Assembly (NCBI RefSeq): GCF_001650195.1
Contig: NZ_LXYR01000002.1
Location: forward strand, 1 to 64,000
Origin: Phormidesmis priestleyi BC1401
GTDB taxonomy: Bacteria; Cyanobacteriota; Cyanobacteriia; Leptolyngbyales; Leptolyngbyaceae
Length of the DNA stretch: 64,000 nt
Reading direction: 5' to 3'
In this document: positions 1 to 64,000 of the stretch, piece by piece
Layout: each line of letters begins with the position of its first letter
Numbering within the stretch: the first letter of the stretch is position 1
Translations under genes and position numbers: made by a program
Notes under the pieces: generated by a model
Database searches by the model: none
Seen by the model: the letters and a program-made list of their open reading frames with translations, nothing else
What the model was told of the DNA's origin: nothing

Positions 1-684
1 GATCACGGCTTGAATAACTGGCTAACCTGTATCTCAAATGTAGGCACTTCGTTCATGGTGGATGGCTTGCATCTTAAGAGTCTGAATCAGTTTTATAACA
101 AGCAAGTTGCCACCCTCAAAGAGAATCAGCCTCAAGGTTTTTGGTCTAAGCGATTAGCTGCCATCACTGAGAAACGCAATCGTCAGGTTAGGGATGCGGT
201 CAATAAAGCGGCTAGAAAGGTGATCAATCATTGTCTTGAGAACAGAATCGGCACCGTCGTGTTTGGCTGGAATCGAGGGCAGAAAGACGGTGCCAATATG
301 GGTGCTAAAACCAATCAGAAGTTTGTCCAGATTCCCACGGGCAGACTCAAAGAGAGAGTCTCGCAACTGTGCGAACAGCACGGGATTCGATTCGTTGAGA
401 CGGAAGAAAGCTATACGTCTAAGGCTTCGTTTGTGGATGATGATTTCCTGCCTAAAATCGGTGAGAAACCCGAAGGGTGGAAGGAGTCAGGCAGACGAGT
501 TAAACGTGGCTTGTACCGCACTCAAAACAATCAGTACATCAATGCTGATTGCAACGGTGCGGCAAACATCTTGCGAAAAGTAGCGACAACTTTAGGGCTA
601 TGCCTTGAGGGAGTCAGTAGGGGCGCTTTGTTAACGCCTTTGAAGGTTCGCTTGTGGACTCTTCAAGAATCCCCTCGCCTTTAG
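1..684 (+). CDS. tnpB: TnpB-family RNA-guided nuclease (IS200/IS605-type), 5' part outside window
   Basis: The reading frame is open from base 1, so the gene continues upstream. The visible part begins at the RuvC-I aspartate (DHGLNNW). It continues through a helical region to EESYTSKAS (about residues 136-144) and the RuvC-III aspartate in NADCNGAANILRK near residue 183. This architecture is typical of TnpB, the RNA-guided DNA endonuclease of IS200/IS605 elements. Two points are unusual against canonical TnpB: there is no CxxC...CxxC zinc ribbon between TSKAS and NAD, and the usual RuvC-II glutamate position reads VVFGWNRG, with a glutamate instead just before TSKAS. No tnpA is visible. The last codons run into the element's right-end hairpin. 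Recognition is strong; whether the full gene is intact cannot be seen. Confidence 0.9.
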   Translation, partial: DHGLNNWLTCISNVGTSFMVDGLHLKSLNQFYNKQVATLKENQPQGFWSKRLAAITEKRNRQVRDAVNKAARKVINHCLENRIGTVVFGWNRGQKDGANMGAKTNQKFVQIPTGRLKERVSQLCEQHGIRFVETEESYTSKASFVDDDFLPKIGEKPEGWKESGRRVKRGLYRTQNNQYINADCNGAANILRKVATTLGLCLEGVSRGALLTPLKVRLWTLQESPRL

Positions 685-700
685 GCATGGGGAGTATCAA
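660..700 (+). mobile_element. Right end of the tnpB element, with candidate omega-RNA 3' end
   Basis: A CCCC...GGGG hairpin (671-674 with 689-692, with inner GCC/GGC pairing) straddles the tnpB stop codon. It is followed by AGTATCAA, which resembles the right ends of cyanobacterial IS200/IS605-type elements. In this family the guide RNA scaffold ends at the element boundary and the next bases act as the guide, so the guide here would begin around 701. The exact boundary is inferred from family resemblance, not measured. Confidence 0.55.
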
Positions 701-708
701 CATTCCCA

Positions 709-2673
709 TTGGTCACACTTCAACAGACGATCGACCAGTGGATCAAGACCGTCCCTAATCACAACCCTGAGTTAGCGACGCAGCTACGATCGGGCATATC
801 AGACGTAAATGCCACGATCGTCCTGCTTCAACAGCAGCTAACTTGGGAGCGAGAACAGCGTCAGCGAGCCGAATCTGAAGTTCGCTTTCTCGAACGAACA
901 ACCCCAGCGATTGACCAGCCTACCATTTTAGAATATCAGCGCACAGAAGCCGCCCTCGCCAAGCGAGAAGAACTGCTGCGAACCGTTGTCACCAACCCGC
1001 CAACGATTTTATATGCCCTCGATCGCGATGGCATCTTTATCCTCTCAGAAGGCAAAGGGCTAGAAGCCATGAACCTCAAATCAGGTGAAGTGGTCGGACG
1101 GTCTATCTTTGACTTATATAAAGATCACCCCGATATGCTTCAGGCGGCTCATCAAGTTCTCAATGGCGCAGAAAGAGAGTTGATCTTGAACCTAAACGGG
1201 ATCACTATCGCTGATTATCTCTCGATCGTCCTTCAAGAAACGCAAGCCCAGCAAGAACGTCAACGCGCCGAAGAGCGTCTGCGTCTATTTGAGTCAGTCG
1301 TCGTCAACGGACGTGATTCTGTGATCATCACGACTGGCGACCCTGAAAATCCTCAAATCACGTATGTCAACGCTGCTTTTATAGCATCAACAGGCTACGC
1401 GCCAGAGGAAGTCATCGGCAAAACTCCTCGCCTTTTGCAAGGACCGAAAAGCGATCGTGCTCAACTCAACAAAGTTCGTCAGGCGCTGCTTGATCAAAAA
1501 TCGATTCAGATAGAGCTAGTCAACTACCGCAAAAACGGCTCTGAGTTTTGGGTCGATCTCAATCTAGTGCCCATTTTGGACGATCATGGAGCGTTGACTC
1601 ACTATGTTGCCTTGCAGCGAGACATCACCGATCGTAAGTGGGCGGAAAAAGCGCTGATTGCGACTCAGGCACGTCTAAAGTATCTGCTCTCGTCCAATCC
1701 ATCAGTCATCTACACCTGCCATCCAAATCGCAACCGCTCCTGCACATTTGTGAGCGAAAATATTACTCAGCAATTAGGCTATGAAGTTTGGCAATACCTG
1801 AAAGAATCCCGCTTCTGGCTCGATCGGATTCATCCCGATGACTTAAGCAGGGTGCTAGAGCACGTCTCTCAACTCTTTGAGATTGGGCAACTCACCTGTG
1901 AATATCGATTTCTTCACAAAGATGGCTCTTATCGCTGGCTGCGAGACGGCATGAAACTGCTGCGCGATCAAGGGCAACCTGTCGAGATTATCGGCTCAGT
2001 CGTGGACATCACCGATCGCAAGCGGGCAGAAAATCAAATTCGTGCGTCGCTCGAAGAAAAAGAGGTGCTGCTTAAAGAAATTCACCATCGAGTCAAAAAT
2101 AATCTTCAGGTCATCTCTAGTTTGCTCAAACTGCAAGCTGGGTATATTAAAGACGATCGCATCTTAGAGGTGTTTAAAGAAAGTCAAAACCGCGTTCGAG
2201 CGATGGCACTCATTCACGAAAAGCTTTACCAATCGGAGGATTTAGCCAAAAGCAATTTCGCGGAGTATATCCATAGTCTAGCAACTGATTTATTTCGCTC
2301 TTACTCAGTGCATTCGCGAATGGTTAAACTCAATCTGAACGTCAAAGATGTGCGTCTCATCATCGATACTGCTATTCCCTGTGGACTGATCATTAACGAG
2401 CTAATCTCAAACTCGTTGAAATATGCGTTCTCAGCAGGTCAAACAGGAGAAATTAATATTCATTTCTTTTCTGAAACTGAAGATTGCTATACGCTCATCG
2501 TTCAAGATAACGGTTCAGGGTTCCCAATAGATTTGGATTTCCGCAACACAAAATCTTTAGGCTTACAGCTAGTGTGTAGCCTCACTAAACAGCTACATGG
2601 CACCATCGATTTAGAGCGCGATCGTGGAGTTGCATTTAAGATCACGTTTGCCGAGCAAAAACAGAAGGGTTAG
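709..2673 (+). CDS. Multi-PAS sensor histidine kinase, HisKA_2/LytS-like
   Basis: A 654-residue soluble sensor kinase. A short coiled coil (about 35-65) is followed by three PAS regions: about 88-170 (apparently shortened at its end), 195-310, and 325-437 (PAS_3 type, HKDGSYRWLRDG). A HisKA_2 dimerisation/phosphoacceptor domain carries HHRVKNNLQ (His459/460), and an ATPase domain carries the N-box NELISNSLKYAF (about 563) and DNGSGFP (about 600). It autophosphorylates on His and passes phosphate to a receiver; the next two genes both carry one. The PAS2 motif GKTPRLLQG lacks the LOV cysteine. The only start I can place is TTG at 709, nine bases beyond the tnpB element end, and the frame upstream is closed by the tnpB stop, so the native 5' end may have been lost. 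Confidence 0.88.
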   Translation: MVTLQQTIDQWIKTVPNHNPELATQLRSGISDVNATIVLLQQQLTWEREQRQRAESEVRFLERTTPAIDQPTILEYQRTEAALAKREELLRTVVTNPPTILYALDRDGIFILSEGKGLEAMNLKSGEVVGRSIFDLYKDHPDMLQAAHQVLNGAERELILNLNGITIADYLSIVLQETQAQQERQRAEERLRLFESVVVNGRDSVIITTGDPENPQITYVNAAFIASTGYAPEEVIGKTPRLLQGPKSDRAQLNKVRQALLDQKSIQIELVNYRKNGSEFWVDLNLVPILDDHGALTHYVALQRDITDRKWAEKALIATQARLKYLLSSNPSVIYTCHPNRNRSCTFVSENITQQLGYEVWQYLKESRFWLDRIHPDDLSRVLEHVSQLFEIGQLTCEYRFLHKDGSYRWLRDGMKLLRDQGQPVEIIGSVVDITDRKRAENQIRASLEEKEVLLKEIHHRVKNNLQVISSLLKLQAGYIKDDRILEVFKESQNRVRAMALIHEKLYQSEDLAKSNFAEYIHSLATDLFRSYSVHSRMVKLNLNVKDVRLIIDTAIPCGLIINELISNSLKYAFSAGQTGEINIHFFSETEDCYTLIVQDNGSGFPIDLDFRNTKSLGLQLVCSLTKQLHGTIDLERDRGVAFKITFAEQKQKG

Positions 2674-3825
2674 ATGTCAACCACCAATATTCTCATTGTT
2701 GAAGATGAAAGCATCATTGCTTTAGATATTCAAAATAGTTTGGTTAATGCAGGCTATACCGTAATTGCGATCGCAACTTGTGCAGAGGAGGCACTCGATC
2801 TAACGGCTCAATATGTGCCTAATTTAGTGCTGATGGATATTCGTCTGCGCGGTGAAATAGATGGCGTAGAAACCGCCGAAAAAATTCGCAGAGAGTTCAA
2901 TCTTCCGGTTGTTTATCTGACCGCCCACGCGGACGAAAATACCTTACAGCGCGCAAAGATTACCGAGCCGTTTGGTTATATTCTCAAACCCTTTGAAGAT
3001 CGGGAGTTGATTACCACGATCGAGATTGCTCTTTCTCGCCACAAAGCCGAAGGTGCCATTCGGTTAGCGCTTGAAAGAGAGAAAGAACTCAATCAACTCA
3101 AATCGCGATTTATCTCTGTGGTCTCCCATGAATTCCGCAATCCTCTGAATGCGATTCTTTTCTCGACTGAGCTTTTAGAGCGCTATGACTCTGAACTCTC
3201 AGCCGAGCGAAAGCATGGATATTTGCAGCGCATCAAAATATCAGTGCGGCGAATGAGTCAATTATTGAATGATGTTTTAACGATCGGAGAAACCGAATCA
3301 GGAAACTTACCGTTTGACCCTCAGCCGATTGACCTTCTCCAATTTTGTAAGGATATTATTGACGAACTGCAGCTAAGTCAAGCGATGCATTGCTCCATCC
3401 AGTTTTCTCACAGCCACACAAATTTTTTATTGTTAGAAAATTCGTCTTCTCCATGCTTAGACGAAAATCTTTTGCGTCACATCTTGACCAATTTGTTATC
3501 GAATGCAGTTAAGTATTCTCAACAGGGCAAGAATGTAGAACTTAACTTAATTTATAGTAATAAAGATGTTGTTTTCCGCGTTCAAGATTGCGGGATTGGG
3601 ATTCCAATAAGTGACCGATCGCGGCTGTTCGATTCTTTCTATCGTGCCAGCAATGTTAAGACTATTCCTGGAACAGGGCTAGGATTATCGATTGTCAAAC
3701 AGTGTGTTGATCTACACGGCGGCACGATCGAAGTAATCAGCGAAGTTGAGATAGGAACGACCTTTATAGTCACGCTACCGTTGAAGCACTACCCGTTAAC
3801 TTATGAAGAAAATTTTAGTCATTGA
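2674..3825 (+). CDS. Hybrid receiver-histidine kinase
   Basis: A 383-residue protein with an N-terminal receiver domain (LVLMDIRL, phosphoacceptor Asp55; conserved Lys105 in LKPF). A short linker leads to a HisKA domain (VVSHEFRNPLNA, His152) and an ATPase domain (DENLLRHILTNLLSNAVKYS, DCGIGIP, GTGLGLSIV). It starts with ATG directly abutting the stop of the upstream kinase (TAGATG), so the two are translationally coupled. The receiver probably takes phosphate from the upstream HisKA_2 kinase and controls the attached kinase, whose own target may be the overlapping third gene. The relay order is inference from gene order. No DNA-binding or membrane domain is present. Confidence 0.92.
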   Translation: MSTTNILIVEDESIIALDIQNSLVNAGYTVIAIATCAEEALDLTAQYVPNLVLMDIRLRGEIDGVETAEKIRREFNLPVVYLTAHADENTLQRAKITEPFGYILKPFEDRELITTIEIALSRHKAEGAIRLALEREKELNQLKSRFISVVSHEFRNPLNAILFSTELLERYDSELSAERKHGYLQRIKISVRRMSQLLNDVLTIGETESGNLPFDPQPIDLLQFCKDIIDELQLSQAMHCSIQFSHSHTNFLLLENSSSPCLDENLLRHILTNLLSNAVKYSQQGKNVELNLIYSNKDVVFRVQDCGIGIPISDRSRLFDSFYRASNVKTIPGTGLGLSIVKQCVDLHGGTIEVISEVEIGTTFIVTLPLKHYPLTYEENFSH

Positions 3826-4564
3826 AGACGAGCAAACGGTTCGAGAATCGATTTTAGATCTGCTAGAAGCAGAAGGCTTTAGCGGGATTGGAGGCGAAAA
3901 CGGTAACGTTGGGCTACAGCTTGCCCGCGACAACCACCCAGACTTGATTCTCTGCGATGTGCAGATGCCTGATTTGGATGGCTACTCGGTCTTGACCCAT
4001 CTCCGCCAATCGACCAACACAGCCGATATTCCCTTCATTTTTCTCACTGCCAGAGGCGCAAAGGCAGATATCCGCTATGGGATGGAGTTAGGCGCAGACG
4101 ATTATCTCACCAAACCGTGTACTGCCACAGAGCTGCTAGGTGCCATTTCAGGTCGGCTTGCAAAGCAGGCGGCGCTCTTAGAGCGATATAACAAGCAGAC
4201 TGCAAGCACTCAAACTCAACTCCCCGATCGGGCTTTTCGTCCTGATTCTTCTCAGCAGCTAGCCGTCGAAACTAACCATTCTTCCTCCCGCGATGGATTG
4301 CTCAACCACTTCTATCAAGAGCTACGCAATCCTTTATCTAGCATCAACATGGCGCTGCACCTGCTAAAAACCGCCTCGATCGCTACCCAATCTGACTCCA
4401 ATATTGCCATGATTCAACAAGAGTATGGGCGAGAACTGGCAATTCTTCAGCAAGTTTATAAGCTACAAGATTTTCTGATACCAGAAAGCGCCGTCCTCCT
4501 TCAAAGCTGCAACTTAATTGAGTGGTTTGAAACCGACTTAGATGCGTCAAACTCAAACAACTGA
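3803..4564 (+). CDS. Response regulator with degenerate HisKA-like tail
   Basis: A 253-residue protein. Residues 1-120 form a CheY-like receiver (phosphoacceptor Asp52 in LCDVQMPDLDG, Lys104 in LTKP). A linker leads to a C-terminal helical segment reading FYQELRNPLSSINMALHLL (about 170-188). This matches a HisKA dimerisation helix (consensus HELRNPL), but the phosphoacceptor histidine is Gln172, and no ATPase domain follows. It may dimerise with or sequester the upstream kinase rather than act as an enzyme. Its start overlaps the previous gene by 23 bases, so the three genes form one operon ending at a terminator at 4588-4614. There is no output DNA-binding domain. Confidence 0.88.
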   Translation: MKKILVIEDEQTVRESILDLLEAEGFSGIGGENGNVGLQLARDNHPDLILCDVQMPDLDGYSVLTHLRQSTNTADIPFIFLTARGAKADIRYGMELGADDYLTKPCTATELLGAISGRLAKQAALLERYNKQTASTQTQLPDRAFRPDSSQQLAVETNHSSSRDGLLNHFYQELRNPLSSINMALHLLKTASIATQSDSNIAMIQQEYGRELAILQQVYKLQDFLIPESAVLLQSCNLIEWFETDLDASNSNN

Positions 4565-4587
4565 ACCCTGACCTCAACACATGAGCG

Positions 4588-4614
4588 AGGGCGAAAAAGG
4601 TTTGCCCTTTTTTT
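4588..4614 (+). terminator. Intrinsic terminator of the sensor operon
   Basis: A stem AGGGCGAA/TTTGCCCT (4588-4595 with 4601-4608, one G-T pair) with loop AAAGG is followed by seven T residues. It lies 23 bases after the response regulator stop codon, on the correct strand. Confidence 0.8.
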
Positions 4615-4616
4615 GT

Positions 4617-4768
4617 CTGTAACACGACGCGCAATTTGCCGCAAAGACCTTTGCACCTGTAGCGATGTCAGCATCTGCAAAAGCAGGCTGACTCAAAGGA
4701 ATGAACACTAGCGCAAGCGTGATTAAAATTGCTGTGAGCAGCGTTCTTATTGGCATTAATTCCTTCAT
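4617..4768 (-). pseudogene. Cytochrome c6 (petJ-like) remnant
   Basis: On the minus strand the first ~45 codons encode a signal peptide (hydrophobic core LLTAILITLALVFIPL, then AFADA) and the start of a class I cytochrome c: TGAKVFAANCASC. Cytochrome c6 carries electrons between cytochrome b6f and photosystem I in the thylakoid lumen. Here the similarity stops at the second haem cysteine: the CxxCH histidine is Tyr (TAC), and the frame then runs into the terminator of the convergent operon and ends within 15 codons. No haem-binding site or C-terminal domain remains, so this is a broken gene. The full-length copy must be elsewhere if it exists. Confidence 0.75.
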
Positions 4769-5020
4769 GACCAGATCATTAATGATGTGGCTCTAAAAGT
4801 TTCTATGTAGGAACATCCCCCAAACTTCCTAAAGGGAAATCGGGAGGAATGAAACTTGTTGCTGAGCACGCACCTCTTAAACAGATGTACGGTGATTCAG
4901 TTGTGAATATTTTGTCCTGCTCATTTCTTTTCGTCAAAAGACAAGCTGTCAAACTTAGAGAAAGTCTTAACTCCTAAGAAATACAGGCGTTGCTGAATCG
5001 ATCGGTGAAGCACAGATTTT

Positions 5021-5093
5021 ACCCTCACCCTAGCTCTCTCCCTAATGGAGAGGGGAAAAGAGTTCTGGCTCCCTGCTCCCCAGGGTGAAGGGT
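5021..5093. repeat. Small inverted-repeat element (about 73 bp)
   Basis: ACCCTCACCCT (5021-5031) is mirrored by AGGGTGAAGGGT (5082-5093), with one extra base in the right arm. Inside, CTCTCCC and GGAGAG (about 5036-5055) form a second hairpin. The pattern resembles dispersed CCCTCACCC repeats common between genes in filamentous cyanobacteria. Copy number cannot be judged from this window. Confidence 0.6.
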
Positions 5094-5110
5094 TGGCGAG
5101 GGCTTGCCCC

Positions 5111-5356
5111 ACTTCACGAGGCTACGGTGTACACACAAGTCTGTGTCGCTGCGTTTCAGGGCTTTCAGCCCCCTAAATCCCCCTACGTCACTTGCTTTAA
5201 GCCGGGGAACCCGCCCAAGGCAGTGACTCATCAAAATTGGGGGACTTTGAACCCGGAATTTTAGCTTGAAGTCCCCCAGATTGGGGGATTTAGGGAGCGA
5301 GGATCTCAGCAATGACTGATCGAAAGACTTGTGTGTACACGGTGGACTTCATGAGG
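5111..5356. mobile_element. MITE-like element with 19-bp terminal inverted repeats
   Basis: ACGGTGTACACACAAGTCT at 5124-5142 is repeated in inverted form at 5325-5343 with 18 of 19 bases matching. The arms are flanked by near-identical direct repeats ACTTCACGAGG (5111-5121) and ACTTCATGAGG (5346-5356). The interior has its own palindromes: CCCTAAATCCC near 5171 against GGGATTTAGGG near 5285, and GGGGGACTT/AAGTCCCCC at 5239-5277. It has no coding capacity, so any movement would need a transposase encoded elsewhere. Confidence 0.6.
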
Positions 5357-5486
5357 AAGGCATTTCATATCTGCATTCATCAACGCCGATTTTTGTTTGG
5401 ATTTGCTTTTTCTCCACCGAAGTCTACGTTGCCTAATTGCGATAGAACTTAAACTCGATCGCTTTAGTGCTGCACATCAACACTGA

Positions 5487-6347
5487 CTATGATTCATCTG
5501 TTGTCAGCATCCAGTCACGAGTGCCAAAACACTGACAGGAGTTAGCCGCAACTTTAGCCGCCTCACTCAACGCGCTCAAAAAGTCAGTCTGCAAAATAAA
5601 ATGGCAGAAGGCACCGTGAAAAATGTCACCCGCACCGAGCGTATCCATCACCTGAACGTTGGGCACCTCGATTTGAGTTCTCACTCCTGAATTGAAGACC
5701 TCGATCGAGTTTCCCCCCCGTGTAATCGCAATCCGATCAATTCCCCACCGAGACAAATAATCGAAGACTTGCTCAGAACTGTGACAGTCGGGCGGATAGA
5801 AGTTTGCAGAACAAATGGCGTAATCAACTAAAGGCAGCACCCGATCGAAGCCGACTTTCCAGCTACCGCCATCCATGACGATCGCCACTCCTTTCTGCTT
5901 GGCTTGCTGCGCGATCGCCACACTCGCCTCTAGTTGATGCCCGTCAATCAAGACAATATCAACCCCTTCTAAACTAGGCAAAATTGCGTCACCGTGAGAC
6001 TTGACAGCATTCATTGCGATAACCGCCCGTTCGCCTGTGGATTGAGTCACGAGAATCGAGGACACCGGAGGCGAATCAGATCGAGTCGGATCGAGATCGG
6101 CGATCGTCACCCTACACTGCTGCAAATCTGCCAAAATCAAATGATTGATCGGATGGGCACCCACAGCTCCTAAAAGTGTGGCATCGTTTCCTAGATGGCT
6201 AAATGTGACGGCAGCATTGGTTGCTGGACCGCCCGCCGCGATCGTGGAATTGAGCGCCGCGATTTTCTGATTGCAGGCTGGAACCTGATCGACGAGATAA
6301 ATCAGATCCAGCGTCACCATTCCGATAAAAAGTCCGTGTTTTCTCAT
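5487..6347 (-). CDS. PfkB-family sugar kinase
   Basis: A 286-residue ribokinase/PfkB-fold kinase that phosphorylates a sugar or nucleoside with ATP. Visible family features are the N-terminal substrate-side segment with AAGGPATNAAVTFSHLG (about residues 36-52) and the C-terminal signature DTLGAGDIFHGAF, whose GAGD aspartate is the catalytic base. The substrate cannot be told from the sequence. The ATG at 6347 lies head to head with rsmI, and the two start codons are only 25 bases apart, so each promoter must lie in the neighbour's coding region. Confidence 0.9.
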   Translation of the reverse strand: MRKHGLFIGMVTLDLIYLVDQVPACNQKIAALNSTIAAGGPATNAAVTFSHLGNDATLLGAVGAHPINHLILADLQQCRVTIADLDPTRSDSPPVSSILVTQSTGERAVIAMNAVKSHGDAILPSLEGVDIVLIDGHQLEASVAIAQQAKQKGVAIVMDGGSWKVGFDRVLPLVDYAICSANFYPPDCHSSEQVFDYLSRWGIDRIAITRGGNSIEVFNSGVRTQIEVPNVQVMDTLGAGDIFHGAFCHFILQTDFLSALSEAAKVAANSCQCFGTRDWMLTTDES

Positions 6348-6372
6348 GGTTTCTAGAGGCTACGATCGCGAC

Positions 6373-7221
6373 ATGGATGCAAACGCTGGAACACTCTATA
6401 TTGTTGGCACCCCGATCGGCAACCTCGAAGATATGACCGTTCGGGCGGTGCGAATTTTGCAAACGGTCGATCTCATCGCGGCTGAAGACACTCGACATAC
6501 CGGAAAGTTGCTGCATCACTTTCAAATCAAAACGCCTCAGATTAGCTATCACGAACACAATCGTATGATTCGCGTCCCGGAGCTAGTGGCAAAATTGCAG
6601 CAAGGATTGGCGATCGCTCTCGTCAGTGATGCCGGAATGCCCGGAATTTCTGATCCGGGTTATGAATTGGTGAAAGCCTGTGCTGAAGAAGGATTTACCG
6701 TGGTTCCGATTCCTGGAGCGAGTGCGGTGATCGCGGCGTTAAGTGCATCGGGTTTGCCCAGCGATCGCTTCATCTTTGAAGGATTTTTACCCGCAAAAAG
6801 TCAAGCGCGTCGCACTCATTTAGAAAGTCTACAATCTGAATCTCGGACGATCGTTTTTTATGAATCTCCCCATCGATTGAGAGCCACGCTGCAAGACTTA
6901 GCGGATGTGTTGGGTGGCGATCGCAAAATCACCTTAGCGCGAGAATTGACCAAACTGCACGAAGAATTTTGGCGAGGAACGACTGCTGAAGCGATCGAGC
7001 TTTACGTCAAACGAGAGCCTCAAGGAGAATATACGATCGTTGTCGCAGGTGCTGAAGCTGTAAAGGTTGTCTTATCAGAATCCGCCTTGAGATCCGAACT
7101 GCAAACCCTTCTCAATCAGGGGCTTTCTCGCTCTGATGCCAGTCGCCAGCTTGCCCAACAAACATCACTTCCGCGTCGTCAAATTTATCAACTAGCGCTT
7201 TCCCTTCCAGAGCAATCCTAA
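6373..7221 (+). CDS. rsmI: 16S rRNA (cytidine(1402)-2'-O)-methyltransferase
   Basis: RsmI uses S-adenosylmethionine to add the 2'-O-methyl group to C1402 in the decoding centre of 16S rRNA. The 282-residue protein shows the family landmarks in order: LYIVGTPIGNLEDMTVRA, EDTRHTGKLL, LVSDAGMPGISDPGYELV, PGASAV and VFYESPHRL. An upstream in-frame ATG at 6346 would add nine residues (MVSRGYDRD) not typical of the family, so I prefer ATG 6373. It is divergent from the PfkB gene. Confidence 0.95.
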   Translation: MDANAGTLYIVGTPIGNLEDMTVRAVRILQTVDLIAAEDTRHTGKLLHHFQIKTPQISYHEHNRMIRVPELVAKLQQGLAIALVSDAGMPGISDPGYELVKACAEEGFTVVPIPGASAVIAALSASGLPSDRFIFEGFLPAKSQARRTHLESLQSESRTIVFYESPHRLRATLQDLADVLGGDRKITLARELTKLHEEFWRGTTAEAIELYVKREPQGEYTIVVAGAEAVKVVLSESALRSELQTLLNQGLSRSDASRQLAQQTSLPRRQIYQLALSLPEQS

Positions 7222-7306
7222 GCGTTAATCCGGATTCCAAGAGACTCAAGCTGATGTCTAATTCAGACTGAGAAACAAAAATCTGAGGGTAGTCTTTTAG
7301 GAAACG

Positions 7307-7636
7307 ATGAGCAAATTATTAGGAATTCTCTTGGTAGTGGCAGGGCTTTATTTTTTAGGGAAAGACATCATGTTTTCTACCTACTACTCTCCCTATTTCT
7401 GGCGAAGCTTGCCTGCAACGGGTTCGGTTTTGTGTGTTACGGGAGGGGTCGTTTCTTTGCTGTGCTTTCCTAGAGAAACTGGAAACTTGGGCTGGATTTT
7501 ATTAGGTTCAGGAATCTTACTCGTCTTCCTAAGTGGTGGCGTATTTCTCCAGCCCACTAGCCTCTGGAACTTTATGATCGCCTTTGCAACCTTGGTGAGT
7601 GGCTACAAACTGCTTACGGGGCGATCGCGATTCTAG
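7307..7636 (+). CDS. Small membrane protein of unknown function
   Basis: A 109-residue protein dominated by hydrophobic segments: about residues 3-23 (LLGILLVVAGLYFLG), 37-54, 62-82 (GWILLGSGILLVFLSGG) and 88-104. It is probably a four-helix inner or thylakoid membrane protein. No recognised motif is present. It follows rsmI by 85 bases on the same strand and may share its transcript. Hydrophobicity and codon use match real genes. Confidence 0.65.
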   Translation: MSKLLGILLVVAGLYFLGKDIMFSTYYSPYFWRSLPATGSVLCVTGGVVSLLCFPRETGNLGWILLGSGILLVFLSGGVFLQPTSLWNFMIAFATLVSGYKLLTGRSRF

Positions 7637-7729
7637 CTCCATCAGAAACGGTGTAAGTCAAACACGACTTCTGCCATAATTGGGAGTGACAGGTGTAGGA
7701 CTCGCCACGCTCCCTTTATCGGTTTGCCC

Positions 7730-8359
7730 ATGACCCAAGCTGAGATTGAAGCAGCTCTGCAAACTGCCTTTCGTCAGTGTGAAACGGCTGGCTATTCTTT
7801 GAGTGAGAATCAACAGCAGATTTTGTCGGCGGTGCTCAAAGAACGGCTTTGTGATTCATCAAATCCTCCGTCTCTAGAGGTCAACCCGTTAGCTGCCCTG
7901 GCTCCTGAGCAACGTCAGGCACTGTTTCAGTTCATCAAAGCCCAGGAGCAGCAAAACCAATCCTGGAAGGTAGCCCTACTGAATGATTGGCTGCACGATC
8001 GAGCCTCCGGCAACGTCCAATTTATTCGAGATGCCTATGGGCTTCAGTGGTTAGAAACCGTGACCTCAGCTAATTTGGCTGACTATGAAGAAGAGTCACT
8101 GCGGCTGAAAGTGGGCGATCGGATTAAACTCTCAAACGGCTTGTGGGAGTGGGTGCAAGACACCGGACCGTGTAGCCGAGAGTGGTTTTCAGGAGTCGTC
8201 ATCGGCATCACTGAAACTCACAGCCCTCTCAGCGGAGACAACTTGGTTGAGAGTCAAGTCAGCACTCACTGCACCGTCCGATTTGAGAACGGCAGCGAAT
8301 ACGAGATTCAAGGCATTTATGAATGGAATCGCCCAAACTGGCGTTGGGCAAAGGGCTAA
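7730..8359 (+). CDS. Conserved hypothetical protein
   Basis: About 209 residues, soluble. The N-terminal half is helical and Gln/Ala/Leu-rich (TQAEIEAALQTAFRQCE..., RQALFQFIKAQEQQ). The C-terminal half is richer in beta-type segments (LKVGDRIKLSNGLWEWVQDTGP, SQVSTHCTVRFENGSEYEI), which could be a small barrel binding a partner. I do not recognise a family with a known function. ATG 7730 is preferred to the TTG two codons upstream. It is convergent with the glycosyltransferase gene, leaving four bases between stop codons. Confidence 0.75.
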   Translation: MTQAEIEAALQTAFRQCETAGYSLSENQQQILSAVLKERLCDSSNPPSLEVNPLAALAPEQRQALFQFIKAQEQQNQSWKVALLNDWLHDRASGNVQFIRDAYGLQWLETVTSANLADYEEESLRLKVGDRIKLSNGLWEWVQDTGPCSREWFSGVVIGITETHSPLSGDNLVESQVSTHCTVRFENGSEYEIQGIYEWNRPNWRWAKG

Positions 8360-8363
8360 CGGT

Positions 8364-9611
8364 TCAAAAGTCTCCTTTTTTATCTGAGACAACCGATCGA
8401 CCTTGAAGAAAATCTAGCGTTGAAGAGTGCCATTGAGCCGGAGCTTTAACCGGAATGCGAATGCGGCTTTTGCGATCGTGGTGTTGCTCTAGCAAATCGT
8501 CATAGAGAGCGACCAGTTGAGTAATGTTACGACTAAGGGTGTAGCGTTCTTCGGCTCGTTGTCGCGCTTTTCGTCCTAGCATCGCAGTCCAAGTGTGATG
8601 ATCGCGCAGTTGAGGCAGCAGCGATTTGAGTTGAGAAGTCACCCCCTGAGTGGGGATGATTACTCCTGCTTCGTTTTCTAGCACTTCTCCATCTGCCCCA
8701 GCATCGGTAGCAACACACGCCACGCCACACGCCATCGCTTCTAACAGCGAGAGAGACAACCCCTCGACGAGAGAAGGCAAGACAAACACATCCGTTCCTC
8801 TGAGAATCTCAATGCGCTTTTGCTCGTCGGCGATGAATCCTTGCCAGATGATGCCGTGTTCTTCGCCATAAAAGGGAACCAGCGATGAAGCTAACGTGCC
8901 ATGATTGCCGACGATCACGAGCTTGCTGTTTTCCCCCATGTTTGCTTGTTTCCAGGCTTTTAAAAGGGACTCTACATTTTTCTCAGGTGCAATGCGACCT
9001 TGATAGAGAAACACTCGATCGGCACCCAATCTCTCTTTAAAATCTGATTGACCGGGAGAATATTTCGTGGTGTCAACCCCGTTGGGGATCACCGCAATCC
9101 GATCGGCAGGAACGCCCAACTTGATCAAGATATCTCGCTGAATGTGCGAAAAAATGATGATGCGATCGTACTTCGCCAACGACGGAGCATAAAGCTGATA
9201 CATCAAGTGTTGAGTGCCCGATGTCAGGTTGCGCCGCTTGCGATCGAAGGCGGGGTGAAACGTCGCAACTAAGGGCAGATTTAGCTTCTGGCAAATTTCT
9301 GGCAATAAGAAATCGAGCGGAGACAGCGTAAGTGAGGCGTGTACTACATCAGGTTTGGGCGACAACTCTTGCAGCGCTTGAGTCAGCACCTTACTCGACT
9401 TCCAATTAGGGACGGTGTAAATCTGAGATTTATAGAGAAACGGAATCGGAACTTCGTGAATGTCAGGCCAGTTATCAGGAGCCGCTTCCTCTTGGGCAAA
9501 GTGAAAGAAGCTGACTTGATGGTCATGTTCTAGCAGCCCATTCGTGACTTCTCGACCATAAGTGACGTTTCCACAAAATGGCGTTTTTTTGCCTAGCCAA
9601 GCGATGTGCAT
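8364..9611 (-). CDS. Glycosyltransferase family 4 protein
   Basis: A 415-residue GT-B fold glycosyltransferase. The N-terminal Rossmann domain (MHIAWLGKKTPFCGNVTYGRE) holds the acceptor side. The C-terminal domain carries YQGRIAPEKNVESLLKAW, VGNHGT and the nucleotide-sugar binding E-x7-E region in PSLVEGLSLSLLEAMACG. Such enzymes move a sugar from a nucleotide donor to a lipid, protein or glycan. The acceptor cannot be assigned; a glycolipid synthase role is possible but unproven. It sits alone between convergent and tandem neighbours. Confidence 0.88.
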   Translation of the reverse strand: MHIAWLGKKTPFCGNVTYGREVTNGLLEHDHQVSFFHFAQEEAAPDNWPDIHEVPIPFLYKSQIYTVPNWKSSKVLTQALQELSPKPDVVHASLTLSPLDFLLPEICQKLNLPLVATFHPAFDRKRRNLTSGTQHLMYQLYAPSLAKYDRIIIFSHIQRDILIKLGVPADRIAVIPNGVDTTKYSPGQSDFKERLGADRVFLYQGRIAPEKNVESLLKAWKQANMGENSKLVIVGNHGTLASSLVPFYGEEHGIIWQGFIADEQKRIEILRGTDVFVLPSLVEGLSLSLLEAMACGVACVATDAGADGEVLENEAGVIIPTQGVTSQLKSLLPQLRDHHTWTAMLGRKARQRAEERYTLSRNITQLVALYDDLLEQHHDRKSRIRIPVKAPAQWHSSTLDFLQGRSVVSDKKGDF

Positions 9612-9647
9612 TCGGGGTTTAGTGTTAAAAGGATTAATGATTGGCGA

Positions 9648-9686
9648 TTAGTCGTTAGGGGTAGATTTGGGGCAATAAACGACTAA
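9648..9686. repeat. Inverted repeat between MFS and glycosyltransferase genes
   Basis: TTAGTCGTT (9648-9656) pairs with AACGACTAA (9678-9686), a perfect 9-bp stem with a 21-base loop. It lies in the 85-bp gap and has no T tract after it on either strand, so it is not an obvious terminator. Nearby heptamer-like TTAGTNG/CTAACN units resemble short tandemly repeated sequences of cyanobacteria. Confidence 0.4.
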
Positions 9687-9696
9687 CCTCTAACCA

Positions 9697-11373
9697 CTAA
9701 CTACCTGATTTAGAAATCGTTGTACGGGAAATATACCAGGTTAATGAGGCTCCTGCGATCGTCAGTGCGGCAAGTGCTAAAAACACGACTCGTAGTCCAA
9801 ACAGGGTTTCAGACACGCCTGCTAAGACTAAGGGCAAACTCAAAGCAATGTTAATTGCATTATTTTGCAGCCCAAACACTTTACCCCGCATGGCTTCTGG
9901 CGTTTCTTGCTGAATCGTCGTCTGCATTGGGATGCCCACCAGAGACGCAAAGGCTCCTAGGGTGGCGATCAAGAGCAGCGATGCCCACAGGTGATGATAG
10001 AAAAAAGCAAGTCCGATCAGGGAGACTGACATACCGATCGAGCCATATAACCCCAATCGAGCGTGAGCAAAACGCTGCCCAAAGGTGCCTAACAGTGCGG
10101 CTCCGGCTGCCATCCCAACCCCGCCAGCGGCAAGTAAAAAGCCAAACTGAGACGATTTAATTTCTGGAATCACCTCCGCCAAGCGCACCGCCAGCACTGC
10201 CAATGCTGCAAAAATTGAGAACAAAATTACGAGCTGAATCAGGGCACTGCGGACGTGGACTTCTTTGCCCAAATAGCGCAACCCATCTTTGATATCTTCC
10301 CAAACGTGAGGCTCTTCTGCGGCAACCTCAACGCCGTCCACCATCACAGTTTTTGATTTCTCCCCTGTTTTGAGCACCACCAGGAGAAGTCCGGAGATCG
10401 CGTAGCCGCCGCCCACCAGCACTTCTTTACCGACTCCGGCAAAGCCGCCGAGTTGACCAAATAATGTGTCTGCTAGTGCCAAGAGTGGCTCACCGACTGC
10501 AAAGCCGATGATCACCGATGCCATCATCGTCGTCGTGTAAAGCGAATTAGCAGACAGCAAGTGGCGACGCTCAACAATCAGCGGAATTGCAGACTGCTCG
10601 GCGGGGGCAAAAAACTGAGTCAACGTGGACACTAAAAAGGTGATGCCCAACATAATGCAGAAGCCGACGGGCAGATTTCGCACCGTTGTCCAATCGTGAG
10701 ACACCCACAATAAAGGAGGCAACGCGAAAACCAGTGCACCTCGCAGCAGATTGGTGGCAACCAAAACGGTTTTTTTAGACCAGCGATCGACAAACACCCC
10801 GGCAACTGAGCCAAACAGCACCGCCGGAATCGTGAAGGCAATCATAATCGACGACACCCAGCCGCTAATCGTCTGACCTTCTGCCTGAAAGCGGCTCTCA
10901 ATCAGCGCGATCATCAACACCAAATAAACTTTATCTGAGAGTTGTGAAAAAACCTGCCCTGCCCACAGCGTCAAAAAGTTACGGTTTTTAAGCACGGGTG
11001 CAAAGCCTTGCTCATCTTCATCTTGAGGCAAATCTGACTCAAGGGTTTCGCTGAGAGGCGCGTCAGAAGGCTCCGTAGTGGGCAATAACCCTGCGATCGT
11101 GCCGTTTGACAGATGCTTTCCTGCTCCATTTTGGGCAACTGAATTGGGGTGCGCCATTGGTTCAGCTATGGATTGATCAGACTCGTTAAAATCATCAGCG
11201 GGAGTCTCTTGAGTTCTGAGCATGGCTACATCTCTCTCTTCACTTAAACGATCGCTCGGAAAACTGACTCCATCAGCCCCACTTCGCCATGGGTCTGGAA
11301 CCGATGGATAGGGGCGGTTAGGCGAGTTAGGAGAAGACATCAGGAGATAATCAGACGGATGAGATCGCATCAT
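9697..11373 (-). CDS. MFS transporter with long cytosolic N-terminus
   Basis: A 558-residue major facilitator superfamily permease. The first ~125 residues are polar and Ser/Pro/Asp-rich, with no membrane segment. Then about twelve hydrophobic helices begin at NFLTLWAGQVFSQLSDKVYLVLMI. The loop after helix 2 reads AGVFVDRWSKKTVL, matching the MFS motif G-x3-D-R-x-G/K-R-K. It most resembles proton-driven drug or metabolite exporters; the substrate is unknown. It begins two bases after the recO stop codon, so it is transcribed with recO and deoC. Confidence 0.88.
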   Translation of the reverse strand: MMRSHPSDYLLMSSPNSPNRPYPSVPDPWRSGADGVSFPSDRLSEERDVAMLRTQETPADDFNESDQSIAEPMAHPNSVAQNGAGKHLSNGTIAGLLPTTEPSDAPLSETLESDLPQDEDEQGFAPVLKNRNFLTLWAGQVFSQLSDKVYLVLMIALIESRFQAEGQTISGWVSSIMIAFTIPAVLFGSVAGVFVDRWSKKTVLVATNLLRGALVFALPPLLWVSHDWTTVRNLPVGFCIMLGITFLVSTLTQFFAPAEQSAIPLIVERRHLLSANSLYTTTMMASVIIGFAVGEPLLALADTLFGQLGGFAGVGKEVLVGGGYAISGLLLVVLKTGEKSKTVMVDGVEVAAEEPHVWEDIKDGLRYLGKEVHVRSALIQLVILFSIFAALAVLAVRLAEVIPEIKSSQFGFLLAAGGVGMAAGAALLGTFGQRFAHARLGLYGSIGMSVSLIGLAFFYHHLWASLLLIATLGAFASLVGIPMQTTIQQETPEAMRGKVFGLQNNAINIALSLPLVLAGVSETLFGLRVVFLALAALTIAGASLTWYISRTTISKSGS

Positions 11374-11375
11374 GG

Positions 11376-12233
11376 TTAAGCAGACGGCTCGGAGAAGGGG
11401 GCAGGAGCAAAACAGCTATCAATCAAAACAGCAGAGCGGATGGGCTGATCAAAATGATATTGGGCATAATGGCGCAGCAGACGTTCGATCGCAAACCAGG
11501 CTTCTTCGCAGGCAACCCATTCTTGAGGCAATTCTGGGGAGGTAAGCTCTTGCAAGAGAGAAAGCTCGATCGCGCTAATCGGCGTGTTGAGTCGAGCTTT
11601 CTTTGAGTGGTGCGAGGGAATATACTTCCCCGTTGGTTTGCCCCCATCTTGAATTTGAAGCTCCTCTAATGTGTCTAACGTGACTGCCCCACCGCCTACC
11701 GTGCTGAATCCGGCTTGCCAACTAGAATCGGCTAAATTAGGTTTGAGAGTCGTTTGAGTCACACAACATTGATGAACTTGAGGCGCAATTCCAGCTAAGA
11801 CGAGTAGCTGAAACACGGCATGACTGAGGTGTGCCAATACGTGGGAAGAGGGCGATCGCTCCAGTCTGCCCAGATGCTCGTTGAGCAGATAGAACAACTC
11901 TTCTTGAGGCTGATCGCTCAACGCCTGCTGAAGCGTTAACTCTGCTAGATATTGCCCAGCGGTGAGCTTTTTGAGGTCTCCTCCCAGCTTAGGGTAAGAT
12001 TCCAGCGTATCTGCCTGAGTGATTTTATCGAGCGATCGCCCTTTGGCAATTAGCAAATCGTTAACCACAAACAATCCACTCCGTCCGCCTAGTCTAGAAT
12101 TTTGCTTGCGCGCACCCACCGCGACCGCACGAATCAGCCCAAACTCCCGCGTCAAGACAGTCAGAATCCGATCTGCCTCGCCGAGCGGCGTACTTTTAAG
12201 GTTAATTCCGATCGCTTTGTAGGTTCGACTCAT
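11376..12233 (-). CDS. recO: DNA repair protein RecO
   Basis: RecO helps load RecA onto SSB-coated single-stranded DNA in the RecFOR pathway and anneals complementary strands. The 285-residue protein has the N-terminal OB-fold signature ([39 protein letters not shown], in part) followed by the helical C-terminal domain. A partial cysteine cluster (HQCC) stands where many RecO proteins bind zinc. It lies between deoC and the MFS gene on the minus strand, with short gaps (11 and 2 bases). Confidence 0.93.
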
Positions 12234-12244
12234 CGCTGAATTCT

Positions 12245-12919
12245 TTACGCCTTATCTAGGGTATCGCGTTGACGAATCAAATCGGGTCCGCGAGAGGTGC
12301 CAAGTCGAGTTGCACCTGAGATAATTAACTCTAAAGCTTGATCGACCGTGCGGATTCCTCCAGAAGCCTTAATTCCGACTCGATCGTGGGTGAGTTCTTT
12401 AAGCATTCTGACATCGGCGATCGTGGCTCCGCCGTTCCAGCCTGTGCTGGTTTTGAGAAAGTCTGCTCCGGCATCCATGCAGATCTCGGCGGCGATGCGC
12501 TTTTCGTCGTCGGTGAGCAGCGACATTTCTAAGATGGCTTTAATCACCAGTCCGGTTGCGTCTCGAATCTCAGCGATCTCTCGATGCACTGCTTCAACGT
12601 CTCCGGCTTTGAGCCAGCCCAAGTTGATCACAACATCTAACTCGTCGGCTCCATTTTCGGTGGCTTCTTGAGCTTCATAAAGCTTGACCGCAGAAGTCGT
12701 TGCCCCTAATGGAAAGCCGATAACCGTGCAGACTTTCGGACTTTTGTTGCTGAGATATTCGACTGCCTGCCGGACATGAATAGGATTGATGCACACCGCC
12801 GCAAATTTAAACCGATCGGCTTCTTCACACCACTGCTCAACCTGCTCAGGCGTGGCGATCGGACTTAGTAGGGCATGATCAATAAACGGTGCGAGATCGA
12901 TGTCAGAATGCGAAGCCAC
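12245..12919 (-). CDS. deoC: Deoxyribose-phosphate aldolase
   Basis: DeoC cleaves 2-deoxyribose 5-phosphate to glyceraldehyde 3-phosphate and acetaldehyde in deoxynucleoside salvage. The 224-residue TIM barrel shows IDHALLSP near the N-terminus, [23 protein letters not shown], the Schiff-base lysine in DFLKTSTGW and the second lysine in [11 protein letters not shown]. The start is a GTG at 12919, giving [15 protein letters not shown]. It heads a minus-strand unit with recO and the MFS gene. Confidence 0.95.
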
Positions 12920-12952
12920 AGGTTCCCCTCTCGGTCAGTTTGCACGATTGCC

Positions 12953-12974
12953 TCGCAGTTCCCCAAAGGGGTAA
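12953..12974. repeat. 22-bp palindromic short repeat, copy 1
   Basis: A 22-bp element centred on GTTCCCCAAAGGGG lies upstream of deoC. A second copy, differing at one base, is at 16112-16133 inside a broken gene. The CCCC/GGGG core gives a small hairpin. Confidence 0.55.
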
Positions 12975-13147
12975 TCGCTTTCCTTTCACTATCTATCAAA
13001 AAGCGACCTGTGCCCCTCTTTCTCTCTAGTTCGTCAAGCGTGGCGCTCAAAAGCAGAATCCGCACTCCACCCCTAAGACTCAGACGCTAAGAACTGCGCG
13101 CTATTGAGGATTTGACTGCAATTGGTTTCTCAAGCATGACCTACACT

Positions 13148-13408
13148 CTAGCGAGTTCCAGTTCCCCCGGTTCCAGACGGTTCTGGGTTGGGAATTGGGC
13201 TAAACTTTACGCTTGCAGCGGCTGTCCAACTTAAAGCATTTCTCAGAGCAGACCCAACGATCGGCTGCATAAGGGAAGCTGACCTAGCGTGAGAATGTTG
13301 CGTAGAAACACTGTGACGCTGAGGGGAGGAATAGGCTCCTAATGTGCCAAAAAACAGCCCGGTGGCGATCGTCATTTTGAAAAAGCGGTCTGAAAAGGCA
13401 CTTATCAT
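13148..13408 (-). CDS. Small putative secreted protein, hypothetical
   Basis: An 86-residue frame from ATG 13408 (an upstream TTG at 13435 would add nine residues). The N-terminus looks like a signal peptide: FFKMTIATGLFFGTLGAYS, followed by a polar stretch rich in Ser and His. The end is Pro/Gly/Thr-rich (PSGTGGTGTR). There is no known domain. It is divergent from the DNA methyltransferase gene. It could be a real periplasmic protein or a chance frame. Confidence 0.45.
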   Translation of the reverse strand: MISAFSDRFFKMTIATGLFFGTLGAYSSPQRHSVSTQHSHARSASLMQPIVGSALRNALSWTAAASVKFSPIPNPEPSGTGGTGTR

Positions 13409-13648
13409 GGGTAACACCGTCGAATAGAGCAACAATTCAGTAGTCCTCGTAAAATTATTTTAACGAGAGATTTTAGCAAACTACGAAAGCTTTACGAAGA
13501 TTTACTGAGTTAGCCAATGCTAGTCTAGCTAGATCCAAAAAAGATTACGAACCATACTCTGTATAAATAAACTGAAATGCAGTTCCTCAAGCGTTAGAAA
13601 AAATTCAACGTACCTTTGCGCTTTTTTAAAAACTCAGGGTTTGAACGG

Positions 13649-14626
13649 ATGACGGACGAAGACTCTCAAAATGGCAAAGTACGATCGCCGCGAAATCGCA
13701 GCTTAGAACTCACAGAGCAGGATCGGGGTCGCTTGCGATCGCGTCTCATTCCGTCTGTATCGGGAAACTTTTTAGAACTTCCGATCGGAACCCTTCAGGG
13801 AGATTGCTTAGAGCTAGTAAATCTGCTGCCGCAAAATTCTATAGACCTGATGATATTAGACCCGCCCTATAATCTGGCGAAATCCTTTCATGGGCTGAGA
13901 TTTGCTCGGCGATCGGTCGAAGACTATACCATCTGGCTTAATCAAGTAATCAGTGCGCTCAAGCCTCTTCTCAAGTCCACTGCATCGATCTACATCTGCG
14001 GTGACTGGTTTTCCTCAACATCGATCTTTGCAGTCGCCGCCGAGCACTTCATCGTGCGAAACCGCATCACCTGGGAGCGAGAAAAGGGTCGCGGTGCCAA
14101 AACAAACTGGAAGAACGCCAGCGAAGATATCTGGTTTTGCACCGTTTCAGACCGCTACACGTTTAACGTTGAGTCCGTAAAGCTGCGAAGAAAAGTGATG
14201 GCTCCCTACCGCACTTCAGAAGGAACTCCCAAAGATTGGCAACTCACGGGTGACGGCAACATGAGAGACACCCATCCTTCTAACCTGTGGACTGATATCA
14301 CGATCCCGTTTTGGTCAATGTCTGAAAACACCGATCACCCGACGCAAAAAAGTGAAAAGCTGATTGCGAAGCTGATTTTAGCGAGTTCCAATCCAGGGGA
14401 TGTCATGTTTGATCCGTTTGTCGGCAGCGGTACGTCGTCTGTCGTGGCAAAGAAACTGGACAGACGCTATCTAGGCATTGACCTCAGTGAAGAGTATTGT
14501 CTTCTGACTGAACGTAGATTAGAGCTTGCAGACTCATCGCAAACCATTCAGGGGTTAGCCGATGGTGTTTTTTGGGAGCGAAACTCGCTCAAACTTAGAA
14601 ATCAGCTTCAAGAGCCTGACTCCTAA
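13649..14626 (+). CDS. Solitary DNA methyltransferase, beta class
   Basis: About 325 residues. Catalytic motif IV (LDPPYNLAKSFHG, about residue 70) precedes the AdoMet motif I (FDPFVGSGTSSVVA, about 262), the permuted order of beta-class N6-adenine or N4-cytosine methyltransferases. DPPY does not by itself separate the two, and the target site is unknown. There is no restriction enzyme gene next to it, so it behaves as an orphan modification enzyme; cyanobacteria carry several conserved ones, including GGCC and GATC methylases. ATG 13649 is preferred to TTG 13616, which would add 11 residues before the family-like start. Confidence 0.88.
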   Translation: MTDEDSQNGKVRSPRNRSLELTEQDRGRLRSRLIPSVSGNFLELPIGTLQGDCLELVNLLPQNSIDLMILDPPYNLAKSFHGLRFARRSVEDYTIWLNQVISALKPLLKSTASIYICGDWFSSTSIFAVAAEHFIVRNRITWEREKGRGAKTNWKNASEDIWFCTVSDRYTFNVESVKLRRKVMAPYRTSEGTPKDWQLTGDGNMRDTHPSNLWTDITIPFWSMSENTDHPTQKSEKLIAKLILASSNPGDVMFDPFVGSGTSSVVAKKLDRRYLGIDLSEEYCLLTERRLELADSSQTIQGLADGVFWERNSLKLRNQLQEPDS

Positions 14627-14774
14627 GTTTAAATTGTTGCGATTTGAATCTGAATTTCGACCTCGAAAGCCGCATTTGTTAAGCTCTGTTTCAAATTAGT
14701 GAGAGTAATACCAATCCAACCAAATTGCCGTGATACCATTCATTTCGTAGCTTTTAGAGAACGGGAGAAAACTT

Positions 14775-15998
14775 TTGGTACTGAGGGTTGCGGTGGTTGG
14801 TGGAGGTCCGGCTGGGTCGTCTGCGGCTGAGATCTTAGCAAAAGCAGGAATCGAAACGTTTTTGATCGAGCGCAAACTCGATAACGTAAAGCCCTGTGGT
14901 GGTGCGATTCCTCTCTGTATGGTGAGCGAATTTGACTTGCCCGATCGCATCATCGATCGCAAGGTGCGAAAGATGAAGATGATTTCTCCATCCAATGTAG
15001 AAGTCAACATCGGGGGCACCCTCAAGAACGAAGAATATATCGGCATGTGCCGTCGTGAAGTGCTGGATGGCTTTTTGCGAGATCGAGCGATTTCCTATGG
15101 TGCGGTGCTGATCAATGGCACGATGCACAAGCTAGAAATTCCGACGAGCAGCAAAGGAGCCTACACGCTGCACTATGCCGATCACTCTGACGGCAGCCTA
15201 GAAGGAACCGCCAAAACGCTGCAAGTCGATCTCGTGGTCGGTGCAGACGGCGCAAACTCTCGCGTCGCCAAAGCCATTGATGCGGGTGATTATCGCTATG
15301 CGATCGCCTTCCAAGAGCGGATTCGTCTGCCCGAAGACAAGATGGCATATTACGAAGATCTCGCGGAAATGTATGTCGGCGATGATGTCTCGACTGACTT
15401 CTACGCTTGGGTCTTCCCTAAATATGATCACGTTGCGGTCGGCACAGGCACGATGTCGCCCAACAAAGCCGATATCAAAAAACTCCAGGCTGGCATTCGC
15501 ACCAGAGCCGCCGAAAAACTGCGCGGGGGCAAAATCATCCGCGTCGAAGCACACCCGATTCCTGAACATCCCAGACCTCGCCGCGTCGTCGGTCGAGTTG
15601 CCCTCGTCGGAGATGCCGCCGGGACGGTGACAAAATCATCCGGTGAAGGCATCTATTTTGCAGCCAAGTCTGCCCGAATGTGTGCAGAAGCGATCGTAGA
15701 ATTTTCTGAAAACGGCAGCAAGATCCCGACTGAGGCAGACCTCAAGGTTTACATCAAGCGGTGGGATCGTCAGTATGGCATCACTTACAAAGTGCTCGAC
15801 ATTCTGCAAACGGTGTTCTATCGCTCTGATGCGACTCGTGAAGCCTTTGTCGAGATGTGCTCTGACCTCGACGTTCAAAAGCTGACGTTTGATAGCTATC
15901 TCTACAAGACCGTGGTTCCTGCCAATCCTTTCGTGCAGTTAAAAATTACTGCCAAGACGATCGGGAGTCTAATTCGCGGCAATGCTCTAGCGCCTTAA
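14775..15998 (+). CDS. chlP: Geranylgeranyl reductase
   Basis: ChlP reduces the geranylgeranyl chain of geranylgeranyl-chlorophyll a or its diphosphate to phytyl with NADPH, supplying phytol for chlorophyll and tocopherol. The 407-residue flavoprotein starts with the dinucleotide-binding fold VAVVGGGPAGSSAAEILAKAG, followed by KPCGGAIPLCMVSEFDLP and a second FAD motif ALVGDAAGTVTKSSGEGI. The start is TTG 14775: a GGGAG ribosome site lies seven bases upstream and no closer ATG fits the family start. A strong terminator follows. Confidence 0.96.
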   Translation: MVLRVAVVGGGPAGSSAAEILAKAGIETFLIERKLDNVKPCGGAIPLCMVSEFDLPDRIIDRKVRKMKMISPSNVEVNIGGTLKNEEYIGMCRREVLDGFLRDRAISYGAVLINGTMHKLEIPTSSKGAYTLHYADHSDGSLEGTAKTLQVDLVVGADGANSRVAKAIDAGDYRYAIAFQERIRLPEDKMAYYEDLAEMYVGDDVSTDFYAWVFPKYDHVAVGTGTMSPNKADIKKLQAGIRTRAAEKLRGGKIIRVEAHPIPEHPRPRRVVGRVALVGDAAGTVTKSSGEGIYFAAKSARMCAEAIVEFSENGSKIPTEADLKVYIKRWDRQYGITYKVLDILQTVFYRSDATREAFVEMCSDLDVQKLTFDSYLYKTVVPANPFVQLKITAKTIGSLIRGNALAP

Positions 15999-16023
15999 CG
16001 TTAGATATCACTAAAGACTGTGA

Positions 16024-16055
16024 AGGGTGGACGCGATCGTGTCCACCCTTTTTTT
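16024..16055 (+). terminator. Intrinsic terminator after chlP
   Basis: A 9-bp perfect stem AGGGTGGAC/GTCCACCCT (16024-16032 with 16041-16049) with loop GCGATCGT is followed by seven T residues, 26 bases after the chlP stop. Confidence 0.9.
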
Positions 16056-16093
16056 AATCACACACTCATTTTTCGGTGATTTGCAGGAATTTC

Positions 16094-16353
16094 ATGATTG
16101 ACCACGTTACTTCGCAGTTCCCCAACGGGGTAAACGCCTCTTCAAAGAACTGCTCACCACATTTTTTAGTGAGTTCCTAGATCTATTTTTGCCGGATATT
16201 GCTGGCACCCTCGATCAAGACTCGATTCGGTTTTTGCCGCAAGAATACTTTACATATCGCGCTTGCCCTGAGTTAAAAGGACATCGCGTAGTGTGGCGGA
16301 AGGATGCTGACCTGTTTCGAGGGGCTACTCACTCCCGCAAGCAGCCTCGCTAA
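16094..16353 (+). pseudogene. Broken DUF4351/Rpn-like gene, interrupted by a short repeat
   Basis: ATG at 16094 gives MIDH. After a 29-base insertion the sequence resumes in another frame (16135 on) as RLFKELLTTFFSEFLDLF and then LPDIAGTLDQDSIRFLPQEYF. This matches the N-terminus of DUF4351/Rpn-like proteins (PD-(D/E)XK-type nuclease relatives) common in cyanobacteria. The similarity ends after about 45 codons and the rest (ELKGHRVVWRKDADLFRGA) is not recognised. The frame closes at 16353. The insertion contains the 22-bp palindromic repeat also found near deoC. It is non-functional as it stands. Confidence 0.65.
16112..16133. repeat. 22-bp palindromic short repeat, copy 2
   Basis: It matches the element at 12953-12974 at 21 of 22 bases (core GTTCCCCAACGGGG). 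It sits inside the reading frame of the broken gene, after its fourth codon, and shifts the frame. Confidence 0.6.
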
Positions 16354-16889
16354 CTCTGATGGTGAGGGTGCTCCTCCCAGTCGAAGATCTCGCTACGCTG
16401 CGCATTCCATGTAATTTTTCCTCGAAGCGTGTCCATCAATGCCAGCTTCACCACGCTCGGCAGATTCTGCCACGACAACTGCTCACATTGCAGTAAATGT
16501 TTCAATTCTCCCAGGGCAACTTGAGCCATATCTGCCTCTGCAAAGGTGAGAGGACTGTCGGAATGAAGCGGATCGCGTTGCACAGCTACAATTCCTTGAC
16601 GCACGGCTGTAGCAATCTGTGCGTGTAGTTCTCCCTTGCCTCGCTTCCATTGACGTTGCCAACCGCGTTTGCTTGTCGCATACAAAGCAGGTAGCCGATT
16701 GAGCGTAAAAGCAGTGACCTCAGCCGGGTTCACTTGGCGGGCAATCTTGTGAGGCAAGGCATTGAGCTGGTTCTCGACTTCCTCACTCACTAAGACTTCC
16801 ATTACATTGAGTGAGTGTTTGGTGAAAGCAGGCGGTTTGTCTGGCTGAGTTGGAGAAGGATCTGTCAAGGAACTTGCAAGGCTACCCAT
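16350..16889 (-). CDS. ComFB-family protein
   Basis: About 179 residues. The central segment LNVMEVLVSEEVENQLNALP, followed by NPAEVTAFTLNRLPALYATSKRGW, is the ComFB signature (late competence development family). Cyanobacterial ComFB proteins have been reported as cyclic-di-nucleotide (c-di-AMP) receptors linked to pilus function and natural competence; that role is family knowledge and is not shown here. The C-terminal extension of about 80 residues (LTFAEADMAQVALGELKHLL) is helical. ATG 16889 is chosen over GTG 16898. The stop overlaps the end of the convergent broken gene. Confidence 0.82.
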   Translation of the reverse strand: MGSLASSLTDPSPTQPDKPPAFTKHSLNVMEVLVSEEVENQLNALPHKIARQVNPAEVTAFTLNRLPALYATSKRGWQRQWKRGKGELHAQIATAVRQGIVAVQRDPLHSDSPLTFAEADMAQVALGELKHLLQCEQLSWQNLPSVVKLALMDTLRGKITWNAQRSEIFDWEEHPHHQS

Positions 16890-17120
16890 TGTTGACACTC
16901 AGAATCGTTTGTTCTCTTGGAGTACCCTGAGTTGTTGCTTGTCTAACAGTTGGTGCTGCCTTGTTACAAATCCCTCATAGGCAGAGCTAGATTGATGAAG
17001 GGTTGGTGTACTCAACTTCTTGAAAGCTGCTAGAGTCACACAACACACTTTGAATTTGAACCTCGTCTTTAAAGATCGATCTAAATTTTTAGTGCGATCG
17101 TGCATCTCGTCCAGGGCACA

Positions 17121-17149
17121 AAAAAGGGCGGACGTAACGCCCACCCGAT
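17121..17149 (-). terminator. Terminator after thf1
   Basis: On the minus strand GGGCG and CGCCC form a short GC stem around TTACGTC, followed by six T residues. It lies just downstream of the thf1 stop at 17165. Confidence 0.6.
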
Positions 17150-17164
17150 GAGAATTTTTGACGA

Positions 17165-17890
17165 TTAAGAACCAGAGGTCGCTTCGTCTTTGGGCGGTTC
17201 AGACACTGCTGCTTCCGTAGAGGCTGCTTTTGCCTGGGCGCGTTCTTCCCGCTTTTTACGATCGGCTTTAATCAGATCTTCCATCACAATCTGAGCCTGG
17301 ATCATTTTTTCTAAGTTGCTGCTATAAAGCTCTAAGTCTTTTTGCAGCTTGTCTTGGGGCAGATTCAGCAGTGAGCAGACTTGCTTGACGGCTTCTGTCC
17401 GTTTGGCTTCGTCTTTAACGATCGCCGGATCGGCGGTTTGAATGAGCGTCAACAGCCCGATCGCAAACAGCCGACTGTATTTGAACTTAGGATTGTTGAC
17501 GATCGCTTGAAGATGATTGCGAAGGTCATGCGCTTCGGGGATATCAGACGACTGTGACAGCAACTGCTCCCAGGGGTGCTGTGAGGCGAGTGAGATCAGG
17601 TGTTCGGCATCGCCCCGATAGTTGGGAGGGTTGTCGCCTAACGACTGACAAATGGCGTTAAAGATCGAAGACTTATCGACTTCGGGGCGATAGCCTTGCA
17701 TAAAGCGATCGAAGGACGTAACCACACCCAACGCATAAATCGGGTCATAGCGGAAGTCCACGTTGACGGTGAGCAAGTGCATTTCCACCAGCAATTCTTC
17801 GACGACTCGACGGTAAATAGAGTTTACCGGACGCGTGTGGGTGTTATAAAAAGCACGTTTGGTATCGGAAACGGTGCGGACGTTGTTCAC
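17165..17890 (-). CDS. thf1: Thylakoid formation protein Thf1 (Psb29)
   Basis: Thf1/Psb29 associates with photosystem II and FtsH proteases and supports repair and thylakoid organisation. Family landmarks are VRTVSDTKRAFYNTHTRPV, NSIYRRVVEELLVEMHLL, and YDPIYALGVVTSFDRFM. The C-terminal tail after residue 200 is a charged coiled coil (RKKREERAQAKAAS). Orthologues begin MNNxRTVSDTKR, so I place the start at GTG 17890, with AAGG seven bases upstream. An in-frame ATG at 17947 would add 19 atypical residues. The glutaredoxin gene is about 100 bases upstream on the same strand. Confidence 0.94.
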   Translation of the reverse strand: MNNVRTVSDTKRAFYNTHTRPVNSIYRRVVEELLVEMHLLTVNVDFRYDPIYALGVVTSFDRFMQGYRPEVDKSSIFNAICQSLGDNPPNYRGDAEHLISLASQHPWEQLLSQSSDIPEAHDLRNHLQAIVNNPKFKYSRLFAIGLLTLIQTADPAIVKDEAKRTEAVKQVCSLLNLPQDKLQKDLELYSSNLEKMIQAQIVMEDLIKADRKKREERAQAKAASTEAAVSEPPKDEATSGS

Positions 17891-17988
17891 AACAAGACCT
17901 TGTGGGTGACAGTTCTCCATTCTCTCGCTTGACTGGACGTTTGCCAAGTTGAGAAAAAAGATTGGGGATCAGAGACAGGATGAGAAAA

Positions 17989-18300
17989 TTAAGCAGGCTG
18001 AGTGAGTAAGACATTAAGTTGCCCTTGACGATCGAGCGCATAAATATCGTCACAGCCGCCGATGGGTTGAGCATTGATGAAAATTTGGGGAACGCTGCGC
18101 TTGCCGTTGGCGCGGTCTGCCATCGTCGATCGGGCGACTTCATCTCCATCGATTTTGTGTTCGATAAAATCGACTCCCTTCCACCACAGCAGCAGTTTGG
18201 CTCGCATACAAAACGGACAGGTTTGCCAGGTGTAGATTTCTACGTTGGCTTTCATCTGTTCGGGGTGACGACCTAACAGTGAATTAAGCGTGTTCAGCAT
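17989..18300 (-). CDS. grxC: Glutaredoxin 3 (GrxC)
   Basis: A dithiol glutaredoxin that uses glutathione to reduce protein disulfides. Of 103 residues, the first 15 (MLNTLNSLLGRHPEQ) precede the family core, which starts MKANVEIYTW. It has the active site CPFC, then the glutathione-binding segments VPQIFINAQPIGGCDD (cis-Pro in SVPQIF). The start may be ATG 18300 or the internal ATG at residue 16. It lies between a TPR gene and thf1 on one strand. Confidence 0.93.
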   Translation of the reverse strand: MLNTLNSLLGRHPEQMKANVEIYTWQTCPFCMRAKLLLWWKGVDFIEHKIDGDEVARSTMADRANGKRSVPQIFINAQPIGGCDDIYALDRQGQLNVLLTQPA

Positions 18301-18318
18301 AATAAAAATGACTAAGCA

Positions 18319-18789
18319 CTAACTTAGTTTGGCTGTGCATTCTAATATTAATCGCTGATTTTGAATCGCGAACGGCTGAATCTTAAGCGCTTCTCGAAAC
18401 GCCTGAATCGCTTTTTGATAATCCCCTAAAGCGGCGTAGCATAACCCCAATCCGTGCAGTGCCCCAAAGTGAATGGGGGTAAGGCAAATCACGGCTTGGC
18501 AATCGGCGATCGCTTTCTGATAGTCTCCAGTCAAAAAATACAGCACGGCTCGACGATTGATCGCTTCTGAAAAATCGGGCATTGCTTCAATCAGATCGGT
18601 CAAAACCGCTTCAGTTTGAGTGATTTCTCCCGATTCCAGCAGCCTCTGGGCACGCTCTAACGCTTGAAAGCCAGAGGTTCCTTTTTGGTTGAACCAGATA
18701 CGCCAAAGCTCTTCAGTTGCCTGGTCACGGACTTCTTCATCAGCGTTTTTTAAGTCTTGTAGCAGTGAATCCATTGAGGCTTTATTCAT
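18319..18789 (-). CDS. TPR-repeat protein
   Basis: About 156 residues. After a helical N-terminus (SLLQDLKNADEEVRDQATEELWRIWF) come at least three tetratricopeptide repeats: ALERAQRLLESGEITQ, AINRRAVLYFLTGDYQKAIADC and ALHGLGLCYAALGDYQKAIQAF. TPR domains bind partner proteins; none is identifiable. ATG 18789 is preferred to TTG 18795. It ends 18 bases before the grxC start on the same strand, so co-transcription is likely. Confidence 0.85.
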   Translation of the reverse strand: MNKASMDSLLQDLKNADEEVRDQATEELWRIWFNQKGTSGFQALERAQRLLESGEITQTEAVLTDLIEAMPDFSEAINRRAVLYFLTGDYQKAIADCQAVICLTPIHFGALHGLGLCYAALGDYQKAIQAFREALKIQPFAIQNQRLILECTAKLS

Positions 18790-18870
18790 GGTCAATTTAC
18801 GATCGAGAACCGTTCAAAACAGAAGGTGCCTTCTTCTACTGTAGTCAAATTTGATCGTTTCAACTGGATA

Positions 18871-19713
18871 TCACGATCGAGGATCTAACCCATCTCGCAG
18901 CCCGTCGCCCAACAGATTAAACGCCAGCACAATCAGGGTGATCACCAATCCCGGAAAAATCGTCGTCCACGGAGCCGAGAGCGCATAGCCTCCCTTAAAC
19001 GCGTCTGCCAGCATCGTTCCTAGCTCTGGGGTGGGAGGTTGCGCCCCCAATCCCAGAAATCCAAGTCCGGCAGCTTCTAGGGTGGCGGTGCCGATCGAAA
19101 GAGTCGCTTGCACGACTAACGGCGAGAGACTTGCGGGTAAGATATGCCGCCAAATAATCCAGAATGGAGTTGCGCCCAGGGCTTTGGCAGCTTGCACAAA
19201 CTCCTGTTCTCGCAGAGACAGCACCACACTGCGGGTCAGGCGGATGTAAATCGGAATTTGCACGATTCCTACCGCAATAATCACACTTTGCAAACTCGGA
19301 CTCGTTACGGTGACAATCACGATCGCCAGCAAAATCGACGGAAACGCCAGCAAAATATCGGTGAGCCAGCCGACGATCGTGTCTAACCAACCGCGAAAGT
19401 ATCCAGCCATCACTCCCAAAACCAAGCCGATGCCTGTCCCAAAGCCAACCGACACTAAACTGATCAGCAGCGATGTTCGGATGCCGTACCACACCAAGGT
19501 CAGTAGGTCACGCCCCAATCCATCCGTGCCAAACGGATGAGCCGCACTAGGCGCAATTAATCGGGTGACATAACTTTGGTCGGCAGCGAGATTGTAGGGT
19601 CGCAGGAGAGGAGCCAGCAAAGCTAGGAGAACAAGCGCGATCGTCAGCCCCAGTCCGATTTTGCCAGAGAGCGATTTTCTAAACCGTTGGATTGCCTGTG
19701 GTTGGAGTTCCAT
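18871..19713 (-). CDS. Peptide/nickel-type ABC permease, DppC-like
   Basis: An inner-membrane permease of the oligopeptide/dipeptide importer family. It has the OppC N-terminal domain (one helix, LGLTIALVLLALLAPLL) and then about five more helices. The ATPase-contact EAA loop reads ALGATPFWIIWRHILPAS, and a conserved segment AGLGFLGLGAQPPTPELGTML follows. It lies ten bases after the DppB-like gene, forming a two-permease heterodimer. No substrate-binding protein or OppD/OppF ATPase is encoded nearby, so the rest of the transporter must be elsewhere. Confidence 0.92.
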   Translation of the reverse strand: MELQPQAIQRFRKSLSGKIGLGLTIALVLLALLAPLLRPYNLAADQSYVTRLIAPSAAHPFGTDGLGRDLLTLVWYGIRTSLLISLVSVGFGTGIGLVLGVMAGYFRGWLDTIVGWLTDILLAFPSILLAIVIVTVTSPSLQSVIIAVGIVQIPIYIRLTRSVVLSLREQEFVQAAKALGATPFWIIWRHILPASLSPLVVQATLSIGTATLEAAGLGFLGLGAQPPTPELGTMLADAFKGGYALSAPWTTIFPGLVITLIVLAFNLLGDGLRDGLDPRS

Positions 19714-19722
19714 CAATCTGAA

Positions 19723-20733
19723 TTAGCGATACTGAATTCTCGGATCAACCCAAGCGTAAGACAGGTCTACTAGCAGATTGATCACGACAAACACAACGGC
19801 AATAAACACAACTCCGCCTTGCACGACCGGATAATCCCTTGCCAGAATTCCGTCATAGATCCAGGAGCCGATGCCCGACCACGAAAAGATGGTCTCTGTG
19901 AGAATTGCGCCTCCTAGCAGAGTACCAAACTGTAGCCCGATCGTGGTGTTAATCGGCAGCAGCGCATTCTTGAGAGCGTGACGAAAAATTACGAGTCGAT
20001 CGGGCACTCCTTTGGCTTTTGCGGTGCGAATGTAGTCTTGATTTAGCACGTCGAGCATGGCGCTGCGGGTGATGCGGGCGACGATCGCAAACGGAATCGT
20101 GCTCAACGTCAACGCGGGTAAGACGAGATGAGACACCACATCGCTGAAGACAGGCAGATTTAACCTGAGCAGCGAATCCAGCACATAGAAGCCTGTAATG
20201 GGCTGAAAGTTGAGTCCGCTTTCGATGCCAATACGTCCGCTGGGTGGCAACCAGTTGAGCGTGACTGCAAACAAATAGACGAGCAGCAGCCCCAGCCAAT
20301 AAACCGGAATCGAGACTCCTAAAAGCGAACCCGCCATCAGCACTTGGTCGAGCCAGCGATTTTTGCGAACCGCCGCCATCACGCCTGCGGGAATTCCGAT
20401 CGTGATTGCAATCAGCATCGCGGCGATCGCCAACTCAAACGTTGCGGTCCACCGAGTCCGAATTTCATCGATCACGGGAATGCCACTGATTAAACTATTG
20501 CCAAAATTTAACTGCAACAGGTTCCCTAGAAAAGCAAAATACTGAAATAGCAACGGCTTATTTAGTCCAAGCTGTTCTCTCAGGGCTGCAATCTGGTCTG
20601 GAGTTGCCCGTTCACCTGCTAATACGATCGCCGGATCGCCCGGAATAAATCGCAGCAGCAAAAACACCGCCAGGGTAATTCCTAACAGCACAGGCACCAA
20701 ACCGAGTAGACGCTTGAAAATGTATTGCCCCAT
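19723..20733 (-). CDS. Peptide/nickel-type ABC permease, DppB-like
   Basis: The 336-residue partner permease. Family features are the start MGQYIFKRLLGLVPVLLGITLAVF, LRFIPGDPA, the EAA loop AKGVPDRLVIFRHALKNALLP and LLGGAILTETIFSWSGIGS. It has about six membrane helices. It is the first gene of the unit with the DppC-like gene, and its upstream region is shared with the divergent ATPase gene and contains the tandem CCACCCCAGT repeats. Confidence 0.93.
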   Translation of the reverse strand: MGQYIFKRLLGLVPVLLGITLAVFLLLRFIPGDPAIVLAGERATPDQIAALREQLGLNKPLLFQYFAFLGNLLQLNFGNSLISGIPVIDEIRTRWTATFELAIAAMLIAITIGIPAGVMAAVRKNRWLDQVLMAGSLLGVSIPVYWLGLLLVYLFAVTLNWLPPSGRIGIESGLNFQPITGFYVLDSLLRLNLPVFSDVVSHLVLPALTLSTIPFAIVARITRSAMLDVLNQDYIRTAKAKGVPDRLVIFRHALKNALLPINTTIGLQFGTLLGGAILTETIFSWSGIGSWIYDGILARDYPVVQGGVVFIAVVFVVINLLVDLSYAWVDPRIQYR

Positions 20734-20803
20734 CGAGTCGATCGCTACCAGCGCAACGTTTCTGCAACTCTACCATTGCCTTAACTCAGTAGGTGTCTGA
20801 CTG

Positions 20804-20833
20804 CCACCCCAGTGGTTGTAACTCCACCCCAGT
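20804..20833. promoter_or_regulatory. Tandem CCACCCCAGT repeats in a divergent promoter region
   Basis: CCACCCCAGT occurs at 20804-20813 and 20824-20833, exactly 20 bp apart (about two helical turns), each followed by a GTTG/ATTG-like tail. They lie in the 160-bp gap between the divergent permease and ATPase genes. The spacing suits a dimeric or cooperative regulator, but no regulator is known for this motif to me. Confidence 0.4.
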
Positions 20834-20893
20834 TATTGATTCCTGAAAGTGAATAGTCTACTGTCTAGAGGGTGAAATCGACGGGCTAGTTTT

Positions 20894-21982
20894 ATGGCAA
20901 GTGTCCAATTAGACGGCATCACGCGACGATTTAGTCAGGCTGTGGCGATCGAAGACATCACCTTTGAGGTTCCAGATGGTCAGTTTTGGGTGTTGGTCGG
21001 TCCGTCTGGGTGCGGCAAGTCTACGATTTTGAGAACGATCGCGGGGCTAGAATCGGCGACATCGGGCAACTTATACATTGGAGAGGTGCTGGTCAATCAA
21101 GTCCCGGCTCGTCAGCGGGATGTGGCGATGGTGTTTCAAAACTACGCGCTCTACCCGAACATGACGGTAGCTGAGAACATCGCCTTTGGGCTGAAGATGC
21201 GCGGAGCAGATACCAAAACCCAGCAGGAGCGCGTCGAAACGATGGCGCGGATTTTAGATATTACTCACCTGTTAAACCGTAAGCCGCGTCAATTATCGGG
21301 TGGGCAGCAGCAGCGAGTCGCATTAGGACGCGCGATCGCCCGTCAGCCCCAGGTGTTTCTTCTCGATGAACCGCTGTCTAATCTCGATGCTCAACTGCGA
21401 GATGGCACCCGCTCAGAGCTTAAGCAACTGCATCAACAGGTCGGCATCACCACGATCTACGTCACTCATGACCAAGTAGAAGCGATGACCCTTGCCGATC
21501 GGATTGTCATTTTGGAGCGAGGCAAAATTCAGCAGATTGGAGAACCCCAAAGCATTTATGCTCACCCTGCCAACCGAATGGTTGCCACTTTTTTGGGCAA
21601 TCCGCCGATGAATATTCTGCCTGTCACTTATACAGGCGATTCCTTTCACCTTGAGGGACAAAAGATTCCCTGTCCTTCAACTCTAGGCGACTCGCTTCAT
21701 GCCGGACAGCATTTCGATTTGGGCATCCGTCCAGAACACATTCGAGTCAGCGAGGATGCTCACTTGATCACTGAGGTCAGCGTCGTCGAGCCGTTGGGAC
21801 GAGAAACGCTCATTCGCGTAAAACTGCCGACGGAAGAACGATCGCCACAAATCACGCTAAACGTGCAAGTCAGCCCCGATTTGCGGGTGATTTCTGGCGA
21901 TCGGTTGCCTCTGAGTTTGGATCTCGATCGCCTGTTTCTCTTTGACCCAACTACCGGACAGAGAATCTACCCTACAGGCTGA
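20894..21982 (+). CDS. MalK/UgpC-type ABC transporter ATPase
   Basis: A 362-residue ATPase of carbohydrate (CUT1) importers. In order: Walker A GPSGCGKST (about residue 36), Q-loop VFQNYALYPNMTV, signature LSGGQQQR, Walker B VFLLDEPLSNLDA, switch His in YVTHDQVEA, then the C-terminal OB/TOBE domain (GIRPEHIRV), which serves regulation. Such ATPases often drive several permease pairs. It is divergent from the peptide-type permeases, which normally pair with OppD/OppF ATPases, so I do not take it as their partner. Confidence 0.93.
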   Translation: MASVQLDGITRRFSQAVAIEDITFEVPDGQFWVLVGPSGCGKSTILRTIAGLESATSGNLYIGEVLVNQVPARQRDVAMVFQNYALYPNMTVAENIAFGLKMRGADTKTQQERVETMARILDITHLLNRKPRQLSGGQQQRVALGRAIARQPQVFLLDEPLSNLDAQLRDGTRSELKQLHQQVGITTIYVTHDQVEAMTLADRIVILERGKIQQIGEPQSIYAHPANRMVATFLGNPPMNILPVTYTGDSFHLEGQKIPCPSTLGDSLHAGQHFDLGIRPEHIRVSEDAHLITEVSVVEPLGRETLIRVKLPTEERSPQITLNVQVSPDLRVISGDRLPLSLDLDRLFLFDPTTGQRIYPTG

Positions 21983-21991
21983 GAGATTCTC

Positions 21992-22942
21992 TTATTGATA
22001 AAGCCTCTTCACCCATTCCCATTCTTGAATCAGCCCTTCGGTCAGCGCCACTTTGGGCTGGTAATTGAGAATCGTTCGTGCCTTGGTGACATCGGCTGCG
22101 GTGTGTCGGGCATCTCCCATCGCCACCCCGATGTGTTCGCGCCGAATCGGACGATCGACGATCGTTTCCATTGTGTCGATCACTTCTTTGAGTACGACTC
22201 GACTGCCGCCGCCAATGTTAAAGACTTCTCCGATCGCGGCTTCAACGGTTGCAGCGGCAAGATTAGCGGCGATCGCGTCGCTGACAAACGTAAAGTCTCT
22301 GGTCTGCTGTCCGTCGCCATAAATCGTAATGGGTCGATCGTCTAGCACCGCCTTAAAGAACTTGTGAAACCCCATATCAGGACGCTGGCGCGGACCGTAA
22401 ACCGTAAAGTAGCGCAACGAGCACACCGGAACGCCAAAATTGTGATGATAGAGGTCACACAGCCGCTCTGTCGCTAGTTTAGTAATGCCATAGGGTGAAA
22501 CAGGCTGAGGCACGATCGTCTCGTAAGTTGGCAGCGTTTCTGCATTGCCGTAGACCGATGACGTTGAAGCATAGACAAATCGTTTGAGCTGCTTGGCATC
22601 TTTCGCGGCTTCTAAAATCACTTGAGTCGCGTTGATGTTCCGCTCGGTGTATGAGCGAAACCCGGCTCCCCAACTGGCGCGCACTCCTGCTTGAGCCGCC
22701 TGGTGATAAACCACATCCACGTCGGCTAAGAGCATCTGCCAATCTAAAAGTTGAATATCAGCTTCGACCAGCCTAAAGTTTGGATGCTGCATGAAGCCCG
22801 CAACGTTTTTCCACTTCAGCAGGGGATCATAATAATCGTTGAATTGGTCAACGCCGATGACTCGTTCCCCTTGACTCAGCAGAGTGTCTACTAAGTGAGA
22901 GCCGATAAATCCTGCTGCGCCTGTGACAATATTCGTGACCAT
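21992..22942 (-). CDS. NAD-dependent sugar epimerase/dehydratase
   Basis: A 316-residue extended short-chain dehydrogenase. It has the NAD site VTGAAGFIGSHLVD, the segment NDYYDPLLKWKN seen in UDP-glucuronate 4-epimerases, and the catalytic YGITK (Tyr/Lys, about 151-155) with the upstream Ser in YASTSSVYG. Close relatives make UDP-galacturonate from UDP-glucuronate. It lies at the 3' end of the glycan operon, whose other members are glycosyltransferases, so it probably supplies a nucleotide sugar. Confidence 0.9.
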   Translation of the reverse strand: MVTNIVTGAAGFIGSHLVDTLLSQGERVIGVDQFNDYYDPLLKWKNVAGFMQHPNFRLVEADIQLLDWQMLLADVDVVYHQAAQAGVRASWGAGFRSYTERNINATQVILEAAKDAKQLKRFVYASTSSVYGNAETLPTYETIVPQPVSPYGITKLATERLCDLYHHNFGVPVCSLRYFTVYGPRQRPDMGFHKFFKAVLDDRPITIYGDGQQTRDFTFVSDAIAANLAAATVEAAIGEVFNIGGGSRVVLKEVIDTMETIVDRPIRREHIGVAMGDARHTAADVTKARTILNYQPKVALTEGLIQEWEWVKRLYQ

Positions 22943-22967
22943 AGTTCTCTGATGAAATGGTTGTTAC

Positions 22968-23873
22968 CTAACGGCTTATTTTGCTCACAAACTGTTGCCA
23001 AATGCTCGATTTCTTAACCACTTGTGGCGGTTCGATCGGCTTCGGTTCGTGAAGATAACGATAATGTTCCCAAATCTGCCAATAAGGGCAACCAGGCTGA
23101 ATGCGAATGCCAGCCCAGTGTAGATATTGCAAGGGTTGGTCAACGGTGGGGTCAATTAAGCGATCGCCATCCACCAAAAAGTGCGAACTGCCAGCCCAGT
23201 TTCCAGGTGCGCCTTTGGGTCTACGAACAATATTAAACCGTCGGGCAATGCGCTTGAGGATCATGTAGTTAATGATTGGCTGATCAGATGTCTTTTGAGA
23301 AAAATCAAAATAGTCAGGATGAGCCGCACATTCTGAAAACGTATCGTAAAGATCTTGCTCAGAAATCAACCCTTTTTTAGATGCCCAGAAGCCACCGTTA
23401 AAAATATCTCTAAGTTCATTTTGATTAAAGATTTCATCTTTAATCACTTTAGGGGTAAATACATTATTGATGCCCCCTAAGTGCTGATAGTCGCAGGAGA
23501 GAAAATCGCATTCAGAAAAGTAATCTAGATTGTCAATTAGCTTCTCAAATACAACAATGTCGGTATCGATATATAAGAACTCGTCAAACTCACCGAACCA
23601 ACAGGCTTGCTTCCGAAACTGATTTGGGCGAGCAAAAAAATCACCGCCAAAAATTTCGTGTAATCGATTTGATAAGCGATCTATAAACTCTAAATCCTCA
23701 TAAACGCGCACCCCATGCCGTTCTTTGAGAATTTCTGCAACTTGGTGATAGTTGTCATCATAGGGGATCAGCACGATCGGCGTGTCTAAATCATGCACTC
23801 GAATGCTGTTAATTAGAGCGATCGCGTGATCTGTGACTTTATCGTTTGCTGTAATGTAAATGCCACGACTCAT
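22968..23873 (-). CDS. Npun_R2821/Npun_R2823-family glycosyltransferase-like protein
   Basis: A 301-residue protein starting MSRGIYITANDKVTDHAIAL, the hallmark of a cyanobacterial family of glycogenin-like GT-A proteins. A DxD-type metal/nucleotide-sugar motif is at FLYIDTDIVVF (about residue 100). Conserved C-terminal marks are NGGFWASKKG, DQPIINYMI and HYRYLHEP. The donor and acceptor are unknown. Its ATG overlaps the stop of the next upstream paralogue (ATGA), so the two are translated in a coupled manner. Confidence 0.85.
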   Translation of the reverse strand: MSRGIYITANDKVTDHAIALINSIRVHDLDTPIVLIPYDDNYHQVAEILKERHGVRVYEDLEFIDRLSNRLHEIFGGDFFARPNQFRKQACWFGEFDEFLYIDTDIVVFEKLIDNLDYFSECDFLSCDYQHLGGINNVFTPKVIKDEIFNQNELRDIFNGGFWASKKGLISEQDLYDTFSECAAHPDYFDFSQKTSDQPIINYMILKRIARRFNIVRRPKGAPGNWAGSSHFLVDGDRLIDPTVDQPLQYLHWAGIRIQPGCPYWQIWEHYRYLHEPKPIEPPQVVKKSSIWQQFVSKISR

Positions 23874-24868
23874 AATGAGATTCCTTGTCTAACAGACTTA
23901 AGTTTTTGCATTAGTCGGCTAATCACACTAGGCGAAGATTGCTGGAGCCTGGGTCGATTGTCAGGCTCGTGTAAGTAGCGGTAGTGCAGAAAAATATCTC
24001 GATAGGGAAAGTCAATCTTTTCTCCTTCACAAACCCGACTAAATAAACTCGATGCCAACCCAATGTAGTGTAAATAAGTGAGGCGATTGCCCCGATCGTA
24101 AAGTAAGTGCTCCCGTTCTTTAAAGTGAGGTGACGTAACACAGCATCCTGTGCTTTCGTCGGAAGGCAATTCTAAAGCAAAGTTGTAGATCGAGTAGTTC
24201 GATCGCATCATCATATAATTCACGATCGTCTGATCAGGAGCGTTGGAGTAGAGAAGTTCTGATTCTCCATCGGCTAAGGTTTTGAGCAGTTGATCAAGGT
24301 GTTCTTGACTAAATATTCCCCGTTTTGATCCATATAAGCCAGCACAAAAAACTTCTGAACAAACCCGACGTTGAGTAAAGGTTTCTAGCAGCTTTTCAGA
24401 CGTTACACTATAGACATGAGCAGGATCTTTATATTGAAAATCATAAACCACGCAATCCGATTGACTTAACTGGTGAAAAATCGGTTTCAACGAGCCTAAA
24501 ACTAAAATATCGGCATCTAGATAAATAAAGTTTTCAAATATTCCTTCAAATGCACAAAAGCGACGGTGCATTCCCATTCTGTAAACATCAAAAATGCCGT
24601 TTTTTTGCCAAGTGCTTTTGACGACTGGATGAGCTTGCCAAACTTCTCGCGCAAAGTTTTCCCAGCGATCGATACAGCTTTGATCCTCAAATAGAGAAAC
24701 ATTATCTCGTGTTTGAATTTCTTGACGAACTTTATCTAAGCGATCGTCATAGGGAATGATGCAGACTGGAAAGTGACCTCCCGCATTTAACTCAATGCTG
24801 TTTAACAGCGCTACAAGCTGGTCATAAACAACATCGTTTGCGAGTATGTAAATACCGTTTTTCATCAT
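23870..24868 (-). CDS. Npun_R2821/Npun_R2823-family protein, tandem paralogue
   Basis: A 332-residue paralogue of the following gene, with the same start (NGIYILANDVVYDQLVALLNSIE), DxD-type motif YLDADILVL, and C-terminal GLYGSKRG, DQTIVNYMMM and HYRYLHEP. The two are diverged, so the duplication is old. ATG 24868 is preferred to TTG 24871. It abuts the GT10 gene by four bases. Likely role: sugar transfer in the surface polysaccharide; not proven. Confidence 0.85.
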   Translation of the reverse strand: MMKNGIYILANDVVYDQLVALLNSIELNAGGHFPVCIIPYDDRLDKVRQEIQTRDNVSLFEDQSCIDRWENFAREVWQAHPVVKSTWQKNGIFDVYRMGMHRRFCAFEGIFENFIYLDADILVLGSLKPIFHQLSQSDCVVYDFQYKDPAHVYSVTSEKLLETFTQRRVCSEVFCAGLYGSKRGIFSQEHLDQLLKTLADGESELLYSNAPDQTIVNYMMMRSNYSIYNFALELPSDESTGCCVTSPHFKEREHLLYDRGNRLTYLHYIGLASSLFSRVCEGEKIDFPYRDIFLHYRYLHEPDNRPRLQQSSPSVISRLMQKLKSVRQGISL

Positions 24869-24872
24869 CAAA

Positions 24873-25844
24873 TTACAAAAAATTCTTAGAGAAATTTGAC
24901 ACCCATTCCATTAAATTTAACTTGTGTAAAATGATTTGTCTTGCTTCCGCGATCGCGTCTTTTGCTTCATACCAAGCGTCAGGTGTGGCGGTCACTTCTC
25001 GAATGTAATTTAAGCCTTTTTCATCTAAGCTAGGGAGCCGCAAATAGCTCCCTGGAGGCAACAGTTTGTCGGCTGCTGAACCTCCATAGTAGATGGGCAA
25101 ACACCAGGATAGGAGAGAATCCCACAGCTTCTCGCTGACATACCAATTATTGTCGGCATAGTTCTCGATCGACAGATTGTAATAATAGGGAGCCATGCCA
25201 TACCATTTGTTCCCGATCGCGCCTTTTGAGTTTGCCCAATTTGGCAGATCTCGCCCATAGAAATCGACATCAAGATCGCTCGATCGCAGCAGTCTCAAAA
25301 AGTCTAATCGCTTGCGATGATTGACAGTTCGGCTAATGCCTGATGTGATCCAACTACAGGGCTTCACTTTCTCTGGAGAATGCTGTTTTGCTAAGTCGTG
25401 AAAAGGATTCGTTAAGTACCAAATTGCAGGCATATAGTCTGGAATGGGGGCAAAGTCATCAGGTCCAGAAATATAGCCACAATAAGGCTTTGCTTTTTCG
25501 TAGAAGTCAATATTTTTTTGTACTATTTCTTCTAAGGGCGGTTCTCGCATAAGAAAGATCGTGCGTTCTTTAGGAATTCCACGCAATTTAGAATGCAGCG
25601 ATCGTATTTCCTCGTCGTTGCATTTCTGCTTACGTTGTGCGTTAAGCCAATTCACATTTTGAGGCGTTTCTGGAAAAGAATTAAAGTTATAAAGCAGCAA
25701 AAAATCTGGCTTTTCAGCGTTTGCCAACATTTGAATCCTGTCCCACATTCCAAATGGATGAGGCGTTTGTTGCCAAAGCCAATCAACCGGACTAGGAGTC
25801 AGTCCTGTATAGCTACTAATCATTCCAACAATCTTTTTAGTCAT
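24873..25844 (-). CDS. GT10 (fucosyltransferase-like) glycosyltransferase
   Basis: 323 residues. The C-terminal half carries the GT10 pattern: NWYVSEKLWDSLLSWCLPIYYGG (in part; about residues 230-252), preceded by LRSSDLDVDFYGRDLP, in line with alpha-1,3-fucosyltransferases that use GDP-fucose. The N-terminal half is acceptor-specific and variable, and donor identity here is not established. It is in the middle of the glycan operon, five bases after the GT4 gene. Confidence 0.85.
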   Translation of the reverse strand: MTKKIVGMISSYTGLTPSPVDWLWQQTPHPFGMWDRIQMLANAEKPDFLLLYNFNSFPETPQNVNWLNAQRKQKCNDEEIRSLHSKLRGIPKERTIFLMREPPLEEIVQKNIDFYEKAKPYCGYISGPDDFAPIPDYMPAIWYLTNPFHDLAKQHSPEKVKPCSWITSGISRTVNHRKRLDFLRLLRSSDLDVDFYGRDLPNWANSKGAIGNKWYGMAPYYYNLSIENYADNNWYVSEKLWDSLLSWCLPIYYGGSAADKLLPPGSYLRLPSLDEKGLNYIREVTATPDAWYEAKDAIAEARQIILHKLNLMEWVSNFSKNFL

Positions 25845-25848
25845 CTAT

Positions 25849-27060
25849 CTATTCGTTTAAATTGATGGTCTTAGGTCGCAGTCTTTCATCCACGTAACTC
25901 AGAATCTTTTCAATACGATTTTCCCAAGAAAACTGTTTTCCAAATTCAATATTTTCTGCGTATCCTTCAATTTTTCTAGGATATTTTTTGAGGGCAAATC
26001 TTAGACAATCTGAGAACTGTATTGAATTATCTGGTTCACACCAATCCATTGCTAAGTGAGGCAATTTGAATTCTAGAAGAGGCACGATTGCAGTAGCTAC
26101 AATGGGGGTTCCAGATGCAATATATTGAAAGAACTTAACCGGATTTGTAAAATCGGCTTCCTTTCCAGAGCAGTGAGGATGAGCGAGCATATCAGCCGCT
26201 TGAAATAAACTCACTAACCGTTGACGAGGCAAGATCCAGCCTAAGAACGTGATGTTTCCAACACTTTTTTGTTGAGAAAGTTCTCGGTAGGAACTGACTT
26301 GAGACTCTGTTCCACCAGTCACCACAAATTGAATCTCAGGTAACTCTTTAGCAACTTCGACTAATAGGTCAACTCCCTTAAATTTGTACAACGCACCAGA
26401 GTAGACTACCAGTTTATTCCGTCCATCTTTTAATAGCTCTCGCCGCCAATGTTCAGCCTCTTGAGGTTGTCTAATTAAGAATGATCGCTCAAACCCGTTA
26501 TGAAGGGCAACCGCTTTTTCAGGTGGCATTCCGCACTGCACTAAATTTTCTCGTGTCAGAGTCGATTGTGTGATCGCAGCTTGAAACCAGGGACTCGACA
26601 CGATCGCTTTCTCAAACGGAGTTTCTTGATAATAGTGAGATTCGTAGATCACCGGAATCTCGTTTTTAACCGCCGCTTTCGCAAAGTTCCAGTTGCGAGT
26701 CTGAACGAGTTGAGTCTTTGGCAAAATGTGAACTGGAAAATAATACTTACAGGCGATCGTGCTGGAATTTGTGAATTTGCTAGAGTGACGATCGCTGAAC
26801 CACGGCATCGGTAAAGGAGCAATCTTTAAATAGTCTTGAGTGTCATAAAACTCTGCAAATCGCTGATTAGGTTTCTGTAGCTTAAACGGATCTGCCCACG
26901 CGATCGGATTAAATTTCCCTAATGTTTGATCGGGATAAGTTAACACCGACGAATAACCCAGATTTGCAGCAGCATTTGCACACAAAACATCGTGAATTTC
27001 GTGAGCCGTGTCTGGCTTGAGCGACAGATGATTTGAGAAGAAAAGATAGTGTTTTTTCAA
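25849..27060 (-). CDS. Glycosyltransferase family 4 protein
   Basis: 403 residues with a GT-B fold: KLVVYSGALYKFKGVDLLVEVA, FVTGG and a C-terminal segment with SGKEADFTNPVKFFQYIASGTPIVAT, where the E-x7-E donor site is partly replaced. The start is TTG 27060, supported by a GAGGAGAT ribosome site six bases upstream. It lies 11 bases after the ABC exporter gene, so the two share a transcript. Confidence 0.87.
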   Translation of the reverse strand: MKKHYLFFSNHLSLKPDTAHEIHDVLCANAAANLGYSSVLTYPDQTLGKFNPIAWADPFKLQKPNQRFAEFYDTQDYLKIAPLPMPWFSDRHSSKFTNSSTIACKYYFPVHILPKTQLVQTRNWNFAKAAVKNEIPVIYESHYYQETPFEKAIVSSPWFQAAITQSTLTRENLVQCGMPPEKAVALHNGFERSFLIRQPQEAEHWRRELLKDGRNKLVVYSGALYKFKGVDLLVEVAKELPEIQFVVTGGTESQVSSYRELSQQKSVGNITFLGWILPRQRLVSLFQAADMLAHPHCSGKEADFTNPVKFFQYIASGTPIVATAIVPLLEFKLPHLAMDWCEPDNSIQFSDCLRFALKKYPRKIEGYAENIEFGKQFSWENRIEKILSYVDERLRPKTINLNE

Positions 27061-27071
27061 AATAATCTCCT

Positions 27072-29072
27072 CTATTCTGCGTTTGAATGCTGGTTAATGT
27101 GCTCGATCGCGTCCAGACTCTTCAGCAAATGCAGGGCAGAGTGATAAGCGCTTTGAGTAAATTCTGTCTGCTCTTGAGGATCGTCAATTACTCCATCAAC
27201 TACCAGTTGCAGCGCCCCAATCATCGAGTCGAGCGACGTGCGAAAGTCATGAGGGGTAGTCACTTGCTGGTGATGAATCGGCTGTTCATGGTCTGAAAAC
27301 TGCATCGCGTAAAGACGGGCGTAGAGTCCCTGTTTTTGCAATAAGCTCTCGTGGGTGCCCACTTCGACAACTTGACCTTTATCGAGCACGGCAATCTGAT
27401 CCGCCTTCTGAACGGTTGAAAGACGATGAGCAATCACCAGCGTGGTACGATCGCGGCTCAATTCGTCGAGAGCTTGCTGCACAAGTCGCTCAGAAACGGT
27501 GTCAAGCGCACTCGTTGCCTCGTCCAAAATCAGAATATCGGGGTCACGCAGCAAAGCACGAGCGATCGCTAGACGTTGACGCTGACCACCCGATAACATC
27601 ACGCCGCGATCGCCGATCGGCGTGTCGAACCCTTGAGGCAGATTGACAATAAACTCGTAAGCATTAGCGCGTTTTGCAGCTTCGACAATTTGCTCATCGG
27701 TGACGTTCTCACACGCATAGGCAATGTTATTTCGCACTGAGTCGTTAAAGAGAAACGTATCTTGACTGACGATGCCCATCGACTGACGCAGCGATCGCGC
27801 ATCCAACTCGCGGAGATCGCGCTGATCGATCGTGATGCGTCCTTGAATAGGTTCGTAAAATCTGGGCAGCAGATCCGCGATCGTAGACTTGCCTGCCCCT
27901 GATGAACCGACCAACGCCAATGTCGTTCCTTTGGGCAGCCACAGATCGATCTGGTTTAACACCAAGCTGTCATGACCGGGGTAAGCAAACGATAAGCCCT
28001 CAAACCGGATGCCTTCTTGCAAACGCTGATAAGGCTGAGTGCCCTGCTGCATAAACGGTTTGTTGTCACGCCGCAGAAAATCATGCACCACCGCAACGCT
28101 CGGAGCCGCTCCTGCAAATCCGCCTCGAATGCCATTAAGCTGTGACACAAACGGCAGCAGACGAAACAGAATCAGCAAATAAGTCAGCAGCACTGTGGAT
28201 AGCGATGCAAGCTGAGTCGCAAAAAACATTCGACCCAGAATGACGATCGCCAGCACCGTTAAAATTCCCGCCATCTCATTCACGGGTGCAATCAGTGCCG
28301 TGTTGGCTTGAGATCGAAATTCTGCCTGCTCACGATCGTGGATCAAATCCTTTAACCGTCCGTATTCTCGCGATTCGTTGCCCGTTGCTTTAACGAGCCG
28401 CATTCCGTTAAGAACTTCTAGCAGCCGAATAGAATAATCGCGTGAGGAATCAGAGAGCTGCTGTCCAAATCGTTTAGCTCTGACTACAAAGTAGTGATTG
28501 GCAACCGACACAAACAGCAACAGCGCGGTTGATGCGATGGTCAACTGCCACGAGATTGCAAGCAGCAACGTCACAAAGACTAAAATAGTAATCGCGGTGG
28601 TCAATAGCTGAATCGCAATCCGAATTGCATTGGCGGCTGACCCAACTTCACCACCGAGACGGTTGATTAAATCCCCAATTTTGGTTTTGGCATAGAAATC
28701 TAAATCGACTTCCAATAGGAGTGTTAGCCCGTCTTGACGAATCTCATTCACCAGCGATCGCGATAAGTGACTTGATGCCAATGTGCTGGCGTAAGTGGTG
28801 ACATTTTTAAGGGCGATCGCGACTAGGATTACGCCCATCATCAGCAACAGATTCGAGTTATTTCCGCCGCTCAAGAGTGAAAAGATCGGCTTCAGGACGG
28901 GAGGCGCTCCTTTGAGACTGGCATCTTGCCCCAAAAACCCCAAAATTACGGGAACTACCAGAACGGTGCTGACCCCATTAAACAACGCGCCTGAAAACCC
29001 CAAAACGATCGTCAAACCGACCCAGATCGGGTGCCGAAGGGCAAATTTTAGGAGCAGTTTGTTGGGGGACAT
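27072..29072 (-). CDS. MsbA/HepA-like ABC exporter
   Basis: A 666-residue half-transporter: six membrane helices (about 1-310) then an ATPase with Walker A GSSGAGKST, signature LSGGQRQRLA, Walker B ILILDEATSALD and switch His in IAHRLSTV. A 70-residue C-terminal extension after about residue 590 is helical and polar. The family exports lipids or lipid-linked glycans; in heterocyst formers HepA is a relative needed for the envelope polysaccharide. As the first gene of a glycosyltransferase operon it most likely exports the glycan or its precursor. Confidence 0.92.
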   Translation of the reverse strand: MSPNKLLLKFALRHPIWVGLTIVLGFSGALFNGVSTVLVVPVILGFLGQDASLKGAPPVLKPIFSLLSGGNNSNLLLMMGVILVAIALKNVTTYASTLASSHLSRSLVNEIRQDGLTLLLEVDLDFYAKTKIGDLINRLGGEVGSAANAIRIAIQLLTTAITILVFVTLLLAISWQLTIASTALLLFVSVANHYFVVRAKRFGQQLSDSSRDYSIRLLEVLNGMRLVKATGNESREYGRLKDLIHDREQAEFRSQANTALIAPVNEMAGILTVLAIVILGRMFFATQLASLSTVLLTYLLILFRLLPFVSQLNGIRGGFAGAAPSVAVVHDFLRRDNKPFMQQGTQPYQRLQEGIRFEGLSFAYPGHDSLVLNQIDLWLPKGTTLALVGSSGAGKSTIADLLPRFYEPIQGRITIDQRDLRELDARSLRQSMGIVSQDTFLFNDSVRNNIAYACENVTDEQIVEAAKRANAYEFIVNLPQGFDTPIGDRGVMLSGGQRQRLAIARALLRDPDILILDEATSALDTVSERLVQQALDELSRDRTTLVIAHRLSTVQKADQIAVLDKGQVVEVGTHESLLQKQGLYARLYAMQFSDHEQPIHHQQVTTPHDFRTSLDSMIGALQLVVDGVIDDPQEQTEFTQSAYHSALHLLKSLDAIEHINQHSNAE

Positions 29073-29191
29073 ACAAGATTTTTAGCTAAAGGTAACAAAG
29101 GGGCAAATCAAAACAATTAGCTTCCTTCTATTTATCCCGTCTTCAGTGAAAGTTATCGAGCTTTTGGAAAAACAAATTAAACCATTTACAA

Positions 29192-29237
29192 ACCGTCTCC
29201 GTGAAAAGACGGTAAGACTACGGGATTTTACGGAGAC
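29192..29237 (-). promoter_or_regulatory. Overlapping alternative hairpins in the leader of the glycan operon
   Basis: ACCGTCT (29192-29198) pairs with AGACGGT (29207-29213). GTCTCCGT (29195-29202) pairs perfectly with ACGGAGAC (29230-29237). The two stems share bases and cannot form together. They lie 120-165 bases upstream of the ABC exporter start. No T tract follows closely, so a switch role is only a suggestion; the stems may instead serve as the end of the FAD oxidoreductase transcript. Confidence 0.4.
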
Positions 29238-29249
29238 TCGATCGTTCCC

Positions 29250-30830
29250 CTATGCAATCATGATCTTCTCAAATTCTCGGAGACGGGAGGCTTCGATCGC
29301 GTAACTCTTGCCATAAATACGCGGCAGTTGTTTCGTTTGCGCCAGCACTTGTCTGACTTCGAGATTAGAAATCGTTGCCAGGTCGCGATTAGTCGTCAGC
29401 GCCAGTGTTGCAGCAATGCCGATGCCCTGACCGACTGCTGCGTTAAATTCGACAATTCTGCCTGCCGCACACGCATAGCCATCAAAGCCTGACGCAGGAC
29501 TGACTACCGCTAGATTGGGAACCGATTTTAGCAAGGCGTGGCGAATTCCAATATTAAAGAGCGGCGGTTTGTGAAAGCTGATGCTGGTAAAGCCTTTTGC
29601 GGCGGCTTTTGCGCCTAACCCGTCAATGCCGCCTCGCACGTCTAAGGGATAGCCAAACGTCCCGATCGCTTCACCAGCAAACGTTCCTCCTTCGAGCATT
29701 TGGGCACCGCTCAACGGCTCAACGACTCCGGTCACATTCCCAGCATGACGAATATAAAGCTCTTTAGCAGGTCGGACGATCGTCGCACCTAGACTTTTCA
29801 TGAAGCGATCGACAAAGGACATTTCCTCCAAAATCGCCGCAGTGGGCTTTGAATCTGCTCTAGCGATCGCTTCGGCTTGAGAGCCTGTAACGTTGCATAA
29901 TAGGGCATTCCAAGAGAGTCTACCGCCCGACAGAATGGCGATATTGCCTGCGTCAAGAATGGCACCACTCGCAGAGAGCGAAAATCGGTTGCCTCGATAG
30001 GCGTGATAGGCGATCGACAGCGCTTTGCAGCGAACATCAATATGATCAGAGCCAACCCGCATTACTTTTAAGGCACCTCGCTCATCTACCAGATCTTTTT
30101 TAAACCACGCTACTAAACTGGGATCGGAGCCAGCCGCAATCTGGATCAATCGTTGAGCCTCTGCATCGTTGGAGTTTGTGAACCGCTTGAGATACGCCAA
30201 CTCAACCTGTTGCAGACGCGCGATCGTTAGTCCTTCCGTTTCAAAAATTAGCGTGACGGGCAGTTCTGATTCAGGTAAGCCAAACGTCCCAAAGCCTTGC
30301 AGCTTGAGAACTCTAGCAGCTTGAGCTAATTCTGCATTCACGGTGCAATCGATGAATTGTTTGGCTAAAAACGTGGTGCCGTTGTCCAGCAAAACTCCCG
30401 CGATTCTAGTGCCGTCTTTGATCACCGATTGAATCTCGATTCTGCTGATGATGTCTGCGCCCGCCTCACTCAACATCTTTCGCAGAGCAGCGTCGGCTTT
30501 GCGCGGGTCAAGAGCAATTTCGGTCACGCCCGATCGCTGCAAAAATTCTTTATACAGCGTGGCAGGATCGCCAAACGTCGATAAGCCGAGTGCCGATCGC
30601 ACCTCTGGGGGAACATGGGAGCGATCGAGATATGCCAACCCTCCCCGAACTAAGTGCCCACCCACTCCATCGGGCGAGTTGCCCTTAAACATCACCAGCG
30701 TGCGAGGATTCTTGCCAATGCGACGGCGAAACTCGCGCGCGGCACTGACGATCGCTAACAGTCCGGGGACTTCATCTCCAAAGCAAATAATGTCATAGGT
30801 GCGGGTGGTAGAGGGCGTGGCTGCGGTCAT
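29250..30830 (-). CDS. FAD-dependent oxidoreductase
   Basis: About 526 residues. The N-terminus has a flavin-binding Rossmann start (YDIICFGDEVPGLLAIVSAARE, in part) and a GGHLVRGGLAYLD segment of the FAD_oxidored family (PF12831). Near the end PASGFDGYACAAGRIVEFNAAVG is a second flavin-contact region. The substrate is unknown. ATG 30830 is chosen: a GGGAG site lies upstream at good spacing, while the longer frame uses a TTG at 30848. It is followed by the glycan operon about 180 bases on, same strand. Confidence 0.85.
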   Translation of the reverse strand: MTAATPSTTRTYDIICFGDEVPGLLAIVSAAREFRRRIGKNPRTLVMFKGNSPDGVGGHLVRGGLAYLDRSHVPPEVRSALGLSTFGDPATLYKEFLQRSGVTEIALDPRKADAALRKMLSEAGADIISRIEIQSVIKDGTRIAGVLLDNGTTFLAKQFIDCTVNAELAQAARVLKLQGFGTFGLPESELPVTLIFETEGLTIARLQQVELAYLKRFTNSNDAEAQRLIQIAAGSDPSLVAWFKKDLVDERGALKVMRVGSDHIDVRCKALSIAYHAYRGNRFSLSASGAILDAGNIAILSGGRLSWNALLCNVTGSQAEAIARADSKPTAAILEEMSFVDRFMKSLGATIVRPAKELYIRHAGNVTGVVEPLSGAQMLEGGTFAGEAIGTFGYPLDVRGGIDGLGAKAAAKGFTSISFHKPPLFNIGIRHALLKSVPNLAVVSPASGFDGYACAAGRIVEFNAAVGQGIGIAATLALTTNRDLATISNLEVRQVLAQTKQLPRIYGKSYAIEASRLREFEKIMIA

Positions 30831-30907
30831 GACGAAAATGACTCCCAAATACTGAATCGATTCTAGAGATGAATCCAGCGATAGGAGGATAAATTTCGTA
30901 AAAATCT

Positions 30908-32695
30908 TTAATCAGGTGGGAATTTGGGTCGATAGAGCGGAGTTGAAAATAGTTTTGCGAAGGCAGAACGGCGATCGCTCACTGTCTCTCCTGATAAGTT
31001 CCACATTGTTTCATAGAAGAAAAACGAGACTCCGGCAAACTGGCGATCGCGAACCAGTTGAACCTGATCCTGAATCTGTTTAAAGGCGATCGGACGATCT
31101 TTCAATCCAGTTAGAATGCCGACTCCGGTAGGAATATGCGATCGGGCAGCCTGCACTTCAGGACGCATCAGTTCATCTGCAAATCCTGCAAGACTGTCTC
31201 CATAGACTTGCAAAATCAACTCTTCTAGCAATCCTTTTTGCTCCCAATCGCGCCAATCTTGCAGCGAGTGAGTATAAGAAAAATTGTAATTATTGGGCGA
31301 TAGAGAGATCAAAACGTGATTCTTTCGAGCTTTGATAGACTCAAAAACCTGCGTCATGAATGCCGTAATTTTATTGGCTCTCCACTTTGTCCAAGCTGGA
31401 TCTTGGGCATTGGCTGGAGGAGATTTTCCGGCGTTTTCTTTCTGATAAAGTGCAACTGTAAAGTCATCGTAGCCAAACTCAAACGGCAATCCAAAATGAT
31501 CATCAAACTGAATCCCATCGATATCGTAATTATTAACCAGTTCTAAAATTAAATTAGAAATGAAGGTCTGCACTTCTGGCTTAAACGGGTTGAGCCAAAC
31601 GCGCGAATATTTGCCTTCTTGCCAGACTTGCGTTTTGTCCGATCGCTGCGTCAACCAATCAGGATGCAGTCGCGCCAGCTCTGAGTCGGCGGGTGCCATA
31701 AACCCAAACTCAAACCACGGAATCACACTCAATTTGCGCTGGTGTCCCTGTTCTACAAATTCTTTGAGCATATCTCGATCGGTCAGCCCCACCGCTTCAG
31801 GTCGCGGATCGTAGGCAACCCCGATCGCCTGTTTAGCCGTCTGGCTGGGATACAAGGTATAACCCCAGTTCCAGACAGCGGGATAAAGAGTGTTGAGATT
31901 TGCGTCTGCCAATTCTTGAACGGTTTTGGTGAGCCGATCGCGACTAAACATCACATCGCTATCAATATTCGTCAGCCAAACCCCACGAATCTCACTCAGC
32001 GCTGTCTTTGGCTGTCCTGCTACATATTGCTCTGGCACGAGGTTTGCTGTTCCGGGTAAGGCTCGACACAGAAAAGCGGCGATCTCTGCCCGTGTTGCAG
32101 GCTGATTGGGGTTAAACTGTTTGACATTGGGATAGTTAACCACGATTCGCTGCTCAACGGCACCCGCGATCGCGTCTTTTGCATAAGCAGGAATGGCTTG
32201 AGAATCGGTGAAGGTAGCCAGCGTTTCAGCGACGGGCTTTTGCGATCGATAGGCAGGAAGGGCAACCAACGCCTGAACACGAGGAATCTTTTGATTCGGT
32301 CGAAAAGTCTTATCAGGATAGCCAGAGAAAAAATAGGCAGTTACGGCTTGATAAATCGCACCAAACGCCCAGTAGCTCTGAGGAACGTCTCGAAACTGAA
32401 GGTCTCTACCCGGAAGCGTCGCATTTACCACTCCCGGAAAGGCATTGACGAGCAGAACCGCATACTCTGCACGAGTCACGGGATTGTTGGGGCGAAACGT
32501 CCCATCAGAATAGCCGTTGATAATCTTCTGTTTGGTCAGCGCCTCAATGCAGGGTTGCGCCCAATGACCTTGAATATCAGCAAATCGAGTCTGAGATAAA
32601 GATGGCGGAGCCTTCGATAGAAAGACTCCAACAAACGTCAGTAGAGAAACAAATAGACAGAGCGATCGGAACTGCCAACGATAGCGATTTAACAT
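30908..32695 (-). CDS. SLH-domain glycosyl hydrolase-like family 10 protein
   Basis: 595 residues. A signal peptide (SLCLFVSLLTFVGVFLSKAPPSLS) is followed by three S-layer homology modules (DIQGHWAQPCIEALTKQKI; VPQSYWAFGAIYQAVTAYF; a third near 160-210) that bind cell-wall-linked polymers. A GHL10 domain follows from EIRGVWLTNIDSDVMF (about 240) to YDIDGIQFDDHFGLP. The C-terminal part reads LILQVYGDSLAGFADEL. It is an exported, wall-attached enzyme probably cleaving an envelope glycan. Catalytic acids are expected in the DGIQFDDH region. Confidence 0.9.
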   Translation of the reverse strand: MLNRYRWQFRSLCLFVSLLTFVGVFLSKAPPSLSQTRFADIQGHWAQPCIEALTKQKIINGYSDGTFRPNNPVTRAEYAVLLVNAFPGVVNATLPGRDLQFRDVPQSYWAFGAIYQAVTAYFFSGYPDKTFRPNQKIPRVQALVALPAYRSQKPVAETLATFTDSQAIPAYAKDAIAGAVEQRIVVNYPNVKQFNPNQPATRAEIAAFLCRALPGTANLVPEQYVAGQPKTALSEIRGVWLTNIDSDVMFSRDRLTKTVQELADANLNTLYPAVWNWGYTLYPSQTAKQAIGVAYDPRPEAVGLTDRDMLKEFVEQGHQRKLSVIPWFEFGFMAPADSELARLHPDWLTQRSDKTQVWQEGKYSRVWLNPFKPEVQTFISNLILELVNNYDIDGIQFDDHFGLPFEFGYDDFTVALYQKENAGKSPPANAQDPAWTKWRANKITAFMTQVFESIKARKNHVLISLSPNNYNFSYTHSLQDWRDWEQKGLLEELILQVYGDSLAGFADELMRPEVQAARSHIPTGVGILTGLKDRPIAFKQIQDQVQLVRDRQFAGVSFFFYETMWNLSGETVSDRRSAFAKLFSTPLYRPKFPPD

Positions 32696-32719
32696 TTTAG
32701 TATTGAGAAGCGACTTTGT

Positions 32720-33082
32720 TTAACCACCGCTAACTTTTGCTTTGTAGCCCAACTGCACCAAGATTTGCAACAGCTTTTGAGCATGGTCGCCCTGAATCTC
32801 TAGCGTCTCTTCTCTAACGGTGCCCCCTGTTCCGCACTGGTTTTTGAGCTTTTTCAGCAAATCTGCCAGCGTTTCGGCTTTTCCTTGAAATCCAGTAATC
32901 ACAGTCACGGTTTTGCCACCCCGACCTTTGCGAGACACCTGCACTCTCAAATTCTGCTGATTGGGCAGCAAGTCAGGAACACCTCGCTGTAATGCCTCTG
33001 AGTGGCTATTGCCAAACTCAGAGTAGACGATCTGATCCTTGGAATCACCAGACTGGGAAGATTTGCGCTTTGAAACTGCCAT
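32720..33082 (-). CDS. SUI1/YciH-type translation initiation factor
   Basis: A 120-residue protein whose C-terminal two thirds is the SUI1 fold: [47 protein letters not shown]. In bacteria YciH affects start-codon fidelity. The first 45 residues are a polar N-terminal extension. It is divergent from trpB, with 64 bases between start codons. Confidence 0.93.
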
Positions 33083-33146
33083 AGTGAGAACAAGAAAACT
33101 GCCGACCTCTATAATAAAGGGTGTTCTCTATCCTCATCTAGCGATC

Positions 33147-34394
33147 GTGACGACTACACCGCTTCCTCGCAGTCTCCAAGCAGATTCTTCACCTCAAAGC
33201 CGACCCGACTCTCTCGGCAGATTTGGCAAGTTTGGCGGGAAGTATGTCCCTGAAACCTTGATGCCTGCTCTATTTGAGCTAGAAGCAGCCTATCAGCAAT
33301 ATCGCAATGAACCCGACTTTCAGCAAGAGCTTCAAGGACTTTTACGCGACTATGTGGGTCGCCCCAGTCCGCTCTATTTTGCGGAGCGATTAACTGAGCA
33401 TTACGCTCGACCCGATGGCACAGGTGTCCAAATTTATCTCAAGCGAGAAGATTTGAACCACACCGGGGCACATAAAATTAACAATGCCCTGGCTCAAGCT
33501 CTCCTTGCCAAACGGATGGGCAAACAGCGCATCATTGCTGAAACAGGAGCCGGGCAGCATGGGGTAGCAACCGCAACAGTGTGCGCCCGATTTGGGCTGA
33601 AGTGCATCATCTATATGGGTGTACACGATATGGAGCGGCAGTCGCTCAACGTCTTTCGGATGCGGTTGATGGGCGCAGAAGTTTGCCCCGTTGCATCGGG
33701 CACAGGGACGCTCAAAGATGCGTGTTCTGAGGCGATTCGAGATTGGGTAACGAATGTGGAGACGACGCACTACATTCTCGGCTCGGTTGCAGGTCCGCAT
33801 CCCTATCCGATGATGGTGCGCGATTTTCATGCGGTGATTGGTCAAGAGACTCGCGTTCAGGCGTACGAGAAGTGGGGCGGCTTGCCAGACATTCTTTTGG
33901 CGTGTGTGGGTGGCGGATCGAACGCGATCGGGCTGTTCCACGAGTTTATCGACGAGCCAACGGTTCGTCTAATCGGAGTCGAGGCGGCAGGTCACGGAGT
34001 CGAAACCGAAAAACACGCGGCAACTCTTACAAAAGGACGAGTCGGCGTTTTGCACGGGGCAATGAGCTATCTGCTGCAAGATGAAGACGGTCAGGTGATT
34101 GAGCCTCACTCGGTCAGCGCAGGGCTAGATTATCCAGGAGTCGGTCCCGAACACAGCTTCTTAATGGAGCTTGGACGCGCCGAATATTATGCCGTAACCG
34201 ATCAGCAAGCGTTAGATGCCTTCCAGCAATTGTCGCAGCTAGAAGGAATTATTCCTGCTCTAGAGACGGCACACGCGATCGCTTACCTCGATACGCTCTG
34301 TCCTCAACTAACGGGCAGCCCTCGCCTTGTGATCAATTGCTCTGGTCGCGGTGACAAAGACGTGCTGACGGTTTCTAAAATCCTGAATCCGTAA
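33147..34394 (+). CDS. trpB: Tryptophan synthase beta chain
   Basis: TrpB condenses indole and serine to tryptophan with pyridoxal phosphate. From GTG 33147 it is 415 residues (MTTTPLPRS...), matching family size; the longer frame from 33039 would add 36 residues overlapping the SUI1 gene. Landmarks: [15 protein letters not shown], the PLP lysine in [13 protein letters not shown], the phosphate loop [10 protein letters not shown], and ETAHAIAY near the end. The alpha subunit gene is not adjacent, as is common in cyanobacteria. Confidence 0.96.
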
Positions 34395-34454
34395 CTTCTC
34401 AATCTTTGGATGGCGATCGCTCTTTGCTAACTAACAGCAGAGGGCGATTTGCGT

Positions 34455-34739
34455 TTAGTAAACATCGTCGTGAACGCCTAACCTCAGAAGCCCAATGATT
34501 ATCTCATTCGACTCAGAATCTTCAGCGAACTCAAACAAAATGCGAGTGTTGTAGTCAATGGAGCATGACCAAACATCAGCCAACTCCCCTTTCAATTTAT
34601 GAGTTCGTAGAGCAGGGTGACGAGGATCTTCAGCCAAGAGCCGTAACGTTCGTTCAATTAAAGGTCGGAGTTGAGGATTGCGACGAGCGAACCGCTTATA
34701 TTCTCTAGCAAATTTCGGACTCCAGTTTAGTCTGGGCAA
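34455..34739 (-). CDS. RelE/YafQ-type toxin
   Basis: A 94-residue basic protein (PRLNWSPKFAREYKRFARR, ALRTHKLKGELADVWS, TRILFEF) of the RelE/ParE fold; such toxins cut ribosome-bound mRNA. It starts with TTG at 34739, inside the last codons of the upstream antitoxin (13-base overlap), the usual coupling for this class. The final part LLRLGVHDDVY carries the expected C-terminal His/Tyr region. Activity is inferred. Confidence 0.85.
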   Translation of the reverse strand: MPRLNWSPKFAREYKRFARRNPQLRPLIERTLRLLAEDPRHPALRTHKLKGELADVWSCSIDYNTRILFEFAEDSESNEIIIGLLRLGVHDDVY

Positions 34740-34978
34740 CTGTCTAGCTCCGCTAATAAGTCATCCACCGAACCCCTGCGAAAATTTCCCTTAGCATACT
34801 CTTCTTGCGCTTCTTTAATAGATGCGACAAATTCATCTCGTTTCTGATGTCTCAGGCGTTTAGCAAGAATGTCCAGCAGAATTTCTTGATCTTCTAGCGG
34901 TAGAGCTTCTACGACCTCGATCGCGGTCTGAAAATCAGAAGTTTTGGCAGTCTCAGGCGAAGATTGGTGAGTAGTCAT
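34727..34978 (-). CDS. Antitoxin of the RelE-like pair
   Basis: An 83-residue acidic protein (IEVVEALPLEDQEILLDILAKRL, EYAKGNFRRGSVDDLLAELD). The EEYAKGNFRRGSVDDLLAEL tail resembles antitoxins of cyanobacterial RelE pairs that wrap around the toxin. Its ATG overlaps the stop of the RsbW-like gene (ATGA), so the pair is translated as part of that operon. Confidence 0.8.
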   Translation of the reverse strand: MTTHQSSPETAKTSDFQTAIEVVEALPLEDQEILLDILAKRLRHQKRDEFVASIKEAQEEYAKGNFRRGSVDDLLAELDSCPD

Positions 34979-35403
34979 CCGCTTTTAGTGGTGTATTTGA
35001 CAATGAGTAAGCAGTTGCGTTGCCCCTGGCGATCGTAGCTCACCTGATCAGTCAGCCGTCGCAGCAAAAACCAGCCATAGCCACCTTCTCGCAGCGTTCC
35101 TGGTTTGGGTTCTTCAAGATTATCGGGGTTAAATGGTTGTCCCCAATCCCAGATGCGAATCTCCATTCGATCGTCATCCATCATGACTTGAATCTCGATC
35201 GACGTGTCTCTTGATAGCCCAGAGTGAGCATGACGAACTGCGTTCGTAAACCCCTCAGCTAAAGCGAGGTTCAGACGATATAGCTGATGGTCACGCCGTG
35301 CGATCGACGAGTGATGCCGCAACCAAAATTTCTCAAACCACTTCTGCACAGAGTTGAGGACCGTTAGATCACTGTTAACCGTCAGATGATCTTGGTGAGA
35401 CAT
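34975..35403 (-). CDS. RsbW-like anti-sigma/Ser-Thr kinase (HATPase_c_2)
   Basis: About 142 residues. It carries a compact GHKL ATPase: N-box LAEGFTNAVRHAHSG (about 65), D-box RIWDWGQPFNPDNL and the G-box GGYGWFLLRRLTDQV. These proteins phosphorylate anti-anti-sigma (STAS) partners and so switch sigma factors or other targets. No STAS or phosphatase gene is adjacent. ATG 35403 is preferred to TTG 35409. Its stop overlaps the antitoxin start. Confidence 0.88.
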   Translation of the reverse strand: MSHQDHLTVNSDLTVLNSVQKWFEKFWLRHHSSIARRDHQLYRLNLALAEGFTNAVRHAHSGLSRDTSIEIQVMMDDDRMEIRIWDWGQPFNPDNLEEPKPGTLREGGYGWFLLRRLTDQVSYDRQGQRNCLLIVKYTTKSG

Positions 35404-35499
35404 GTCCAAGCTAAATCAGTATATTTGAAGGGTTAAAACTCGCAAGACTTAATCTTCATCTATCTATTATGATTCCCTGTTCTTGAAAAATCCGCAACC

Positions 35500-36219
35500 C
35501 TATTGCTCAAGAGCTTGACGCTGTAGCGCAAATAATTCTCGAATTCCTTTCTCAGCAAGATCCATAATTTGGTCGAGCTGCTGACGGCTAAAACTCTTTC
35601 CCTCAGCCGTTCCTTGCACTTCAATAATACCAAACGAGTCATTCATCACGATGTTGCAGTCTACATCTGCGATCACATCTTCATCATAGTTCAGATCTAA
35701 AAACGCCTGATCTTGAATTAGCCCAACTGAGGTGGCAGCCACTTGATGCACGATCGGCGATCGCAGCAGTTCCCCGCACTCTAACAACTCATGAATCGCA
35801 TCTTGAAGCGCAACAAATCCCCCTGTGATCGCAGTTGTGCGTGTCCCAGCATCTGCCTGCAAAACATCAGCGTCGATCGTAATGGTGCGTTCGCCCAAAG
35901 CTTTCATGTCGAGCGTCGATCGCAGACTTCGCCCAATCAAACGCTGAATCTCTTGAGTGCGACCCGACAGTTTGAGAAACTCTCGCGATTGGCGTTCGGG
36001 CGTGGCACCGGGCAACATTCGATATTCTGCGGTCAGCCACCCTTCCCCCTTACCAAAGAGAAATTTGGGTACTTTCGGCTCAATGCTGACGGTGCATAAA
36101 ACTTGCGTATCGCCACACTTTGCCAGCACCGATCCGGCTGCAAACTTGGTAAATTGTCGCTCAAATGAGACAGGTCGGAGTTGATCGGGTTGTCGATCGT
36201 CAGGTCGTGTCCAGGTCAT
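35500..36219 (-). CDS. rph: Ribonuclease PH
   Basis: RNase PH trims the 3' ends of tRNA precursors by phosphate-dependent exonuclease action. The frame of about 239 residues begins [19 protein letters not shown] and includes [57 protein letters not shown] and the C-terminal [13 protein letters not shown] 36219 has an AAGGTG site six bases upstream; the GTG at 36228 is less likely. It is about 110 bases downstream of rsgA on the same strand. Confidence 0.96.
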
Positions 36220-36328
36220 GATAATCACCTTGAATCCCTGATTAGAATACCTCTCCAGCGTCTAATTTCCCATCTCTAGCACTTAATCTCTTCAGAATTT
36301 CCGCATCCAGTACCCGACGATAACTTGG

Positions 36329-37459
36329 CTAATTCCCTGAGTCGCTTTCATCTTCATCACTTTCCATCAGACGATCGATGTCATTCTTAAGTGACTGAAG
36401 CGACTGCTGCCGAGTCCGCCGTGACTCCTGCCGATACTTCTTCGTGTCTAGACGGGGTTCATACTGTGCCTCACCCTTCTTAGACTTCAGCTTCATTGCC
36501 GCGTCTGGGTCAGACTGCTGATTAAGGTGGGCTTGAAAGACGATCGCTTCTTCTAAAAAAGTCAGATAGTGTTCATAGCGCTCCCAGTTGCCGCGCACTA
36601 CACATCCCGGCTCATCGCGATGTGTGCAATCGTTAAATTGACATCTCGCCACCGCTAATCCCTGCCGAATCTCTGGGAAATAATCTGCTAAATCTTCTGG
36701 AGCGCAGTCTAAGTCAGGCTGATTAAATCCAGGAGTGTCTGCCAGCAGTCCGCTAGTTGGCAACTCAAATAGCTCAGTGTGTCTCGTGGTGTGGCGACCC
36801 TTGGCTAACTTTCCTGATACTGCCGCAGTTCGCAAATTTGCGGCTGGAATCAGTTGATTGATTAAACTCGACTTGCCAACACCAGACGGACCTGCGACGA
36901 CTGTAATCTTTTGACTGAGACGATCGCTAATTTCCGACAGACCCATTCTCTGGCGGACGCTAATAAAAAGCGGACAGTAGCCCCACTCAGCCAAACGCTC
37001 TGCCCAATGCTGCTTTTCTTCCAACGTGGCTAAGTCACTTTTGCTGAGGCACAGACAAACTTCTGAGCCTGTTGACTCTGCTTTAGTCAAAAATCGACTC
37101 AGTTGATAAGGCTCGATCGTCGGTTCTGACAGCGCAAACACTAAAAGAATCTGATCGGCATTAGCAATCGGAGGGCGATCCAACACAGAACGGCGCGGAA
37201 AAATCTCCGCGATCGCCCCACTTCCTTGAATCCAATCTGGCTCATCGACGCGAACTCGATCGCCCACCATGACGCGTTGACCGATTTTTTTCAACAGCGA
37301 TCGGCGAGTGCATAGCAGCATCGATTTTGGATGCTCCCCTTCAACCCGCACCCAATAATAATTTGCCTGAACCGCCAGAACCTTGCCCAACAATACATCT
37401 GAGGTTTGCGGAATTATTTCACTAGACACAGGGGTGAGGTCTTCTGAGTCAGCACTCAT
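36329..37459 (-). CDS. rsgA: Ribosome small-subunit-dependent GTPase A
   Basis: RsgA is a circularly permuted GTPase that assists late 30S assembly. After an OB-fold N-terminus the GTPase motifs occur in permuted order: G4 (SKSD), then G1 GPSGVGKSSLINQL, then G3 DTPG. A zinc-knuckle C-terminus follows (CQFNDCTHRDEPGC). ATG 37459 is the second of two adjacent starts (GTG-ATG). It follows tusA and dnaJ, a linkage seen in other cyanobacteria. Confidence 0.95.
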   Translation of the reverse strand: MSADSEDLTPVSSEIIPQTSDVLLGKVLAVQANYYWVRVEGEHPKSMLLCTRRSLLKKIGQRVMVGDRVRVDEPDWIQGSGAIAEIFPRRSVLDRPPIANADQILLVFALSEPTIEPYQLSRFLTKAESTGSEVCLCLSKSDLATLEEKQHWAERLAEWGYCPLFISVRQRMGLSEISDRLSQKITVVAGPSGVGKSSLINQLIPAANLRTAAVSGKLAKGRHTTRHTELFELPTSGLLADTPGFNQPDLDCAPEDLADYFPEIRQGLAVARCQFNDCTHRDEPGCVVRGNWERYEHYLTFLEEAIVFQAHLNQQSDPDAAMKLKSKKGEAQYEPRLDTKKYRQESRRTRQQSLQSLKNDIDRLMESDEDESDSGN

Positions 37460-37478
37460 CACAAAAAACCTTCCAAGA

Positions 37479-37709
37479 CTAGCACCGAACTTTCACAGCA
37501 AAGAACCCCGATCGGTCTTCGATCGCTTCAATGAGATACCCTTCCATCGTCAAGCTGTCAGGAACTTGCTCGATCGGCTCACCGGGATCGAGCCAAACTT
37601 CCAGCAAAGAACCGGGCTGCATTTGTTCAAGGCGCAGCTTGGTGCGAACGAAATTAATTGGGCAAGGGGTTCCGCGCAAATCCATCTGCACGTCAGAAGC
37701 ATTACTCAT
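37479..37709 (-). CDS. TusA-family sulfurtransferase-like protein
   Basis: A 76-residue protein with the TusA fold: [21 protein letters not shown], with the single cysteine Cys17 in a CPIN context (CPxP in canonical TusA), then [16 protein letters not shown]. TusA proteins carry persulfide sulfur to tRNA thiolation or other pathways. Its ATG overlaps the dnaJ stop (ATGA), so it is coupled to dnaJ. Confidence 0.88.
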
Positions 37710-38845
37710 CCGCCAAACACCTTACCGAAAAAACCTTCAATCCCACCTTTGCCGACTCGATCGCCTCGGATTTTTGCCAGTTTCTCTAGCAGTTCTCGCT
37801 CCTCAACACTGATACGAGTCGGAATATCCACCGAAATGGTAATCAAATGATCCCCACGGCTCACCGGGTTGCCCAACTTGGGCACACCGCGACTTTCTAA
37901 CGTCAGGACTGTATTAGGCTGCGTTCCAGGAGGAATCACCAGTTCCTCAGTTCCATCTACCGTATTGATCTCTAGACGACTCCCTAAGACGGCTTGTAGG
38001 TAGCTCACCTCAATCTCAGACAGAATGTTGATGCCCTCTCGCTGAAATTCAGCATCTTCGTTGATAAACAAATAGACATACAGATCGCCAGCAGGACCGT
38101 TTCGCTGTCCTGCATCTCCCTCTTGCGAAACCCGCAGGCGAGTGCCGTTATCGACCCCCGCAGGAATCGTAATTTTGAGTTTCTTGGTTTCTTGGCGCTG
38201 CCCATCGCCGCCGCAAACTTCACACTTTTCATCAACCACCTGTCCCGTTCCATTACAGGTTGGGCAAACAGAAACTTGAGTAAAGCTACCGAACGGCGTA
38301 CGCGTGGCTCGACGAACCTGACCTGCTCCAGAACACGTCGAGCAGGTGTGCGGACGGGTTCCAGGCTTTGCACCTGAACCGCTACAGTTTGTGCAGGTTT
38401 CTAAGTGGCTAATCCGAATCTCTTTTTCGCCGCCAAAAACCGCTTCTCGAAAATCTAGCTTGAGGTCTAGCCGCAGGTCATCGCCCCGAACCGGACCGCC
38501 TCGACGACGTGCAGTTTGCTGACCGCCAGGAGCGCTTCCCGAAAAGCCGCTAAAGAAGCTTTCAAAGATGTCTGCAAAGCCTCCCATATCGCCCATGTCT
38601 TGAAACCCGCCCGCACCTGCTGCCGAGCCGACTCCTGCCTCACCAAAGCGATCGTATCGAGCACGGGTTTCTGGTTCTGAAAGCACCTCATAAGCCAGAT
38701 TAATTTCTTTAAACCGCTCTTCGGCTCCCGTCTCGCTATTGACATCGGGATGATATTTTCGCGCTAAACGACGATAGGCTTGCTTAATTTCTTCTTTGTC
38801 TGCTTCGCGAGCGACACCTAGAATTTCATAATAGTCACGAGCCAT
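37706..38845 (-). CDS. dnaJ: Chaperone DnaJ
   Basis: A type I J-protein of 379 residues that delivers clients to DnaK and stimulates its ATPase. It has a J domain with HPD (KYHPDVNSE), a Gly/Phe-rich linker ([12 protein letters not shown]), four zinc motifs ([32 protein letters not shown]) and C-terminal client-binding domains. It lies downstream of dnaK, with its own upstream region containing two AAATCTAGC direct repeats. Confidence 0.97.
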
Positions 38846-38934
38846 AGAACGCTGTGTCAGGGGTAGAGGGGCTAGGTTCTCAGACTTCTCATAGACCGCG
38901 ATTTCGGCTGAGTCAAAACTACGGCTTCAGACCT

Positions 38935-38963
38935 AAATCTAGCATTTATATAAGAAATCTAGC
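38935..38963 (-). promoter_or_regulatory. Direct repeats flanking a possible -10 box upstream of dnaJ
   Basis: AAATCTAGC occurs at 38935-38943 and again at 38955-38963, 20 bases apart. On the minus (coding) strand the bases between read CTTATATAAAT, a plausible -10 region, about 100 bases before the dnaJ ATG. It suggests a separately controlled dnaJ promoter. No CIRCE element is seen. Confidence 0.4.
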
Positions 38964-39006
38964 GAACGGATGCGATCAGGAGCCTTGGCGAACTGCAAAA
39001 ACTCTG

Positions 39007-39026
39007 AGCGGATATTTTAATCCGCT
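39007..39026 (-). terminator. Possible weak terminator between dnaK and dnaJ
   Basis: AGCGGAT/ATCCGCT is a 7-bp perfect stem with a six-base loop, just after the dnaK stop. On the minus strand it is followed by CAGAGTTTTTG, a short T tract at a distance. It could attenuate dnaK transcripts before dnaJ. Confidence 0.4.
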
Positions 39027-39029
39027 TGC

Positions 39030-41018
39030 TTAATCCACTGCTTCATAATCAGCAGTGATCGTAGCATCATTCTCAAAATTTGCTGGCATAGTTGCATCGT
39101 TGTCGAAATCGAAATCACTGTTGGGAGAAGGCTTTTTAGAAGCCCCATTGCTTGACGGTTCACCGGAGTCTTCGCGGTCTTGGTTTAGACCCCCATAAAC
39201 AGCCGCCCCGATCGCAAACAAAATTTGTTGCAGCGCGTCTACTTTCTGAGTCAGATCCTCAATGCTGATTTTTGGGTTCGCGATCGCGTTCTTGAGTTCA
39301 TCAACTTTTTCGTTTGCCTGCTCTTTGAGGCTGTCGCTGATAAATTCGCCATTGTCTCGCATCGTCGATTCATAGCTGGCAAACAAGCCGTCCGCTTTGT
39401 TTCTCAGCTCGACGCGGTATTTCCGCCGAGTATCTTCTTCGGCAAAGACTTCTGCCTCTTGTTTCATCCGCTCGATTTCGCTGCCGCTCAAGCCGCCTGT
39501 ATTGGAAATCTCAATACTCTGTTCGCGATTCGTCCCTTTGTCGCGGGCAGAGACTTTGAGAATCCCGTTGGCATCAATATCGAATGCCACTTCAACCTGA
39601 GGGACTCCTCGCGGGGCTGGCGGAATTCCGGTTAGCTGAAATTTACCGAGACTCTTATTGTCTTTTGCCATTGCCCGTTCACCTTGAAGGACGTGAATCT
39701 CAACAGAGGTCTGCCCGTCAGTAGCTGTGGAGAAAACTTGAGTTTTGCTCGTTGGAATCGTAGTGTTGCGCTCAATGACTCTGGTAAAGACTTCCCCTAA
39801 GGTTTCGATCCCCAAAGAGAGCGGTGCTACATCAAGCAGCAATAAGTCTTGCACTTCTCCACCCAAGACTCCTGCTTGAATAGCTGCCCCTAGCGCCACC
39901 GCTTCATCTGGGTTGACAGAACGATCGGGCGCTTTCCCGTTAAAAAACTTGCGCAGCGCATCTTGAACTGATGGGACGCGAGTAGAGCCGCCGACTAGGA
40001 TAATACGATCGATGCCATCAATGGTCAGTTCTGCATCTTTGAGTGCCTGTTCCATCGGCTCGATCGTGCTTTGAATCAGGGCACTGGCGAGTTCTTCAAA
40101 CTTGGCACGCGTCAGCTCCATCTCTAGATGCTTGGGACCCGTGTCATCGGCGGTAATAAACGGCAGGTTAATCGTCGTATTGAGCGTACCAGAAAGCTCA
40201 ATTTTGGCTTTTTCTGCTGCCTCTCGCAGCCTTTGCAGCGCCATTTTGTCAATGGACAGGTCAATGGTTTCTTGCTGCCGAAATGCTTTCATCATCCACT
40301 GAACAATGCAGTCGTCAAAGTCATCGCCGCCGAGATGGTTATTTCCGGAGGTTGACTTGACTTCAAATACCCCGTCTCCTAGCTGAAGGATTGACACGTC
40401 GAATGTGCCGCCTCCCAAGTCAAAGACTAGAACGCATTGTTCTTGATCCGGTCGATCTAATCCATAGGCAAGGGCAGCAGCCGTCGGCTCGTTGATAATT
40501 CGCAAAACTTCAAGTCCAGCGATCGTCCCTGCGTCTTTGGTCGCTTGCCGTTGAGCATCACTAAAGTAAGCAGGGACAGTAATTACCGCCTGCGTCACTG
40601 CCTCCCCTAGATAGTTCTCGGCATCTTGCTTCAGCTTTTGAAGAATGATCGCTGAGATCTCTTGCGGCGTATAGTTGCGCTCTCGCGGCGGAGTGTAGTT
40701 GCGCTCTTGGATTTGCACATCAACCGTATTGTCTTTACCCTTGGCGCAGTTATAAGGAACGCGAGAGCGCTCTGTCTGGGTGTCATCCCAACGGCGACCG
40801 ATAAAGCGTTTGATGCTGAAGATCGTATTTTCAGCATTTGTGACAGATTGACGTTTGGCTAGTTGCCCCACTAGACGATCGCCCGCCTTGCCAAAGCCAA
40901 CCATGCTGGGGGTCGTTCTTCCACCCTCAGAGTTAGAAATGACAACAGGCTGACCGCCTTCTAAGACAGCGACGCAACTGTTTGTCGTGCCTAAGTCGAT
41001 ACCAATGACTTTTCCCAT
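39030..41018 (-). CDS. dnaK: Chaperone DnaK (DnaK2 type)
   Basis: A 662-residue Hsp70 with N-terminal ATPase ([42 protein letters not shown]), substrate-binding domain and lid, ending in an acidic tail (TADYEAVD), as in cyanobacterial DnaK2. It folds proteins with GrpE and DnaJ encoded alongside. An oddity: at about residue 108-120 the strand normally reading RNYTPQEIS is duplicated, giving [15 protein letters not shown]. It has a 250-base gap upstream to grpE, so it may have its own promoter. Confidence 0.97.
40663..40710 (-). repeat. 24-bp in-frame tandem duplication inside dnaK
   Basis: The codons for ERNYTP occur twice, eight codons apart, with two silent differences. The result is an 8-residue insertion in the ATPase domain, just before [12 protein letters not shown]. 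It keeps the reading frame. Confidence 0.8.
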
Positions 41019-41272
41019 AGCTAGCGCTGATAAGATTATGCGAGATGAATGCAGATCTGATAGATTGATGCAGCCAATGCGTGGAATTTGCGTAGTGATC
41101 TACGAAAGTATTCACCCGTTCAGTTGCTTGATCCGAATGATTCCCTATCTCAAAATGTTTGTAACGTTCTCGCCGCAAATCAAATAAACTGCAAGCCCTG
41201 GTGGAATTGATTTTGAGCGTAGCACGGGCTTTCATTCAGCAGCAATAAATCTACAATCTCTTGACGTGGGGA

Positions 41273-41971
41273 TCATTCAGCCGTTTCTAACGATGTAGAC
41301 TCTGCCCCCTCTTCTGGTGGTGCTGCAACTTTGACCATAGCGTGTCTTAAAACGCGATCGCCCAACATATATCCCCGCACAAGTTCTTCGACCACCGTAC
41401 CTTCTGGATGTTCGTTAGTGGCTTCCCTCATGACCGCTTCATGAAGATTAGGATCAAACTCTTTCCCTTCTGATCGCATCGGAGCCACTCCAACTCGCTT
41501 CAGACAATCAACCAGTTGTTTGTAAACACTCTGATAGCTTTTGTGAATGTTCATTTCCCCATCGGTTTGGGGTTTGATCTGCGATCGTGCCCGCTCAAAG
41601 TTGTCAACCACGGGCAGCAGCTCGTTGATCGTCGAGCACTTAATTTGCTGCTCTAAGTCTTCTTTCTCTTTCTGAGTTCGTCTACGAAAATTCTCGAAAT
41701 CTGCCGCAATTCTCACATATTGGTTGTTGCGGTCTTCTACTTGCGCTTTAAGAACCTCTAGTTCTCGCTCCTTTGCGGCAAAGGTTGCCCGGAGGTCCAT
41801 GAAGGCGGCTTCATAATCGGTGTCGTCTTCCACCGTAGTTTTAGGCAGAGCACCTTCGACTCCTAGCTCTATCTCAGAACCTTGAGCAGTCGTCTCAGGG
41901 TCTGACACGGGTACCCCTTCAGAAGAGGTTGCTGAGGCTTGAGTTTCTTCTAGCTGATTTTCTTCAGTCAT
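41273..41971 (-). CDS. grpE: Nucleotide exchange factor GrpE
   Basis: A 232-residue DnaK co-chaperone that releases ADP. The N-terminal ~75 residues are acidic and probably disordered; a long helix follows ([31 protein letters not shown]), then the C-terminal beta domain ([46 protein letters not shown], in part). It heads the minus-strand chaperone cluster and is divergent from pilB. Confidence 0.96.
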
Positions 41972-42435
41972 TGTGCGCTTATCCCCATTTTCAACGATCG
42001 CCTTGGCTAAGGCTTCTTCCTTCCATCCTATCTAATCGGCTCCAGGATGCTAGGTTTCTGCGACCTGCCAAACGTAAAGCATCATATCCTGATGAGAGCA
42101 TCTTGACCGAATTTCACCAGAAGAAATAGACAGGTTAGCTAAGGCTGAGTTTGAGGGATGTGAAGACTCAAAAAAGATTATCTAAAGATAGTCGCAAAAA
42201 ACTCTGCCGCGAGCCATCTACACCAGCTATCATCGGTACCAGCTTCTGTATTTCGATCGTTCCCTGTTAGAGTTGCCGCTACTGTAGGTTTCACCGAGTT
42301 GACATCAAATGTTTCTAGGCATAGATGAAGCGTTTGAATCAACGGCACGCACCGAGATCGTCCTGATGAAATGCGTAATGCGTCTTTCTTAAGTCTTTTG
42401 GGAATCTTTTATAAGGGGATCTTCATTCATCAGCT
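41972..42435. other. 464-bp divergent intergenic region, grpE and pilB
   Basis: No gene or RNA is recognised. It must hold the promoters of both operons. A TTGACA hexamer (42299-42304) with an imperfect CATAGAT/TAGATG -10 region lies about 110 bases before pilB. Just before the pilB ATG there is a TATAAGGGGATC segment (about 42409-42420) that could be an alternative -10 box and ribosome site. Confidence 0.5.
42299..42327 (+). promoter_or_regulatory. Candidate promoter of the pilB operon
   Basis: A perfect -35 hexamer TTGACA is followed after 17 bases by TAGATG, a weak -10 match. Position and orientation fit pilB transcription. The -10 element is poor, so the call is tentative. Confidence 0.3.
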
Positions 42436-44436
42436 ATGACTAACTCTTCTTCTCAGCGCCGCGCTTTAATTGTCCAAAATCATTTTTCTCCGTTTGGAAA
42501 CAAGCTGATTCAGTCTGGCTTTGTCGATAACGAGCAGTTAAGCCAAGCACTGGCTGAGAGCCGCAGATCAGGCGAATCTCTAGCGACTGCCTTAGAGAGA
42601 ATCAAGGGGCTGCCGCTGCCGCCAGATCTCCTTCGTCAATATAAGAAGCAGCAACTGTTTGAACTGAAGATTCTTTATGGGGTAGAGTCACTCGACCCAG
42701 AAATTAGCCAAATCTCAGCAAATCAAATGAGTCAACTGATTGAGACGTTGATTCCGATTGAGACCTGTAAGCTCTATAAGTTGTTACCGCTTGCCCAAAG
42801 CGACGCACAACCGCCTTTCGTTCTAGTGGCGATGGTTGACCCCGATAACCTGGCTGCCCAAGACGATTTGAACCGAATCTTGCGCCCGAAAGGCTTGAGC
42901 CTCCAGCGATTGGTCATCACATTAGAAGACTATCAGCGCTTGATGTCACAACACCGTGACAACGCGTTAGAACTCCAGAAGCAGGTAGAGCAACAGTCGA
43001 AAGTCGATGTCAAGTCTGAACTTGAAGGGCTAGAGTCTTTGGGAGAAAGTCTCGACGATGACGCTTCTGAAGTCGATCTTGATGCCTCTGATGCAGAAGC
43101 TGCACCCATCATTGCTCTGGTCAACAAAATCTTGATCAAAGCGCTGCAAATGGGCGTGTCAGATATTCACGTTGAGCCACAGGAAGAAGTGCTGCGAGTC
43201 CGCTTTCGGAAAGATGGCGTGCTGCAAGAAGCGTTTGATGCCCCCTTTCCCAAGAAGGTCATTCCAGCCGTCACAGCCCGCTTCAAAATTATTGCGCTAC
43301 TAGATATTGCAGAGCGACGAGTTCCTCAAGATGGTCGAATTCGCCGCATTTACGACGGTCGTAAGGTGGATTTCCGAGTCAGTACGCTTCCGAGTCGCTA
43401 CGGCGAAAAAGTTGTTCTACGGATTCTCGATAATGCTGTAACGCAGTTGGGGTTAAATAAGCTGATTACTGATCAAGTCTCCCTCGAAACTGTTCAAGAG
43501 ATGGTCAGCCGTCCTTTTGGGTTGCTTCTAGTGACGGGTCCAACAGGCTCTGGCAAAACCACTACTCTTTATTCTGCCTTGGCTGAACGGAACGATCCGG
43601 GTGTAAATATCAGTACAGTAGAAGACCCGATCGAGTATTCGCTCCCCGGTTTGACTCAGGTTCAGGTTCTCCGTGAAAAAGGAATGGACTTTGCAGCCGT
43701 CCTCCGAGCCTTTTTGCGGCAAGATCCCGATGTAATTCTTGTGGGTGAAACCCGTGACCGCGAAACGGCGAAGACCGCGATCGAGGCTGCCTTAACCGGA
43801 CACCTGGTTTTAACCACTCTGCACACCAATGACGCGGCAGGCGCGATCGCCCGACTCGATGAAATGGGGGTTGAACCCTTTATGATCTCAGGTGCGCTGC
43901 TGGGTGTCGTCGCACAACGTCTCGTCCGGCGCGTGTGCGATGAGTGTCGCCAGCCCTACACGCCAACCACAGAGGAACTGGCGCGATTTGGCTTATCGAG
44001 TTCTGGCGATTCTCAATTGACGCTGTTTAGAGCCAACACGCTGCAACTCCAAGAGATTCAGCAAGCACGAGCTAGCGGAACCTTGTGTCAGAAGTGCGGC
44101 GGCGGCGGCTATAAAGGGCGCTTGGGAGTCTATGAGGTCATGAAAGTCACCGAACGAATTCAAGCCTTGATCACCGAAGGGGCACCCACCGAACGGATCA
44201 AAGAAACCGCCGTTGAAGAAGGAATGCAGACGTTACTTGCCTACAGCTTGAACTTGGTGCGTACTGGTCTGACGACCTTTGAGGAAATCGAGCGAGTCAC
44301 CTTTACAGATACTGGACTGGAGGCAGAACTTCGGGCTAAACGCAAGAGTTCGCTGACCTGCCGATGCTGTGGGGCAGAGATGCAGCAAGAGTGGTTAGAT
44401 TGCTCTTACTGCACGACCTCACGATTTCAGGAATAA
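42436..44436 (+). CDS. pilB: Type IV pilus extension ATPase PilB
   Basis: PilB hydrolyses ATP to drive pilin assembly at the inner membrane. In 666 residues it has an N-terminal MshEN-like domain (FGNKLIQSGFVDNEQLSQAL), a secretion ATPase core with Walker A GPTGSGKTTTLYS, Walker B VILVGETRDRETA and His box TTLHTNDAAG, then a zinc-binding CDEC...CQKCGGGGYKG loop. A further C-terminal CRCCGAEM...CSYC zinc ribbon is added after the usual end. MshEN domains can bind c-di-GMP in other species. First gene of pilB-pilT-pilC. Confidence 0.96.
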   Translation: MTNSSSQRRALIVQNHFSPFGNKLIQSGFVDNEQLSQALAESRRSGESLATALERIKGLPLPPDLLRQYKKQQLFELKILYGVESLDPEISQISANQMSQLIETLIPIETCKLYKLLPLAQSDAQPPFVLVAMVDPDNLAAQDDLNRILRPKGLSLQRLVITLEDYQRLMSQHRDNALELQKQVEQQSKVDVKSELEGLESLGESLDDDASEVDLDASDAEAAPIIALVNKILIKALQMGVSDIHVEPQEEVLRVRFRKDGVLQEAFDAPFPKKVIPAVTARFKIIALLDIAERRVPQDGRIRRIYDGRKVDFRVSTLPSRYGEKVVLRILDNAVTQLGLNKLITDQVSLETVQEMVSRPFGLLLVTGPTGSGKTTTLYSALAERNDPGVNISTVEDPIEYSLPGLTQVQVLREKGMDFAAVLRAFLRQDPDVILVGETRDRETAKTAIEAALTGHLVLTTLHTNDAAGAIARLDEMGVEPFMISGALLGVVAQRLVRRVCDECRQPYTPTTEELARFGLSSSGDSQLTLFRANTLQLQEIQQARASGTLCQKCGGGGYKGRLGVYEVMKVTERIQALITEGAPTERIKETAVEEGMQTLLAYSLNLVRTGLTTFEEIERVTFTDTGLEAELRAKRKSSLTCRCCGAEMQQEWLDCSYCTTSRFQE

Positions 44437-44552
44437 GTGACTAGCCGATCGCGATTCACAGATTCTGTGATGGCACGGAGGCGATCGCTGGGTAGACTAA
44501 ATTCCAAAAACTGACTTAAAAACCCATCCCCAAGTACCAAGGAGCAAACCGC

Positions 44553-45650
44553 ATGGAGTTGATGATTGAAGACCTGATGGAGCAACTGATCGAGATGGGA
44601 GGGTCTGACTTGCACCTAACCGCTGGGTTGCCGCCCTATTTCCGGATCAGTGGACACCTCCAGCCCATTGGCGATCAGGTGCTCAATGCTGAAGAATGTC
44701 AGCGCCTCATCTTCAGCATGTTGAATAACACTCAGCGCAAGAACCTAGAGCAAAACTGGGAGCTAGACTGCTCCTACGGGGTGCGAGGTCTGGCACGCTT
44801 TCGGGTCAACGTCTATAAAGATCGGGGCACCTATGCAGCCTGTTTGCGGGCACTGAGTTCTAAAATCCCCAACTTTGAAAAACTTGGACTTCCCGATGTC
44901 GTGCGAGAAATGTCAGAAAAGCCTAGAGGCTTGATTTTGGTCACGGGTCCGACGGGTTCTGGTAAGACGACGACGCTTGCCGCGATGGTCGATTTGATCA
45001 ACCGCACACGAGCCGAGCATATTCTAACCATTGAAGACCCGATCGAGTTTGTCTACGAGCCTGTTAAGAGCTTGGTTCACCAACGTCAACTCGGTGAAGA
45101 TACTAAAAGCTTTGCGAATGCGCTCAAGGCAGCTTTGCGGGAAGATCCTGATATTATCCTCGTGGGTGAGATGCGTGACTTAGAGACCATTTCGCTTGCC
45201 ATCTCTGCGGCTGAAACAGGTCACTTGGTCTTTGGAACTCTACACACCAGCTCGGCTTCTCAGACGGTCGATCGAATGATTGATGTGTTCCCGGCTGAAC
45301 GTCAAACCCAAGTCAGAGTGCAGCTATCTAACTCTCTGGTGGCGGTGTTTAGTCAAACATTGGTGCCCAAGAAAAGTCCTAAACCTGGCGAATACGGTCG
45401 AATCATGGCGCAAGAACTCATGGTCATTACTCCTGCAATCTCTAACCTGATTCGAGAAGGCAAAACTGCTCAAATCTATTCTGCGATTCAGACCGGAGGA
45501 AAACTAGGAATGCAAACGCTAGAAAAGGTGCTGGCGGATCTGTATAAAGCTGGGCAGATTACTTTTGAAGCAGCAATGTCCAAAACCTCACGACCAGACG
45601 AGCTTCAAAGACTTATTGGGGGAACGCCCGCTGTCGCAGGTAAACGTTAA
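44553..45650 (+). CDS. pilT: Type IV pilus retraction ATPase PilT
   Basis: PilT powers pilus disassembly and hence twitching. The 365 residues include the N-terminal GGSDLHLTAGLPP segment, Walker A GPTGSGKTTTLAAM, Walker B IILVGEMRDLETI, His box TLHTSSASQTVDRMID and the family motif PAISNLIREGK (canonically AIRNLIRE). It lies 116 bases after pilB, in the same operon. Confidence 0.97.
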   Translation: MELMIEDLMEQLIEMGGSDLHLTAGLPPYFRISGHLQPIGDQVLNAEECQRLIFSMLNNTQRKNLEQNWELDCSYGVRGLARFRVNVYKDRGTYAACLRALSSKIPNFEKLGLPDVVREMSEKPRGLILVTGPTGSGKTTTLAAMVDLINRTRAEHILTIEDPIEFVYEPVKSLVHQRQLGEDTKSFANALKAALREDPDIILVGEMRDLETISLAISAAETGHLVFGTLHTSSASQTVDRMIDVFPAERQTQVRVQLSNSLVAVFSQTLVPKKSPKPGEYGRIMAQELMVITPAISNLIREGKTAQIYSAIQTGGKLGMQTLEKVLADLYKAGQITFEAAMSKTSRPDELQRLIGGTPAVAGKR

Positions 45651-45779
45651 AGACGTTCTGTTTGTCGGCTTTTCTCATCGCCAGTGCACGAGGCTGAAGT
45701 CATCTTGACTCATGACCACGCCAAAACCTGGCTTACAGTTTGCAAATCAGCGCTTCACTCTTCATTTAGATTCCGAGCT

Positions 45780-47009
45780 ATGCCTACCTATGTTGCCCGT
45801 GTCCGAGATGCTAAAGGAAATGCCAAGAAAGAGAAACTGGTCGCTGACTCTCTTGGAGATGCGCGATCGACCCTTCGAGACCAGGGATTCTTCGTCCAAG
45901 AACTAAAACAAAGTGAAAGCTTTGACCCCAATAACATCTTCGACCTTGGAAAGTTTAAAACTGCGACCGCTCAGGTATCCGTTAAAGACAAAGCAGTCTT
46001 CTCGCGCCAGTTTGCGGTTCTAGTGAATGCGGGTGTAGCTATGGTTCGCGGTCTGGGAGTGCTTGCTGATCAGTGCACAAACCCAAAGCTCAAGAAAGCG
46101 CTGATGGAAATTAGCTCCGATGTTCAGCAGGGCACTAATCTTTCTGAAGCTATGCGTAAACACCCGCAATGTTTCGATGGGCTTTACACTAGCATGGTGC
46201 AGGCTGGCGAGGTGGGCGGGGTTCTAGATGAGGTATTAGATCGTCTCGCTAAACTACTAGAAGATGTTGCCCGCTTACAGAACCAGATTAAGTCAGCGAT
46301 GACTTACCCTGTCGTGGTGGGTTCTCTCGCACTCATCATTTTTATGGCGATGTCCATCTTTCTGATTCCGATCTTTGCCGGGATTTTTCAGACGATCGGG
46401 ATAGAATTACCTGCATTCACCCTGGCAATGCTGGGCATCAGTAATTTCCTCCGCAGCCCTAATGTAATCATTTTGATTATTTTGGTTCCTGTGGTGGTCT
46501 TTGCTTACAGGCAGTATTACAAGACCCGGGTCGGGCAAGAGACGATGGATCGGTTCTTTCTGAATATGCCCCTGTTTGGAGATTTGATTCAAAAAACGGC
46601 GACGGCTCGTTTCTGTCGAACGTTTGGAGCCTTGACTCGCTCTGGTGTGCCGATTTTGACGTGTTTAGAAATCGTTAGAGACACCGCTGGAAATCAAATT
46701 ATCTCTAACGCGATCGACGAAGCTAGAAAAGAGATTCAAACAGGCGGCATGATCAGCATTGCCTTGCAGAAAGAACAAGTGTTTCCGCCGATGGCGATTC
46801 AGATGATGAGCATCGGCGAAGAAACCGGAGAACTCGACAAAATGCTGATGAAAGTCGCTGACTTTTATGAAGATGAGGTCGAACAGGCAGTAAAAGGTCT
46901 AACCAGCATTATGGAACCGATCATGATTTTGTTTATTGGTGCCATGGTCGGAAGTATTCTACTGGCGATGTATTTACCGATGTTCAAAGTGTTCGAGAAG
47001 CTTGGCTAA
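45780..47009 (+). CDS. pilC: Type IV pilus inner-membrane platform protein PilC
   Basis: PilC is the platform to which PilB and PilT dock. From ATG 45780 it is 409 residues, starting MPTYVARVRDAKGN; a longer frame from GTG 45684 adds 32 residues atypical of the family. Two GspF domains contain the conserved pattern FSRQFAVLVNAGV and FCRTFGALTRSGVPIL; membrane helices are near residues 180-200 and 230-250 and at the C-terminus (MILFIGAMVGSILLAMYLP). A terminator follows. Confidence 0.96.
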   Translation: MPTYVARVRDAKGNAKKEKLVADSLGDARSTLRDQGFFVQELKQSESFDPNNIFDLGKFKTATAQVSVKDKAVFSRQFAVLVNAGVAMVRGLGVLADQCTNPKLKKALMEISSDVQQGTNLSEAMRKHPQCFDGLYTSMVQAGEVGGVLDEVLDRLAKLLEDVARLQNQIKSAMTYPVVVGSLALIIFMAMSIFLIPIFAGIFQTIGIELPAFTLAMLGISNFLRSPNVIILIILVPVVVFAYRQYYKTRVGQETMDRFFLNMPLFGDLIQKTATARFCRTFGALTRSGVPILTCLEIVRDTAGNQIISNAIDEARKEIQTGGMISIALQKEQVFPPMAIQMMSIGEETGELDKMLMKVADFYEDEVEQAVKGLTSIMEPIMILFIGAMVGSILLAMYLPMFKVFEKLG

Positions 47010-47037
47010 AGCTGCCGAGAACTTTAAACAACGCGAG

Positions 47038-47080
47038 GTCAGGAGTTAGACAAGATTCAGTCCTAGCTTCTGACTTTTTG
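47038..47080 (+). terminator. Intrinsic terminator after pilC
   Basis: GTCAGGAGTTAG (47038-47049) pairs with CTAGCTTCTGAC (12 bp with two G-T pairs) and is followed by TTTTTG. It fits the end of the pilBTC operon, although the next gene is on the same strand. Confidence 0.75.
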
Positions 47081-47097
47081 ACTGAAAGCGAAACGTT

Positions 47098-47697
47098 ATG
47101 TCAATTCAAAAATCTCACTACGAAGAACTGCTAGCCGCTTATAGCCAACCTGCTGAAGCGATCGCGCTGCTCAAGCACTATCGGGCTTATCTAGAAATGT
47201 TGCCCAGTATGCGAAGGTCTGAGGAAAGTGTGATCACGATTCCACTGCCGATCGTCAAACTGCGTCACTCATCTGCTTCTGCCAGTGGTCACATGAACAT
47301 TACAACGGTTGAGTCATTGATGCTGCCTTGTGAAGTCGCGATCGTCCTGTGCGATCCAGAGTGGAAAATCAAAACAGGTCGCGAAATTTTTATCTTTATT
47401 CATCAACCTGAAGAAGATTTTTCTGACCTCTTGGGTCGCTGGCGACGGATTCAAATTCTGCTGGATAAAGACTATGAGTGGGTGATGCCTCCTCGCTATC
47501 AGCACATTCTCAGCGAAGGTGCTGCCAAAATTTATCCACTTTTTGTCGTTTTTGAAGAAACTCCTGAGCGGATTAAAAAAGGACTTAAAGGAGCTTACTT
47601 ACCGTTTGTGACTCAAACCTTAATCCTCAATGAGGAGGAGGCTGAAGAGATTGCGCCTGAAGCTGTGAAACCAGAGGATCAAAAAAGGCTCCCGTAA
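47098..47697 (+). CDS. Conserved hypothetical protein downstream of pilC
   Basis: A 199-residue soluble protein with no recognised domain. The N-terminus is helical (YEELLAAYSQPAEAIALLKHYRAYLEMLP); the middle has alternating hydrophobic strands (MLPCEVAIVLCDPEWKI, REIFIFIHQPEE). The C-terminus is Glu/Pro-rich. It is separated from pilC by a terminator-like hairpin, so it may be independently expressed. Its last codons overlap the terminator of the convergent ferredoxin gene. It is not an obvious pilus component. Confidence 0.7.
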   Translation: MSIQKSHYEELLAAYSQPAEAIALLKHYRAYLEMLPSMRRSEESVITIPLPIVKLRHSSASASGHMNITTVESLMLPCEVAIVLCDPEWKIKTGREIFIFIHQPEEDFSDLLGRWRRIQILLDKDYEWVMPPRYQHILSEGAAKIYPLFVVFEETPERIKKGLKGAYLPFVTQTLILNEEEAEEIAPEAVKPEDQKRLP

Positions 47698-47714
47698 TTT
47701 CTTGCGAGAGCCTC
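47678..47714 (-). terminator. Terminator of the ferredoxin operon
   Basis: On the minus strand AGGCTC pairs with GAGCCT around an imperfect loop and is followed by six T residues. It lies about 30 bases after the ferredoxin stop and inside the 3' end of the convergent hypothetical gene. Confidence 0.65.
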
Positions 47715-47736
47715 AGCTTTAGAAAGTATCCAAAGA

Positions 47737-48201
47737 CTAGCTTTCCTTCTTTTTCGACTTCATCTTTTGTTTACGCCGACTCGTTGCAACCATTGCGTGA
47801 TCGACCGGAAACCCAACGACGGGAATCACCTGATATTTACGATCGTCTTCTAGCTGCTTCAGGTTTGTGTAATCAACCCAGTGAATGCAGTCAACTGGGC
47901 ACGTCTCGATCGCTTCTTGAACTAAGTCTTCCGAATCTCCATCCTGACGAACGACGCGAGAACGTCCGTAGTCAGGCTCAATGTAGAAGGTATTGCGCGC
48001 CACGTGAGCACAGTGCTTGCAGCCAATGCAGATTAGCTCATCCACATAGACACCCTTTTGTCTAAAGACACCGCCCAGTTCCGGTTCAAACCCCGATCGG
48101 GCTTCGGCATCGCGCAAAAAACCACCTAATTCCGGTTCAAATCCTGTCCTGTCCGTGGGCAAAGAACCGCCTGACGGTTCAGGCATTTGCGACGCAGACA
48201 T
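47737..48201 (-). CDS. 4Fe-4S ferredoxin with repeated N-terminal motif
   Basis: About 154 residues. The core binds one 4Fe-4S cluster through CIGCKHC and the distal CPVDC, typical of small electron-transfer ferredoxins. The N-terminal extension repeats GFEPELGG twice (GGFLRDAEARS... and GGVFRQKG). The C-terminus is Lys-rich (KQKMKSKKKES). Its ATG (48201) overlaps the ycf35 stop by one base (TGATG). The electron partners are unknown. It forms one operon with DUF2997 and ycf35. Confidence 0.9.
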   Translation of the reverse strand: MSASQMPEPSGGSLPTDRTGFEPELGGFLRDAEARSGFEPELGGVFRQKGVYVDELICIGCKHCAHVARNTFYIEPDYGRSRVVRQDGDSEDLVQEAIETCPVDCIHWVDYTNLKQLEDDRKYQVIPVVGFPVDHAMVATSRRKQKMKSKKKES

Positions 48202-48587
48202 CACGCGCTCCAGCGTTGCAAAACTAGACGAATGGAGCCATCTTGACTACGCTTTTGCTCTGTGAGTTGAAACCCTTTCTGAGCGCTTTCACTGACAATC
48301 GTGTGATAGGCATAGCGCTGAGTCACTTTGCTCAGAAAGCGATCAACCGTGCTGTCTTGTTTCCAAAATTGCAGATCAGAAACGAGTTCGTAGGATTGAC
48401 CATTCCAAGCAAACCCGATGTCGTAGCCGTTGTCTTGCTCAATTACCACTTCAGCGGTGTGAGTTAGACCTTTATAACCTCGAACTTCACGAGGACCCGA
48501 TTTCCAATCAATGCCAAGGTCGTTTAAAGCAGACTGCAACGAGGATAGATTACGGATTTGAGTTTTGATTTGGCTAAAGTGTGACAT
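48201..48587 (-). CDS. ycf35: Ycf35/DUF1257 protein
   Basis: A 128-residue protein matching Ycf35 (DUF1257), conserved in cyanobacteria and some algal plastids. It starts MSHFSQIKTQIRNLSSLQSAL and contains YDIGFAWNGQSYELVSDLQFW and VSESAQKGFQL. Its function is unknown. It lies between the DUF2997 gene and a ferredoxin, a conserved trio. Confidence 0.92.
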   Translation of the reverse strand: MSHFSQIKTQIRNLSSLQSALNDLGIDWKSGPREVRGYKGLTHTAEVVIEQDNGYDIGFAWNGQSYELVSDLQFWKQDSTVDRFLSKVTQRYAYHTIVSESAQKGFQLTEQKRSQDGSIRLVLQRWSA

Positions 48588-48629
48588 GGTGATTGTTAAC
48601 GCATCTAAAACTTTACAAAGTGAAAAAGC

Positions 48630-48839
48630 TTACCAATTGCTAGAAGTCACTTGAGTCGTGACTGTTGCAGATTGCTGGACGGCTTGCGCGAAATATTCAG
48701 ATGTTTGCTCTTGGGTTAAGACTTGACCGAGTTGTGCCTCGATCGCTGCTGTCACCTCTGCACAAGAAGCCCCAACGATGCCCGTAACATGCTCTTGCAC
48801 TCGACCGTCTGGGTAGATCACAAACTCTAGCGTTTCCAT
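48630..48839 (-). CDS. DUF2997 protein
   Basis: A 69-residue protein starting METLEFVIYPDGRVQEHVTG, the DUF2997 signature. The longer frame from 48920 adds 27 residues not part of the family. DUF2997 is regularly found before ycf35, and the gap here is 42 bases on the same strand. Function unknown. Confidence 0.88.
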   Translation of the reverse strand: METLEFVIYPDGRVQEHVTGIVGASCAEVTAAIEAQLGQVLTQEQTSEYFAQAVQQSATVTTQVTSSNW

Positions 48840-49404
48840 ACTCTCGATTCTACAAAGGGTTGGTATAAAAGACTCAACTGCTGATGTAAGCAGGGCGAAG
48901 CAAATCCTTGCCTTTCTCACACTCTGCTAAACCTTCAGCAATCGACTCACTGTAAGCTAAAGCGTCACAGAAGTTAACAACTTTATGAGCGCAACCGAGA
49001 GTGTAGTACTAAGTCTCGCTTAACTTCTTGTTGCAGTCAAGTGATGCAGAGGCATCAATCATCTTTACAATAATTTATACTCGACCTGTGTTTAGGGATT
49101 CTTCTGTCTGGAGAGTGATTTAAGGGGATGAAGCGATCCACAACTCTTCCAAAAGACTATTGAATACTAACTCTGTTTACTGAACCAGTCTTCTTGCTTA
49201 TAGAAACTAAGTGTGAATAAGAATTTCAGGATGTAAAACTTTGAGTCATCTAGGTCACAAAATAGAATTTCCTCACACCAAAGGCTTTCTGAGAGATAAG
49301 AGTGAACCCGATAAGGGGTCACGCCCCGTATGTATTTAGAGAAATCTTGAGTGACAATCGCTACAGGAGGTGCTCCCTCTACGCTCTTTTTGTTCTCCGA
49401 AGCT
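48840..49404. other. 565-bp divergent intergenic region
   Basis: No gene recognised between DUF2997 (minus) and the Ser/Thr kinase (plus). It holds a TATACT hexamer (49076-49081) without a clear -35 partner and a small GGGG/CCCC hairpin (49316-49328). Frames on the minus strand here (49167-49469) look random. Confidence 0.5.
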
Positions 49405-51279
49405 ATGCAAATTGAAAAGGCATCTTCTATCTCTCTAGGAACCTTGCTCCGACAACGGTATCTGATCAAGCAAGTCTTGGGTCAAGGTGGTTTTGGGCGA
49501 ACCTACTTGGCGATCGACCAAGAACGCTTTAACGAACCGTGTGTTTTGAAGGAGTTTACAGTTCCCTACCAAGATGATGCGTTAGTCGAGAAAGCCAAAA
49601 CCTTGTTTCAACGCGAAGCTAGTACGCTCTACCAGATTCAGCATCCTCAAATCCCCCGGTTTTGGGCAGCGTTCGAAGATGAGCAACGCTTATTTTTGGT
49701 GCAAGACTTTGTGAAAGGGCAGACCTACCGGAGTTTGCTGCAAGCACGGAAACAAGCAGGACAAACGTTTTCTGAGACAGAAGTGCTGTATTTCCTCAAT
49801 CACTTGCTCCCTGTTCTGAGCTATCTCCACGATCGCGACATTGTGCATCGCGACATCTCTCCCGAAAATATTATTCTCGGAAGTTCAGATCAAGGGTTAG
49901 AGCAACTGTTTGGTCAACCTATTAGTGAAACCCCATCGGTAGAACTGCCTTTTTTAATTGACTTTGGAGCCGTGAAAGAAGCGGCAAGTCATTGGCCCAT
50001 CGTGTCGAATATTACTCGTGTCGGCAAAGTGGGCTACGCGCCCCCCGAACAGTTGCAAACTGGAAACGTTTCCCCTCACAGTGACCTTTATGCGCTGGGT
50101 GCCACTGCTTTGGTGATGCTAACAGGTCGTGAGCCTCAAGTGCTGCTAGATTGCCAAACCCTGGCGTGGCAGTGGCAACCTTACGCCGAAATTAGTGACT
50201 TACTAGCTCTGATTTTGCAAAAAATGGTGACGTTGCAGCCGAGCGATCGCTATCAATCAGCGCGAGGAGCGTGGGCAGACTTGCAGCCTTTGATGGAAGA
50301 GGCAATGCAAAGCACACTTCTCAACCCGATGATGGCTTCGCTGACTCAACCAGGCGATCGAGAAATTGCCCCTGCCTCACGCGATAACGCTAGCTCACCG
50401 ACAAACACCACTATCAAAACTCAGTTGCATATGGCGACCAATCATCAGGAAGATGCTTGTTCTCCGCAACTGCCAGAGAAGAGAACATCCTCTCAGCTTA
50501 AACGACCTCAAGTAAAAAAAATTGGGGTAAAGTCAGCGCTTGCAGCCAGTCTCTTAGTGATGACAGGCATTGGCGCACACGTGTTTAAGGTCAGCCCACC
50601 GCTAGGTTCGACTCAGCAAGCTATCAGCATAGAGGCAAGCAAGACCAGCAGCGAGATGTCCATTAGTAACACTCAGCCTCAGCGACTTGAGTTTCTCGCT
50701 GGCGGAGTCTCGACTGTGGTATCTGGTAGTTTGCAGAGTGACTCAAAGCCCTACACTCTAGAAGCCTCTCAAGGGCAGCTTATGACCGCTACGCTAGAGG
50801 GATCGTCTGGAGTCGTAATGAACGTGTTGCGAGCAAACCAGCAGGGCATTGACACATCTGCTTATCAGACACGCAATTGGACAGGGCAACTTCCGGCAAC
50901 TGAGCAATATACGATTCAGGTGATGGGGAATGGAACCTATTCTCTAGATATTTCCATCACGCCACTCAGTCGGTCTGACTATTCAGATGTGCAGCGAGTC
51001 AAGTTTGATCGTGGCAAATCAGGAACGACCGTAACAGGTAAGGTTCAAGCCAATCACAAGCGTCAATATTTGCTAAAAGCGAAAAGTCGGCAGATTATAG
51101 CGGTGAAAGTATCAGAAGGAGACGTGAACTTTAGCGCGATCGCTCCGAATGGTCAACGCATCGGCGGTGGTAGCCAGTCGCGAGACTGGCAAGGAAGACT
51201 GCGGATGGACGGCGACTACGTGCTCGAAGTGTCATCCACCAAGGCAGCGAACTTTGTGCTTTCGGTAGAAGTTTACTAG
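49405..51279 (+). CDS. Serine/threonine protein kinase with PPC-like repeats
   Basis: About 624 residues. The kinase domain (about 12-290) has the glycine loop VLGQGGFGRTYLA, the catalytic loop HRDISPENI (where HRDLKPEN is usual) and DFGAVKEA. A membrane helix (AASLLVMTGIGAHVF, about 395) follows, then two related extracellular modules beginning LEFLAGGVSTVVSGSL and VKFDRGKSGTTVTGKV that resemble PPC (bacterial pre-peptidase C-terminal) domains. It is probably a receptor kinase sensing something outside the membrane. ATG 49405 is preferred to GTG 49351. Confidence 0.9.
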   Translation: MQIEKASSISLGTLLRQRYLIKQVLGQGGFGRTYLAIDQERFNEPCVLKEFTVPYQDDALVEKAKTLFQREASTLYQIQHPQIPRFWAAFEDEQRLFLVQDFVKGQTYRSLLQARKQAGQTFSETEVLYFLNHLLPVLSYLHDRDIVHRDISPENIILGSSDQGLEQLFGQPISETPSVELPFLIDFGAVKEAASHWPIVSNITRVGKVGYAPPEQLQTGNVSPHSDLYALGATALVMLTGREPQVLLDCQTLAWQWQPYAEISDLLALILQKMVTLQPSDRYQSARGAWADLQPLMEEAMQSTLLNPMMASLTQPGDREIAPASRDNASSPTNTTIKTQLHMATNHQEDACSPQLPEKRTSSQLKRPQVKKIGVKSALAASLLVMTGIGAHVFKVSPPLGSTQQAISIEASKTSSEMSISNTQPQRLEFLAGGVSTVVSGSLQSDSKPYTLEASQGQLMTATLEGSSGVVMNVLRANQQGIDTSAYQTRNWTGQLPATEQYTIQVMGNGTYSLDISITPLSRSDYSDVQRVKFDRGKSGTTVTGKVQANHKRQYLLKAKSRQIIAVKVSEGDVNFSAIAPNGQRIGGGSQSRDWQGRLRMDGDYVLEVSSTKAANFVLSVEVY

Positions 51280-51298
51280 CAGTGGTTGGTAGTTGGTG

Positions 51299-51334
51299 AA
51301 TTCGAGGCATTTACAAAGTGTCTCGAATTTTTTA
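51299..51334 (+). terminator. Terminator after the Ser/Thr kinase
   Basis: AATTCGAG pairs with CTCGAATT (8 bp, extended by imperfect pairs) with an 11-15 base loop and is followed by a T-rich run. It lies 20 bases after the stop and overlaps the end of the convergent gene. Confidence 0.75.
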
Positions 51335-52741
51335 TTGACCACTGCCCGACTGTAGGAAGGTTTGAACCGTTCCATCTGGGCTAAGGACGACTCGAATCAC
51401 AGCGCTATTTCTGCCCTTAAGCGGTGAAACAAACGGTTCATTCCAAGGCGGCATTCCGGTGCGATCGATATAGTCGCCAGCCGCCTGATTAAGCGCGTCC
51501 ATGTTTCGGATCGAGCCATCAGCGTTAAGCGTAATAATGTACTGTAGCTTTTCAGTTAGCTCTGGGCGAGGTTGCCAACGTTTCTGAAAAAATTGCCTAA
51601 CTTCAGCGACTTGAGGAATCTTGTCAAAGGCAGTGCTGTCTCTATCAAGAGAACGGCTTGAGTCAGCACGATTCGTGCCGTTTGTGCTACTTGGCGCGAT
51701 CGCGGTTCGTTCTTCAGCGGCACTTTGACTCGCCGCAGACGAATTTGGAGCACTGCGTTTAGCACTGCCTGCTCTGAGGCTGTTGGGCACAGGAGACACG
51801 AGATATGGACGATCGCCCGATGGTGCAGGCTGAATTGTAAGTCCGGGGGGTGGCTCTACGGGGACAGAGTTAGCAGGAGGAGCAGGCAGGACTGTAATTT
51901 TGGGCAAAGTCCCAGTCGCTGAAGGGGCTGTAGTGGTGGAGGGAGCAGGGGGATTTAACGAAATGAGCGGAGGGGGAGCCGTTGGTAAAAGGGCAGACGG
52001 GCTAGGACTGGGACTGCTGGGCAACGGTTGAACGGCGAGACGCTGATCGCTGCTGCTGGCTCCTTGGCTGCTGGTGGCAACGGTTTGAGTTTGAGAGGAA
52101 CGATCGAGCATCCGCAAGACTGAGGCAGTCAGCCCAACTGCGATCAGAGCGGTGGCAGCGAGACTCGTCCACTGAGGAGTTGCCCAAGCGGGACGATTGA
52201 GATTTGGGAGTGCCGTCACATCGGCAGCATATTCATCCAAGACGCTTGCCAGATCTGCGAGCTGCACGGCACTTAAGCGAATTGATGCTCCCGACGCTTC
52301 GGTTGCCAGGGTTCCCAAAAATAGTTCGTGAGACAGGATGCCGCTTGGCTGAATGGAAATTCGAGCGGGGTTTGTCTCAGCGGAGTCTGCGTCTTGTGAA
52401 GCGGGACGAGACAGCACGCTCAACGTTGAAGCGGTGGCTGACTGACTCAGATTTGAGGGAGTACCTAAGTGAGCCGCGTTAAGGAGAGCGGTGGATTGAC
52501 TGAGAAATTGCTGAACGTAGGCTGTGACAACTTGGGAGAGAGACTCCAATTGAGTGCTATCGCCCCGCACCGTGATCCAACGATCTTCACTGACTCGCGG
52601 ATCGTCGAAGCTGAGTTTAAAGCGCAGATGTTTTAACGCCGAGCGACCCATCCAGCGCGTGAGGGGCGAGTCCTTCGCGGAGATTTCAAGCGTACAGGTG
52701 GGCGGCGTGTAGCGTCGAGTCACTGAGTTGGAGAAGGACAT
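51332..52741 (-). CDS. DUF4335 protein
   Basis: About 469 residues. The N-terminus (MSFSNSVTRRYTPPTCTLEISAK) matches DUF4335. A Ser/Pro-rich central part and a membrane helix (TSLAATALIAVGLTASVL, about 210) lead to a proline-rich periplasmic stretch and a C-terminal TonB-like domain (FFQKRWQPRPELTEKLQYIITLNADGSI). ATG 52741 is chosen over TTG 52765. It follows DUF3038 by 30 bases. Function unknown; a membrane-anchored envelope protein is likely. Confidence 0.85.
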   Translation of the reverse strand: MSFSNSVTRRYTPPTCTLEISAKDSPLTRWMGRSALKHLRFKLSFDDPRVSEDRWITVRGDSTQLESLSQVVTAYVQQFLSQSTALLNAAHLGTPSNLSQSATASTLSVLSRPASQDADSAETNPARISIQPSGILSHELFLGTLATEASGASIRLSAVQLADLASVLDEYAADVTALPNLNRPAWATPQWTSLAATALIAVGLTASVLRMLDRSSQTQTVATSSQGASSSDQRLAVQPLPSSPSPSPSALLPTAPPPLISLNPPAPSTTTAPSATGTLPKITVLPAPPANSVPVEPPPGLTIQPAPSGDRPYLVSPVPNSLRAGSAKRSAPNSSAASQSAAEERTAIAPSSTNGTNRADSSRSLDRDSTAFDKIPQVAEVRQFFQKRWQPRPELTEKLQYIITLNADGSIRNMDALNQAAGDYIDRTGMPPWNEPFVSPLKGRNSAVIRVVLSPDGTVQTFLQSGSGQ

Positions 52742-52771
52742 GGGTTCAAAAGTGGAATAGGGCAAAGAGAA

Positions 52772-53380
52772 TTAGGCGTGAGCAGGTTGGGAATGAATCG
52801 ATCGCTCCAATAAAGTTAGCCAGAGTCGCCGAACTCCATTCTGACTGCCGTAAAACAGAAGGTCGATTAAAAGCTTGAGTGCCAGATGAGTAAGAACGTC
52901 GGTTGGAACCGTTTCGCCGTCTTCCATACGCTCTTGATAGGTGTTGTGAAACGCATCTAAATAATTTCCTAGCAGAGAAGCCTGGTGAGGCTCTTTGTTC
53001 TGTTCGGCAAGCTGTTCTAATAGAGCGACCGATCGACGAACTAACTCATTGTGCTGCTTTGCCAGGTGACAGACGATCAGCGAGAGTGCCCGTGCTTCTT
53101 CAACATCAAGTTTTTTGCGTCCGCCCTGACCCTTTCTTAATGGACTGGACTGACGTAATCGCCAAAGAGAAACCCGATCGGCAACGACCGATTCTAGACC
53201 CAGATCAGCCGCCGCTTGCAGCATTGCCTCAGAACTGATGCCCGCGATCGCTTCTAGTGCCAGCAAGATGAGATCCAACTGGGCTTTGATATTTTCCAAT
53301 TGGTCAGGTTCTGGCTGAGAGGTTAGAGACAGGTTTCCCCAATGAGGGGCTGGGCTGGGGGGCTTCACGATAGAGGTCAT
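52772..53380 (-). CDS. DUF3038 protein
   Basis: A 202-residue helical protein with the DUF3038 pattern: DLILLALEAIAGISSEAM, KGQGGRKKLDVEEARALSLIVC and [18 protein letters not shown]. It is found in cyanobacteria next to DUF4335, as here. Function unknown. It is the first gene of the pair. Confidence 0.88.
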   Translation of the reverse strand: MTSIVKPPSPAPHWGNLSLTSQPEPDQLENIKAQLDLILLALEAIAGISSEAMLQAAADLGLESVVADRVSLWRLRQSSPLRKGQGGRKKLDVEEARALSLIVCHLAKQHNELVRRSVALLEQLAEQNKEPHQASLLGNYLDAFHNTYQERMEDGETVPTDVLTHLALKLLIDLLFYGSQNGVRRLWLTLLERSIHSQPAHA

Positions 53381-53540
53381 AGTTACAGAATAAGAGGCGA
53401 TTTGAGCTTGAGGGGAATGGTTTCAAGTCCTGAAACAAGCGACTTCTATGACGAACATAAAGTTTCCTTAAAGAATGGCGAACTTTTTCAGTCTATCGGT
53501 AGCGGTGCGATCGGTCTCTCACCCTTTGGGCGTATCGAGG

Positions 53541-54254
53541 TCACGGGAGTAACTGTTGACTCAGGAAGAAGGCGATCGCGGCACTGCCGATCGGAACCGT
53601 TAAGTTGTCGATCCCAAATTTTGAAAAGGCTTCTAGCCCGGTTGCCACCAGGGAAACGGCTAGAGAGATGAGCCAGATTTGCCAGACGTTGCCCACCGTT
53701 CCGAGCAAGATGGAGAGACTGACGGCATAGCTGACCAATGCCATTGTTCCTGAGCCTTCCCAGCTTTTTTGCATATCCCAAAGTTTGTAGGTGTGGCGAC
53801 CGAAACGCCTGCCAATGAGAGCCGCTAACCCATCGCCCCACGTCATCACCAAAATTCCCAACGCTGCATACTGCGGCAGATTGATTGACCAAAACCAGGC
53901 AACTAACACACCGATGCTGACCGCATAAAAGAACGTGCCGAAGCTTTTGCGCCCAATGCTGTTGATGTTAGGAAGAATCGGTACATAGTAAGACACAAGG
54001 GCGATCGCGCTAAACAAAATCGATGCCGAAACCCCCACCCACGAAGGGATTTTAAGCCACCACGCAATCAAAATCACGTTTCCGGTGCCCATGTGAACGA
54101 CTTTGCGAATCACTTCAGCCCCGGCGTTGCCAAAGCGACTGGCTCCTTCTGCGAGTAAGCCGACGATCGCTAACCAAATTAAAACGACTCCAATTTGGTA
54201 GCCCAATGTCTGGAGCGAACTGCCTGTGAGGTTAGAAAGCAAGCTGGGAATCAC
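53541..54254 (-). CDS. Phytol/polyprenol kinase-like membrane protein (VTE5-like)
   Basis: 237 residues with about seven membrane helices. The conserved core EVIRKVVHMGTGNVILIAWWL and TWGDGLAALIGRRFGRHTY, then KSWEGSGTMALVSY, belongs to the CTP-dependent dolichol/phytol kinase family. In cyanobacteria and plants VTE5-type kinases phosphorylate phytol from chlorophyll breakdown, feeding tocopherol synthesis. The start is GTG 54254. Exact substrate not proven. Confidence 0.87.
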   Translation of the reverse strand: MIPSLLSNLTGSSLQTLGYQIGVVLIWLAIVGLLAEGASRFGNAGAEVIRKVVHMGTGNVILIAWWLKIPSWVGVSASILFSAIALVSYYVPILPNINSIGRKSFGTFFYAVSIGVLVAWFWSINLPQYAALGILVMTWGDGLAALIGRRFGRHTYKLWDMQKSWEGSGTMALVSYAVSLSILLGTVGNVWQIWLISLAVSLVATGLEAFSKFGIDNLTVPIGSAAIAFFLSQQLLP

Positions 54255-54486
54255 GGTAGACGATGAACCAATTACGTGGAACGGGACTTTACCTATTGTA
54301 GAGACTGTTGCTTTCTTCTTTGTTTTTAAATCTAAGGATGCAAAAATTGACGTTTATGGAGAGTTGTCGATCGCTCAACTTAGCCATTTTTAGTAAAGAT
54401 TTCGTGAAGAACGATCCGTAGGGAGAGAAAGTTTGGCGTAATTAAAGTGAGTATCCGAGTTGTTTGAAACTCACAGGAGAAAATCT

Positions 54487-55608
54487 GTGTCTCTATTCAA
54501 CGTTTCTTTGGAGCGATCGATCGTTCTTTCACTGACGTTGCCGATCTCGGCTCTAATCTCGCTGCCCAAAGCAGCCGAAGCAGCCAGCTTTAGCCATCTA
54601 TACGTGTTTGGTGATAGCCTCTCTGATGTTGGAAACGTGCTGCGAGACACAGGAGGATTCGTTCCGCCTCCAGTTCTTCCTGCTTCTGATGGAAGTTTGT
54701 CGGTTGGATACGCGAATGGCCGCTTTTCCAACGGTTCTATTTGGGTTGAATATCTTGCGAAAGATTTGGGTCTCAGGGTCGATACGAGTAATGATTTTGC
54801 CTATGGTGGCGCAACCACAGGGCAAGAAAATGGTCTGAATCCACTGATAGCGCCGTTGTTAGGAATTCAGCTACCAGGCTTGCAGCAGCAGATTACTGCG
54901 TTCCAAAGTCAGAATCCGGCTCCTGATCAAGAGGCTCTCTACATTTTGTGGGCAGGAGCAAACGATTATCTCAATCCCAACCTCACAGACCCTCAAGAAA
55001 CCGTTGGAAGCGCGATCGTCAATCTCAACACAGCCGTCACAAAACTAGCGAGTAGTGGAGCCAAGAACTTCTTGATCGCCAACCTGCCCGATCTCGGCAA
55101 GCTTCCGTTGACACGGGAAGATGCGACTCGTTCTCAGGGGCTGAGTTTTTTGAGTGGTGCTCACAACACGGCTTTGGCTCAAACCTTGAGTGTTTTACCC
55201 TCAGCGTTGGGCGTTAACATCATTCCTCTAGATGTGAATGATCTGGTTAACCAAACGATCGCCAATCCTAGCCGCTTTGGACTCACTAATGTAACCGAGC
55301 AGTGTTTACCCGCTACGCTGCTCTTTCCGACCGCTCCACCGCCTTCTACTCCTTGCAATCCCATTACAGACGCGCCAAACTATTTGTTTTGGGACCCACT
55401 GCACCCGACTACAAGAGGGCACGAGATCCTCGGCGAGTATGCCTACTCGGTGCTGAAATCTAAATCGATTCCAGAATCATCGCCCGTTGTGGGGCTTTTG
55501 GCGTTAGGTGCGTGTTTAGGAGCAGGAGCGACTTTAAAGCGAAAGAGGATTCTCAAGCAAACCGTCACGAACAGGCTGCAATCTGAAGTTCCGGTGGGAG
55601 CTGAGTGA
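54487..55608 (+). CDS. GDSL/SGNH esterase with PEP-CTERM-like tail
   Basis: About 373 residues from GTG 54487, supported by an AGGAG site eight bases upstream; the longer frame uses TTG 54460. A signal peptide (SIVLSLTLPISALISLPKAAEA) is followed by the GDSL block YVFGDSLSDVGN (nucleophile Ser), ANGRFSNGSIW, WAGANDYLN and the catalytic Asp/His DPLHPTT. The C-terminus has ESSPVVGLLALG, then a hydrophobic stretch and KRKR, a PEP-CTERM-like exosortase sorting signal. It is an exported esterase, substrate unknown. Its last 44 bases overlap the convergent radical SAM gene. Confidence 0.88.
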   Translation: MSLFNVSLERSIVLSLTLPISALISLPKAAEAASFSHLYVFGDSLSDVGNVLRDTGGFVPPPVLPASDGSLSVGYANGRFSNGSIWVEYLAKDLGLRVDTSNDFAYGGATTGQENGLNPLIAPLLGIQLPGLQQQITAFQSQNPAPDQEALYILWAGANDYLNPNLTDPQETVGSAIVNLNTAVTKLASSGAKNFLIANLPDLGKLPLTREDATRSQGLSFLSGAHNTALAQTLSVLPSALGVNIIPLDVNDLVNQTIANPSRFGLTNVTEQCLPATLLFPTAPPPSTPCNPITDAPNYLFWDPLHPTTRGHEILGEYAYSVLKSKSIPESSPVVGLLALGACLGAGATLKRKRILKQTVTNRLQSEVPVGAE

Positions 55609-57211
55609 ACTGTTCGATCGCCGTCCCCAAATGTTTTTGTAACGTGGCTTGGGGCAGCGGTCCTTGAAGATGGCTCCAGGGCAAAACCTGCTCCAGTGAC
55701 CAAGTATCGTAGACGTAGAAGCTCATTTCAGGAAGCTGTCCCCGCAGTTCTTTAAAAGCGCGGCGATAGCTACCCAGCGAATCGCCATAGTGTCGGGTCA
55801 GTTCTAGCAGGTGGGAGAGGCGACGATCGCCCCGCGATAACAATGCCTGAATCACAGACCAGTTATAGCTTTCGGGACGAAAATCAATGCCTTGAGGACG
55901 CAGTTTCTTTTGCAAAAACTGGAGTCGCTTTTCGGCTTGAGTGTTGACCCCAAACCACTGAAAAGGCGTATGGGCTTTAGGAACAAACGTGCTGCATCCC
56001 AAGGTGAGCCGCAGACCGGGAGCCGCCTTTTTAACCTCGCGCATCATAGCGACGGTTTGTTCGAGATCCTCTGCTTCCTCGCCCGGAACGCCTGCCATTC
56101 CGTAGAGCTTAATGGCGCTCAGTCCACCCGCCTTTGCGTTGATGGCGGCTTGAATAATTTCGTCGTTGGTCAGCTTTTTGTTGATGATTTGCCGCAGCCG
56201 ATCGGAGCCACTTTCAACGGCGATCGTGATTGATTTGGTGTCGTGGTTCGTCAATGTTCGCGCCAGCTTCTCAGTCACGGTATTTGTCCGAACTGAGGCA
56301 ATAGTGACTCTTACAGAGTCATTCTGAGGTTTGTTGAGATAGTCTAGCAAGCTCTCAAACTCTGGATGTTGCGTCACAGATGCACCGAGTAACCCCAGAC
56401 GATCGGTGACGTGCAGACCTCGTTCGATCGCGGGAATCAACGACTCCTCAACGTCCGCAATCCGAAAGGGCAACGTCAGATAACTGGCAAGGCAAAAGCG
56501 GCACATTTCGGGGCAGCTTCGCACCACCTCAACCATATAAATATTTTCCCAAGCGGCTTTTTCAGTCACGACCGTAGAGGCTGAAAGCTTGTTGCCGCGG
56601 TAGGTTTGCTTTTCGATGCGGGCGGGAATCGTGGAGTCGATCGGCTCGATTCGCTCGATCGCGCCATCCGGACTTTTATAAGTCACCGCATACAAACTGG
56701 GGACGTAGATACCAGGAACTTGCGCTAAATGTCGCAACTGAGTTTGACGATCGGCGTGTCGAACTTCTTGATACGCATCAATAAAGGCATCTAGCAAAAC
56801 TTCGCCATCGCCCAGCAGCATCACATCAAAAAAATCTGCATAGGGTTCGGGGTTAGCCGTGAGAACAGGTCCGCCGCCAAAGACGATCGCATGATGGGTA
56901 CGATCGCGCGATCGGATCGGAATCCCCAACGATTCCAGTAAGCCGAGAATGTTGACATAATCGAGTTCCCAGGACATTGAGAAGCCGAGAATCTCTGGCT
57001 GCGATGGCAACGATTCATGAACATCTGTAAACAAACGACTGACGTGCAGATCGCTGCGTGCCGATAGAGTTGCCCAAACCACCTGATAGCCCAGGCTCGT
57101 GATTCCCACACTATATTCGTTGGGAAACGCAAAGATCAGCGGAATTGCGTCTGCTTGTGGAGTCGCAGAGTTAAAGAGTAAGCGTTCAGCCGCAAAAACA
57201 GATGCAGTCAC
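55565..57211 (-). CDS. B12-binding-type radical SAM protein
   Basis: 548 residues. The N-terminal half resembles a cobalamin-type Rossmann region (LIFAFPNEYSVGITSLGYQVVW). The radical SAM core carries the iron-sulfur motif CPEMCRFC (CxxxCxxC; about residue 234) and the S-adenosylmethionine site AGVPGEEAEDLE. The substrate is unknown; members of this group modify lipids, RNA or tetrapyrroles. The start is GTG 57211, ending in 44 bases shared with the convergent esterase gene. Confidence 0.88.
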   Translation of the reverse strand: MTASVFAAERLLFNSATPQADAIPLIFAFPNEYSVGITSLGYQVVWATLSARSDLHVSRLFTDVHESLPSQPEILGFSMSWELDYVNILGLLESLGIPIRSRDRTHHAIVFGGGPVLTANPEPYADFFDVMLLGDGEVLLDAFIDAYQEVRHADRQTQLRHLAQVPGIYVPSLYAVTYKSPDGAIERIEPIDSTIPARIEKQTYRGNKLSASTVVTEKAAWENIYMVEVVRSCPEMCRFCLASYLTLPFRIADVEESLIPAIERGLHVTDRLGLLGASVTQHPEFESLLDYLNKPQNDSVRVTIASVRTNTVTEKLARTLTNHDTKSITIAVESGSDRLRQIINKKLTNDEIIQAAINAKAGGLSAIKLYGMAGVPGEEAEDLEQTVAMMREVKKAAPGLRLTLGCSTFVPKAHTPFQWFGVNTQAEKRLQFLQKKLRPQGIDFRPESYNWSVIQALLSRGDRRLSHLLELTRHYGDSLGSYRRAFKELRGQLPEMSFYVYDTWSLEQVLPWSHLQGPLPQATLQKHLGTAIEQFTQLPPELQIAACS

Positions 57212-57411
57212 AGATATTCAGTCTTCTAATTTTAGAGTCTGCCTTCAGCCTAGCACCTGGTTTTCGTAGACAGCAGAAGCTCGATCAATTTAACAGGCAT
57301 CATCAAGAAATTTTGCTCAGACAAAGTTTCTGACTGGAGTGCAAAGTAGTATCATGAAGTGCCTAATCGAGGCTGCGGCTAACAGGGATCACCAACGAGA
57401 GGATATCGCGT

Positions 57412-58353
57412 ATGGCATTTATCATCGCAACCGCAAACATGAAGGGTGGGGTTGGTAAAACGACGCTCACCGTCAATCTTGCAACCTGTCTCGCAAAAAA
57501 CCACGGCAAGAAAGTTTTGATTGTGGATCTAGATACCCAAATTAGTGCCACTCTCAGTTTGATGACACCCGCAGACTTTGCCAAGATTAGAAATGAAAGA
57601 CGAACGCTGCGGTATTTAATCAAGCGATCGATCCTGGCAGATAAGCAACTTGCAACCACCGTGCCAGAAGCGATTCGCTCTTATGTTTGCAACGTCAAAG
57701 GGTTAGATTTGTTGCCGGGAGACATTGATCTCTACGACGAATTTATGGTGTCCGAGATGTTACACCAAACTGCGACTCGTCAGGGTCAAACAAACTTTGA
57801 GCAAGTCTGGAATAATTTTGAGAAAACGCTGATTCAAAGTATTTTGCAGCCGATTAGCAAAGACTATGATCTGATTATTTTAGACTGTGCGCCCGGATAT
57901 AACTTAATTACGCGGAGTGCTTTACTTGCCAGCGATTTTTACTTAATTCCAGCTAAACCAGAACCGCTATCTTTAATCGGTATCCAACTCTTGGAAAGAC
58001 GGATTACCAAGCTCAAAGAGACGCACAAAGCCGATACTCCCATCAGTCCTAATCTATTAGGGATTGCATTTTCGCTGTCAGGGAATGTGTTTTCGAGTCG
58101 CTATTATAGTCAGGTAATGCGACGATTAAACGAAGATTTTAGTGAAGCAAAACTGTTTAAGACGCGCATTCCGCCCGATGTGAATGTGTCTAAAGCGGTG
58201 GATACATTTACACCTGTCGTATTAGCAAATCCTAATACAGCAGGGGCAAAAGCATTTGCAACGATGGCACAAGAATTTTTGCACAAGCTATCGACTGCGG
58301 CAAAAATTGACCAGCCGCCGTCTAAGTTTGCGCTATCGTCGTTGGATGATTAA
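57412..58353 (+). CDS. ParA-family ATPase
   Basis: A 313-residue ATPase with the deviant Walker A MKGGVGKTTLTVNLA, the motif DLDTQISATLSLM and DLIILDCAPGYNL. ParA proteins position cargo on the nucoid (plasmids, chemotaxis arrays, carboxysomes). No parB, mcdB or similar partner gene is adjacent, so its cargo cannot be told. It is convergent with chlI. Confidence 0.9.
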   Translation: MAFIIATANMKGGVGKTTLTVNLATCLAKNHGKKVLIVDLDTQISATLSLMTPADFAKIRNERRTLRYLIKRSILADKQLATTVPEAIRSYVCNVKGLDLLPGDIDLYDEFMVSEMLHQTATRQGQTNFEQVWNNFEKTLIQSILQPISKDYDLIILDCAPGYNLITRSALLASDFYLIPAKPEPLSLIGIQLLERRITKLKETHKADTPISPNLLGIAFSLSGNVFSSRYYSQVMRRLNEDFSEAKLFKTRIPPDVNVSKAVDTFTPVVLANPNTAGAKAFATMAQEFLHKLSTAAKIDQPPSKFALSSLDD

Positions 58354-58397
58354 GTGTCTACTAGCTGAAGGCAATCACAGAGGGATTGCCCTTACCT

Positions 58398-59492
58398 CTA
58401 TGCCTCCAAACCAAAGACTTGGTTAAACACCTTTTCGACTTTGTAGCCAGAATCGATCGACTCCATGGGGTCTTTTCTCAAACGGTGACGTAAACAGAGA
58501 GTGGCGACGCGACGAATATCGTTGATGGTGACTTCGGTGCGACCTTCAAAGGCAGCGATCGCTTTCGCAGCCCGGTTGGTGACGATGTCTCCGCGCAGTC
58601 CATCCACATCTAACTCTGAGCAGACTTGAGAAATTTTGACTCGAAGATCATAGTCAATCTCGATCGACTTCAATCGTTCTTGAGCATTCACCAACTGCTC
58701 TTGCAGTTCAATCTGCTGGGGCTGATAGTTTTCTAAAAACTCTTGAGAATTTTGGTCGAAGTCCGTTCGCTGCTCGACGATTTGAACTCGCAGCACAGGT
58801 TCTTTGACGGTGCGAATCTCAGCGTGCATTCCAAAGCGATCGAGCAGTTGCGGACGCAGTTCTCCTTCTTCAGGGTTGCCAGAGCCGACCAGCACAAATC
58901 GAGCCGGATGCCGAATAGAGATGCCTTCTCGCTCAACGGTGTTCCAACCTGATGCAGCAGAGTCGAGCAGCACGTCTACTAAGTGATCATCTAAGAGGTT
59001 GACCTCATCGACGTAGAGAATGCCTCGATTTGCCTTCGCCAGCAAGCCAGGTTCAAACGCTTTTACCCCTTCAGAAAGGGCTTTTTCGATGTCGATCGTG
59101 CCGCAAACCCGATCTTCAGTAGCTCCTAGCGGCAGATCGACCATCATCACTTTTTTTCTCGTCACCGGGACTTCTGCACCCTTCTCGACGAGTTGCCGCA
59201 CCGCATCGCCCATAATCTCAGGATCGCTGGGGTGGCTGTTGAACGGGTCATCTGCGACGACTTCGATCTCTGGCAGCAGATCGGCTAACGCCCGAATGGT
59301 CGTCGATTTGCCAGTGCCCCGATCGCCCATAATCATCACCCCGCCAATTTTGGGGTCAATGACATTGAGGAGCAATGCCAGCTTCATTTCTTCTTGACCG
59401 ACGATCGCCGTAAAGGGAAAAACTGCACGGCGACGAAGAGCGGGCACCGCGGTACGTCCATTCTGAGAAGTAGCTTCTGTCGTAAAAGTCAC
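58398..59492 (-). CDS. chlI: Magnesium chelatase subunit ChlI
   Basis: The AAA+ subunit of magnesium chelatase, which with ChlD and ChlH inserts Mg into protoporphyrin IX for chlorophyll synthesis. The 364-residue protein has [19 protein letters not shown], Walker [12 protein letters not shown], Walker [21 protein letters not shown] and the sensor region [22 protein letters not shown]. The start is GTG 59492, fitting the family. It is convergent with the ParA gene and divergent from dapB. Confidence 0.96.
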
Positions 59493-59664
59493 GAGATTAC
59501 CTGCAAAATCAAAGAAGTTTTAATCAGCGTACTCCATTGTAAACCACTCTGAGTCCTGAACGTGGAGGCACTTGGTGGTTTAAAAGGAATCTTAGATGGA
59601 ACCAAGCAAAACCCGATCGCTTGATCCTAAAATGCCTCTAGGTCATTCAAAACGGTTCTAAATT

Positions 59665-60486
59665 ATGGCGAGTCAGATTCCGGTTGTGGTGAACGGTGCC
59701 ACGGGCAAGATGGGGCGCGAAATTGTCAAAGCGGTATCTCAAGCGAGTGACATGACTCTGATTGGAGCCGTGGCAAGAAACCCAGAATTTAACGGGCAGG
59801 ATATTGGCGAGGTGGTTGGCTGCGGTGCGTTAGAAGTGCCGATTACCAATGACTACGAGTCGATGATGGCGATGCTGTCTCAAGAAAAAGAGTTGGGCGT
59901 AGTTGTGGATGTGACTCACCCAGACTCAGTGTATGGCAATGTGCGATCGGCGATCGCCTACGGAGTTCGCCCTGTAGTTGGCACAACTGGGCTGAGTGCT
60001 GGACAGATTCACGAGTTAGAAATCTTTGCCGACAAAGCGAGTACAGGATGTTTGATGATTCCTAACTTCTCGATCGGGATGGTGCTTCTCCAGCAAGCAG
60101 CGATTCAGGCATCTCAATATTTTGATCACGTCGAAATTATTGAGCTACATCACAATCAAAAAGCAGACGCTCCGAGTGGGACGGCAGTGCAGACGGCTCA
60201 GATGTTAGCGGAGATGGGCAAAACTTTTAATGTGCCGACCGTCGAGGAGACCGAGAAAATTCCCGGATCGAGAGGCGGACAGGCAGAAGAAGGCATTCGG
60301 ATTCACAGCATTCGATTGCCGGGATTGATCGCCCACCAGGAAGTGATTTTCGGTGCCCCTGGACAAATTTATACTCTGCGCCACGACACCAGCGATCGGG
60401 CTTGCTATATGCCCGGAGTGCTGCTCTCGATTCGCAAGGTGATTCCGCTCAAAAGCCTGGTCTATGGGCTGGAAAAACTACTTTAA
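59665..60486 (+). CDS. dapB: 4-hydroxy-tetrahydrodipicolinate reductase
   Basis: DapB reduces hydroxytetrahydrodipicolinate with NAD(P)H in lysine and diaminopimelate synthesis. The 273-residue protein shows the cofactor fold [33 protein letters not shown]-like [11 protein letters not shown], and the catalytic signature [16 protein letters not shown] (active-site His and Lys). Start ATG 59665. A hairpin follows immediately. Confidence 0.96.
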
Positions 60487-60528
60487 ATAAAAAATTGCCT
60501 GACCCCTAAAAGCCCCCGGAGTCAGGCA
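60487..60528 (-). terminator. Strong hairpin with T tract on the minus strand
   Basis: TGCCTGAC/GTCAGGCA (60496-60503 with 60521-60528) forms an 8-bp perfect stem. On the minus strand it is followed by a run of T (AATTTTTTATTT). It therefore terminates minus-strand transcription, yet the nearest minus-strand gene, atpG, already has its own terminator 290 bases upstream. It may also serve as a bidirectional end for dapB. Confidence 0.6.
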
Positions 60529-60815
60529 TTCCATCGAAGGACGCGTTGAACCGAACATTGTCAAACAAACTTAGTTGCCCCCTAGTTGCTTAACCGTTTC
60601 GACCTGCGTTCCTTCGATTTGATCTCATTGTGGAATACAGAAATCAATCACCCCTCACGAGAAGTACTCAAGTTTTGCTATGAGAACTTTGGGCAGACGA
60701 CAAAGAATCCGTACTATCTCCCTGCTCACGGGCGATCGAGCGCAGCCAACCAGCCCGTAGAAAGACTGGAACCACTAAGCCGAGGACAGGATGGTCTAGC
60801 CGAACGATCGCTCAT
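60529..60815 (-). other. Gene-free interval between two minus-strand terminators, possible small RNA
   Basis: About 290 bases lie between the atpG terminator and the terminator at dapB. No convincing protein is encoded on either strand and no known RNA family (tRNA, tmRNA, 6S, RNase P, SRP) was recognised. The presence of a second minus-strand terminator suggests an unannotated minus-strand transcript. Promoter signals were not identified. Confidence 0.3.
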
Positions 60816-60844
60816 AAAAATGCGCCTGAGAAACTCAGACGCAT
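60815..60844 (-). terminator. Terminator after atpG
   Basis: ATGCGCCTGAG (60820-60830) pairs with CTCAGACGCAT (60834-60844), with one mismatch and a three-base loop. On the minus strand it is followed by five T residues. It lies about 30 bases after the atpG stop and ends the ATP synthase operon. Confidence 0.8.
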
Positions 60845-60874
60845 AGCATTACTTAGTTGCAAACTTGGTTGAGG

Positions 60875-61825
60875 TTAGTTCAACGCCTCAGCACCGCCCA
60901 CCACTTCTAAAATCTCTTGAGTAATCGCCGCCTGACGGGCTTTGTTGTAAGTCAGCGACAATTCTTTCATGAGATCCGACGCGTTTTCGCTAGCGTTGTT
61001 CATCGCAGTCATCCGGGCAGCGAGTTCACTTGCCGCAGACTCTTGCAGCGCCCGAAGCAGTTGATTATTGAGATACAGCGGCAGCAGCGCATCTAAAATC
61101 TGCACCGGATCTTGCTCAAAAATCATATCCTGTGGGAAACTGCTCTGAGTCGGCGCGGTCATTTTCTCCCGCTCGACTTGAAGCTGTCCACCACGAGTCG
61201 TCAATCGGAAGATTTCATCGTCTGGCACTTCTAGCCCTTGAGGGTCAAGCGGCAGCAGCGTTTGAATCACCGGACGAGAACTGATCAGTGAGACAAATCG
61301 AGTATAGACAAGCTCAACCCGATCGACCGTATCCGACAAGAATAAAGACAGCAACTGATCCGAAATTTGCGACGCTTCTGCCGCTGTCGGAATCTGTTCC
61401 AACCCAATGTAAGTGCCTTCAATTGGCTGCTCGCGACGCTGAAAATATTGAGCCGATTTGCGACCCACCACAATAAATTTGTAGTTCAGCCCTTCTGCTT
61501 GCAGCTCTTTAGCGCGAATCTCAGCGCGACGAATCACGTTAGAGTTGTATGCGCCACACAGACCCCGATCGCCGGAGATCACCAGCAATGCAACGGTCTT
61601 GACATCGCGCTTTCTCAAGAGCGGCAGATTCGCTTCTTCAAATCGCAGACGGATTTGCAGGCTATAAAGCACTTGTGCCAGCCGATCGGCAAAAGGACGG
61701 GTGGCAATCACCTGTTCCTGAGCGCGACGCACCTTTGCAGCCGCTACGAGCCGCATCGCTTCCGTAATCTTTTTGGTATTTTTGACCGACTGAATGCGGT
61801 CTCGAATGAGTTTGAGGTTTGCCAT
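60875..61825 (-). CDS. atpG: ATP synthase F1 gamma subunit
   Basis: The central rotary shaft of the F1 ATPase (atpC in cyanobacterial usage). About 316 residues from ATG 61825, with [24 protein letters not shown] at the start and the C-terminal [39 protein letters not shown]. The middle contains the insertion typical of photosynthetic gamma subunits (about 195-230); the redox cysteines of chloroplasts are absent. A TTG at 61837 would add four residues. It is the last gene of the operon. Confidence 0.96.
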
Positions 61826-61901
61826 AATCTTGACCAAGGTTAGGGTTTGGAGTTTGGACTTCTAGAGAGTCAGTACCCGGAATCCAAACTCCAAAGCAGG
61901 T

Positions 61902-63419
61902 TTACGCGGCGGCTAGGAAGGTCTTTTTGTATTCAGCGATCGCTTCCTTCAACATGCCTTCAGCTTCAGCGCTGAGGGCTTTGGTCGTGCGAATGCTGTC
62001 GCCGTATTTGGGTTTGCTGGTTGCCAAATAGTCGCGCAATCCTTTCGCGTAGTCGGTGATTTTCTCAACGGGGATGTCATCCAAATAGCCGTTGATGCCC
62101 GCGTAAATGATTGCCACTTGGTCGCCTACCGACAGCGGAGAGTATTGAGACTGCTTCAGCAATTCGCGCAGACGTTGACCGCGTGCAAGCTGGTTCTGAG
62201 TCGCTTTATCCAAGTCAGACGCAAACTGAGCAAACGCTTCGAGTTCCGCAAACTGAGCCAACTCCAGTTTCACTTTACCTGCGACTTTCTTCATCGCCTT
62301 GGTTTGCGCCGCCGATCCGACCCGCGACACCGAAATACCTGCATTCACGGCGGGACGTAGACCAGAGTTGAAGAGGTCAGACGACAAGAAGATTTGACCG
62401 TCTGTAATCGAAATCACGTTTGTCGGAATGTAAGCCGACACGTCACCCGCTTGAGTTTCGACGATCGGCAATGCTGTCATGCTGCCCTCACCCAATTCAG
62501 GGCTGAGTTTTGCCGCACGCTCTAGCAAGCGAGAGTGGAGATAGAAGACATCGCCAGGATATGCCTCACGACCGGGCGGACGACGCAACAGCAAAGACAT
62601 TTGACGATAAGCCTGTGCCTGTTTAGACAAGTCATCATAAATGACCAGCGTGTGCTTGCCTTTATACATGAAGTACTCAGCCAGCGATGCGCCCGTGTAA
62701 GGAGCAAGGTATTGCAGCGTCGCTGCGTCGTTTGCGTTTGCCGCAACGATGATAGTGTAATCTAACGCGCCACGCTCACGCAGCACGTCTGCGATGCTAG
62801 CAACAGTCGAAGCCTTTTGCCCGATCGCCACATAGACGCAGATCACGTCTTCGCCTTTCTGGTTGAGAATCGTGTCTATTGCAACAGAAGTTTTGCCCGT
62901 TTGACGATCGCCAATAATTAATTCGCGCTGCCCTCGACCGATCGGAATCATAGTGTCGATCGCGGTGATGCCCGTTTGCATCGGCTCGTACACCGATTTG
63001 CGCTCAATGATGCCAGGGGCGGGAGATTCGATCAAACGAAACTCAGTAGTTTGGATGTCGCCTTTACCGTCGATCGGACGAGCCAGCGCATCTACAATAC
63101 GACCCACCATCGCCTCTCCAACCGGGATCCGCGCGATTTTGCCGCTCGCCGTGACGCTGCTGCCTTCTTGAATGGTGCGTCCATTACTCATCAAGACCGC
63201 GCCCACATTGTCTTCTTCTAGGTTGAGCGCGATGCCGACTGAGCCATCTTCAAAATCGAGCAACTCACCGGACATCGCCTTTTCTAGACCATAGATCCGG
63301 GCGATGCCGTCGCCGACCTGAAGCACGGTGCCCACGTTGGAAACCTTAACGCCCTGATCGTAGCTCTCGATCTGTTGGCGAATAATATTACTAATTTCGT
63401 CTGGTCTAATTGCTGCCAT
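61902..63419 (-). CDS. atpA: ATP synthase F1 alpha subunit
   Basis: 505 residues; forms the alpha3beta3 ring with AtpB. Motifs: [21 protein letters not shown], Walker [15 protein letters not shown], and [30 protein letters not shown] (in part). It lies between the gamma and delta subunit genes, the normal cyanobacterial order delta-alpha-gamma. Gap to atpG 76 bases. Confidence 0.97.
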
Positions 63420-63503
63420 TGGAACCTCTTTTGAAGGATGAAGGAGAATGCGGAAATCGAGCTTGGGCTTAGGCTTCAGAAAGTTTGAAGCCCTTCACCT
63501 TTC

Positions 63504-64000
63504 TTAGGTTGCACTGCTTAAACGGAGAGAAATACGCCGCAGTTGACCGCGCAAGCTTGCGTCAATCACCTGAGAACCAACTTTGATAATGACACCACCG
63601 ATGAGGTCGCTGTCGATCCGAGTTTCGAGATCGACCTGACGCGCCGAAGTCATCGACTTCACCTGTTCGCGAATGGTGTTTTTCTGATCGTCGTTGAGTT
63701 CGACCGTTGAAGTCACTTCAGCTAACACTGCTTGATTCAGCTTTCTTAGAAGTGACTGATACTGCTTGCAAACGCCGTCTAAAAACAGAATCCGTCGCTT
63801 GTCAACCAACAGCATTAAAAAGCTCTTTGTAAACGGATGGATCTGCTCTCCAAAAACCTGATCTAAAACAGCTTTTTTTGCATCAGCTTTCGTCAACGGA
63901 CTGCCGAGAAAGGCTTGCAGATCGGGTGATTCGTTCCAGCTAGACAAGATTGCAGCGACATCTTCACCAAAGCGCTCGGTCAAATTATTGGACTGACCCA
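63504..64000 (-). CDS. atpH: ATP synthase F1 delta subunit, 5' end outside window
   Basis: The delta subunit (atpD in cyanobacterial usage) ties F1 to the peripheral stalk. The visible 165 residues include SNNLTERFGEDVAAIL, LTKADAKKAVLDQV and the C-terminal signature IDSDLIGGVIIKVGSQVIDASLRGQL. The frame stays open to the window edge, and by comparison with the usual ~185 residues about 20 N-terminal residues lie beyond it. The start at the TTG at 63983 would cut the family domain, so I treat it as partial. Confidence 0.94.
   Translation of the reverse strand, partial: GQSNNLTERFGEDVAAILSSWNESPDLQAFLGSPLTKADAKKAVLDQVFGEQIHPFTKSFLMLLVDKRRILFLDGVCKQYQSLLRKLNQAVLAEVTSTVELNDDQKNTIREQVKSMTSARQVDLETRIDSDLIGGVIIKVGSQVIDASLRGQLRRISLRLSSAT

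What the first reader, a model, noticed from the sequence alone, without database searches (positions are those of the whole stretch)
1..684. TnpB without zinc ribbon and with a relocated RuvC-II glutamate
The stretch between TSKAS and NADCNGAANI has no CxxC pairs, and the segment where canonical TnpB carries the catalytic glutamate reads VVFGWNRG. A glutamate pair instead stands at EESYTSKAS. Clades of TnpB with rearranged catalytic sites are known; this looks like one, and its activity and guide rules are less studied than for canonical TnpB.
Basis: partly seen in the sequence, partly recalled or inferred. Interest (0 to 1): 0.6.

Follow-up and report, generated by a model that had tools for sequence, protein, structure and literature searches.

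The report
TnpB nuclease with relocated catalytic glutamate
The start of this window holds the back half of a transposon-encoded RNA-guided DNA-cutting enzyme (TnpB) whose catalytic glutamate sits in an alternative, already described position and whose zinc ribbon is gone; it is a well-formed member of a large, poorly studied branch rather than a new kind of enzyme.

Summary
Window 1-684 encodes the last 227 residues of a TnpB. There is no CxxC pair. A glycine (VVFGWN) fills the canonical RuvC-II Glu slot, and the second Glu of EESYTSKAS falls exactly in the published 'Ealt' register (six residues before the first zinc-ligand position). The 5' end is missing only because the contig starts there, exactly at the RuvC-I Asp. 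The genome holds 8 right ends and 8 left ends of the same element, and the assembly breaks inside it. Among 117 distinct relatives (cyanobacteria, Firmicutes, archaea, viral contigs, an H. pylori IS607 TnpB), Asp1 is invariant, the Ecan slot is always Gly, and Ealt is Glu in 116; 21 canonical TnpBs of the same order show the opposite. An AlphaFold model places the three acids at classic RuvC positions in secondary structure. The element is IS608-like: 8/8 insertions follow TTAC, 8/8 end TCAA, and relatives carry a Y1 TnpA next to tnpB. The 3' end folds into a covarying reRNA. The window copy interrupts a histidine-kinase gene. Most likely an active TTAC-TAM RNA-guided nuclease. The relocated Glu is already published; the zinc-free form is widespread but little discussed in papers I could read.

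The parts
1..684 (+). 3' part of tnpB (last 227 aa; equals residues 194-420 of L017)
   Evidence: 86% identity to L017 over 194-420
1..3 (+). RuvC-I catalytic Asp (DHG); first codon of the contig
   Evidence: Column D194, invariant in 117/117 relatives and 21/21 canonical TnpBs
265..267 (+). Gly in the canonical RuvC-II Glu slot (VVFGWN; many canonical TnpBs of the same order read VAYEDL)
   Evidence: Gly in 117/117
403..408 (+). Glu pair of EESYTSKAS; the second Glu (406-408) is the alternative catalytic Glu (Ealt)
   Evidence: E329 column: Glu in 116/117; first Glu (E328) in 106/117; ExxxxxxC register of PMC10711439
415..549 (+). Stretch where the zinc ribbon should be: no CxxC; the first CxxC is replaced by SxxD and the second has no Cys counterpart
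547..549 (+). RuvC-III catalytic Asp (NADCN)
   Evidence: D376 column, Asp in 116/117 (one gap)
585..615 (+). reRNA hairpin inside the tnpB coding end: helices 585-587/613-615 and 591-597/603-609
   Evidence: Compensatory changes; 94.3% of cells paired over the three helices (this hairpin and 622-638) against 31-48% for slid controls
622..638 (+). reRNA hairpin GGCG/CGCC (622-625 with 635-638)
   Evidence: helix 3 (89.5% paired, two pairs with changes on both sides)
667..670 (+). Right guide tetranucleotide GAAT (GR, as in IS608)
670..693 (+). Right-end subterminal palindrome/hairpin (IPR), terminal stem of the reRNA
   Evidence: folds in the window and most relatives despite sequence change
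697..700 (+). Right cleavage site TCAA; last base of the element is 700
   Evidence: 8 genomic copies identical to 700, then 8 different flanks
701..720 (+). Guide-encoding flank of this copy (host DNA directly 3' of the element)
   Evidence: guide length inferred from known TnpBs
709..2673 (+). Remainder of a PAS-domain histidine kinase gene interrupted by the element after its TTAC
   Evidence: Joining the C50 left flank to window 701 restores a 663-aa frame MQLTELPFPLVTLQQ...

Best explanation
This is the 3' part of an intact tnpB of an IS605-organised, IS608-like transposon present in eight copies in a cyanobacterial genome. TnpB binds a right-end RNA made from the 3' end of its own gene plus about 16-20 nt of flanking host DNA. 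It recognises empty donor sites that read TTAC followed by the guide sequence and cuts them with a RuvC site made of Asp (RuvC-I), Glu (Ealt, end of strand 5) and Asp (RuvC-III). The cut allows the element to be restored by repair after the single-strand Y1 transposase has peeled it out. The zinc ribbon between Ealt and the last Asp is replaced by a stretch without metal ligands. Shown here: sequence anatomy, clade-wide conservation, TTAC/TCAA ends, covarying reRNA, precise insertion. Inferred: nuclease activity, guide length, metal coordination by Ealt, and a divergent tnpA in the unassembled middle of this genome's copies.
For: Family profiles. Triad columns: D194 117/117, E329 116/117, D376 116/117 with one gap, Gly at Ecan 117/117; the opposite pattern in 21 canonical TnpBs. 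Ealt sequences fall together in a FastTree with support 0.94. AF2 model of the 86%-identical relative: pLDDT 87, pTM 0.81; beta4 276-282 ends at the Gly, beta5 323-327 ends at the Glu pair, helix 375-391 starts at the last Asp. Near full-length structural matches to Cas12f (Z 24), ISDra2 TnpB (Z 21.4), mimivirus Fanzor2 (Z 18.8). In SpuFz1, E541, D383 and D606 coordinate Mg; the spacing D-E-D of 135 and 47 here resembles that and fits the published Ealt pattern. 8/8 left ends follow TTAC, 8/8 right ends are TCAA. GR/CR covary: GAAT with TCAA 37, AAAT with TTAA 7. Empty site in a same-genus genome and a restored kinase frame at the window copy. Y1 TnpA adjacent to tnpB in at least 25 relatives, including the closest, L017. 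reRNA covariation.
Against: No coordinates were available, so Glu-Asp distances in the pocket were not measured. The N-terminal half of this genome's tnpB and the middle of the element are not in the assembly, so intactness is inferred from the identical copies and from L017. No activity data. Relatives were gathered by homology to the query, so the clade statistics are biased towards it.
Confidence: 0.87

Rival explanations
1. A nuclease-dead TnpB (TldR-like or decaying) that still binds RNA and DNA and acts as a repressor or does nothing.
For: Canonical Glu is gone and zinc ribbon is gone.
Against: All three acids of the alternative triad are almost invariant over members sharing only about 30% identity; eight near-identical, recently mobile copies; one relative (L237/L238, identical in this region) has lost E329, which shows what loss looks like and that it is rare.
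Confidence: 0.06
2. Truncated pseudogene: the fragment is all that exists.
For: ORF starts at the window's first base; no copy in the assembly covers the N-terminal 193 residues.
Against: The other seven right-end contigs stop at nearly the same place inside the element, and all eight left-end contigs stop after 90-93 bp of it: the signature of an unresolved repeat. Relatives are full length.
Confidence: 0.04
3. The catalytic third acid is Glu 328 (first of the pair) rather than 329, or the two share the role.
For: E328 is Glu in 106/117; the one member lacking E329 keeps E328.
Against: E329 is the stricter column (116/117) and fits the ExxxxxxC register of Fanzors.
Confidence: 0.08

Closest known systems
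Ealt TnpBs (D-Phi-G and DPG clades) of PMC10711439 (NAR 2023)
   Same: Glu moved from the canonical strand to six residues before the first zinc-ligand position; spacing D-x-G-x(120-160)-E
   Different: That paper's search pattern requires two CxxC pairs; here both are gone. RuvC-I reads DHG (H/P/S/R/Q in close kin, I/L in distant kin)
Pro-Fanzors and Fanzor2 (e.g. mimivirus Fanzor2, 9b0l)
   Same: Ealt; fold match Z 18.8
   Different: Pro-Fanzors have DPG, a zinc finger and an IS607 serine recombinase; kin of this element carry a Y1 TnpA and no zinc finger
IS608 (H. pylori) transposon
   Same: Inserts 3' of TTAC, ends in TCAA, guide tetranucleotides AAAG (left) and GAAT (right) before subterminal palindromes (PMC5934647)
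   Different: Host and sequence; the IS608 TnpB itself was not compared here
H. pylori plasmid IS607 TnpB (WP_125301198.1)
   Same: No CxxC, Gly at the Ecan slot, EERFTSK at Ealt
   Different: About 31% identity to L017; paired with an IS607 transposase; DPG
ISDra2 TnpB and Cas12f
   Same: Overall fold (Z 21.4 and 24); for TnpB, a guide RNA from the element's 3' end
   Different: Canonical Glu position and zinc ribbon

Membership tests
TnpB (IS200/IS605/IS607 OrfB) | Curated family profiles matched over cut-off | tested here: met
   PF01385, PF07282, NF040570
TnpB (IS200/IS605/IS607 OrfB) | WED/REC plus RuvC fold over the full length | tested here: met
   On the 86%-identical relative L017: pLDDT 87, matches spanning residues 1-393
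TnpB (IS200/IS605/IS607 OrfB) | reRNA encoded at the 3' end of the element | tested here: met
   Covarying helices and terminal hairpin; transcription not testable here
TnpB (IS200/IS605/IS607 OrfB) | RNA-guided cleavage | not testable with these tools
   Needs an assay
Canonical TnpB (Ecan plus zinc ribbon) | Glu at the end of strand 4; two CxxC pairs | tested here: not met
   Gly in 117/117; CxxC absent in the window protein
Ealt TnpB | Glu six residues before the first zinc-ligand position, canonical Glu lost | tested here: met
Pro-Fanzor | DPG at RuvC-I, zinc finger and IS607 serine TnpA | tested here: not met
   DHG, no CxxC; neighbours in kin are Y1 TnpA
IS608-like IS200/IS605 element | Insertion 3' of TTAC, right cleavage site TCAA, AAAG/GAAT guide tetranucleotides | tested here: met
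   8/8 and 8/8; AAAG before the left palindrome, GAAT before the right
IS608-like IS200/IS605 element | Y1 TnpA in the same element | tested here: inconclusive
   Present in at least 25 relatives including L017; the region is unassembled in this genome, whose only Y1 hit (C1) is not linked to a tnpB hit
Nuclease-dead TnpB (TldR) | Loss of RuvC catalytic acids | tested here: not met
   All three acids of the alternative triad present
Cas12f | CRISPR array association | not tested
   Fold similarity only; the gene lies in an IS with TTAC/TCAA ends

The most novel reading that the evidence does not exclude
The zinc-free Ealt TnpBs form a biochemically distinct class: with no ribbon in the target-nucleic-acid-binding loop, and with the Glu on strand 5, they may cut target DNA without collateral single-strand cleavage and use different loading rules. 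That would make this IS608-like lineage a compact, Fanzor-like nuclease from an element with a Y1 transposase.
Probability: 0.2. Interest if true: 0.55.

Novelty: new member of a known kind. Interest (0 to 1): 0.3.

Why it matters
It is a clean natural test case for the Ealt active site without a zinc ribbon. The TAM (TTAC), guide start and element ends are fixed by eight independent insertions, so a cleavage assay can be designed directly. If active, it would show that neither the canonical Glu nor the zinc ribbon is needed in bacterial TnpB and would widen the comparison set for Fanzors.

Tried and rejected
A single-sequence search of solved structures found nothing useful; the profile search did. 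RNAalifold on the 225-column alignment missed the terminal right-end hairpin, whose bulge varies in position; single-sequence folds recover it. Rfam gave no match to this reRNA. A PNAS 2023 census of TnpB catalytic-site rearrangements (known to me from memory) is not in the paper library, so whether it names this zinc-free branch could not be checked. No paper in the library combined IStron or TldR with TnpB under the terms tried. The single Y1 protein in the own genome (C1) was rejected as the partner: it is not near any tnpB hit and does not look like the TnpAs next to tnpB in kin.

Full report
What was checked. The window begins at base 1 of contig C2 of a 5.55 Mb, 213-contig draft genome. 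ORF 1..684 has no start because the contig begins there; the first codon happens to be the RuvC-I aspartate (DHG). The protein fragment matches the OrfB_IS605 and Cas12f1-like TNB profiles and NCBI's guided_TnpB model.

Why the gene looks truncated. Seven other contigs hold the same DNA from about window base 94-97 to base 700, then diverge. Eight further contig ends hold the same 90-93 bp left end. Nothing in the assembly covers the middle. Eight left ends and eight right ends of one repeat with the centre missing is an assembly gap, not a biological truncation. The closest relative, on the cyanobacterial MAG contig L017, has the whole element: 1,821 bp from TTAC|CGGAA to TATCAA, with a divergent tnpA and a 420-aa tnpB.

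The active site. I aligned 42 sequences of the family, then 143 including 21 canonical TnpBs from the same order, TnpBs from plasmids and TnpBs from viral contigs. Over 117 unique members, Asp194 is invariant, Gly282 fills the canonical Glu slot in all, Glu329 is present in 116 and Glu328 in 106, and Asp376 is present in 116 with one gap. The canonical set has Glu at its usual place and mostly Pro or Arg at 329. The two states are almost perfectly exclusive, and Ealt members group together with 0.94 support in a FastTree. The spacing Asp-x-Gly to Glu and from Glu to the first lost cysteine (six residues between) equals the published Ealt signature (PMC10711439). Two relatives keep zinc-ligand cysteines together with Ealt (a Halorubrum and a C. 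difficile plasmid TnpB), which suggests that Glu relocation and loss of the ribbon are separate events; tree support for the zinc-free group alone is low (0.44), so the order of events is open.

Structure. AlphaFold2 on the alignment gave pLDDT 87 and pTM 0.81 for L017. Strand 4 ends at Gly282, strand 5 ends at the Glu pair, and the last helix begins at Asp376. The best solved matches are Cas12f (Z 24), ISDra2 TnpB (Z 21.4) and mimivirus Fanzor2 (Z 18.8), all over nearly the whole chain. In SpuFz1, D383, E541 and D606 take part in metal binding (PMC10432273), so such an arrangement is known to build a site. I could not measure distances in my model.

The element. All eight left flanks end in TTAC and all right ends are TCAA. 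These are the IS608 cleavage sites, and the IS608 guide tetranucleotides AAAG and GAAT stand before the two palindromes (PMC5934647). Across relatives GAAT goes with TCAA (37) and AAAT with TTAA (7), a compensatory change; one clear exception is L062. For one copy the empty site exists in a same-genus genome, and the own genome's left and right flanks meet exactly at TTAC|. For the window copy, joining the left flank on C50 to window base 701 restores a 663-aa histidine-kinase frame. At least 25 relatives carry an IS200/IS605-type TnpA close upstream of tnpB, divergent in about 15 and co-directional in about 10.

The guide RNA. The last 140 bases of the element, most of them coding, carry three helices whose pairs are kept by compensatory change (94.3% paired, covariation score 0.56; slid controls at most 48% and 0.16), plus the terminal hairpin. 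The guide would start at base 701.

Verdict. The relocation is a published state, and in these collections the zinc-free form is common (more than 110 distinct sequences from a few capped searches). The value lies in a well-delimited, probably active example with a known TAM.

Noticed in passing
window 701-2673, joined to the left flank on contig C50 (L197): The transposon interrupts a PAS-domain histidine kinase gene near its sixth to seventh codon; without the element the frame is 663 aa and intact.
   Followed up: yes
G000:C1:95397-95741 (L097): The only Y1-family protein found in the own genome is not near any tnpB hit and differs from IS200-type TnpA; it may be a RAYT-like (REP-associated) protein. 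Neighbouring ORFs look repeat-rich.
   Followed up: no
L237 and L238 (viral contigs), TnpB at 2001-3155: The only relatives with Lys at the Ealt column (HEKSYTSK), keeping the preceding Glu; a candidate inactivated or re-rearranged copy.
   Followed up: no
L282 (Halorubrum) and L283 (C. difficile plasmid): TnpBs with Ealt that retain zinc-ligand cysteines: possible intermediates between zinc-ribbon Ealt and zinc-free Ealt TnpBs.
   Followed up: partly
L018, L021, L022, L025-L027, L031, L033, L060, L090 versus L017, L034, L044, L068: tnpA is co-directional with tnpB in one group of close relatives and divergent in another, so the element's layout has switched within one TnpB family.
   Followed up: no
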